DNA from: Actinomycetospora sp.
GTDB lineage: Bacteria > Actinomycetota > Actinomycetes > Mycobacteriales > Pseudonocardiaceae
Direction: 5' to 3'
NCBI GenBank assembly: GCA_029266415.1
Contig: JAQSWW010000062.1
Span: 1-32,610, forward strand
Length of the DNA: 32,610 nt
Made by a program: the position numbers and the translations under genes. Positions 1-32,610 of the stretch are shown here, in pieces. The notes under the pieces are model-generated. The model worked only from the letters and a program-made list of their open reading frames with translations, was not told where the DNA came from and did not search any database. Every line of letters starts with the position of its first letter. Positions within the stretch are counted from its first letter, which is position 1.

Positions 1-612
1 GACGTGGCGGCGGTCGCCGGGTCCGCGGCGCACGGGGTGGTGCTGCCCAAGCTGGAGTCGCCCGAGCAGCTCGAGGACCTGCGCGCGCGGGTCGACCTCC
101 CGGTGGTGGGCGGCCTGGAGACGGCCCGGGGTGTGGCGCGGTGCCGGGAGCTGGTGGGCGGCGGGACGCGAAGCGCAGCGGAGCCGGACCATCGAGGAGG
201 CCTCCTGGCCGTCTACTTCGGTGCCGAGGACTACATCGCCTCGATCGGTGGGCGGCGCACCGCCGAGGGCCGCGAGGTGCTGTACGCGCGCAGCGAGGTC
301 GTCCTCGCGGGCGCGGTGGCGGGCGTGGGCGTGCTGGACCAGGCCGTGGTCGCCGCCCGCGACGAGGAGGCCTACCGCGCCGACGCGAGAGTCGGCCGGG
401 AGCTGGGCTACGACGGCAAGATCTGCATTCACCCCTCGCAGGTGGCCCTCGCGCACGAGGCGTTCACGCCCACCGACGACGAGGTGGCCCACGCCCGGGC
501 GGTGATCGAGGCGGGGAGCTCGGGGGTCGGCGTACTGGACGGGGAGATGGTCGACGACGTGCACCTGCGGATGGCGCGCGCCGTGCTCTCGCGCGCGGGC
601 CTCGCAGCATGA
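1..612 (+). CDS. CitE/HpcH-family CoA-ester lyase, 5' end missing
   Basis: This is the C-terminal part of an HpcH/HpaI aldolase/citrate lyase beta-type protein; the frame is open at the window edge, so the GTG at position 4 is probably not the start. Visible family landmarks are VVLPKLESPEQ near the beginning, the FGAEDYIASIG stretch and the GKICIHPSQV motif near the C-terminus, which in CitE-like proteins lies by the CoA/acyl substrate. Such enzymes cleave or form C-C bonds in malyl-, citramalyl- or related CoA esters in the cytoplasm; the substrate cannot be read here. Residues of about bases 160-198 (GGTRSAAEPDHRG) look like an in-frame insertion, since family members usually run directly from this helix into the strand before FGAED. 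The stop overlaps the next ATG (ATGA), so the two genes are probably cotranscribed. Confidence 0.85.
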   Translation, partial: DVAAVAGSAAHGVVLPKLESPEQLEDLRARVDLPVVGGLETARGVARCRELVGGGTRSAAEPDHRGGLLAVYFGAEDYIASIGGRRTAEGREVLYARSEVVLAGAVAGVGVLDQAVVAARDEEAYRADARVGRELGYDGKICIHPSQVALAHEAFTPTDDEVAHARAVIEAGSSGVGVLDGEMVDDVHLRMARAVLSRAGLAA

Positions 613-1502
613 GGCTCGGGCTGGTCCTGCCCCCGACCGCCGACCCCGCCGACGTCCCGGCGACCGCCCGGCGGGCCGAGGAGCAGGGCTTCGACATCGT
701 CGCGAGCGGCGAGCACGTGCTGTTCGGCAGCCCGACGCCCAACGCGTTCGTCGCCCTCGCCGCGGCCGCGTCCGTCACCACCCGGGTCCGCCTGCTCAGC
801 GCGGTGACGCTGCTCCCGCTCTATCCCGCGCCGCTCGCGGCGAAGATGGCCGCGACCCTCGACCGCGTCTCCGGCGGGCGCTTCGAGCTCGGCGTCGGGG
901 TCGGCGGGGAGAACCCCGTGGAGTTCGCGGCGTGCGGGGTGCCGGTCCGCGAGCGCGGCCGGCGCACCGACGCCGCCCTCGACGTCCTCGTCCGGCTGTT
1001 CGCGGGCGAGCCGGTCGACGTCGAGGGCACCCCGGTGACGCTCGACCCGCTGCCCCTGCAGCGCCCGCGACCCCCGATCTGGGTCGGCGGGCGGTCCGAG
1101 GCCTCGATGCGCCGCGCGGGACGGGCGGGCGACGTGTGGATGCCGTACCTCGGCAGCCCCGACCGCGTCGCCCGCGGGCTGCGCACCGCCCGCGAGGAGG
1201 CCGAGCGCCACGGCCGCGACCCCGCCGCCATCGAGGGCGGGTACTTCGCGTGGACGGCCGTCGACCCCGACCCGGCCCGGGCCCGCCGGACGGCGCTCGA
1301 CGTGCTGGCGGCCACCTACGGGCAGGACATGGAGCGCATCGTCGACGCGTGCGTGCCCCACGGCACGCCCGAGCAGGTCGCGGCGCGCCTCGCGGAGTAC
1401 CGGGACGCCGGCGCGACGTCGGTGGTGACCGCGCCCGCGACCCACGACGCGGAGCGCGACGTCGACCTCCTGGCCCGCGAGGTCCTTCCCCGCCTGCGGT
1501 AG
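609..1502 (+). CDS. LLM-class (luciferase-like) F420/flavin-dependent oxidoreductase
   Basis: This 297-residue protein has the luciferase-like monooxygenase fold. It opens with MRLGLVLPPT, followed by an EEQGFDIVASGEH segment, the TRVRLLSAV strand, the DRVSGGRFELGVGVG motif typical of F420- or FMN-binding members, and RPRPPIWVGGRSEASMRRA in the second half. About 300 residues is normal for the actinobacterial F420-dependent group. It probably carries out a hydride-transfer or monooxygenation reaction in the cytoplasm; neither substrate nor cofactor choice can be settled from sequence. Its ATG overlaps the stop of the CitE-like gene by four bases, so it is likely translationally coupled to it and may act on a related acyl or oxygenated compound. 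Confidence 0.88.
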   Translation: MRLGLVLPPTADPADVPATARRAEEQGFDIVASGEHVLFGSPTPNAFVALAAAASVTTRVRLLSAVTLLPLYPAPLAAKMAATLDRVSGGRFELGVGVGGENPVEFAACGVPVRERGRRTDAALDVLVRLFAGEPVDVEGTPVTLDPLPLQRPRPPIWVGGRSEASMRRAGRAGDVWMPYLGSPDRVARGLRTAREEAERHGRDPAAIEGGYFAWTAVDPDPARARRTALDVLAATYGQDMERIVDACVPHGTPEQVAARLAEYRDAGATSVVTAPATHDAERDVDLLAREVLPRLR

Positions 1503-1727
1503 CACCCGCTGGGCGGAGGACGCAGTGTGGCGGGGCGCCCCGGACGTCGCGCGGGCGGCGTTCGAGGCGTCAGCCGCGTTCGCGCTGGAGCGCCTCGGAC
1601 CCGGAGGCCGTCGCCCGGTGACGCGAAACGGTGACTCGCGGTAGTCTTCCCTGCACCCGGCTACACGGCCGGCGGAGCGCCCCGGACCCCGGCGCCGTGA
1701 ATCCATCGCGCCTGGGGGTCGAGCGCC

Positions 1728-2144
1728 GTGAACCGGACCACCATCACCCGTACCGCCGGCTCGCAGTGGCCCGGGGAGCACGGACGACGGACCATCTTCG
1801 TCGTGGGCGGCGCCGTCGACCACGCCGCCGTGCGCGCCCTGCGGCGCCGGGCCGAGCACGAGGCCGCCGAGGACATCACCCGCGTCGTGGTGGACATCCG
1901 GGCCGTCGTCACGTGCAGCCGCGCAGGCCTCGTCGGGCTCGCCCGTCTCCGCGGGCGGCTCGAGGCCAGCCCCGAGTGCGTGGTGGACGTGGTGGGCGCG
2001 CGCTGGTCGCAGTTCGACGGCGCGCTGACCGGCCCGGTCGACCCCGACGACGAGGCCGATGCCGAGTCGCTGCAGGCCATGGTCCGCGAGCTGCGCCGCC
2101 CCCTCGTGCTCGACCCGTTCCGCGCTCCCGTCGAGACGCCGTGA
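1728..2144 (+). CDS. STAS-like protein (anti-anti-sigma type) with degenerate phosphosite
   Basis: This 138-residue protein looks like a diverged STAS domain. A first strand (TIFVVGGAVDH) is followed by a helix and then the core strand-turn RVVVDIRAVVTCSRAGLVGLARL, which lines up with the family pattern hydrophobic-D-L-x-x-V-x-x-x-D-S-S-G-L. In SpoIIAA-type proteins the kinase phosphorylates the first Ser of D-S-S-G; here the aligned residues are S64-R65-A66-G67, so that Ser is an Arg. It may therefore bind a partner constitutively or act as a non-phosphorylatable decoy. It overlaps by four bases (GTGA) the gene for an RsbW-like ATP-binding protein, its obvious partner. The start is the GTG/ATG cluster at 1728. 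The family call is moderately sure; the function is inference. Confidence 0.6.
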   Translation: MNRTTITRTAGSQWPGEHGRRTIFVVGGAVDHAAVRALRRRAEHEAAEDITRVVVDIRAVVTCSRAGLVGLARLRGRLEASPECVVDVVGARWSQFDGALTGPVDPDDEADAESLQAMVRELRRPLVLDPFRAPVETP

Positions 2145-2617
2145 TCACCAACCGGGACCTGGCGTGCATCGGGCTGGCGACCGGGTGCGTGTGCCCGCGC
2201 CGCGAGGTCGACCTCGCCGTGCGCGGCGCCTGGCTCTGGGAGCGGCGTCCGGGGTGCGGCGCGTCGGTGGTGCCGCTGCGTCGCCTGGTCCGCCGGTGGA
2301 CCCTGGCCGCGGTCGTCGACGAGGAGGTCGGTGAGTCGATCGTGCTGGCCGTGGACGAGGCGGTGAGCAACGCCGTCGAGCACGCCTACCGCGACGTCGC
2401 CGGGGACGTCCAGGTGCTCGCGGTGCCGCGGCCCTGCGGCCACGGGGTGGCCGTCGTCGTCGAGGACCAGGGGGTCTGGCTGGCGCCGGCGGCGCACCCG
2501 GGGTTCCGGGGCCGGGGCCTGGCCCTGATCGACGAGCTCGCGGACCAGCACTCCATCACGGCGTCCGCCGCCGGCACGACGATCCGCATGTGCTGGCGGA
2601 CCCAGGTGCGCACCTGA
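2141..2617 (+). CDS. RsbW-like HATPase domain protein (anti-sigma/serine kinase type)
   Basis: This 158-residue protein has a single GHKL ATPase domain. The N box is DEAVSNAVEHAYR (Glu73 to Asn77), the G1 box is VVVEDQGVW (Asp109, Gly111) and the G2 region is GFRGRGLALIDELAD, so the nucleotide site looks intact. Stand-alone domains of this size are RsbW/SpoIIAB-like serine kinases that sequester sigma factors or phosphorylate STAS partners. The start used is the GTG that overlaps the upstream STAS stop. It gives an N-terminal extension with C9, C16 and C18 that is unusual for RsbW proteins and could bind a metal or respond to redox, or may be untranslated if a later start is used. No sigma-factor gene is visible in the window, so the target is unknown. 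Confidence 0.78.
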   Translation: MITNRDLACIGLATGCVCPRREVDLAVRGAWLWERRPGCGASVVPLRRLVRRWTLAAVVDEEVGESIVLAVDEAVSNAVEHAYRDVAGDVQVLAVPRPCGHGVAVVVEDQGVWLAPAAHPGFRGRGLALIDELADQHSITASAAGTTIRMCWRTQVRT

Positions 2618-2620
2618 CGC

Positions 2621-2989
2621 TCAGCGCCACCACCGCGTCGGTCCGCGGCGCTGCCGGGGCACGAGCCGGGGCGCGGTGACCGCGACGTAGGCCGTCCCCG
2701 GCGGGTCGGCGGGCCCCCAGCCCTCGACGTCGATGTCGTGGTCGGCCAGGACCCGGACGGCGACGGCCTGGGCCACCCGGGCCGGCGCGTCGTCGGCGGC
2801 CCCGTGGGCGTCGAGGCGGATGGTCCAGCTCCACCGGTCCGCGTGGGTGGCCAGCACCGTCCACCCCGGCCCGGCGTGGCGGCGTATCGACCCCTCGGGG
2901 GCGAGGGGTCCGTCGGCGGTGTGGACGAGCAGGTAGGTGACGTCCACGTCGACCGGGGGCGAGGTCGGAGCCGTGGCGCTGTCGGACAT
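2621..2989 (-). CDS. Conserved hypothetical protein (about 122 aa)
   Basis: I do not recognise a family. The 122-residue product is soluble-looking, with no signal peptide or membrane segment, and ends in a basic tail (RLVPRQRRGPTRWWR). It has alternating strand-like stretches (VTYLLVHTA, WSWTIRLDAHG, TAYVAVTAP), suggesting a small alpha/beta fold. The ATG is preceded by an AGGGGA ribosome-binding site about five bases upstream. The gene converges with the HATPase gene with only three bases between the stops. The promoter region carries a small AT-rich palindromic patch, described separately. Confidence 0.6.
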   Translation of the reverse strand: MSDSATAPTSPPVDVDVTYLLVHTADGPLAPEGSIRRHAGPGWTVLATHADRWSWTIRLDAHGAADDAPARVAQAVAVRVLADHDIDVEGWGPADPPGTAYVAVTAPRLVPRQRRGPTRWWR

Positions 2990-2993
2990 GACG

Positions 2994-3019
2994 ATCCCCT
3001 GGGATGATCACTGTTGATC
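2994..3019 (-). promoter_or_regulatory. Palindromic AT-richer patch upstream of the 2621-2989 gene
   Basis: Two short inverted repeats lie in tandem just upstream of the minus-strand start: ATCCC-CT-GGGAT at 2994-3005, and GATCA-CTGT-TGATC at 3006-3019. The patch is AT-richer than its surroundings and sits at and above the ribosome-binding site. It could be an operator or promoter element; chance is possible because the arms are only five bases. Confidence 0.25.
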
Positions 3020-3085
3020 GAGGCCGGGGTCCGGGGCCGACGTCCCAGGGTAGGTGGCGGGTGTCCCGGCTCACAACCCGGTCGC

Positions 3086-3286
3086 TCAGGCGAGGATCAA
3101 CGGCCGGTAGCCGAGGACCGACGCCGCGCCGTCGAGGTAGGCGCCACGGTGGTCCCGCGGGACCCACTCCTCGACCGGGTGCACGGTGAGCATCCCGGCC
3201 CCGGCGATGCGCAGGCGGTCCTCGTCGGCGAGCGCGATCGCGGCGTCCTGCTCGCCCTGCGCGCGCGCCTGGTCCTCGTCGCTCAT
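3086..3286 (-). CDS. Small hypothetical protein (66 aa)
   Basis: This is a short minus-strand gene starting MSDEDQARAQGEQDAAIALA and ending in VLGYRPLILA. The N-terminal half is a charged helix; the second half has AGMLTVHPVEEW and a hydrophobic end. No membrane segment or known motif is visible. It lies between the VOC-protein gene and the 2621-2989 gene, all on the minus strand, 44 bases downstream of the VOC stop. The start is the first ATG after the upstream gene. The longer open frame running through it upstream is a shadow of the VOC gene. Function unknown. Confidence 0.5.
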   Translation of the reverse strand: MSDEDQARAQGEQDAAIALADEDRLRIAGAGMLTVHPVEEWVPRDHRGAYLDGAASVLGYRPLILA

Positions 3287-3330
3287 GGCGAGCACGGTGC
3301 CGGAACGTCCGCGCAGGCGTCCAGACGTGC

Positions 3331-3723
3331 TCAACGGACCTGGAGGATCCAGAGGTGACCGTCGGGGTCGGAGACCGTGCTCCGGTACCCCCAGCCCGGG
3401 TCGCCGGGCTCGACCTTGACGACGCCCCCGGCGGCCCGGGCGCGGTCGGTCAGCGCGTCGACCTCGGCCGGCGTCCCCGCCGTCACGCCGAGGATGCACT
3501 CGCTGTGACCCCGCTCGGCGACCTCCTGGTCGGCGCTCACGAACCCGAAGCCGTCGCGGGGCACGAGGACCAGGACGCCGTCGTCCCCCAGGGTGAAGAT
3601 CAGCGGCTCGGGCAGGCCGTCGTCCGCGATCGGGCCGTCGGCGAGCGCGAGCCCCAGGCCGTCGCGGTAGAAGTCGTGGGCGACGCGGCGGTCGGCGATC
3701 GGGAGGGCGACGGAGAAGGCCAC
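3331..3723 (-). CDS. VOC-family (glyoxalase/bleomycin-resistance-like) protein
   Basis: This 130-residue protein of the vicinal oxygen chelate fold starts VAFSVALPIADRRVAHDFYRDGLGL, the typical first beta-alpha unit, and ends TVSDPDGHLWILQVR, the typical last metal-site strand (DPDGHLW). A single domain this size dimerises into a glyoxalase-like enzyme or a drug-binding protein. Which one cannot be read, because metal ligands vary in the subfamily. I place the start at the GTG at 3723, because GGGAGG lies nine bases upstream and the family begins here; an upstream ATG at 3771 would add 16 residues that do not fit the fold. Confidence 0.82.
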   Translation of the reverse strand: MAFSVALPIADRRVAHDFYRDGLGLALADGPIADDGLPEPLIFTLGDDGVLVLVPRDGFGFVSADQEVAERGHSECILGVTAGTPAEVDALTDRARAAGGVVKVEPGDPGWGYRSTVSDPDGHLWILQVR

Positions 3724-3860
3724 GAGCCGGAGCCTCCCGACGCCACGGGTGGCTCCGCAACCTCCCGCCACGCCGGGGCTCGTCCGATGGGGCGACCCGG
3801 CGTCGTCACGCAGTGTTCGCGGTGTTGGCTGTGCCCCGCCGCCGACGACGGGAGAGAGCG

Positions 3861-4043
3861 ATGCGCCGAGGTAGAAGCTTCTCGCTGGGAACGGTCCTCT
3901 ATCTGATCATCGGGCTGGTCGTCGCCCTGTCGAACGGGTACGGGATCACCGACCTGTCGTCGCTGATCTCGTTCCTGCTCGCGCTCTTCCTGTGGCCGCT
4001 CGTGCTGCTCGGGATCGATCTGAACGTGAACCTGGGCGCCTGA
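3861..4043 (+). CDS. Small membrane protein (60 aa)
   Basis: The product is a basic N-terminus (MRRGRSFSLG) followed by two hydrophobic segments, TVLYLIIGLVVALSNGY and LISFLLALFLWPLVLLGI, separated by a short loop, so it is probably a two-pass inner-membrane hairpin. Similar tiny proteins are widespread in actinobacteria without a known role. The ATG at 3861 is chosen because GGGAGAGA lies just upstream; the earlier ATG at 3813 has no such site. It is monocistronic, followed by 238 bases without a gene (4044-4281) in which I see nothing distinctive. Confidence 0.7.
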   Translation: MRRGRSFSLGTVLYLIIGLVVALSNGYGITDLSSLISFLLALFLWPLVLLGIDLNVNLGA

Positions 4044-4281
4044 CCTCATCGCCGGGACGCGGTCGGCGTGGAGCTGCGGACGATCCGGGTGGTCGAGGTG
4101 GAGGCGGGCTTCGTCGTGCCCTGAGCCACGGCCCTCTGGCTCGGTGCCACCGGGAGGAACGCCGGGCCGCTCTTGACGGCCGACCCCGCCCGGAGTATTC
4201 GGACCCTGCGGTGCACACGGGCTGACGAAACGGGGGACGACCCACCCGCTCCCGGCCCTCGCCGCAGGGCGAGGAGGAAGC

Positions 4282-5040
4282 ATGCGGAGCGTCCGGGAGC
4301 GGTTGCAGGCTGTCGACGCCCCGCTCTCCGGCTTCGTGAACCTCGTCCCGTCACCGGTCGTCACGCAGGTGCTCGCCGCGGCGGGTGCCGACGTGGTCCT
4401 CATCGACCAGGAGCACGGGCCCATCGGCCCGGAGAGCCTGCACGCGATGGTGGCGAGCACCGCCCACACCTCGTCCTCCCCGTGGGTCCGGGTGTCGGGC
4501 TGCGACGAGGCCGCCGTGAAGACCGCGCTGGACGCGGGCGCCGAGGGGATCATGTTCCCGCTGATCACCACGGCGGAGTCCGCGGCCGCGTGCGTCGCGC
4601 TGACCCGGTACCCGCCCGCGGGGCGACGCGGCTGGGGACCCTTCGTCGCGCACTCGCGCTGGGGCGTGGGCCTGTTCGACTACCTCGAGCAGCGGGGCGG
4701 CGAGACCATCTGCACGATGCTCGTCGAGACGCGGAGCGCGATCGAGAACATCGAGGAGATCTGCGAGGTCGACGGGATCGACAGCTTGACCATCGCCCCC
4801 TTCGACCTCTCGACCGACCTCGGCGTCCCGGGACAGATGAACGCTCCCGAACTCGTGGCCGCGGTCGACCACGCCGAGCGGGTGATCCTCGAGGCCGGGA
4901 TCCCGCTCGGCGGTGCCGCCCTGACGAAGGAGCAGACGCAGGCGCTCGTCGAGAAGGGCTACCGTCTCCTGTGGCACCAGTTCGACGTGCTGATCCTCGA
5001 GCAGTTCGTGACGCAGGCGATCGGGTGGCGCTCCACCTGA
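4282..5040 (+). CDS. HpcH/HpaI-family aldolase
   Basis: This 252-residue class II pyruvate aldolase-type TIM barrel is close to the 2,4-dihydroxyhept-2-ene-1,7-dioate aldolase family in length. The metal/catalytic set is visible: the base in VLIDQEHGPIG (Glu44-His45), metal-binding Glu149 in MLVETRSAIENI and Asp175 in IAPFDLSTDLG. Such enzymes cleave or condense 2-keto-4-hydroxy acids with pyruvate or glyoxylate acceptors. The opening GFVNLVPSPVVTQVLAAAGADVV is characteristic of a less-studied branch, so the substrate is open. A strong GAGGAGG site lies just before the ATG. It stands alone, with tRNA-Met on the opposite strand downstream. Confidence 0.88.
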   Translation: MRSVRERLQAVDAPLSGFVNLVPSPVVTQVLAAAGADVVLIDQEHGPIGPESLHAMVASTAHTSSSPWVRVSGCDEAAVKTALDAGAEGIMFPLITTAESAAACVALTRYPPAGRRGWGPFVAHSRWGVGLFDYLEQRGGETICTMLVETRSAIENIEEICEVDGIDSLTIAPFDLSTDLGVPGQMNAPELVAAVDHAERVILEAGIPLGGAALTKEQTQALVEKGYRLLWHQFDVLILEQFVTQAIGWRST

Positions 5041-5074
5041 GGCCGCGCGGACGCCACCTCCGGTGCGGACCCGG

Positions 5075-5149
5075 TGGGGCAGGTCGGGCTCGAACCGACG
5101 ACCTGACGGATTATGAGTCCGCTGCTCTGACCAGCTGAGCTACTGCCCC
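5075..5149 (-). tRNA. tRNA-Met (anticodon CAU)
   Basis: A 75-nt cloverleaf reads on the minus strand. The seven-base acceptor stem is GGGGCAG with CTGCCCC, followed by discriminator A; the D-arm contains AGCTCAGCTGGTCAGAGC; the anticodon loop is CTCATAA (anticodon complement at 5113-5115); the T-arm contains GGTTCGAGCC. CCA is only partly encoded (ACCG). The paired first base and the absence of three G-C pairs in the anticodon stem exclude initiator tRNA. Elongator Met is most likely; the lysidine-modified Ile2 type, which also has CAU in the gene, is not strictly excluded. Confidence 0.93.
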
Positions 5150-5231
5150 CTCACCGCGGGCGCGCCGGCGCCGCGGCGGGGCGAGCCTACGACACCGCGG
5201 CGAGCAGCCACGGCCGCGCCCGAGCGCCCGC

Positions 5232-5308
5232 CGACCGCGAGATCCGCGTCCGTGGAGCGCGTGTTCCGCTCAGCGAGACGGACGCTCCACGGAGCCAGAT
5301 CTCGGTCG
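5232..5308. repeat. Large imperfect inverted repeat
   Basis: Bases 5232-5259 and 5283-5308 form an imperfect inverted repeat. The inner eleven bases are perfect (TCCGTGGAGCG with CGCTCCACGGA) and the outer parts pair again through GAGATC/GATCTC and CGACCG/CGGTCG after a small bulge. The spacer is 23 bases. It sits in the 311-base stretch between tRNA-Met and the small exported-protein gene (5150-5460), where I see no convincing gene. It could fold as a long hairpin, act as a terminator or operator, or be a remnant of a small repeat. Confidence 0.5.
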
Positions 5309-5460
5309 CCACGGACGCCCGATGACCGCCACGTGAACCCCGCATCACATCACCGAGATCCGCTTCCGGCGCACTCCCGCGACCCCGCCGAGAAGGTCTC
5401 CCCCGTTCGGACCAGCACTGATCCGCACGTGTTCACCGTCCCGATCGGGAAGGACCCTCC

Positions 5461-5646
5461 ATGAAGAAGAGCACCCTGCGCGTGGCGTTCGCCGCCGTCG
5501 CCGTCCCCGCGGCCATCACCGGCGCGGCCCCGGCGGCCGACGCGGTCGAGCTGGCGCCGTACGCCCACCAGCTCGACACGGACGTCGCGGCCACCGAGGC
5601 CGAGGTCGGCGCGGCCGTCGACGCCCTGGGCCTCGCCGCCGAGTGA
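5461..5646 (+). CDS. Tiny exported protein (61 aa, signal peptide)
   Basis: The 61-residue product begins MKKSTLRVAFAAVAVPAAIT and continues GAAPAADAVELAP, a classic Sec signal peptide: two Lys, a hydrophobic core and an Ala-x-Ala cleavage site near residue 28. The mature peptide would be only about 33 residues, acidic and helical (LDTDVAATEAEVGAAVDALG). An AAGGA lies seven bases before the ATG. A 17-bp hairpin follows the stop after about 70 bases, so it is a self-contained unit. I recognise no family; a small secreted structural or signalling peptide is possible. The leader composition and the terminator are the main support for it being real. Confidence 0.6.
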   Translation: MKKSTLRVAFAAVAVPAAITGAAPAADAVELAPYAHQLDTDVAATEAEVGAAVDALGLAAE

Positions 5647-5718
5647 GAGCGCGACTGATCGACCGGCACCCGCCGGAGCAGGACACGCAGGAGAGCCGCT
5701 CCCCACGGCAGCTTCCGC

Positions 5719-5762
5719 GAGGGCCCGGGTCGGACCGCTCCAGGAGTCCGGCCCGGGTCCTC
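5719..5762 (+). terminator. Strong 17-bp hairpin after the tiny exported-protein gene
   Basis: The arms 5719-5735 and 5746-5762 pair over 17 positions (two as G-U wobbles in RNA) around a 10-base loop. There is no U-run, as is common for actinobacterial terminators. Confidence 0.65.
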
Positions 5763-5770
5763 GTGCGCGG

Positions 5771-5810
5771 GTGAGCGGAAGTCCGTGCCAGAGCACGGGC
5801 AAGCGCTCAC
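5771..5810. repeat. Intergenic palindrome, GTGAGCG...CGCTCAC family
   Basis: Two 18-base arms (5771-5788 and 5793-5810) pair around a four-base loop, with mismatches in the middle. The right arm, read on the minus strand, is GTGAGCGCTTGCCCGTGC and closely resembles the palindrome at 22361-22398. This suggests a genome-wide family of small intergenic palindromes. It lies directly after the terminator hairpin at 5719-5762. Confidence 0.6.
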
Positions 5811-5892
5811 GAGCGCGCAGCGCAAACCCTGGACACGCGCCGCTTCGCCGACGACGCTGGACGTAGTTCACCTCGATCGCTCGGAGGCCGCC

Positions 5893-6042
5893 ATGCGCCT
5901 GGGACGTCGACTCTCCGCCGGTATCGCCGAGGACCCGCCCGAGACGCGCGAGGCGCCGGACGAGACCCCCGCCCCCGTCGAGCGGGTCCCCGAGGCCACC
6001 GTGGAGCGCCGTGAGCCGGCCGAGCAGCTGGCCGATCGGTAG
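5893..6042 (+). CDS. Short acidic/proline-rich ORF (49 aa), possibly the N-terminus of the next gene
   Basis: An ATG preceded by CGGAGG opens a 49-codon frame, MRLGRRLSAGIAEDPPETRE and onward, that is low-complexity and rich in Glu and Pro. It stops 32 bases inside the next gene, in a different frame. Either it is a small coupled leader protein, or a one-base slip between about 6005 and 6060 separates the true N-terminus from the Cys-rich protein that follows. Codon third positions are GC-rich in both frames across the overlap, so composition does not decide. Function unknown. Confidence 0.45.
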   Translation: MRLGRRLSAGIAEDPPETREAPDETPAPVERVPEATVERREPAEQLADR

Positions 6043-6730
6043 GCAGCGCCCGCGGCCCGAGGGTCCGCTCACCGGGTACAAGATCGCGTACCCGATGATC
6101 TCCGCGGACTCGCGCCGCGGCGGGTTCAACGGCGTCGCCCTGGGCCGCACGCAGGTCTACGGGACGGTCGCCGACGCGGTGTGCATCCAGAGCCCGCGTC
6201 ACCGCTGCCCGTCGTCGTGGTGCGACTGCGGCTTCTACTGCTTCCACGCCCTCGATGACGCGCGCGACCTCGCGTGCGACCCGCAGCACCAGCACAGCGT
6301 GCTGCTGGAGATCGCGGCGTCGGGGCGCTACGTCCGCTACGAGCTGGGACTGCGCTACGCGCGCCAGACGGTGCGCTCGGTGCGGCTCGGGCGCTGCGGC
6401 TGCGGGCGCGCCGCCACCGCGCTCGCCGACGGCGGCCCGGGCATCGTCGGCTGGCGGCGCCTGCACCCGGTGTGCGGGCTCTGCGCCGGCCCGCGCCCGG
6501 TGCTGACGCCGCAGGCGTTCGCCACCCTGTGCGGCGGCGGCCTGCGGGTCGACGTCGACGAGGCGGTCGACGACCCGGCGGCGGGGCTGTTCGCCCCGCT
6601 GCCCGGAGTCGCCGACGGCGTGGACGACGCCGCGCTCGTGCCGTTGCTCTCCGCCGAGGTGGCCCTGCTGCAGGCGCGCCTCGACCAGGTCCAGAGCCGC
6701 TTGGAGCAGCTGACCCGCCGCTCGGACTGA
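6011..6730 (+). CDS. Cys-rich conserved hypothetical protein, probably zinc-binding
   Basis: This 239-residue protein has three cysteine/histidine clusters: CIQSPRHRCPSSWCDCGFYC near residue 60, GRCGCGRA, and HPVCGLCAG in the middle. They look like treble-clef or ribbon zinc sites. The C-terminal third (AEVALLQARLDQVQSRLEQL) is a short coiled coil, suggesting oligomerisation. The core TGYKIAYPMISAD...GGFNGVALGRTQVYG is not a family I can name. The GTG at 6011 has GGAG four bases upstream; a longer product fused to the 5893 frame is possible. No neighbour explains its role; a PhoD-like gene follows after 62 bases. Confidence 0.65.
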   Translation: MSRPSSWPIGRQRPRPEGPLTGYKIAYPMISADSRRGGFNGVALGRTQVYGTVADAVCIQSPRHRCPSSWCDCGFYCFHALDDARDLACDPQHQHSVLLEIAASGRYVRYELGLRYARQTVRSVRLGRCGCGRAATALADGGPGIVGWRRLHPVCGLCAGPRPVLTPQAFATLCGGGLRVDVDEAVDDPAAGLFAPLPGVADGVDDAALVPLLSAEVALLQARLDQVQSRLEQLTRRSD

Positions 6731-6792
6731 CCGGTGCGGCGGTACGGCCGGGCCGCGTGGCCGGTCGGGGGTGCGTGCGGTAGGCAGAGCGG

Positions 6793-8436
6793 GTGACGTC
6801 CCTGGAGCTGGGCCCTGTCCTGCGCCACGTCGGCACCACCACCGCGACGGTGTGGGTGGAGACGAGCGAGCGGTGCACCGTCGAGGTGCTCGGCACGACC
6901 GCGCCGACCTTCCAGGTCTGCGGGCAGCACTACGCGCTCGTCACCGTCGCGGGGCTCGAACCCGGCTCGTGCGTGCCCTACGAGGTGCGCCTCGACGGCG
7001 AGGTCGTCTGGCCCGTCCCCGGCCTCGGCACCCCGCCCAGCCACCTGCGCACCCGCGCCGAGAGCGACCACACCGGCCGGCTGCGGTTCGTGTTCGGGTC
7101 GTGCCGCTACCCCCCGACCGACGACCCCGAGCTCGAGGCGGGCCTCGGCATCGACGCGCTCGACGCCTACGCCACGCGGCTGATGGACCTCGTGCGCGAC
7201 AGCGACGACCCGGCGACGGTCCTGCCCGACACCCTCTGCCTGCTCGGCGACCAGGTCTACGCCGACGAGATCACCCCGCGCACCGAGCGGTGGATCCGCT
7301 CGCGCCGCGATCCCGACGCCGAGGACGGGCCGGGTCTGGAGATCGCGGACTTCGGCGAGTACGCGCACCTCTACAGCGAGTCCTGGACCGACCGCGAGCT
7401 GCGGTGGCTCCTCTCGACGGTGCCCACCGCGATGATCTTCGACGACCACGACGTCCGCGACGACTGGAACACCTCGCAGACCTGGCGCGAGCAGATGGCG
7501 TCGCAGCCGTGGTGGCCACAGCGCATCCGCGCGGGCCTCGCGTCGTACTGGGTGTACCAGCACCTGGGCAACCTCGACCCGGAGACGCGGAACGCCGACC
7601 CGCTCTACCGCAAGGTGCTCGAGGCCGACGGCGACGTGTTCGACATGCTCGCCGACTTCGCCGGGCGGGCCGACGCCGAGGTCGGCGAGCCGACGGGCGT
7701 GCGCTGGAGCTACCGCTGGGATCTCGGGCGCACGCGGCTGCTCATGGTCGACTCGCGGTGCGCGCGCGTGCTCAACGACGAGAACCGCTTGATGATCAAC
7801 GACCACTCGTTCACCTGGATCGAGGAGAACGCGACGGCCGCCCCCGGCGAGGACGAGGTCGACCACCTGCTGATCGGGTCCTCGATCCCCTGGCTCATGC
7901 CGCCCGCGGTCAGCCACGTGCAGTCGATCGACGAGTGGGCCGCCGCGCGCGGCAGCAAGATCGCCGAGAACGTGCGCCAGGCCGTGGACCTCGAGCACTG
8001 GCCGGCGTTCCGCGCCTCGTTCGACCGCCTCGCCGACCTCGTCCGTGGCGTCGCGTCCGGCCCGGCGGCGCCCGCGACGGTCTGCGTGCTCTCCGGCGAC
8101 GTCCACCACAGCTACGCCGCCGAGGCGCGCTACCCCTCGCCCACGCGGTCGCGGGTCTACCAGCTGACCTGCTCGCCGGTGCGCAACGGCGTGCCCTGGT
8201 TCATGGAGTACGTGTTCGCCCTCGGCTGGTGGCGCGGCCTCTCGGGTCCGCTGGGCCGGATCGCCCGGGCGGTCGGGATCGGCGACCCGCCGCTGGACTG
8301 GTCGACGATCGGCGGGCCATGGTTCGGCAACGCCGTCTCCACGCTCGAGGTCGACGGGCGCCAGGCGTGCCTGCGCGTCGAGCGCTCGGGCAGCCGCGGG
8401 GGCCTCGAGGCCGTCGCGGAGGTCCCGCTGACCTGA
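6793..8436 (+). CDS. PhoD-like metallophosphatase
   Basis: This 547-residue protein belongs to the alkaline phosphatase D family. A beta-sandwich N-domain of about 90 residues is followed by the catalytic domain: GSCRYPP at 102-108, metal-binding LGDQVYADE at 151-159, FDDHDVRDDWN at 216-226 and SGDVHHSY at about 434-441. Family members hydrolyse phosphodiesters and monoesters using Ca/Fe. Most PhoD enzymes are Tat-exported, but this one starts directly at VTSLELGPVLRHV with no leader, so it is probably cytoplasmic, as in the branch that is often misannotated. An SbcD-like gene follows in the same direction after 106 bases. The GTG start leads straight into the N-domain. Confidence 0.87.
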   Translation: MTSLELGPVLRHVGTTTATVWVETSERCTVEVLGTTAPTFQVCGQHYALVTVAGLEPGSCVPYEVRLDGEVVWPVPGLGTPPSHLRTRAESDHTGRLRFVFGSCRYPPTDDPELEAGLGIDALDAYATRLMDLVRDSDDPATVLPDTLCLLGDQVYADEITPRTERWIRSRRDPDAEDGPGLEIADFGEYAHLYSESWTDRELRWLLSTVPTAMIFDDHDVRDDWNTSQTWREQMASQPWWPQRIRAGLASYWVYQHLGNLDPETRNADPLYRKVLEADGDVFDMLADFAGRADAEVGEPTGVRWSYRWDLGRTRLLMVDSRCARVLNDENRLMINDHSFTWIEENATAAPGEDEVDHLLIGSSIPWLMPPAVSHVQSIDEWAAARGSKIAENVRQAVDLEHWPAFRASFDRLADLVRGVASGPAAPATVCVLSGDVHHSYAAEARYPSPTRSRVYQLTCSPVRNGVPWFMEYVFALGWWRGLSGPLGRIARAVGIGDPPLDWSTIGGPWFGNAVSTLEVDGRQACLRVERSGSRGGLEAVAEVPLT

Positions 8437-8542
8437 GCGGAACCGATCGGCCGGTCGCTGCGTCGAACCCTGTGCGTGTCGCTCCCCGACCGGGAGGCGG
8501 CACCGTTCTACGGTGCAGGGTCGAGCACGGGGGGAGGCGAGC

Positions 8543-9700
8543 GTGCGGTTCGTGCACACCGCCGACTGGCAGCTCGGCATGACGCGGCGCTACCTGGGCG
8601 CGCGCCCCGCGAAGGAGGCGGGCGGGCCCACGGGTGAGGCGCAGGCCCGGTTCGCCGGGGCACGGCTCGACGCCGTGCGTGCCCTGGGCCGGATCGCCGA
8701 CGACGCCGGGGCGGCGTTCGTGCTGGTGTGCGGCGACGTGTTCGAGTCCAACCTCGTCGGTCCCGACGTCGTCGCCCGCGCGTGCGAGGCGCTGGCGTCG
8801 TTCCGCACACCCGTGCTGCTGCTGCCCGGCAACCACGACCCGGCCGACGCCGCGTGCGTGCTGCGCCGGCCCGACTTCGCCCGCCGCTGCCCGCCGCACG
8901 TCACGGTGCTCGACACGCCGGGGGTGCACGAGGTCGCGCCCGGGGTCGAGGTGGTGGCCGCGCCCTGGCGCTCCAAGCACCCGCTGACCGACCTCGTCGG
9001 CGAGCAGCTCGCCGCCCTGTCCCCGGCGCCGCGGGGGACGCTGCGGGTCCTCGCCGGGCACGGCGAGCTCGACGTGCTCGACCCCGACGACGACGAGCCC
9101 GCCCGGATCCGCCGTGACGGCGTGCTCGCCGCGCTGCGCGACGGCCGGGTCCACTACGTGGCGCTCGGCGACCGGCACTCGGCGTGGGCCGACGCGGTGG
9201 ACGACCGCATCCGCCACGCCGGCACGCCGGAGGTCACCGACTTCGACGAGGTCGACCCCGGCCACGTCCTCGTGGTCGACCTCGACGAGCACGCCGCGCG
9301 CGTGCGCACCGAGACCGTCGGGCGCTGGCGGTTCGTCCGCCACGACGCCGCGCTGGACACCGACGACGACCTCGACGCGCTCGACGTGTGGCTCGCCGCG
9401 CGCCCGGACAAGGAGCGCACGGCGGTGCGGCTGGTGCTGCGCGGGACGCTCTCGCTGCGCCAGCGCACCCGCCTCGACGACCTGCTCGCCGGTCACGGCC
9501 ACGCGTACGCCTCGGTGGAGGTCCTCGAGCCGCACTCCGACCTCGCCACCGTGCCCGACGACGCCGACCTCGACGCCCTCGACCTGCACGGTTTCGCCGC
9601 CGACGCCGCCGCCGAGCTGTTCGCGGCCGCGGCGCCGGAGCAGGGCGACGCCGAGGCCCGCGACGCCCTGCGTCTGCTGCACCGGCTGGTGACGCCGTGA
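8543..9700 (+). CDS. SbcD/YhaO-like DNA repair metallophosphoesterase
   Basis: This 385-residue calcineurin-like nuclease reads VRFVHTADWQLGMTRR at the start. Motif I is D8 but with Gln where Mre11/SbcD usually has His (DWQLG rather than DWHLG). Motif II is VCGDVFESN (64-68) and motif III is LPGNHD (95-99). Later come LAGHGELD and ALGDRHS, the last a variant of the usual GHxH. The C-terminal 90 residues form the capping domain. Such proteins form a nuclease complex with the Rad50-like ATPase, here the next gene seven bases downstream. GGGGAGG five bases before the GTG at 8543 fixes the start. It probably acts in end processing of DNA breaks. Confidence 0.85.
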   Translation: MRFVHTADWQLGMTRRYLGARPAKEAGGPTGEAQARFAGARLDAVRALGRIADDAGAAFVLVCGDVFESNLVGPDVVARACEALASFRTPVLLLPGNHDPADAACVLRRPDFARRCPPHVTVLDTPGVHEVAPGVEVVAAPWRSKHPLTDLVGEQLAALSPAPRGTLRVLAGHGELDVLDPDDDEPARIRRDGVLAALRDGRVHYVALGDRHSAWADAVDDRIRHAGTPEVTDFDEVDPGHVLVVDLDEHAARVRTETVGRWRFVRHDAALDTDDDLDALDVWLAARPDKERTAVRLVLRGTLSLRQRTRLDDLLAGHGHAYASVEVLEPHSDLATVPDDADLDALDLHGFAADAAAELFAAAAPEQGDAEARDALRLLHRLVTP

Positions 9701-9707
9701 GGCCGTC

Positions 9708-12491
9708 ATGAGACTGCACCGCGTCCGGCTGCGCGACTTCCGCGGCGTGCACGACCGCGAGGTCGTGCTCGCCGAGCACGGGGTCACGGTGCTGCAGGGC
9801 GACAACGAGGTGGGCAAGACCTCGACCGTCGCCGCCCTGGACCTGCTCTTCGACGCCGCCGACTCCTCGCGCCGCGCCGACATCCGCCACGCCCAGCCGG
9901 CCGGGGTCGACGCCGGCCCCGAGGTCGAGGCCGAGGTGTCCACCGGGCCCTACCGCTTCGTCTACCGCAAGCGCTGGCTGCGCCGGCCCAGCACCGAGCT
10001 GGACCTCCTCGAGCCCACCCGCCAGCAGCTCACCGGGGCCGAGGCGCACGCCCGCGTGACGGCCATCCTCGACGAGACCATGGACCGCGTGCTGTGGCGG
10101 GCGCTGCGCGTCGAGCAGCACACCGCCGTCGGGCAGGCCGACCTCGGCGGGCAGGACGCGCTCACCCGCGCCCTCGACCGCGCGGCCTCCGGGCCCACCG
10201 GTCCGGGCACCGGCGCCGGCCGGCCCGACCCGGCCGCCGACGACGGCCTCGTCGCCCGCGCCGTGGACGAGCTGCGCCGCTACCGCACGCCGAGCGGGCG
10301 GGCCACCGGCGAGCTGCGGGCCGCCGAGGTGCGGCGCGCCGAGGCCGAGGCCGAGCACGAGCGCTGCCGGGCGGCGCTCGAGGCCGTGGAGCGCGACGTC
10401 GTGGCCCGCGACCGCCTCGACGCCGAGCTCGCCGGGGTCCGGGCGCGGCGGCGGGCGCACGGCGACGAGGTCGCCGCGCTCGAGGACCGCTGGGCCGCGC
10501 TGCAGTCGCGGCTGCGCGAGGTCGACGCCGCGCGCGGGCGCGCCGTGCTCGCCCGCGAGCGCGCCACGTCGGCCCGCGAGCGCCGGGAGGCCCGCGACGC
10601 CCTGGTCGCCGCGGTCGACGCCGACGCCGCGACCGCCGCCGAGACCGCCGCGGCGCTGGCCGTCCACGAGGCCGAGCACGTGGCCGCCCGCGACGTGCGC
10701 GACGCCCGCCGGGCCGCCGACGCCGCTGCGCGTGCCGAGGCCACGGCGGCGCGACGGGCCGCCGACGCCGCGACCCGGGCGGTCGGCGCCGCCCGCGACC
10801 GCGCCGAGCTCGCCGACCTGGCCGAGCGGCTGCGGCGCGTCGCCGACGCCGAGGCCGGGCTCGCCGCGGCCGAACGGGTGCTCGCCGGCGCCTCCGTCGA
10901 CCACGACGCCCTGGCCGAGCTCGAGGACCTCGCCCGCGACCTGCTGCGCGCCGAGGCCGCCCGCGACGCCGCCGCCGCGCGGGTCGAGCTGAGCGCGCCG
11001 GGGGCGCTCACCCTGGTCGTCGACGGCGAGGAGCTGACGCTCGCGCCCGGCGAGACGCGCACGCTGCCGGTGGCCGGGTCGCGGGCGCTGTCGGTGCCCG
11101 GCGTGCTCGACGTGCGGGTCCGCCCCGGGCTCGACGAGGCCGGGCGCGACGACGCGGTGCGCGAGCGCGCCCGCGAGCTCGCGGAGGCGTGCGAGGACCT
11201 CGGCGTCGCCGACCTCGAGGCCGCCCGCGCCGCCCGGCGGGCCGCCGACGACGCTGCCCGCCGGGCCGGGGAGCACCGGTCCGCGCTCGCCCGCGAGCTG
11301 GTCGGGCACGCCGACGCCGCGGCGCTGCGAGCCGCCCACGACGCGGTGCGCGACCGGCTCGAGGGCCTCGACGCGGCGGGCGCCGGTGACGACGACCTCG
11401 CCGCCCTGCGCGCCGCCGCCGACGCCGCCCGCACGGCCGCGGAGGACGCCGCGGTCCGCGCGGACGAGGCCGACGCCGCGTGCCGGGCGGCCGAGGACGC
11501 CGTGCGCGACGCCGACACCAGGGCGGCGGTGCTCGCCGAGCGCGCCGCCGACGCCCGCCACGCCCACGCCCGCCGCGTCGAGGAGCTGCGGGCCGCCCGC
11601 GCCGACGAGCCCGACGAGGCGCTCGGCGAGGCCGAGACCGCCCGGCGCGACCGGGCGCGGGACGCCGAGCGCGAGCACGAGGCGCTCGCGGCTGCGCTGG
11701 CCGACGACGACCCGGACACGGTCGAGGCGCGCGTCGTCAACGCCCGCGGGGTGGCCGAGCGCCTCGCCGGCGAGGTGGCGCGCCTCGAGCGCGAGCACGC
11801 CGAGACCACCGGGCGCCTGCAGGCGGCCGGGCACCAGGGCTGGCACGACCAGCTCGCCGCCGCCGAGGCCGAGCTCGACGCCGCGGGCCGCGAGCACGAC
11901 GCCGTCACGCGGCGCGCCGCGGCCGCCCGGCGCCTGCACGACGCGCTGACCCGGCACCGCGACCGGGTGCGCCGGTCCTACGTGGCGCCCTTCCGCGCGC
12001 AGGTCGAGCGGCTCGCGCGCATCGTGTTCGGCCCGTCGCTGTCGCTGGAGATCGACGAGGAGCTGCGCATCACCCACCGCACGCTCGACGGCACCACGGT
12101 CGCGTTCGGGGCGCTCTCCAGCGGCGCGCAGGAGCAGCTCGGGCTGTGCGCACGGCTGGCGTGCGCCGCGCTCGTCGACCCCGCCGACGGGGTGCCGGTG
12201 GTCATCGACGACGCGCTGGGCCACACCGACCCGGAGCGCCTCGCCCGCCTCGGTGCGGTGTTCACCGCGGCCACCGCGGCGGCCGGCGCCGCCCAGGTCG
12301 TCGTGCTGACCTGCACCCCCGAGCGCTACCACGGCATCGGCGCCGCCACGGTGGTCCCGCTCGCCCCGTCGCGGCGCCCGGCCGAGCGTGGCGCGCCCGT
12401 CCGCGACGAGGCGTTGCGGCCCGCCGACGACCTGCCGGCCGCGGCGCCGGGGACCGTGCTCGACCTGCCCCGGGCCCCGCGGGCGGGGTGA
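9708..12491 (+). CDS. SbcC/YhaN-like SMC-family ATPase
   Basis: This 927-residue protein has an N-terminal ABC half with Walker A GDNEVGKTS (31-39). A long coiled-coil middle, mostly Ala/Arg/Glu/Asp, follows. The C-terminal half has signature LSSGAQEQ (803-810) and Walker B VPVVIDDALGHTD (Asp834-Asp835; the usual catalytic Glu is Asp). No CxxC zinc hook occurs. Instead, a beta-rich insert of about 50 residues (426-475, LTLVVDGEELTLAPGETRTL) interrupts the coil. This is the YhaN-type arrangement rather than classical SbcC. It should pair with the SbcD-like protein encoded just upstream and control nuclease access to DNA ends. Its stop lies three bases from that of the DUF1992 gene on the other strand. 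Confidence 0.83.
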   Translation: MRLHRVRLRDFRGVHDREVVLAEHGVTVLQGDNEVGKTSTVAALDLLFDAADSSRRADIRHAQPAGVDAGPEVEAEVSTGPYRFVYRKRWLRRPSTELDLLEPTRQQLTGAEAHARVTAILDETMDRVLWRALRVEQHTAVGQADLGGQDALTRALDRAASGPTGPGTGAGRPDPAADDGLVARAVDELRRYRTPSGRATGELRAAEVRRAEAEAEHERCRAALEAVERDVVARDRLDAELAGVRARRRAHGDEVAALEDRWAALQSRLREVDAARGRAVLARERATSARERREARDALVAAVDADAATAAETAAALAVHEAEHVAARDVRDARRAADAAARAEATAARRAADAATRAVGAARDRAELADLAERLRRVADAEAGLAAAERVLAGASVDHDALAELEDLARDLLRAEAARDAAAARVELSAPGALTLVVDGEELTLAPGETRTLPVAGSRALSVPGVLDVRVRPGLDEAGRDDAVRERARELAEACEDLGVADLEAARAARRAADDAARRAGEHRSALARELVGHADAAALRAAHDAVRDRLEGLDAAGAGDDDLAALRAAADAARTAAEDAAVRADEADAACRAAEDAVRDADTRAAVLAERAADARHAHARRVEELRAARADEPDEALGEAETARRDRARDAEREHEALAAALADDDPDTVEARVVNARGVAERLAGEVARLEREHAETTGRLQAAGHQGWHDQLAAAEAELDAAGREHDAVTRRAAAARRLHDALTRHRDRVRRSYVAPFRAQVERLARIVFGPSLSLEIDEELRITHRTLDGTTVAFGALSSGAQEQLGLCARLACAALVDPADGVPVVIDDALGHTDPERLARLGAVFTAATAAAGAAQVVVLTCTPERYHGIGAATVVPLAPSRRPAERGAPVRDEALRPADDLPAAAPGTVLDLPRAPRAG

Positions 12492-12494
12492 GCG

Positions 12495-12927
12495 TCAGCG
12501 CCGGCGCAGGAGCCGGCGCAGCAGAACCCGGCGGCGACGCGGGAGGTCGTTCGCCGGCGGTGCTCCCTCGGCCCGGGCCCGGCTCGGCGGCGTCGCGCGG
12601 GGGGAAGCGCAGCCACTGCGCCACCCGACCGGCGAGCGCGGCGACGGTGTCGCGGACCTCGCGCTCGGTCTCCATGTCGCGCACGGTCTCGGGCAGCCGG
12701 TCGATCTCGCGGCGCAGGCGCAGCGGGGTCGGCAGCAGGACGTCGGTCGGCAGGCCCTCGCGCTCGAGGTAGGAGCGGACCCACCAGTTCTCGTCCTGCG
12801 GACCGTGCAGGCCGCGCAGGGGCCGGCCGGCGCCGGGGAGATCGTCGAACGCGCCCTGCTCCTGTGCCTCCCGGATGCGCTGCTCCACCACGGACTCGTA
12901 GCGCATCCAGAACCCCTCGTTCCGCAT
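12495..12927 (-). CDS. DUF1992 (DnaJC28-like) protein, apparent frameshift near the 3' end
   Basis: The N-terminal 85 residues are a clear DUF1992 domain: YESVVEQRIREAQEQGAFDDL, PGAGRPL, then WWVRSYLEREGLPTDVLLPTPLRLRREIDRLPETV. After WLRFPP the frame runs without a stop far into the SbcC-like gene and loses GC-rich third positions. Reading with one base fewer in the G6 run at 12599-12604 gives WLRFP followed by a basic tail PANDLPRRRRVLLRRLLRRR and a stop at 12495-12497, three bases from the SbcC-like stop. So a one-base homopolymer error or mutation is likely. The ATG at 12927 is used; an ATG at 12906 has the better ribosome-binding site (GAGGGG). The function of the family is unknown. Confidence 0.7.
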
Positions 12928-12938
12928 CGGGTCCGAGG

Positions 12939-13619
12939 TTAAGGCGAGGCCGCCGGCACCGCGATCGCGGTGATCACGAGCCCGTCGCGCACGATCCAGC
13001 GCCCCTCGAAGGACGCGATCGCCACCCCGTCGACGACGGGTCCCGGCACACGGAGCGCGGCGCGGAAGGTGCCGTCGGCGGCGGGGACCAGCTCGGCGTC
13101 CTCGAAGCCCAGCCAGCACCGGGTCAGCGGGAACCACGCCTTGTAGACGCTCTCCTTCGCGCTGAACAACAGCTTGTCCCAGCGCACGTCGGGGCGTTCG
13201 CGGGCGAGCCGGTCGAGCACGGCGCGCTCCCCCGCGTCGCTCACCGCCTCGAGCACGCCGTCGGGCAGCGCCGTGTGGGGCTCGGCGTCGAGACCGACCG
13301 TGCGGACCTCGTCGCGCCAGGCCACGGCCGCCGCTCGGAACCCGGCGCAGTGGGTGATCGCGCCGACGATCCCGTCGGGCCACACCGGCGCCCGCTTCTC
13401 GCCCACCGGCACGGCCGCCCCGGGCACCCCGAGCCGGGTCAGTGCCGCCCGCGCGCAGGCCCGGGCGGTGGTGAACTCCGCGCGGCGCGTCGCGACGGCC
13501 TGCGCCACCGCAGGCTCCTCCTCGGGCGCGAGCACGGCGGCCGGGTCGTCGGCGGTGGCGGCCACGGTGACGACGGGGGCGGGGAGGACGGCGGCCAGCG
13601 CCGGGTCGACGGCGGTCAC
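12939..13619 (-). CDS. pptT: 4'-phosphopantetheinyl transferase (Sfp/PptT type)
   Basis: This 226-residue enzyme transfers phosphopantetheine from CoA to a Ser of carrier proteins (ACP, PKS, NRPS). Family motifs are PVWPDGIVGAITHC (ITH 88-90), the magnesium-binding VGLDAEPH (Asp111, Glu113) and WDKLLFSAKESVYKAW (Lys154, Glu156, Lys160), all intact. The GTG start overlaps the stop of the metallophosphoesterase gene upstream (GTGA). In Mycobacterium tuberculosis pptT (Rv2794c) follows Rv2795c (pptH) in the same way. PptH there removes phosphopantetheine from carrier proteins, so this pair likely forms opposing steps of carrier-protein maturation. It is cytoplasmic. The gene symbol rests on motif and context, not a full-length alignment. 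Confidence 0.88.
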   Translation of the reverse strand: MTAVDPALAAVLPAPVVTVAATADDPAAVLAPEEEPAVAQAVATRRAEFTTARACARAALTRLGVPGAAVPVGEKRAPVWPDGIVGAITHCAGFRAAAVAWRDEVRTVGLDAEPHTALPDGVLEAVSDAGERAVLDRLARERPDVRWDKLLFSAKESVYKAWFPLTRCWLGFEDAELVPAADGTFRAALRVPGPVVDGVAIASFEGRWIVRDGLVITAIAVPAASP

Positions 13620-14527
13620 GAGCGGGCCCACCGGCTGCGCTGCTCGGCCGCCCAGGCGGTGAACGGATCGAGGCCGTCGACGTCGGCGCCGGGCAGGACC
13701 TCCCGCAGCGCACCGCGGACGAGGCCGTGGCGCTGCCACTCCTTCGGATAGCCCACCGACACCTCCTCGCAGCGGACCCCGTCCTCGACGGTGGTGCGCG
13801 GGATGTGCAGGTGCCCGTAGACCACGGCGGCCGCGTCGTGGCGGACGTGCCAGTCGGCCGTGGCCGTCGTTCCGCACCACAGCGCGAACTCGGGGTGGCG
13901 CAGGATGCGCGTCGGCGTCGGGGTCAACGGCCAGTGGTTGACCAGCACCGTCGGCATCCCGGGCGGGCGCTCCGCGAGGCGCGCCCCAGTCGCCGCGACG
14001 CGGTCGGCGCACCAGGCCGCGGCGTCCGGGTACGGGTCGCAGGACATGAGGATCTCGTCGGTGGCGACCACCCCGGCCTCGCGGGCGACCTCGAGCGCGG
14101 CATCGTTCGACCAGTCGTCGGGGATCGAGGGCGGGCGCACGGAGTAGTCGTAGAGCAGGAACATCGGGCACACCAGCGCCGGGCCGCCGTCGCCCTCCCA
14201 CACCGGCCACGGGTCCTCGGGGGTGAGCACGCCGAGGTCGCGGCAGGTGGCGACGAGGTGGTCGTAGCGCGCCGGGCCGACGAGGTCGACCTCGTCACCG
14301 GGCGGGGTCCACAGCTCGTGGTTGCCGGGCACCCAGATCACCCTGGTGAAGCGCTCGGCGAGGACCTCCAGCGCCCAGGTGGTGGTCGCGACGCGGTCGC
14401 CGACGTCGCCGGCGACGATCAGCCAGTCGTCCGGGTGGGTCGGGTGCAGGTCGCGGACCAGGTCCTCGTTCTCGCTGCGGTTGACGTGCAGGTCGCTCGT
14501 GGCCAGCAGGCGCGGGCGGCTGCTCAT
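13616..14527 (-). CDS. pptH: Metallophosphoesterase, PptH-like phosphopantetheinyl hydrolase
   Basis: This 303-residue calcineurin-like phosphoesterase has SDLHVN (Asp12, His14), VAGDVGD (Asp41), VPGNHEL (Asn69-His70), a VNHWPL and a YGHLHIP near the C-terminus, so all metal ligands are present. Its placement directly ahead of and overlapping the PptT-like gene matches Rv2795c/Rv2794c of M. tuberculosis. There the esterase hydrolyses phosphopantetheine from holo-carrier proteins and counteracts PptT. Assignment to that activity is inference from context and fold. The start is the ATG at 14527 with GGGAGGA just upstream; a GTG further out would add eight residues. It is the first gene of the minus-strand unit pptH-pptT-DUF1992. 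Confidence 0.8.
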   Translation of the reverse strand: MSSRPRLLATSDLHVNRSENEDLVRDLHPTHPDDWLIVAGDVGDRVATTTWALEVLAERFTRVIWVPGNHELWTPPGDEVDLVGPARYDHLVATCRDLGVLTPEDPWPVWEGDGGPALVCPMFLLYDYSVRPPSIPDDWSNDAALEVAREAGVVATDEILMSCDPYPDAAAWCADRVAATGARLAERPPGMPTVLVNHWPLTPTPTRILRHPEFALWCGTTATADWHVRHDAAAVVYGHLHIPRTTVEDGVRCEEVSVGYPKEWQRHGLVRGALREVLPGADVDGLDPFTAWAAEQRSRWARS

Positions 14528-14635
14528 GGGGTCCTCCCTGTCTCCCGGCACGCCACGCTACGGACTCGGTGCGGGCTCCGGCCGCCCATGGTGATCGGTC
14601 TCCCGAGCAGCCCTGCCGGCCCGCGGTTTGGCACC

Positions 14636-15871
14636 ATGAAGGCCGTGCCGCCGCGCCACCGCCCGTCGCTGCCGATCCCGGCACGGATCCGGACGGTCAT
14701 GGCGGAGGGCGACTACGAGCGCGCCGGTCTCCTCGACGGCCTCACCGGCGACGACCGGCGCACCCGGGTGTCGGTGCTCGAGTCGCTGGCCGCCGACGGC
14801 GTCGACATCGCGACGATGCGCGACGCGATCGAGCGCGATCGCCTCGGGCTGCTGCTGCTCGAACGGACGCTGCGCCCGGAGGACGGGCACTCGCTCAACG
14901 ACGTGTGCCGGCTGACGGGCATCGAGGACGACGTCGTCCGGCGCTGGTTCCAGGGCCTCGGGCGCCCGCTGGCACCCGATCCCGACGAGGCGATCTACAC
15001 CGACGAGGACGTCGAGATCGCCCAGCGCATCCACCGCTACCGCCAGCTGGGCTTCACCGACCAGGAGATGATGCCCGTCGTCCGGGCGATCGGACGCGGC
15101 GTGCTCAACATCGCCGACGCCCTCGGCGGGCTGCTCGGCGAGGCCCTGCTGCACGACGAGCCGGAGCCCGAGCTGGCGCTGCGCTACGCCACCGAGGCCC
15201 GGCGCATCGTCGAGGACGACTCGCTGCACCTGGTGCACCTCGTCGCCGCGGCGCTCGCCGACCGCATCCGCTCGCACGCGCTGGCCGTCGAGGAGTCCAA
15301 CGCCGGTCGGCTGCGGGGCGCGCAGGAGGTCACCGTCTGCTTCGCCGACCTCGTGGGCTTCACCGACCTCGGTGAGTCGGTGTCCGCCGTCGAGCTCAGC
15401 GAGGTCGCCGAGATGCTCTCGGCGTGCGCCACCGAGGTGTCGGCGTGGCCGGTGCGCCTGGCCAAGGTCATCGGCGACGCCGTGATGCTCGTGTCGCCGG
15501 ACCCGACGGCGCTGGTCGGCGCGGCCGTGGACCTGCTCGAGACGTGGTCGAGCGCCGACGACGGGCGCCCCGCGCTGCGCGTCGGCGTGGCCACCGGCAT
15601 CGGGGTCCCGCACGCCGGCGACTGGTTCGGGCCGCCGGTCAACCTCGCCAGCCGCGTCACCGAGACCGCCCGGCCGGGCCAGGTGACGGTCACCGCGGCG
15701 GTGCACGACGCCGTCGTGGCCACGGCGCCGGACGACCCGCCGTTCCGGTTCCGCGCGGCGGCCCCCCGCAAGTTCAAGGGCGTGCGCGGCGCGCAGCGCC
15801 TCTACCGGGTCCAGCCCCGCCACCCGTCCGGGTCACACCGCAACGCCGCGCGCACCGATCGGGTGGACTGA
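14636..15871 (+). CDS. Class III adenylate cyclase with Rv1264-like N-terminal regulatory domain
   Basis: This protein is about 411 residues long. Residues 11-215 form a helical N-terminal domain (RPSLPIPARIRTVMAEGDYERAG, then a MerR-like turn LNDVCRLTGIEDDVVRRWF) like the pH-sensing autoinhibitory domain of mycobacterial Rv1264. Residues 228-400 form the cyclase domain: metal Asp238 in CFADLVGFTD, KVIGDAVML with the adenine-specifying Lys277 and metal Asp281, and the transition-state pair Asn336/Arg340 in NLASR. All key residues are present, so it should make cAMP. Possible starts are 14588, 14636 and 14699. I use 14636, as homologues begin just before RPSLPIP, but no clear ribosome-binding site is seen and the mRNA may be leaderless. 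It is divergent from pptH. Confidence 0.85.
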   Translation: MKAVPPRHRPSLPIPARIRTVMAEGDYERAGLLDGLTGDDRRTRVSVLESLAADGVDIATMRDAIERDRLGLLLLERTLRPEDGHSLNDVCRLTGIEDDVVRRWFQGLGRPLAPDPDEAIYTDEDVEIAQRIHRYRQLGFTDQEMMPVVRAIGRGVLNIADALGGLLGEALLHDEPEPELALRYATEARRIVEDDSLHLVHLVAAALADRIRSHALAVEESNAGRLRGAQEVTVCFADLVGFTDLGESVSAVELSEVAEMLSACATEVSAWPVRLAKVIGDAVMLVSPDPTALVGAAVDLLETWSSADDGRPALRVGVATGIGVPHAGDWFGPPVNLASRVTETARPGQVTVTAAVHDAVVATAPDDPPFRFRAAAPRKFKGVRGAQRLYRVQPRHPSGSHRNAARTDRVD

Positions 15872-15959
15872 CCCGACTGTTCGTTCCTCGCTAGGCCATT
15901 CGGTCTAACTCCCCGCCGAGCGTCGGCACCTGACCCGGACGCCCGATGAGGAGTTCGAC

Positions 15960-16418
15960 GTGGAGACGACGACCAGGAGGCGCCTCGGCGCCGTGCTCGG
16001 CGGCATCCTGCTGGCCTGCGTCGCGGGCATGGCCCTGGCCGCGTGGCTGTTGAGCGGTTCCGGTACGGCCGAGGGCGCCTCGACCACGGCGGTCAACTCG
16101 ACCATCACGCCGACCGACCGCGCGACCGGGCTCTACCCGGGCGCGACGACGACGGCGACCGTCACCGTGAACAACCCGAACGACTACCCCGTCACGGTCG
16201 CCTCGATCTCGCCGGGCAGCTCGGACGCCACCAGCGGCAACTGCCCCGCCGGATCCGTGGCGACGGGCGGGCTGACCAACCCTGCGGGAGTGATCGACCC
16301 GGTCGCGACGCGCACGTACCAGCTCACCGCGAAGATGATCGCGGACCCGAGCAACACCTGTCAGGACCAGACGTTCGTCCTGCGGCTCACCGCCGGCCTG
16401 GCGTCCGCGGCGACCTGA
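15960..16418 (+). CDS. Exported small beta-rich protein 1 of a three-gene cluster
   Basis: This 152-residue protein starts METTTRRRLGAVLGGILLAC and continues VAGMALAAWLLSGSGTA. It has a signal-peptide-like hydrophobic segment ending in the AAW-x-x-SGxGxA pattern. The exported part has LYPGATTTATVTVNNPNDYPVTVASI, a strand-rich segment with an N-N-P-N-x-Y-P-V signature, and two Cys (in SGNCPAG and NTCQDQ) that could form a disulfide. It is a paralogue of the next gene. The pattern recalls SipW/TasA-type secreted fibre or coat proteins, but I cannot confirm a named family. The GTG at 15960 has GAGGAG five bases upstream. Confidence 0.72.
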   Translation: METTTRRRLGAVLGGILLACVAGMALAAWLLSGSGTAEGASTTAVNSTITPTDRATGLYPGATTTATVTVNNPNDYPVTVASISPGSSDATSGNCPAGSVATGGLTNPAGVIDPVATRTYQLTAKMIADPSNTCQDQTFVLRLTAGLASAAT

Positions 16419-16427
16419 GGCACCGGC

Positions 16428-16958
16428 ATGTCACCCCTCGGCCGCGCCCGGTGGTCCTCGCGCCGCCGGCTGTCGTGGCGGTGGTGGCTCCGTCGCCTGC
16501 CGGCGGTCGGGGTCATCGGTGTCGTCGTCGCGGTGCTGCTGGGAGCCGGGCTCGCCTCGGCGGCCTGGCTCTCCAGCGGCGGCGGCACCGCCACCGCCCG
16601 CGGGGGCCAGGCGTTGCCCCCGACCACCACGACCGTCGCCGGCGCCGCGATCACGTCGGGGCTCCTCTACCCCGGCTCCAGCGGCGACGTGAAGATCACC
16701 GTCAACAACCCGAACTCCTACCCCGTCACGCTCACCTCGGTGACGCCGAACGGCGCGCCGACCGCCTCGGGCGGGACGGGGACGTGCTCGACCACCGGCG
16801 TCACGCTGACCGACGGCTCGTCGGGGACCACCATCCCCGCGAGCGGGTCGGCGACGCTGACGCTGAAGGACGCCGCGTCGATGTCGAGCGCGTCGGACAC
16901 CGGGTGCCAGAACGCGACGTTCACGATCCCGGTCACCGTCGCGATCACGAGCGCATGA
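16428..16958 (+). CDS. Exported small beta-rich protein 2 of a three-gene cluster
   Basis: The 176-residue product has a long basic N-terminus (about 25 residues with many Arg and Trp), then the hydrophobic segment VIGVVVAVLLGAGLASAAW and LSSGGGTATARGG, matching the first gene. The exported part repeats the signature as LLYPGSSGDVKITVNNPNSYPVTLTSV, followed by a Cys pair in GTGTCSTTG and DTGCQNATF. The spacing between the LYPG strand, the NNPN-x-YPV turn and the Cys pair matches protein 1, so the two arose by duplication. It lies nine bases after gene 1, and its stop overlaps gene 3. Probably surface-exposed or cell-wall-attached; no LPxTG sorting signal is seen. Confidence 0.72.
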   Translation: MSPLGRARWSSRRRLSWRWWLRRLPAVGVIGVVVAVLLGAGLASAAWLSSGGGTATARGGQALPPTTTTVAGAAITSGLLYPGSSGDVKITVNNPNSYPVTLTSVTPNGAPTASGGTGTCSTTGVTLTDGSSGTTIPASGSATLTLKDAASMSSASDTGCQNATFTIPVTVAITSA

Positions 16959-17371
16959 GGCGCCCGGTCCTGGCCCTGCTCGTGGCCACGCTGCTCCTCG
17001 CCGGCGGCGGCGTGGCGACGGCGGCGTGGCGGACGGAGAACACCGGCACCGCCACCGCGAGGGCCGGCAGCATCGGGACGCCGACCGGGGTCACGATCGG
17101 CACGATCACCTGCACCACCAGCGGGCTCACGACCACGGCCACGATCCCGGTGAGCTGGAACGCGGTGTCCGGCGCGACGCAGTACACGGTCGAGGCGGGC
17201 CGCGTCCTCAACCTGGTGCAGGCGGAGACCAAGACCGTGAGCGGGACGTCGACGACGTTCACGACCACGGCGTTGCCGGTGAACGTGACCGTGCGGGTGA
17301 CCGCGAGCGCCGGCAAGTGGACCGGGACGCCCAGCGCGGTGGTGTCGAGACCGGTGGCCTGCTCGCGGTGA
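16955..17371 (+). CDS. Exported small FN3-like protein, third gene of the cluster
   Basis: This 138-residue protein starts MRRPVLALLVATLLLAGGG then VATAAWRTENTGTATARAG, sharing the leader and the AAW...GTATA junction with the two preceding proteins. The exported part, starting GTPTGVTIGTITCTTSG, looks like one fibronectin type III-like domain: IPVSWNAVSGATQYTVEAG corresponds to the usual V-x-W-x-x-x-x-G-A-x-x-Y-x-V strand pair, and the domain ends with SAVVSRPVAC. Two Cys (one early, one at the C-terminus) could clamp the domain. The ATG overlaps the stop of gene 2 (ATGA), so coexpression is likely. A 10-bp hairpin follows immediately. Confidence 0.72.
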   Translation: MRRPVLALLVATLLLAGGGVATAAWRTENTGTATARAGSIGTPTGVTIGTITCTTSGLTTTATIPVSWNAVSGATQYTVEAGRVLNLVQAETKTVSGTSTTFTTTALPVNVTVRVTASAGKWTGTPSAVVSRPVACSR

Positions 17372-17414
17372 TGGTGGGCCGGGGCCCGCTCCCCAGCTGC
17401 CGATCGGCCCACCA
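17372..17414 (+). terminator. Hairpin directly after the exported-protein operon
   Basis: The arms TGGTGGGCCG (17372-17381) and CGGCCCACCA (17405-17414) are perfectly complementary, begin at the base after the stop codon and enclose a 23-base GC-rich loop. No U-run follows. The rest of 17415-17583 shows nothing distinctive. Confidence 0.55.
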
Positions 17415-17583
17415 CCACGCGGACGGTGCCCCCGGGCACCGGAGGCCAGGACTCCCTGTCCGGCTCGACGCAGAGCGTGCCCGCCGTGTGGTCCTGCACA
17501 CCAGCGATTTCGCCGGAGTTCACTCGACGAGGTGGTGAGGCCACTCGACCCGGGGGTCGGTGCGGTCACGCCGCCGGTCGGCG

Positions 17584-18135
17584 TCAGGGCCGCACGGCGT
17601 AGCGCAGGCGCTGGACACTCGCGGGGAACTGCTCGCTCCCGACGAGGTCGAGGCGCACGTCGGCGCTGGTGTCCCCGGACCCGAGCAGTGGCCGGCCCGC
17701 GCCGAGGAACACCGGGGCCACGAAGAGCTCGACCTCGGTGAGCAGCCCGTCGCGCAGCAGCGAGCGCATCAGCGTCAGGCTGCCCCAGACGATGACGTCG
17801 GCGGTCGCGGCGCGGACGTGGGCCGCGGCGTCCGGCACGACCTTCGCCGGGGCGTGGCTCCCCCACGGCGCGGACCCGAGGGTGCGCGAGGCGACGGTGC
17901 GGCGCATCGCGTTGACCGTCGCGGCCATCGGCTGGTCGTCGGCGTACGGCCAGAACGCGGCGAACAGCTCGTAGGTGGCGCGGCCCAGGAGGACCTCGCC
18001 GAACCCGGGCAGCATCGCGCGGTTGTGCGCCTCGGTGGCGGCGGCGTCGGTGACGGCGGCGAAGATGTCGCCCTCGCCGCCCGGACCGGCGGCGAAGCCG
18101 TCCGCGGAGATCCATTGCTGGGCGAGAACGCGCAT
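17584..18135 (-). CDS. Dihydrofolate reductase-like (RibD C-terminal domain) protein
   Basis: This 183-residue protein is of the DHFR-like/RibD_C group common in actinobacteria. It opens MRVLAQQWISADGFAAGP (the family pattern xxSxDG), has FGEVLLGRATYELFAAFWP near residue 50, ATADVIVWGSLTLMRSLLRDG near 120 (NADPH-site region) and ELFVAPVFLGAGRPLLG after it. These features match NADPH-dependent reductases, mostly uncharacterised, that act on small molecules or pterin-like substrates; true folate reductase activity is unlikely. It is divergent from the ABM gene with only 40 bases between the two starts, an AT-rich gap holding a palindrome. Confidence 0.86.
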   Translation of the reverse strand: MRVLAQQWISADGFAAGPGGEGDIFAAVTDAAATEAHNRAMLPGFGEVLLGRATYELFAAFWPYADDQPMAATVNAMRRTVASRTLGSAPWGSHAPAKVVPDAAAHVRAATADVIVWGSLTLMRSLLRDGLLTEVELFVAPVFLGAGRPLLGSGDTSADVRLDLVGSEQFPASVQRLRYAVRP

Positions 18136-18157
18136 GCGGCGATGCTACCAGCCAGTC

Positions 18158-18173
18158 CTAGAGTAGTATCTAG
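18158..18173. promoter_or_regulatory. Palindrome in a divergent promoter region
   Basis: The 40-base gap between the divergent DHFR-like and ABM genes contains CTAGA-GTAGTA-TCTAG, perfect five-base arms around six bases, ending two bases before the ABM start codon. The stretch is markedly AT-rich for this genome and includes TAGTAT, which could serve as a -10 element. It is a plausible shared promoter/operator. No regulator gene is adjacent. Confidence 0.4.
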
Positions 18174-18175
18174 CC

Positions 18176-18463
18176 ATGCTGATCATCGCCGGCCACATCG
18201 AGGTCGCCCCGGCCCGCCGCGACGAGGTCGTCGCCGCACTCCAGGACCTGGTAGGCCGCGCGCGGGCCGCACCCGGGTGCCTCGACCTCGCGGTCACGGC
18301 CGATCCCCTCGACCCTGCCCGGGTGAACAACCTCGAGCGGTGGGAGTCGTCGGAGCACCTCGACGCCTTCCGGGCCGTCGCGAACGCCCCGGACATCGGT
18401 GAGATCGTCGCCGACCACGTGCGGCTCTACGACGTCACCGGCGAACGCTCGCCGTTCGGCTGA
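18176..18463 (+). CDS. Antibiotic biosynthesis monooxygenase (ABM) domain protein
   Basis: This 95-residue ferredoxin-like dimeric alpha/beta barrel domain reads MLIIAGHIEVAPARRDEVVA at the start and has the ABM features RAAPGCLDLAVTADPLDP and ERWESSEHLDAFRAVANAP. Such domains oxidise or degrade small aromatics or heme without a cofactor, or merely bind ligands. The substrate cannot be read. It is divergent from the DHFR-like reductase and may share its regulation. The ATG lies two bases after a palindrome, leaving no room for a ribosome-binding site, so the mRNA is probably leaderless. Confidence 0.85.
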   Translation: MLIIAGHIEVAPARRDEVVAALQDLVGRARAAPGCLDLAVTADPLDPARVNNLERWESSEHLDAFRAVANAPDIGEIVADHVRLYDVTGERSPFG

Positions 18464-18478
18464 CCCCCGAACACGAGA

Positions 18479-18511
18479 AAACCCCAGGTCACGTGCTCCG
18501 ACCTGGGGTTT
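18479..18511. terminator. Rho-independent-type terminator between the ABM gene and tRNA-Asn
   Basis: Eleven-base perfect arms, AAACCCCAGGT (18479-18489) and ACCTGGGGTTT (18501-18511), enclose an 11-base loop, with A- and T-runs at the stem bases. It lies 15 bases after the ABM stop and three bases beyond the 3' end of the minus-strand tRNA, so it probably terminates transcription from both sides. Confidence 0.85.
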
Positions 18512-18514
18512 CGG

Positions 18515-18587
<73 letters not shown>

Positions 18588-18706
18588 CCGCCGTGCCCGG
18601 TACGGCGCGGTGCCGGACGGGAACACGGTACCGCACGGGGCCCGCTCCCCATCCCGACGGGGTGGGGCAGGATGGGCCCACCCACGACGTCGGAGGAGAA
18701 CACCTG

Positions 18707-19003
18707 ATGATCATCCCGTTCCTGCTGGGTACCGGTGTGGGATACGTCCTGGGGACGCGCGCGGGCCGCGAGCGCTACGAGCAGCTCTCCCGCGCGTACC
18801 GCCGCGTCGCCGATCACCCGAGCGTCCAGGGTGCGGCCGGGGTCGCCCGCGCGAAGGCCGGCGAGGCCGTCCAGACGGGCGTGTCGATCGCGAAGGACAA
18901 GGTGCAGTCCACGACGTCGTCGGGGGGCTCGTCCTCCGCGGGCGGGTCGCCGAGCGCACCGGGGCGTGCCGCCGGCAACGGGGCGCACTCGTCGGAGCGC
19001 TGA
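18707..19003 (+). CDS. Small YtxH-like/conserved actinobacterial protein (98 aa)
   Basis: The product starts MIIPFLLGTGVGYVLGTRAG, a short glycine-patterned hydrophobic segment, followed by RERYEQLSRAYRRVADHPSV, a helix, then a second helix (AAGVARAKAGEAVQTGVSIAKDKV) and a low-complexity Ser/Gly tail. This layout (membrane-associating N-terminus, amphipathic helices, disordered tail) is widespread in actinobacteria, where it is often labelled YtxH-like or, wrongly, protoporphyrinogen oxidase. GGAGGA nine bases before the ATG supports the start. It converges with the methyltransferase gene with 16 bases between. Confidence 0.7.
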   Translation: MIIPFLLGTGVGYVLGTRAGRERYEQLSRAYRRVADHPSVQGAAGVARAKAGEAVQTGVSIAKDKVQSTTSSGGSSSAGGSPSAPGRAAGNGAHSSER

Positions 19004-19019
19004 GCAGTTACGGGCTGAT

Positions 19020-19793
19020 CTACAGCGCGGCGAGCACCGCGAACACCCGGCGGAAGCCGAACCACGTCGTCCCCGCGTCGTCGGGCGGGTAGGCCGCCCG
19101 CAGGCGCGGGGCGAGGTCGGCGCGCAGGCGCTCCCACTCCGCGTCGGTGAGCGCGGCGCGCGCCGGGCGCAGGGTCGTCCCGGCGATCCAGTCGCCGACG
19201 GGGTCGTCCCCGGTCAGCGGGTGCACGTAGGTCGTCTCCCAGCAGTCGACCCGCGCGCCGGGACGAGCCGAGGCCAGCAGGCGCGCGTACTCCTCGGGGG
19301 TGCCGACGCCGTACGCGGCGAGGCCACCCGGGAGGCGCGGCGCCCACGCGTCCGACGCCAGCAGGTCGCGCGCGATGGTGTGCGACGGCGAGGACTCGTT
19401 GCCCGGCACCTGCACCGCGAGCCATCCCCCGGCCGGCAGCGCCGCGGCCCAGCGGGCGAGCAGGTCGCGGTGCTCGGGCACCCAGTGCAGCACCGCGTTG
19501 CTCACCACGACGTCGGTCTCCGGGCCGGGCGCGAAGTCGCGGACGTCGGCGAGCTCGGCGTCCACGCCGGCCTCGCGCGCCGCGGCGACCATCTCCTCCG
19601 AAGCGTCGGAGGCCCGCACGCGCGCCTCGGGCCACCGCTGCGAGAGCAGCCCCGTCAGGTGCCCGGGCCCGCAGCCGAGGTCGACGACCTCGCGGGGTGC
19701 GGTCGCCCCGACGCGCGCGACCAGGTCGAGGAACGGCCGGGCGCGGTGGTCGTCGTGCCGGCGGTAGAGCGCCGGGTCCCACAACAGGGTCAC
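19020..19793 (-). CDS. tam: Trans-aconitate 2-methyltransferase-like SAM enzyme
   Basis: This 257-residue class I SAM methyltransferase starts VTLLWDPALYRRHDDHRARP, a sequence typical of Tam. The SAM motif REVVDLGCGPGHLTGLL is at 35-50, followed by VRASDASEEMVAAAR and DVVVSNAVLHWVPEHRDLLARW; HWV is the Tam-type motif IV. Tam methylates trans-aconitate, a spontaneous inhibitor formed from cis-aconitate. The GTG start overlaps the stop of the upstream gene, itself coupled to dnaG, so the three minus-strand genes form one unit. Length and motif order fit Tam, but substrate assignment is by family resemblance only. Confidence 0.85.
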   Translation of the reverse strand: MTLLWDPALYRRHDDHRARPFLDLVARVGATAPREVVDLGCGPGHLTGLLSQRWPEARVRASDASEEMVAAAREAGVDAELADVRDFAPGPETDVVVSNAVLHWVPEHRDLLARWAAALPAGGWLAVQVPGNESSPSHTIARDLLASDAWAPRLPGGLAAYGVGTPEEYARLLASARPGARVDCWETTYVHPLTGDDPVGDWIAGTTLRPARAALTDAEWERLRADLAPRLRAAYPPDDAGTTWFGFRRVFAVLAAL

Positions 19794-20353
19794 TGCGGAG
19801 GTCCCGCGTCCCGCAGCCTCTCGCCCACCCCGGCGGCGACGGCCCGCACCGTCTCCGGGTCGGTGCCCGGGTCGGGGCGCACGTGCAGGACGATCCCTGC
19901 GCCCGGCACCCGGCGCTGCACGAACCACGCCCCGCCGCCGTCCTCGCCGCCGAGGTCGTGGTGCTGGCTGTCCTTGACCGCCGCGGTGACCCGCCGGTGC
20001 ACGGTCTCGGGGAGGCGTCCGGGCTCGCGCAGCGGCACGCGGCGTGGCGCGCGGTCGGCGAGCAGGACGACGCCGCCGGCGAGCTCGTCGACCTCGTCGG
20101 CCTCGGTGATCTCGAACGCGCCGCCCGCCCACGTGGCCTTGGTGACGAGGTGCCAGGCGACGCGCCGCGCGCCCTCGCCCGACGCCGCGGGCGGCAGCCA
20201 GAGGCCGAGGTCGGTGGCGAGCACGACCGACCCGCGCGGCCCGCGGCCGTCGGCGATCACCCGCTCGCCGTCGTCGAGCGTGCCGGCGAAGCCCTCGGGC
20301 ACCGGCTCCCGGCCGGTGAGCAGCGCGCGCAGCCGGTCGACGACACCGCTCAC
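19790..20353 (-). CDS. Conserved hypothetical protein downstream of dnaG (187 aa)
   Basis: The 187-residue product starts VSGVVDRLRALLTGREPVPE, then has a PH-like strand pattern: GERVIADGRGPRGSVVLATDLGLWLPP, VAWHLVTKATWAGGAFEITEA and GGVVLLADRAPRRVPLREPG. It resembles the actinobacterial family that follows dnaG, with a beta-barrel resembling a bacterial PH domain, and no membrane segment or active site that I can identify. Both ends overlap neighbouring genes through GTGA (start on the dnaG stop, stop on the methyltransferase start), so it is tightly coupled to both. Function unknown. Confidence 0.75.
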   Translation of the reverse strand: MSGVVDRLRALLTGREPVPEGFAGTLDDGERVIADGRGPRGSVVLATDLGLWLPPAASGEGARRVAWHLVTKATWAGGAFEITEADEVDELAGGVVLLADRAPRRVPLREPGRLPETVHRRVTAAVKDSQHHDLGGEDGGGAWFVQRRVPGAGIVLHVRPDPGTDPETVRAVAAGVGERLRDAGPPQ

Positions 20354-22245
20354 AGCGACACCGCGCCCGTCGCCTGGTCGCGCAGCGCCTTCTTGTACTG
20401 CTCGAGCGCGACGAGGTCGCCGAACAGCTCGTGGTACTCGTCGGCGTCGGTCACCGGCGACAGCCGCTGGAGCCGCGACTTGATCTCGGCGACCTGCCGC
20501 CCGACCAGCGCCTCCTGCAGGCCGGCGAGCATGCCCGAGATGTAGCGGTGGTCGTCGGCCTCGCGGGACTGCAGCGCCTCGACCGCGAGCTCGGAGACCA
20601 GGGGTCGGTAGCCGCCGCCGACCTCGGCGGACACGGCCACGAGCCAGCTCTGGCCGGAGAGCCCGCACGCGGTGCCGCCCGCGGCCAGGATGCCGCGGTG
20701 CACCGCCAGGTAGGCGGGGTGGCTGAACGCGTCGTCGGGCAGCGTGTCGTACACCGGGCCGGCCAGCGCCGGGGCCTGCAGCGCCGCCTTGAGCACCTCG
20801 CGCTGCACCCGCAGGCGGGGGTCGCGGCGGTCGGGCATCTCGGGGCCCTCGGTGCGGGTGGCCTGGACCTGGGCCCGGCGACGGTCGCGACGCGCAGGCG
20901 CGTCCACCGGAGCGCCGGCGGTCTCGCGCACGCGCCGCACCACGGTGTTCTCGTCGGGCCACCCCGTCCACCCCGCGAGGCGGCGGGCGTAGCCGTCGCG
21001 CAGGTCCTCGCGCCGAATCCGGGCCACGAGCGGGACGGTGCGCTGCAGCGCGGCGGTCTGGCCCTCGACGGAGGCGAGGTCGTGCTCGGCGAGGATGGTG
21101 CGGATGGCGAACGCGAACAGCGGCTGGCGGCGGGCGACGAGGTCGCGCACCGCGACGTCGCCGGAGGCCTGGCGCAGCTCGCAGGGGTCCATGCCGTCGG
21201 CGGCGGTGGCGATGTAGGTCTGCGCGGCGAACTGCTGGTCGCCCTCGAACGCCTTGATCGCGGCGGCCTGCCCGGCGGCGTCGCCGTCGAAGACGTAGAT
21301 GACCTCGCCGCGGTCGAACGAGTCGTCCATGAGAAGGCGGCGCAGCACGGCGACGTGGTCGTCGCCGAACGCGGTGCCGCAGCTGGCGACGGCCGTCGGG
21401 ACGCCCGCGAGGTGCATCGCCATGACGTCGGTGTACCCCTCGACGATGACGGCCTGGCGGCTCTTCGCGATGTCCCGCTTCGCCCGGTCCAGCCCGAACA
21501 GCACCTTGGACTTGTGGTAGACGGGCGTCTCGGGGGTGTTGAGGTACTTGGCCTCGATCCTGTCGTCGTCGAACAGCCGCCGCGCGCCGAAGCCGACGAC
21601 GTCGCCACCGAGGTCGCGGATGGGCCAGAGCAGGCGGCGGTGGAAGCGGTCGATGTACCCGCGGGAGCCGGGGCGCGCGAGGCCGGCCTTCTCCAGCTCG
21701 TCGAGGCTGTAGCCCTTGGCCAGCAGGTGCTTGGTCAGCTGGTCCCAGCCCGACGGGGCGAAGCCGCAGCCGAAGTCCTCGGCGGCGGCCTGGTCGAAAC
21801 CGCGCTCGGCGAGGAACTCCCGCGCGCGCTGGGCCTCGCCCGGCGTCCGCAGCTGCGCGGCGTAGAACGCCGCGGCCTCCTTGTTCGCGGCCAGCAGGCG
21901 GGTGCGGGTGCCGCGGTCCTTCTGGACGCTGGACCCGCCGCCCTCGTAGGTCAGCTGGATGCCGACCCGGTCGGCGAGCTTCTCCACCGCCTCGACGAAG
22001 CCCAGCTGCTCGATCTTCATGACGAAGTCGATGACGCTGCCGCCCTCGCCGCAGCCGAAGCAGTGGTACGTGCCGTGCGTCGGGCGCACGTTGAACGACG
22101 GCGTCTTCTCGTCGTGGAACGGGCAGAGGCCCTTGACCGACCCGGCGCTGGCGCGGCGCAGGGCCACGTACTCGCCGACGACCTCGTCCACCCGGTTGCG
22201 GTCGCGCACCTCGGCGATGTCCGCATCCCGGATCCGCCCCGCCAT
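20350..22245 (-). CDS. dnaG: DNA primase DnaG
   Basis: This 631-residue replicative primase makes RNA primers on the lagging strand. The N-terminal zinc finger is CPFH...CFGC (Cys41, His44, Cys62, Cys65) with the DEKTPSFNV motif between. The RNA-polymerase core includes DLGGDVVGFGARRL. The TOPRIM acid is in VIVEGYTDVMAMH (Glu269) with FDGDAAG (Asp320, Asp322). The C-terminal 180 residues, ending LVALEQYKKALRDQATGAVSL, form the helicase-binding domain. The size and the spacing of all motifs are normal for the actinobacterial enzyme. The ATG at 22245 is the only reasonable start. It heads the three-gene minus-strand unit dnaG, unknown, methyltransferase. Confidence 0.97.
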   Translation of the reverse strand: MAGRIRDADIAEVRDRNRVDEVVGEYVALRRASAGSVKGLCPFHDEKTPSFNVRPTHGTYHCFGCGEGGSVIDFVMKIEQLGFVEAVEKLADRVGIQLTYEGGGSSVQKDRGTRTRLLAANKEAAAFYAAQLRTPGEAQRAREFLAERGFDQAAAEDFGCGFAPSGWDQLTKHLLAKGYSLDELEKAGLARPGSRGYIDRFHRRLLWPIRDLGGDVVGFGARRLFDDDRIEAKYLNTPETPVYHKSKVLFGLDRAKRDIAKSRQAVIVEGYTDVMAMHLAGVPTAVASCGTAFGDDHVAVLRRLLMDDSFDRGEVIYVFDGDAAGQAAAIKAFEGDQQFAAQTYIATAADGMDPCELRQASGDVAVRDLVARRQPLFAFAIRTILAEHDLASVEGQTAALQRTVPLVARIRREDLRDGYARRLAGWTGWPDENTVVRRVRETAGAPVDAPARRDRRRAQVQATRTEGPEMPDRRDPRLRVQREVLKAALQAPALAGPVYDTLPDDAFSHPAYLAVHRGILAAGGTACGLSGQSWLVAVSAEVGGGYRPLVSELAVEALQSREADDHRYISGMLAGLQEALVGRQVAEIKSRLQRLSPVTDADEYHELFGDLVALEQYKKALRDQATGAVSL

Positions 22246-22360
22246 GGGGGCCAGTCTAGGACGCGGCCGCTCCCGCGCCGGGGCGGACCACGAGGACCCC
22301 CGGCGCGGCGACGCCCGTCGACACCGGCTGCGTGCACGCGCTCGTCCGACCCGGGACGTG

Positions 22361-22398
22361 TGCGCGCTCGTCCGTGCCCCGGCACGGACGAGCGCTCA
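22361..22398. repeat. Intergenic palindrome, GTGAGCGCTCGTCCGTGCC family
   Basis: Fifteen-base arms (22364-22378 and 22381-22395) are perfectly complementary around two bases. The stop codon of the thioesterase gene (22396-22398) abuts the hairpin, so it can serve as its terminator. A related half copy with GCGCTCGTCCG lies at 22338-22348, 26 bases upstream of the same string at 22364-22374. The arm matches the palindrome at 5771-5810. Confidence 0.75.
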
Positions 22399-22740
22399 CG
22401 AGGCGGAGCCGAACGCGGCCCGGTCGACCACCACGCGGTCGATCTCGCCGTCGGCGACGTAGTGGCCGTCCCCGTCCACGGCGCTGACGTCGAAGGTGAG
22501 GCGGTCGCCCTCGGTGGTGAGCGACGCGTACACGTCGACCGTCCCGCCCACCGGCGTCGGGCGGCGGTGCCGGACGCGGATGGCGGCGCCGACGGTGGTC
22601 TGGCCGGGGCCGAGGCGCGGCGCGGCCTCGGCCACCGTCGCCGCCTCCAGCCAGGCGATCAGCCGGGGCGTGCCCAGGACCGGGAGGTCGCCGCTGCCCA
22701 GGGCGACGGCGGTGTCGTCGTCGGTGACGGTGTGCGTCAT
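22396..22740 (-). CDS. FlK-like hot-dog thioesterase
   Basis: The 114-residue protein has the hot-dog fold signature of the FlK (fluoroacetyl-CoA thioesterase) family. LPVLGTPRLIAWLEAATV places Thr24 and Glu32 where FlK has its catalytic Thr/Glu, and IRVRHRRPTPVGGTVDV supplies His58, the third member of the triad. Small soluble proteins of this type hydrolyse short acyl-CoA esters. The gene is transcribed in the same direction as the 2-hydroxyacid operon but lies about 190 bases beyond its last gene, so it may be separate. A hairpin overlaps its stop. The 22741-22933 stretch holds no other gene. Confidence 0.75.
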   Translation of the reverse strand: MTHTVTDDDTAVALGSGDLPVLGTPRLIAWLEAATVAEAAPRLGPGQTTVGAAIRVRHRRPTPVGGTVDVYASLTTEGDRLTFDVSAVDGDGHYVADGEIDRVVVDRAAFGSAS

Positions 22741-22933
22741 CCCGGGGATGGTAGGTCGTCGGCCCGCTCGCGCGCGGCGTCGCGGCGACCGTCGTCGACC
22801 GAGCGCGCAGGGCCAGCACCAGGGCAGCCGCCGCGTGATGCGGCGGTAGACCGCGTCGGGCCGGAGCCCGGAGGTGGGTGTCGACGTGGTGCTCCTCGTC
22901 GGTGACGTCTCCCCCCGGGGCTCCGGCCGCGGG

Positions 22934-24586
22934 TCACATGCTCGGCGCGTCGGCGTTGCTGGGGGTCTTCCGTTGCGACGTGATGTCGTCGAAGCGGCGC
23001 CTGATGTACTCGCCGCACCGGACCGCGAGCGCCCCGATGGTCGAGGTCGGGTTGACCGCGGCCCCGGTGGTCAGGGCACTGCCGTCGACCACGAAGAGGT
23101 TCGGCAGGTCCCAGGTCTGGTTCCACTTGTTGAGCACCGAGTCGTCGGGCGAGTTGCCCATGCGGCAGGTGCCCATGAGGTGCCAGCCCGGCGGCGGGTG
23201 CAGCACCCCGGTGTCGTTGGTCTCGACCGCCCCGACCGCCCGCGTGGCGTCGAAGATGCGCTCGATCCCGTACTCCGCGAGCGCGATGTCGTTCGGGTGC
23301 AGCGCGTAGTCGACGTGCGCGGCCGGGATGCCGTCGGAGTCGGTGACCTCGGGGTCGAGGGTCACGCGGTTGGTCTCCACGGGCAGGTCCTCGCCGAACA
23401 TGAAGACCATGAGGTGGTTGGCGAAGTGCCCCTCGAAGAACTCGCGGTGCTTGCGGCCCCACGGCGCGGTGTAGCCGGTGTGGGTGCCCATCGCGGCGTA
23501 CGAGGGCCCGAAACTGCGGGCCACCTGCATCCCGAAACCGTTGACGAATCCCCGACTGACGTCCGTGTGGTAGAACTCGTGCGAATAGAGCGGGGCGCCG
23601 AACGAGCCCTTGAAGCCCTCGACCGGTTCGTCGAACCACGAGTCGCAGAACGCGAACACGTGGTGCATCAGGTACTTGCCGACGATGCCGTTGGCGTTCG
23701 CCAGCCCGTTCTCGTGCCCCTTCTGGGCGCTCTGCAGCAGCAGGCGCGGCGAGCCGATACCGTTGGCCGCGAGCACGACGATCTTCGCCCGCACCTCGTG
23801 GCGATCGCCCGTGTTGCGGTCGATGTAGACCGCGCCGGTGGCCTTGCCGCCCTCCGCGGTGATGGTCTCGACGCGCGCCATGGTCCGCAGGTCGGCGCCG
23901 TCGCGGACGGCGTAGGGCCAGTGCGCGTTGGCCGGCGTCGACAGCGACCCGCGCGGACATCCGGACAAGGCGTTCCCGTCACCGACGTCGGCCTCGCGGT
24001 TCTCCCGCGGCTTGGTGATCACGGCGTTGTCCGAGGGCCACCAGTGCCAGCCCAGGTCGCGGGAGGCCCGCGCGTACTTCAGCCCCAGCTTGCCGGGCAG
24101 CACCACGGGGTCGCGCTGGGCGTTCTTGCGCGGCGGGTAGGACGGGTCGCCGATGAGCCCCGAGATGCCGTAGACGGCGTCGTTCTCGTCGTAGAACGGC
24201 GCCAGGTCCTCGTAGGAGATGGGCCAGTCGATCGTGCCCTCGAGCCCGTGCTCCGTGCCCTTGCGGAAGTCGACCGGCTTGTAGCGCGGCCAGTGCCCCG
24301 CGTAGTGCACGGTCGAGCCGCCGACGTTGTTCATCATGTAGGGCGTCGTGACGCCGGTGACCGGATAGTCCTCGGGCAGCTGGCGCACGTTCGGGTCGTA
24401 GGCCCACCCGCGCTGCTTCTCGATCTCCCACTCGTCGTGGTAGTGCGGGTGCTCCGGCGGCTTGACCCAGGGGCCCTGCTCCAGGCACACCACCCGCATC
24501 CCGGCCGCGGCGAGCTTGAGGGCGACCCCCGCCCCGCCGGGTCCGGCACCGATGATCAGGACGTCGGTCTCCTCGTGGCTGGCCAT
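22934..24586 (-). CDS. GMC-family oxidoreductase, candidate 2-methylpropane-1,2-diol dehydrogenase
   Basis: This 550-residue GMC flavoprotein has the FAD motif TDVLIIGAGPGGAGVALKLA (7-26) at the N-terminus, the second FAD-contacting stretch NNVGGSTVHYAGH near 95-107, and the C-terminal GWHLMGTCRMG and NPTSTIGALAVRCGEYI. It has no signal peptide, so it is cytoplasmic. With the small subunit encoded just upstream (seven bases apart) it forms the pair seen in gluconate-type alcohol dehydrogenases. Its position in the lyase-ligase operon suggests oxidation of a tertiary diol (2-methylpropane-1,2-diol) to the hydroxyaldehyde; this is inference. It is the last gene of the five-gene unit. Confidence 0.85.
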   Translation of the reverse strand: MASHEETDVLIIGAGPGGAGVALKLAAAGMRVVCLEQGPWVKPPEHPHYHDEWEIEKQRGWAYDPNVRQLPEDYPVTGVTTPYMMNNVGGSTVHYAGHWPRYKPVDFRKGTEHGLEGTIDWPISYEDLAPFYDENDAVYGISGLIGDPSYPPRKNAQRDPVVLPGKLGLKYARASRDLGWHWWPSDNAVITKPRENREADVGDGNALSGCPRGSLSTPANAHWPYAVRDGADLRTMARVETITAEGGKATGAVYIDRNTGDRHEVRAKIVVLAANGIGSPRLLLQSAQKGHENGLANANGIVGKYLMHHVFAFCDSWFDEPVEGFKGSFGAPLYSHEFYHTDVSRGFVNGFGMQVARSFGPSYAAMGTHTGYTAPWGRKHREFFEGHFANHLMVFMFGEDLPVETNRVTLDPEVTDSDGIPAAHVDYALHPNDIALAEYGIERIFDATRAVGAVETNDTGVLHPPPGWHLMGTCRMGNSPDDSVLNKWNQTWDLPNLFVVDGSALTTGAAVNPTSTIGALAVRCGEYIRRRFDDITSQRKTPSNADAPSM

Positions 24587-24593
24587 GGGTCCC

Positions 24594-25250
24594 TCACTTC
24601 GTCCAGGAGAGCTGGGAGAGGTCGACGCGGGTGACCGCGTCGGTCTCGAGGTACGTACCGGGGCCACCGGCGTGGGCGAGCGTCTCCTCGTCCCACGGCT
24701 CGAGGGTCTCGAGGTAGCCGTAGGGCAGCGGCGGGCCGTGGTAGTCCTTGCCCGCGGGGACGTTCCGCCGGATCGCGAGGACCACCTCGGGGCGCGAGTA
24801 GTAGCCGTAGTAGACGAGCGCGCGCAGCTGCTCGAACAGCCGGTCCTCGTTCTTCTCCAACCGCGCGATCGCGTCGATCCGTTCCTCGAGGTCCCCGGCG
24901 ACGAACGCCGGACCGAGCGCGTCGAGGCCCGCCTTGAACGCGTCCTCCTCGGCGAACGGGAAGTGCTTGTTGCGGTAGCCGGTCGGGGTGACGTAGCGGC
25001 CGACGAACGCGACGATCCCGACCTCGCTCGCCGACGGCCAGTCCGGATGCGGCGGGATGATCGTGTCGGCCGCGGCCAGCAGGATCGCGGTCTGCTGCCC
25101 GTCGAACGTGACCGGGCGCTCCAGCCCGCCGAGCCGCGGCCGGCCGGTCTCGAAGAACCCGCCGCCCCAGCCGGGCGGCAGCGTCGTCTCGGGAGCGCCG
25201 AACGGTGCCGGCGACTCCCCCAATGCCTGGCTCCCTGGGTTGTCGTCCAC
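24594..25250 (-). CDS. Gluconate 2-dehydrogenase subunit 3-like small subunit
   Basis: This 218-residue protein has the subunit 3 family pattern: PVTFDGQQTAILLAAADTII then PPHPDWPSASEVGIVAFVGRYV in the first half, and LVYYGYYSRPEVVLAIRR further on, as in gamma subunits that support a GMC flavoprotein. Unlike many such subunits it has no Tat leader; the N-terminus MDDNPGSQALGESPAPFG is disordered and polar, so the pair probably stays in the cytoplasm. It is encoded between the aldehyde dehydrogenase and the GMC oxidoreductase genes with gaps of 28 and seven bases. The electron acceptor of the complex is unknown, as no cytochrome gene is adjacent. Confidence 0.8.
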   Translation of the reverse strand: MDDNPGSQALGESPAPFGAPETTLPPGWGGGFFETGRPRLGGLERPVTFDGQQTAILLAAADTIIPPHPDWPSASEVGIVAFVGRYVTPTGYRNKHFPFAEEDAFKAGLDALGPAFVAGDLEERIDAIARLEKNEDRLFEQLRALVYYGYYSRPEVVLAIRRNVPAGKDYHGPPLPYGYLETLEPWDEETLAHAGGPGTYLETDAVTRVDLSQLSWTK

Positions 25251-25278
25251 GCCTGTCTCCTCTCGGTGTGATCGCCGG

Positions 25279-26784
25279 CTACAGCGGGGCGCCGGCCCAG
25301 TCGGTGGCCGGGCGCAGCGGGTCGAGGTTGATGGCGACGTGCTTGACCTGCGTGTAGCCGTGGACGGCCTCGAGGCCCTCCTCGCGGCCGGTGCCGCTCT
25401 GCTTGTGGCCGCCGTGCGGCGTCATCGGGAGCTCGCCGAACCAGTCGTTGATCATCACGCCGCCGACCTGCAGGCGGCGGGCGGTGGAGAGCAGCCGGGT
25501 GATGTCGCGCCCGAGCAGCACCGCGAAGAGCCCGTAGATACTGTCGTTGACCTTCTCCACGAGCTCGTCCTCGTCGGACCACCCGATCACCGACGCGACC
25601 GGGCCGAAGATCTCCTCCTGCGCGATCCGTGCGGTGTTGACGACGTCGGTGAACACCGTCGGCTCCACGAAGTAGCCGCCCGCGTGCACGCCCTCGGGGC
25701 GCCCTCCGCCGTAGTAGAGGGTGGCCTCGGACTTGCCGATCTCGATGTACTCGCGCACCCGGTCGTACTGCCGCTGCGAGACCAGCGGACCCATCTGCGT
25801 GCCCTCGGCGAACCCGTCGCCGACCCGGGTCGCGTCCAGGCGCATCGACAGCTTGCGCAGGAACGGCTCCCGGACGTCGCGGTGCACGAACAGCCGGGTG
25901 CCGGCGACGCAGACCTGCCCCGTGTGCGAGCAGAAGCCCTGCACCGCGGCCTCGACGGCCTCGTCGAGGTCGGCGTCGGGGAACACGACGGTCGGGCTCT
26001 TGCCGCCGAGTTCGAGGTTGACCTGCGCGACGTGGTCGGCGCCGAGCTTGGCGACCTGCTTGCCGGTCTCCGTGGAGCCGGTGAACGTGATACCCGCGAC
26101 GTCGGGGTGCGCGGCGAGCGCGGCACCCGCCTCCCCTCCGTAGCCGGTGACGACGTTGAACACACCGCCGGGGAAGCCTGCCTCGGCCACCAGCTCGGCG
26201 AACTTCAGCGCCGAGAGGGACGTGTCCTCCGCGGGCTTGACCACGCAGGTGTTGCCCAGCGCCAGCGCCGGGGCCACCGACCGCGTGAGGATCAGGAGCG
26301 GGTAGTTCCACGGCACGATGTGCGCGGTGACGCCGAGCGGCTCGAGGATCGTGAACGAGAGCTTGTTGCCCGGCACCTCGATCTGGCGGCCGCCGACCTT
26401 GTCGGCGAGGCTCGCCCAGTAGTCCAGCCACAGCGGGATGGCGCCGACCAGCTCCTGGGCCTTCGCGAGGTAGTGGCCGGAGTCGAGGGCCTCGAGGCGC
26501 GCGAGCTCGTCGGCGTGCTCGGTCACCTTCGCGGCGAGCGCCCGCAGCAGCCCGGCCCGGACGATCGCGTCGGTGAACTGCCACTCGACGGCCACGCGCC
26601 GGGCGGCAGCCACCGCCCGGTCGACGTCCGTGGCGTCGCCGCGCGGGACCTGCGCGATCGTCTCGCCGGTGTTCGGGTCGACGGTCGGGAACGTGGCGCG
26701 GGACGCGCCGGCCGACCACGCACCGGCGATGAACATCTGCGCGTGCTCGACCCGGCGCGCACTGGTGTCGAGGGTCAGGGACAT
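25279..26784 (-). CDS. NAD(P)-dependent aldehyde dehydrogenase, candidate hydroxyisobutyraldehyde dehydrogenase
   Basis: This 501-residue ALDH superfamily protein has all catalytic residues: PWN (Asn160), Lys183 in VVKPAEDT, the general base Glu258 in NLELGGKS and nucleophile Cys292 in HTGQVCVAGTRL; EEIFGPV is at about 393. It oxidises an aldehyde to the acid with NAD(P). Located between the CoA-ligase gene and the GMC pair, it would convert 2-hydroxyisobutyraldehyde to 2-hydroxyisobutyrate if the operon degrades the diol. The ATG at 26784 has GAGAGG upstream; the GTG nine bases earlier would crowd that site. A 30-base gap separates it from the ligase gene. Confidence 0.88.
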   Translation of the reverse strand: MSLTLDTSARRVEHAQMFIAGAWSAGASRATFPTVDPNTGETIAQVPRGDATDVDRAVAAARRVAVEWQFTDAIVRAGLLRALAAKVTEHADELARLEALDSGHYLAKAQELVGAIPLWLDYWASLADKVGGRQIEVPGNKLSFTILEPLGVTAHIVPWNYPLLILTRSVAPALALGNTCVVKPAEDTSLSALKFAELVAEAGFPGGVFNVVTGYGGEAGAALAAHPDVAGITFTGSTETGKQVAKLGADHVAQVNLELGGKSPTVVFPDADLDEAVEAAVQGFCSHTGQVCVAGTRLFVHRDVREPFLRKLSMRLDATRVGDGFAEGTQMGPLVSQRQYDRVREYIEIGKSEATLYYGGGRPEGVHAGGYFVEPTVFTDVVNTARIAQEEIFGPVASVIGWSDEDELVEKVNDSIYGLFAVLLGRDITRLLSTARRLQVGGVMINDWFGELPMTPHGGHKQSGTGREEGLEAVHGYTQVKHVAINLDPLRPATDWAGAPL

Positions 26785-26814
26785 CGGTGTCACCTCTCGC
26801 GTGGGTGATGGGGG

Positions 26815-28212
26815 TCAGCGGCGGGTGTGCTCGCGCTCGTCGACGACGCGGCGGGCCTTGTGCTCGGCGCGCTCGAGGGTGCCGGCATCGACGGACTCGA
26901 AGGTCACGCGGACGCCGAGGAGGGACTGCAGGCCGGCGCCGGTGTCGCGCTCGAACCGCTCGCGCTGCCCGGGCGGCAGCGTGCACTCGGCCCGGACGAT
27001 CATCTCGTCCATCGAGCCGGTGCGGCGGACGACGATCTGGTGCTCGCCGCCGTAGTCCGCCACGCCCCGCAGGTAGTTGTCGACCTCGGTCGGGTACACG
27101 TTCTCGCCGCGGATGTGGATCATGTCGTCGATGCGGCCGTAGACCCCGTCGGGCAGCTTCGGGTAGGTCCGGCCGCAGGGGTTGTCCTCCATCACCCACC
27201 GGGTGAGGTCGTTGGAGGCGAGCCGGATCATCGGCTGCGACGTGCGCTCGAGGTGGGTGTAGACCGGTGTGCCCTCGGAGCCGTAGGGCACGGTGCGGAA
27301 CGAGCCCGGGTCGCACACCTCGTGCCACACGATGTCCTGCCAGAGCAGCATCCCGTCGGGCGTGCCGGCGGTGGCCGACGCCGACATGAACGGCGTCATC
27401 TCGGCCATCGTCCCGCAGTCGATCACCGTGGCGCCGAACGCGTCCTCGATGGCCTTGCGCACGGTGGGCACGGATGCGCCGGGCTCGCCGGAGAAGAACA
27501 TGACCTTCAGCCCGAACTCGCGGGGGTCGATCTTCTCGGACTCGGCGACCTCGGCGAGGCGCAGCGCGTAGGAGGGCGTCGCGTAGAACGCCGCCGGCTG
27601 CACCCGCGCGAGCCAGGTGACCGCCCGCGCCGTCATGCCCTGCGCGCCGGCCCCGAACGGCAGGACCCGGCAGCGCAGCCGCTCGGCCGCGGTCATCGCA
27701 CCCCAGGAACCCAGGTAGAGCGAGAACAGCGCGGCGACGAACACGGTGTCGCCGGGCCGCACGCCCATGCCCCACAGGATGCGGGCCTGGTTGTCGGCGA
27801 TGACCTCCCAGTCGCGACGGCCGAGGGCGAACGCCGTCGGGGCGCCCGTGGTGCCGCTCGTCCCGTGGATGTGGTGGATCTCGGACTCGTCGCAGCACAG
27901 GTAGTCGCCGAACGGCGGGTGGTTCGCCTGGGACTCCCGCATCTCGGCCTTGGCCACGACCGGGACCTGCTCGAAGGCCTCGAAGGAGGTGATGTCGGCG
28001 GGCCGCAGCCCGGCCGCGTCCCACTTGGTCCGGTAGAAGCTCGAGGTGGAGTACGCGTACTCCATGACCTCGCGCAGCCGCACGAGCACCGCAGCGTCGC
28101 GCTCCTCGGGATCCATCGTCTCGCGCACGGGGAACCAGTAGGGCGAGTCGGGGTCGGGCAGGTAGCTCTGGTCGTAGCGGGCCGGGAAGTGCCACTCCTC
28201 CATCGCCGTCAC
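26815..28212 (-). CDS. hcl: PaaK-like acyl-CoA ligase, candidate 2-hydroxyisobutyryl-CoA ligase (HCL)
   Basis: This 465-residue adenylate-forming enzyme has phenylacetate-CoA ligase architecture, with the P-loop-like [15 protein letters not shown] (115-129), the [18 protein letters not shown] region, and the C-terminal hinge [20 protein letters not shown]. It activates a carboxylate as acyl-AMP and then acyl-CoA. In Actinomycetospora chiangmaiensis the ligase for 2-hydroxyisobutyrate (HCL) lies directly downstream of the lyase gene, as here. The GTG at 28212 overlaps the lyase stop (GTGA) and has GGAGG five bases upstream; the ATG at 28203 is too far from it. The substrate call is from gene context and family size; PaaK-like enzymes for aromatic acids look similar. 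Confidence 0.82.
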
Positions 28213-29984
28213 TGCTTCCTCCGCTCGATCTCGGCGTCGTTCCAGGGGGTGAGGGCCTGGTGGTCGGGCACGAAGCCCAGGCCCTTGTCGGCGTCGGGGG
28301 ACGGCGCGTCGCGGCTCGTCACGACGTCGACGACGGCGGGCGCGTTCTCCAGCGCGCGCCGGATCGCGTCCGGCAGGTCGGCCGGATCGGTGACCCGCTC
28401 GCCGTGGGCACCGAGGCTGCGCCCGAGCGCCGCGTAGTCGGAGTCCGCGAGCTCGGTGCCGACGACCAGCCCGTAGTTCTCCTGCTGGTCGTAGCGCTCG
28501 ATGTTCCACGCGGCGTTGTTGGAGACGATCACGACGATCTTCGCGTCGTGCCGCACGGCGGTGTCGATGTCGGTGGCCGTGATGCCGAAGGCGCCGTCGC
28601 CGGTGACGGTCACGACCGGGCGCTCGGGCATCGCCAGCGCCGCCGCGACCGCGAAGGGGGTCCCGACGCCCAGGCACCCGAAGGCACCGGGGTCGAGGTA
28701 GCGCGCGCAGCGGGTGATGCCGAGCCGGGCGAAGGAGAGCAGGTCACCCCCGTCGGCGATCATGACCGTCTCGCCGAGGTCGAGCGCCGACCCGTCGAGG
28801 GCGTCGAGGGCGGCGAAGATGCGGTTGGGGTGCATGCGGCCGTCGGCGCCGGCGGGCGCCTCCGCCAGCGCCGCCCGGTACTCGGCACTGCGCTTCTCGT
28901 GCTTGGCGCGCAGCTCGTCGCGCCAGCTCGTGTCGGGGGTGTGGTCCTCGAGGGCCCGGGCGAGGGCGTCGAGCGCGGCCGCCGGATCGGCGAGGATCTC
29001 GACCTCCCCGCGGCGGTTGTCGATCAGCTCGCTCGCGGTGTCGGCGATCCGCACGACGGTCGCGTGCCGGAACACCGCGGGCGAGCCGAACCCGAGCTGG
29101 TAGTCCAGCTGGCGACCGACGGTGATCAGCAGGTCGCAGTCGCGCATGACCGCCGAGCGGGCGGAGCCGACGCCGGCGGGGTGGTCGGCGGGGACCAGGC
29201 CGCGCGACTCCTGGGTGTCGAGGTACGCCGCGCCGCTGGCGTCGAGGAAGCGGACGAGCGCCGATCGCTGCTGCTCCCCCTCCGCTCCGCGGCGTGTGCC
29301 CCCGCCGGTGACCCGCGCTCCCCGCCCGGAGATCACGGCGGGCTTCCGGGCGTGCCGCACCAGGTCGGCCGCGGCCGCGACGTCGTCGGGGTGGGGCTGC
29401 GGGCGGCGGCGGGGTTTGACCCGCAGGTGCTCGGCGGTCACCAGCGCCGGCGGGACCTGCTCGCGCAGCACGTCGGTGGGGATCTCGACGTACACCGGGC
29501 CCGGCTCGCCGCGGTCGCCGGCGGCGCGCGCCCAGGCCTCGTCGAGCTCGCGGAGCACCTGGTCGGCCACCCGGAGTGTGCGCGACAGCCGGGTGACCGG
29601 GGCGAGGATCTCGGTGTGCGGGATGTCCTGCAGCGGGCCCATGTTGGCCTGTGGGCGGGGCGGGCAGCCGCCGAAGACCAGCACGGGAATCCGGCTGATC
29701 GAGGCGTTGGCGACGGCGGTGACGGTGTTGGTCACCCCCGGCCCGGCGGTCACGAGCGCCACGGCGGTCTCGCCGGTGAGCTCGGCGTGGGCGTGGGCCA
29801 TGTGCACCGCCGAGCCCTCGTCGCGCACGTCGACGATGCGCACGCCGAGCCGGGCGAGCTGGTCCCACACCGGCTGGATGTGGCCGCCCTGCAGCCCGAA
29901 GACCCGGTCGACGCCGTGGTCGCGGAAGAACCGCGCGACCAGGTCGGCGACGACGACCGGGCCCTGCTCCCCGTCCTGGGCCAT
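28209..29984 (-). CDS. ThDP-dependent 2-hydroxyacyl-CoA lyase (HACL), 2-hydroxyisobutyryl-CoA type
   Basis: This 591-residue ThDP enzyme has conserved Glu56 in [11 protein letters not shown], which activates the cofactor, and GDGAFG (462-467) with NN (489-490), which binds Mg-ThDP. The helix [11 protein letters not shown] places Ile495-Glu496 where the Actinomycetospora lyase has I492 (substrate size) and E493 (proton transfer). GPLQD puts Leu118 where that enzyme probably has L127. A long C-terminal tail (about 510-591) fits its lid domain. It would cleave 2-hydroxyisobutyryl-CoA to acetone and formyl-CoA. Residues of about 228-240 ([13 protein letters not shown]) look like an in-frame insertion. 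GAGGAGG precedes the ATG. First gene of the operon, divergent from the GntR gene. Confidence 0.85.
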
Positions 29985-30067
29985 CCGGGACCTCCTCCTC
30001 GTCGAGTCGTCCGGCGGCGGACCCGTGAGACGCGACACGTGACGGGACCCACGTCGACGGTGCCGCA

Positions 30068-30081
30068 TTCTGAATTCAGAA
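30068..30081. promoter_or_regulatory. Perfect 14-bp palindrome, candidate GntR operator
   Basis: TTCTGAATTCAGAA lies in the 146-base gap between the divergent lyase operon (start 29984) and the GntR regulator gene (start 30131). It is fully self-complementary and exceptionally AT-rich for this genome. On the minus strand a TTGACT (30081-30086) abuts and overlaps it by one base, a good -35 for the operon, though no clear -10 follows at the normal distance. Palindromes of this kind are typical GntR/FCD binding sites. The rest of 29985-30130 holds nothing else I can identify. Confidence 0.75.
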
Positions 30082-30130
30082 GTCAAGGACTGGCGGAGAC
30101 TCTCCGCGAACCGACCAGGCGCTACGCTGG

Positions 30131-30868
30131 GTGGACGACCAGCCGTGGAGGATCGCCGAGGAGGCCGTCCGTGCCGCTCGCCGCGCCGAGCCCGGAGCGT
30201 CCGGTGTGACCGCGCTCCCCCACCCGCCGTCGCGCACCGAGCAGGTCTTCGACGCGATCGTCGACGACATCTGCACCGGTCGGCTGACACCGGGCACCCC
30301 GCTGCGCCAGGAGCACCTGGCCGAGCGCTTCGCCGTGTCCCGCCAACCCGTGCAACAGGCGCTGCTGCTCCTGCGCAACCAGGGCCTCGTGCGCGAGTTC
30401 GGGCGTCGCGGACTCGAGGTGGCGCCGCTCGACCGCGAGTTCGTCACCCACCTCTACGACCTGCGCGAGCTCCTCGACGGGTACGCCGCGCGGCTCGCCG
30501 CCGACCGGCGCAGTGAGGAGTGGCTCGCGGAGGCGGCCGGGATCGTGCACCTCGGCGAGGTCGCCTACTCGGAGCGGGCGTTCGCCCGGATGATCTCGGC
30601 CGACGTCGACTTCCACCGGTCGGTGGTCGAGGCGGCCGGCAACCCGCTGCTCACGGAGAGCACGGCGGTGATGTGGCGCAACGTGCAGCGCGTGATGGGC
30701 GAGGTGCTCCTGCAGGGCGGCTCGCCGGCCTGGGTGTGGGAGGACCACGCCGCGATCCTCGACGCGATCCGCCGCGGGGACGCCGCCGACGCCGAGGAGC
30801 TCGCGCGCCGCCACGCCGCGCACGGCGAGCGGCTGATCCTCGACGCGATGGGCGCGCCGGAGGACTGA
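30131..30868 (+). CDS. GntR-family transcriptional regulator, FCD (FadR-like) subfamily
   Basis: This 245-residue regulator has a winged-helix N-terminal domain: [39 protein letters not shown] then [15 protein letters not shown] and a wing, [11 protein letters not shown]. It is followed by a helical FCD ligand domain, with [17 protein letters not shown] and the metal/ligand-binding His in DFHR and [14 protein letters not shown] proteins typically respond to small organic acids and repress divergent catabolic operons, which fits its placement facing the lyase-ligase genes. The GTG at 30131 gives a 25-residue N-terminal extension; a GTG at 30206 begins nearer the domain. Its stop is three bases from that of the gamma-CA gene. 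Confidence 0.87.
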
Positions 30869-30871
30869 GCG

Positions 30872-31396
30872 TCAGCTCGTCGCGTCGCGGTGCACGCCGA
30901 GCAGGTGGCGGTACGTGGCCGCACTCGCCCGGATCATGTCCTGCTCCTGCGCGGAGACCTCCCGGCGCACCTTGCCGGGCACGCCGGCGACGAGGGAGCC
31001 CGGCGGGACCACGACGCCCTGGGAGACGACGGCGCCCGCCGCGACGATCGACCCGCGACCGATCGTCGCCCCGTTGAGGATCACCGCGCCCATGCCGATC
31101 AGGCAGTCGTCCTCGACCGTGCAGCCGTGGACGACCGCGCGGTGCCCGACGGTGACGCCGTCGCCGATGGAGGCCGGGAAGCCGGGGTCGGCGTGCACGA
31201 CCGTGCCGTCCTGGACGCTCGTCCCCTCGCCCACCGTCACCGACTCCATGTCGGCGCGCACGACCGTCGTGTACCAGACGCCGGTCTCAGGGCCGATCGT
31301 CACGCGCCCCGCGACGACGGCGCCCGGCGCGATCCACGCGCCCGGGTCGATCTGCGGGGTGTGACCGTCGACGGTGATCAGCTGCACGCCCGGCAT
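30872..31396 (-). CDS. Gamma-class carbonic anhydrase-like protein
   Basis: This 174-residue left-handed beta-helix of hexapeptide repeats (IGPETGVWYTTVVRAD, VTVGEGTSVQDGTVVHAD, IGDGVTVGHRAVVHGC and so on) has the zinc triad His68, His85, His90 spaced as in gamma carbonic anhydrases of the Cam/YrdA/PaaY group. A C-terminal helix begins VRREVSAQEQDMIRASAATY. It may hydrate CO2, or act as a thioesterase as shown for PaaY, which would fit acyl-CoA metabolism next door. The ATG at 31396 starts directly at the first repeat; a longer frame adds an unrelated N-terminus. It converges with the GntR gene, so it is not in the lyase operon. Confidence 0.85.
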   Translation of the reverse strand: MPGVQLITVDGHTPQIDPGAWIAPGAVVAGRVTIGPETGVWYTTVVRADMESVTVGEGTSVQDGTVVHADPGFPASIGDGVTVGHRAVVHGCTVEDDCLIGMGAVILNGATIGRGSIVAAGAVVSQGVVVPPGSLVAGVPGKVRREVSAQEQDMIRASAATYRHLLGVHRDATS

Positions 31397-31419
31397 CCTC
31401 GCCGATGCCCGGGGTCCGA

Positions 31420-31472
31420 CGCGAACGGGGAGTTCGTGCGCGTAGAAGCAGCGAACACGGCGTTCGTTGCTA
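31420..31472. repeat. Two tandem CGAAC/GTTCG hairpins between aftB-like and gamma-CA genes
   Basis: The first hairpin is CGAAC-GGGGA-GTTCG at 31422-31436, flanked by GCG and TGCG. The second is AGCAGCGAAC-ACGGC-GTTCGTTGCT (31448-31472, one mismatch in ten). They share the same core arms and the second reaches the aftB-like stop codon at 31470-31472. They may terminate that gene or be copies of a small repeat. Confidence 0.5.
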
Positions 31473-32610
31473 CGGGGTGGAGGGGCAGGCAAGCTCCGCC
31501 AGGACGGGGTCGCGGGGGATGCGCAGGGCCGTGCGGTCCCAGGCGCCGGTGAGGTTGGCCCAGAAGCGCTCGGGGGTCATCGGCGCGCGGACCGAGGCGT
31601 CGAGCTCACGCAGGGCCGGGCACTGCAGGGCCCGGGCGGCCGCGGCGACGTCGCCGGGGCTCGCGGCCCGGTCGTCGGGCGGGGTACCGCCGCCCGCGGC
31701 GACGTCCCACGCGGTGGGCAGTGACTTGTCGTGGCCGACCCGGCCGTCCGGGACGATCGACGAGTGGGCGGCCAGCGGGTCGACCAGACCCACGGTGTCC
31801 GACACGCGCACGTCGAGCGGGGCGAGGGCGCCGGCCACCCCGAGGTTGAGGAACACCAGCCCGCTGGCCTCGCCGGGGCGCAGCGGGATGAGCTGCCACT
31901 CCGGGCCGGCCGGGCCGTCGCCGGGCGCCCGCACCGCGAGCACCGGTCCGTCGGCCCGCGCGACCGCGGCCACGCCCGCGGGCAGGTGGGGGTGGCGGCG
32001 GTAGTCGTCGGCGGTGAGCGGGTTCTCGTCGGCCAGCAGCACGGTGTAGAAGCCGCGCTCATCGGCGATGCCGCCCGGCCCGATGCCGTCGTAGGGCGGG
32101 CGCAGGACCGCCCCGGCGATCCCCGCCCACACCAGCACGACGGCCAGCGGCACCACGGTCACCCGGCGCAGCGGCAGCGCCATCACGGGCAGGAGCAGGC
32201 AGAACACCGCGGGCAGCAGCATCCGGGCGTGCATGAAGTCGCCGCCGACGCGCACGACGTAGAGCACCATCGCCGCGCCCGCCACGAGCGGGGCGAGCGC
32301 GACGGCCGCGGTGGCCACGTCGTCCCAGGCGCGGGTACGGCGGGCGTCGGCGTCCGCGGGCCCCTCGGTGCGCCGCCGCCACACCGGCCGGGCGAGCAGC
32401 ACGGCGGCGAGCGCGAGCGCCAGCGCCGGCACCCCGAGCCAGGACGCCGAGACGAGGTCGCGCAGGTACACCACCCCGCGCTCCCACCGCGGGACGCCGG
32501 CCTCCTTGGCCAGCGCGGTCGCGGGCACGAGCAGGCCGTAGTACCCGGCGCGGAACACCTCGTAGGCCAGCGGGAGCACCGCGGCCACGGCGCCGAGTCC
32601 GGCCATCCGG
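31470..32610 (-). CDS. aftB: AftB/ZomB-like membrane protein, C-terminal part (N-terminus beyond window)
   Basis: This is the C-terminal part of about 380 residues of a multi-pass GT-C type membrane protein. Hydrophobic segments are visible (GVPALALALAAVLLARPVW, VAGAAMVLYVVRVGG, MLLPAVFCLLLPVMALPL, VVPLAVVLVWAGIAGAV). The motif VGGDFMHARMLLPA and the later YDGIGPGGIADERGFYTVLLADENP match AftB (terminal beta-1,2-arabinofuranosyltransferase, GT89) and the related ZomB proteins. AftB caps the arabinan of arabinogalactan and LAM using decaprenyl-phospho-arabinose at the outer face of the membrane. The normal family length is above 600 residues, so about 250 or more are missing at the window edge. 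The call rests on these motifs; ZomB-like assignment is not excluded. Confidence 0.8.
   Translation of the reverse strand, partial: RMAGLGAVAAVLPLAYEVFRAGYYGLLVPATALAKEAGVPRWERGVVYLRDLVSASWLGVPALALALAAVLLARPVWRRRTEGPADADARRTRAWDDVATAAVALAPLVAGAAMVLYVVRVGGDFMHARMLLPAVFCLLLPVMALPLRRVTVVPLAVVLVWAGIAGAVLRPPYDGIGPGGIADERGFYTVLLADENPLTADDYRRHPHLPAGVAAVARADGPVLAVRAPGDGPAGPEWQLIPLRPGEASGLVFLNLGVAGALAPLDVRVSDTVGLVDPLAAHSSIVPDGRVGHDKSLPTAWDVAAGGGTPPDDRAASPGDVAAAARALQCPALRELDASVRAPMTPERFWANLTGAWDRTALRIPRDPVLAELACPSTP

Follow-up and report, generated by a model that had tools for sequence, protein, structure and literature searches.

The locus examined here raises the question of whether six adjoining genes of an Actinomycetospora species encode a route that turns 2-methylpropane-1,2-diol (MPD) and 2-hydroxyisobutyrate (2-HIBA) into acetone plus a one-carbon unit. 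The genes lie in a 32,610-nucleotide stretch of DNA, the whole of which is called the window. Five of them occupy the minus strand from 22934 to 29984 and face a divergent gene for a GntR/FCD regulator (30131–30868, plus strand; 245 aa, GntR and FCD domains). Beginning nearest the regulator, they are predicted to encode a ThDP-dependent 2-hydroxyacyl-CoA (2-hydroxyisobutyryl-CoA) lyase (28209–29984; ATG start, 591 aa; TPP_enzyme N, M and C domains and NF058623), the 2-hydroxyisobutyrate–CoA ligase HCL (26815–28212; GTG start, 465 aa; AMP-binding_C_2, PaaK type), an mpdC-type 2-hydroxyisobutyraldehyde dehydrogenase (25279–26784; ATG start, 501 aa; Aldedh), a leaderless small subunit of the Gluconate_2-dh3 family (24594–25250; GTG start, 218 aa), and a GMC oxidoreductase, the mpdB-type large subunit of an MPD dehydrogenase (22934–24586; ATG start, 550 aa; GMC_oxred_N/C). 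Gene calls and family matches agree to the base with the gene set, order, strands and divergent regulator proposed in an earlier sequence-only reading, including the GTGA overlap of the ligase start with the TGA stop of the lyase at 28212–28209. Gaps among the five genes range from −4 to 30 bp, and the layout is consistent with a single predicted transcript.

These six genes, with identical order and orientation, also make up the lyase–HCL cluster of A. chiangmaiensis DSM 45062 (Rohwerder et al. 2020, PMC7176365; locus L019 of our set), a member of the same genus by genome grouping. Identities to that locus by tblastn are 71% for the regulator, 80% for the lyase, 91% for HCL, 85% for the aldehyde dehydrogenase, 69% for the small subunit and 88% for the GMC protein, and protein lengths fall within 4 aa of those in Table 1 of PMC7176365. 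Both loci are flanked by genes for a hexapeptide-repeat protein, a FlK-like protein and DnaG, and both carry the palindrome TTCTGAATTCAGAA. According to PMC7176365, the five enzymes of A. chiangmaiensis are induced 23–39-fold on 2-HIBA relative to acetone; cultures of that strain are reported to convert MPD to 2-HIBA and then to acetone and formic acid, and activity and structure of its lyase are on record. Orthology, gene order and conservation of the active site all support the interpretation of the window genes as an MPD/2-HIBA operon with a C1-releasing lyase. That interpretation is right, and it is already published for A. chiangmaiensis (PMC7176365). Since the same gene set has been described and tested in another Actinomycetospora species, the operon is an ordinary one, its likely operator apart. 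In the present genome the operon is presumably expressed and its enzymes presumably active, with MPD/2-HIBA as their putative natural substrate.

The lyase scores 1004.4 bits against the NF058623 2-hydroxyacyl-CoA lyase model (cut-off 600) and 1015 bits against the crystal structure of AcHACL, the A. chiangmaiensis lyase (7pt1), whereas the next different enzyme among the 60 matches listed reaches 210 bits. Identity to AcHACL is 81%, with 471 of 579 aligned positions the same, so that alignment to the characterized protein favours the earlier assignment. The likeness to AcHACL (PDB 7pt1–7pt4; PMC8760513) extends to all six of the active-site residues compared, whose roles that paper describes: His44, Thr88, Leu127, Gln128, Ile492 and Glu493 correspond to His35, Thr79, Leu118, Gln119, Ile495 and Glu496 of the window protein. 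The C-terminal lid is conserved as well. In the window protein the middle domain carries a 12-residue insert relative to AcHACL and the N-terminus is shorter; the protein is known from sequence alone, whereas AcHACL has a solved structure.

Along its full length the ligase resembles HCL more closely than PaaK. It aligns nearly end to end (residues 3–463 of 465) with the solved 2-hydroxyisobutyryl-CoA synthetase 6hdw at 651 bits, compared with 204 bits for PaaK, and its score of 246.5 bits against the PaaK model lies well below the cut-off of 646. Together with 91% identity to the characterized A. chiangmaiensis HCL, these values bear out the assignment. Other bacteria have hcl beside genes for a B12-dependent mutase (PMC7176365), unlike the window, where the neighbour of hcl is the lyase gene.

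The oxidation of the diol is assigned to the GMC protein and its small subunit. Known dehydrogenases of the Gluconate_2-dh3 type use Tat export and a cytochrome, and in the three-subunit membrane type of gluconate 2-dehydrogenase the small subunit has a Tat leader and its gene adjoins one for a cytochrome c subunit. The window pair has neither: no leader is present, and no cytochrome gene occurs among the six genes that fill 22934–30868. The small subunit matches Gluconate_2-dh3 at 39.3 bits (cut-off 23.4). It contains no Arg-Arg pair before residue 161 and no cysteine, and 15-residue hydropathy windows starting at every fifth residue from 1 to 41 are all negative; the earlier description of this subunit as leaderless thus holds. 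A leader is also absent from 11 aligned relatives, whose start codons were chosen nearest to that of the window protein; the small-subunit frame at locus L020 is disrupted. Searches for solved relatives of the small subunit gave nothing credible with the single sequence (best E 0.37) and no matches with a 12-sequence profile (E up to 1). The GMC protein has the motif GAGPGG at residue 13, presumably in its usual role, and His469 and Asn512, which we take to be the candidate catalytic pair. It is related to the large subunits of FAD-dependent glucose and fructose dehydrogenases (6a2u, 158 bits; 8xcm, 149 bits), whose small subunits are likewise of the Gluconate_2-dh3 type; unlike those enzymes, the window pair comes without leader or cytochrome c gene.

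Assignment of the two diol oxidations to the GMC pair and the aldehyde dehydrogenase, as first read from the DNA, matches that made for A. chiangmaiensis in PMC7176365, where the pair is designated the MPD dehydrogenase and a table entry gives NAD(P)+ as the acceptor of MpdB. The same two steps, oxidation of MPD and of 2-hydroxyisobutyraldehyde, are assigned to MpdB and MpdC of Mycolicibacterium austroafricanum IFP 2012. The connection to that organism runs only through the 76% identity given in PMC7176365 between the A. chiangmaiensis GMC protein and MpdB, whose part in MPD oxidation has been shown. The window pair is predicted to be an MPD dehydrogenase from its orthology to the A. chiangmaiensis proteins (88% and 69%) and from its position adjoining mpdC, hcl and the lyase gene. 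The pairing had been singled out as the less described part of the operon, a view that did not survive, for the small subunit already appears in Table 1 of PMC7176365; a literature search with one phrase combination gave no match for the pairing of a GMC enzyme with a Gluconate_2-dh3 subunit.

Taken as a whole, the locus is very probably an operon for the route from MPD and 2-HIBA to acetone and formyl-CoA, as in A. chiangmaiensis. MpdB with its small subunit would oxidize MPD to 2-hydroxyisobutyraldehyde, MpdC would convert the aldehyde to 2-HIBA, HCL would form 2-hydroxyisobutyryl-CoA, and the lyase would cleave this thioester to acetone and formyl-CoA. The enzyme that the small subunit assists, structurally or in maturation, may be a soluble FAD enzyme and not one that is exported by Tat and linked to a cytochrome.

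Four rival readings were weighed. The lyase has three Pfam domains that are common to ThDP enzymes of its superfamily, and it might in principle be an acetolactate synthase-like or benzoylformate decarboxylase-like protein. We consider this extraordinarily improbable: neither the best model nor the closest structures belong to those families. The best acetolactate synthase model gives 354 bits, below its own cut-off of 587, against 1004 for NF058623; acetolactate synthases reach at most 165 bits among the 60 matches listed in the structure search; and the window lyase keeps both the lid and the equivalent of Glu493, a carboxylate that acetolactate synthases are described as lacking. A tree of 41 rows was built from 30 of the 80 loci kept (L009–L040 less L019 and its kin set, with AcHACL in place of L019), the window and eight paralogous stretches; in it the lyase and AcHACL share a clade of 14 rows with support of 100/100. 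The tree is secondary to the scores because it has long branches (L135, L143, L144 and L039), its outgroups include no named acetolactate synthase, and the families of rows L131–L134 and L136 were not checked. An acetolactate synthase identity is rejected on model scores, structure scores and tree.

A more serious alternative keeps the same enzymes but makes a C5 analogue the main substrate: 2-hydroxy-2-methylbutyrate, or a diol derived from isoprene or isoamylene, would yield butanone or methyl vinyl ketone with formyl-CoA, and MPD/2-HIBA would be one of several substrates. AcHACL cleaves 2-hydroxy-2-methylbutyryl-CoA at about the rate of the C4 thioester, and isoprene was proposed as an evolutionary driver by the 2020 authors (PMC7176365); a 2026 study speaks of better binding, apparently of the C5 compound, at about 70% of the turnover. 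The window lyase retains Leu127, Ile492 and the lid, the features that restrict the substrate to C5. Against this, HCL from a strain grown on 2-HIBA shares 91% identity with the window ligase, and 2-HIBA induces these enzymes in A. chiangmaiensis (PMC7176365). The natural substrate is not fixed, because AcHACL accepts C5 as well as C4, and we give the C5 proposal roughly the standing of a minority view. It is less probable still, and on balance improbable, that the GMC pair is merely co-transcribed and oxidizes some other alcohol, such as acetol formed from acetone. The Figure 4 legend of PMC7176365 suggests a possible role of MpdB in the oxidation of acetol, and a plasmid of Antarctobacter carries a GMC/small-subunit pair (GMC 62% identical) for which an incomplete gene table lists neither lyase nor ligase within 8 kb. 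The chain of identity from the window GMC protein to that of A. chiangmaiensis (88%), and from there to M. austroafricanum MpdB (76%; PMC7176365), argues instead for MPD. A FlK-like thioesterase gene (22396–22740), which follows the GMC gene after 193 bp in the same orientation, matches the FlK family at 82.9 bits and could supply a formyl-CoA hydrolase as a sixth pathway gene; PMC7176365 reports that no specific formyl-CoA hydrolase was identified in A. chiangmaiensis. This membership is very unlikely and was rejected: in all four congeners that lack the lyase, FlK is still in place with the hexapeptide-repeat gene on one side and dnaG on the other, and no FlK gene was seen in the locus of a Pseudonocardia operon, L014. 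FlK thus goes with the chromosomal backbone rather than with the operon.

The MPD/2-HIBA operon itself behaves as a presence/absence cassette between the hexapeptide-repeat gene and the FlK-like gene. The lyase is present in 14 of 18 genomes of the genus; in genome G004 the hexapeptide–FlK junction keeps FlK and the 8.1-kb operon is simply missing. It had been supposed that a single cluster encodes all of the upper pathway. The gene set is indeed complete in the window, but the generalization fails across the genus because, of 12 other operon loci in Actinomycetospora, 7 have no aldehyde dehydrogenase gene within the stretch fetched.

The feature that goes beyond the published cluster is the perfect 14-bp palindrome TTCTGAATTCAGAA at 30068–30081, a strand-neutral candidate operator for the GntR protein. 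Thirteen of its 14 bases fall inside the 18-bp spacer of a candidate operon promoter on the minus strand (30057–30086; −35 TTGACT at 30086–30081, −10 CACCGT at 30062–30057). Around the palindrome, all 14 actinobacterial operon loci compared keep TTGAC and CAnnnT; conservation at the 20 positions preceding TTGAC reaches at most 10 of the 14. One exact genomic site, upstream of the lyase, occurs in each of 13 of the 14 lyase-bearing genomes of the genus, the present one included; the remaining genome, G013, has only a 12-bp version. The site is absent from all four lyase-less genomes (13 of 18 overall have it), and the reversed control pattern has no match in the 18 genomes. The locus and genome counts are not independent, since the two sets overlap largely. 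No second exact site was found in any of the 18 genomes, nor any other site in the window at up to three mismatches; therefore nothing points to the same regulator on the acetone or formate branch. The palindrome is likely the operator of a one-site regulon. The divergent GntR protein would repress the operon from this position between the −35 and −10 elements, and might be released once its FCD domain has bound an inducer, either an acid or a CoA ester.

Beyond the operon, a search of the draft genome, which is 84.5% complete, revealed no PF02332 (Mim-type) acetone monooxygenase, unlike A. chiangmaiensis. The control genomes of that search gave no match, but the same search found PF02332 in 16 of the 18 genus genomes, the other miss being G004. 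Because G004 also lacks it and has a DnaG 99% identical to that of the window, loss in this lineage is possible. Two stretches resembling the formate dehydrogenase alpha subunit, each with an in-frame TGA of unchecked position, occur on contigs C225 and C127, neither scoring above the curated cut-off of the family; SelA is encoded on C127. These features are in line with the selenium-dependent formate dehydrogenase of A. chiangmaiensis.

A broader proposal, to which we give even odds, is that the locus is a self-contained MPD/2-HIBA module. Its GntR protein would read a single palindrome per genome, set in the promoter spacer; module and operator would be gained and lost together at the hexapeptide–FlK junction; and its soluble GMC enzyme would work in the cytoplasm with a leaderless Gluconate_2-dh3 subunit that has given up the role of Tat escort and cytochrome partner. 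The palindrome TTCTGAATTCAGAA, as a candidate operator, might be used in a promoter part that responds to 2-HIBA or to locate such operons, and further lyases of the AcHACL type are of interest for one-carbon condensation chemistry. The lyase route from MPD and 2-HIBA to acetone and formyl-CoA, which has been shown experimentally in a single strain (PMC7176365), appears by orthology to be encoded in much, though not all, of the genus Actinomycetospora (14 of 18 genomes).

Five minus-strand genes face a divergent GntR/FCD regulator (30131–30868, plus strand, 245 aa), exactly in the span (22934–30868) and order that the sequence-only reading had described. In order of transcription they encode a ThDP lyase (28209–29984, 591 aa), a PaaK-type CoA ligase (HCL; 26815–28212, 465 aa) whose gene overlaps that of the lyase at GTGA, an MpdC-type aldehyde dehydrogenase (25279–26784, 501 aa), a Gluconate_2-dh3-like small subunit (24594–25250, 218 aa) and an MpdB-type GMC oxidoreductase (22934–24586, 550 aa). 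The same cluster has been reported for Actinomycetospora chiangmaiensis DSM 45062, and Table 1 of that report gives 241 (GntR), 590 (lyase), 465 (HCL), 501 (MpdC), 220 ("small subunit of MPD dehydrogenase") and 550 aa (MpdB), against 245, 591, 465, 501, 218 and 550 here (PMC7176365). The six window proteins, HCL among them, are 69–91% identical to those of the A. chiangmaiensis locus (tblastn). That strain converts 2-methylpropane-1,2-diol (MPD) to 2-hydroxyisobutyrate (2-HIBA) and acetone, with a small amount of formic acid; relative to acetone as substrate, 2-HIBA raises the abundance of the five enzymes 23- to 39-fold (PMC7176365). The proposal that the two diol oxidations fall to the GMC enzyme with its small subunit and to the aldehyde dehydrogenase had already been made there for A. 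chiangmaiensis (PMC7176365).

The lyase scores 1004 bits against the NF058623 2-hydroxyacyl-CoA lyase model (cut-off 600). Among solved structures it matches the A. chiangmaiensis enzyme, AcHACL, at 1015 bits, whereas the nearest enzyme other than AcHACL scores 210. Alignment with AcHACL shows identity at 471 of 579 positions, and His44, Thr88, Leu127, Gln128, Ile492 and Glu493 are all kept, as is the C-terminal lid. For the ligase, 2-hydroxyisobutyryl-CoA synthetase (6hdw) gives 651 bits versus 204 for PaaK. Structures of a glucose dehydrogenase (158 bits) and a fructose dehydrogenase (149 bits) are distant relatives of the GMC oxidoreductase. The small subunit matches Pfam Gluconate_2-dh3 at 39.3 bits, and no leader was seen on it or, with start codons chosen nearest to the window's, on its 11 aligned relatives. 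In Actinomycetospora sp. NBRC 106378 (L020:13149–15449) its frame shifts past about residue 120 and continues in frame into the GMC protein, reflecting a sequencing error or a damaged gene. On Antarctobacter heliothermus plasmid pSMS3-1 (L159:7318–9629) a Gluconate_2-dh3 small subunit adjoins a GMC protein 62% identical to that of the window, and neither a lyase nor a ligase is annotated within 8 kb of the pair.

Between lyase and gntR lies a perfect palindrome, TTCTGAATTCAGAA (30068–30081), a candidate operator. All but one of the 13 other actinobacterial loci have it complete; the exception, L017, keeps 12 bp. An exact search of 18 genomes of the genus, largely the same organisms as the loci, found a single site in each of 13, always just upstream of the lyase gene; there was no exact site in the four lyase-less genomes or in G013, which bears the lyase and is 59% complete, and the reversed control pattern had no match in the 18. 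When the loci are aligned on the palindrome, TTGAC ahead of it and CAnnnT 18 bases past the TTGACT hexamer (TTGACG in L017) are conserved in 14 of 14; conservation in the 20 positions ahead of TTGAC reaches at most 10 of 14. The palindrome looks like a repressor site inside a promoter spacer, one that the GntR protein would bind. The terms operator, palindrome and promoter are absent from the main text of PMC7176365 by term search.

The operon behaves as a presence/absence cassette. The lyase exceeds 998 bits in 14 of the 18 genomes, the window's included, and was not found in G004, G006, G008 and G017. In all four of these, a hexapeptide-repeat gene, an FlK-like gene and dnaG keep the same order, and the six operon proteins have no tblastn match in the 11–18 kb fetched around the junction. 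G004, which shares 99% DnaG identity with the window, has 49 bp in place of window positions 22733–30878, with flanking DNA identity of 96.5% at dnaG, 93% at FlK and 90% at the hexapeptide gene; the other three have 1.2–2.9 kb between the hexapeptide and FlK genes. The simplest reading is that G004 lost the whole module, although its junction alone would also accommodate gain of the module in the other genomes. The fluoroacetyl-CoA thioesterase-like FlK gene directly behind the operon (22396–22740, minus strand) is not a member of it, because it remains in the four lyase-less genomes; it belongs to the chromosomal backbone between dnaG and the hexapeptide gene. Elsewhere in the window, positions 10001–12000 reach 83% G+C, against 71–77% in the remaining 2-kb windows, and hold long overlapping reading frames on both strands.

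Of 162 lyase relatives confirmed in genome contigs, the 80 best were retained as loci: 12 from Actinomycetospora, one from Pseudonocardia and 67 that are proteobacterial by title. An order-wide sample of 298 genomes gave four matches with E no higher than 1e-100, namely the window's genome, one congener and two at 44–50% identity. The window lyase is closest to L009–L013 (89–91%) and less like L015–L021 (79–81%), whereas its HCL is nearer L012 and L015–L021 (91–93%) than L009–L011 and L013 (88–89%); these opposite affinities hint at recombination inside the operon. The proteobacterial lyases (L022–L088; 58–64% identity) are of AcHACL type with the same six active-site residues. A 66–67% HCL match occurs only in L022 and L024 of these 67 loci, and L068 has a 30% match 5 kb from the lyase. 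Directly adjoining the lyase in 63 of the 67 is a family of ~523-aa proteins; the one member scanned, from L062, is an AMP-binding ligase resembling FadD. These loci may activate a different acid. A literature search on clusters of this kind yielded only PMC13327070, in which the passage seen concerns another enzyme.

Downstream, contigs C225 and C127 of the window's genome each hold a stretch resembling formate dehydrogenase alpha and containing an in-frame TGA, both under the curated cut-off, and SelA is encoded on C127; these fit the selenium-dependent route by which A. chiangmaiensis oxidizes formate. The acetone monooxygenase family PF02332 is present in 16 of the 18 genomes and was not found in the window's (84.5% complete) or G004 (83% complete).

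The aldehyde dehydrogenase is patchy. It has no match in the fetched locus of seven of the 12 other Actinomycetospora loci (L009, L010, L011, L013, L018, L020 and L021), where the gap between ligase and small subunit is 55–125 bp rather than about 1.6–1.7 kb. In those strains the enzyme must be supplied from elsewhere, or the aldehyde step is not run. The gene cluster is confirmed and its MPD/2-HIBA interpretation supported for a system that is already known; the additions here are the candidate operator, the cassette behavior and the uneven occurrence of the aldehyde dehydrogenase.
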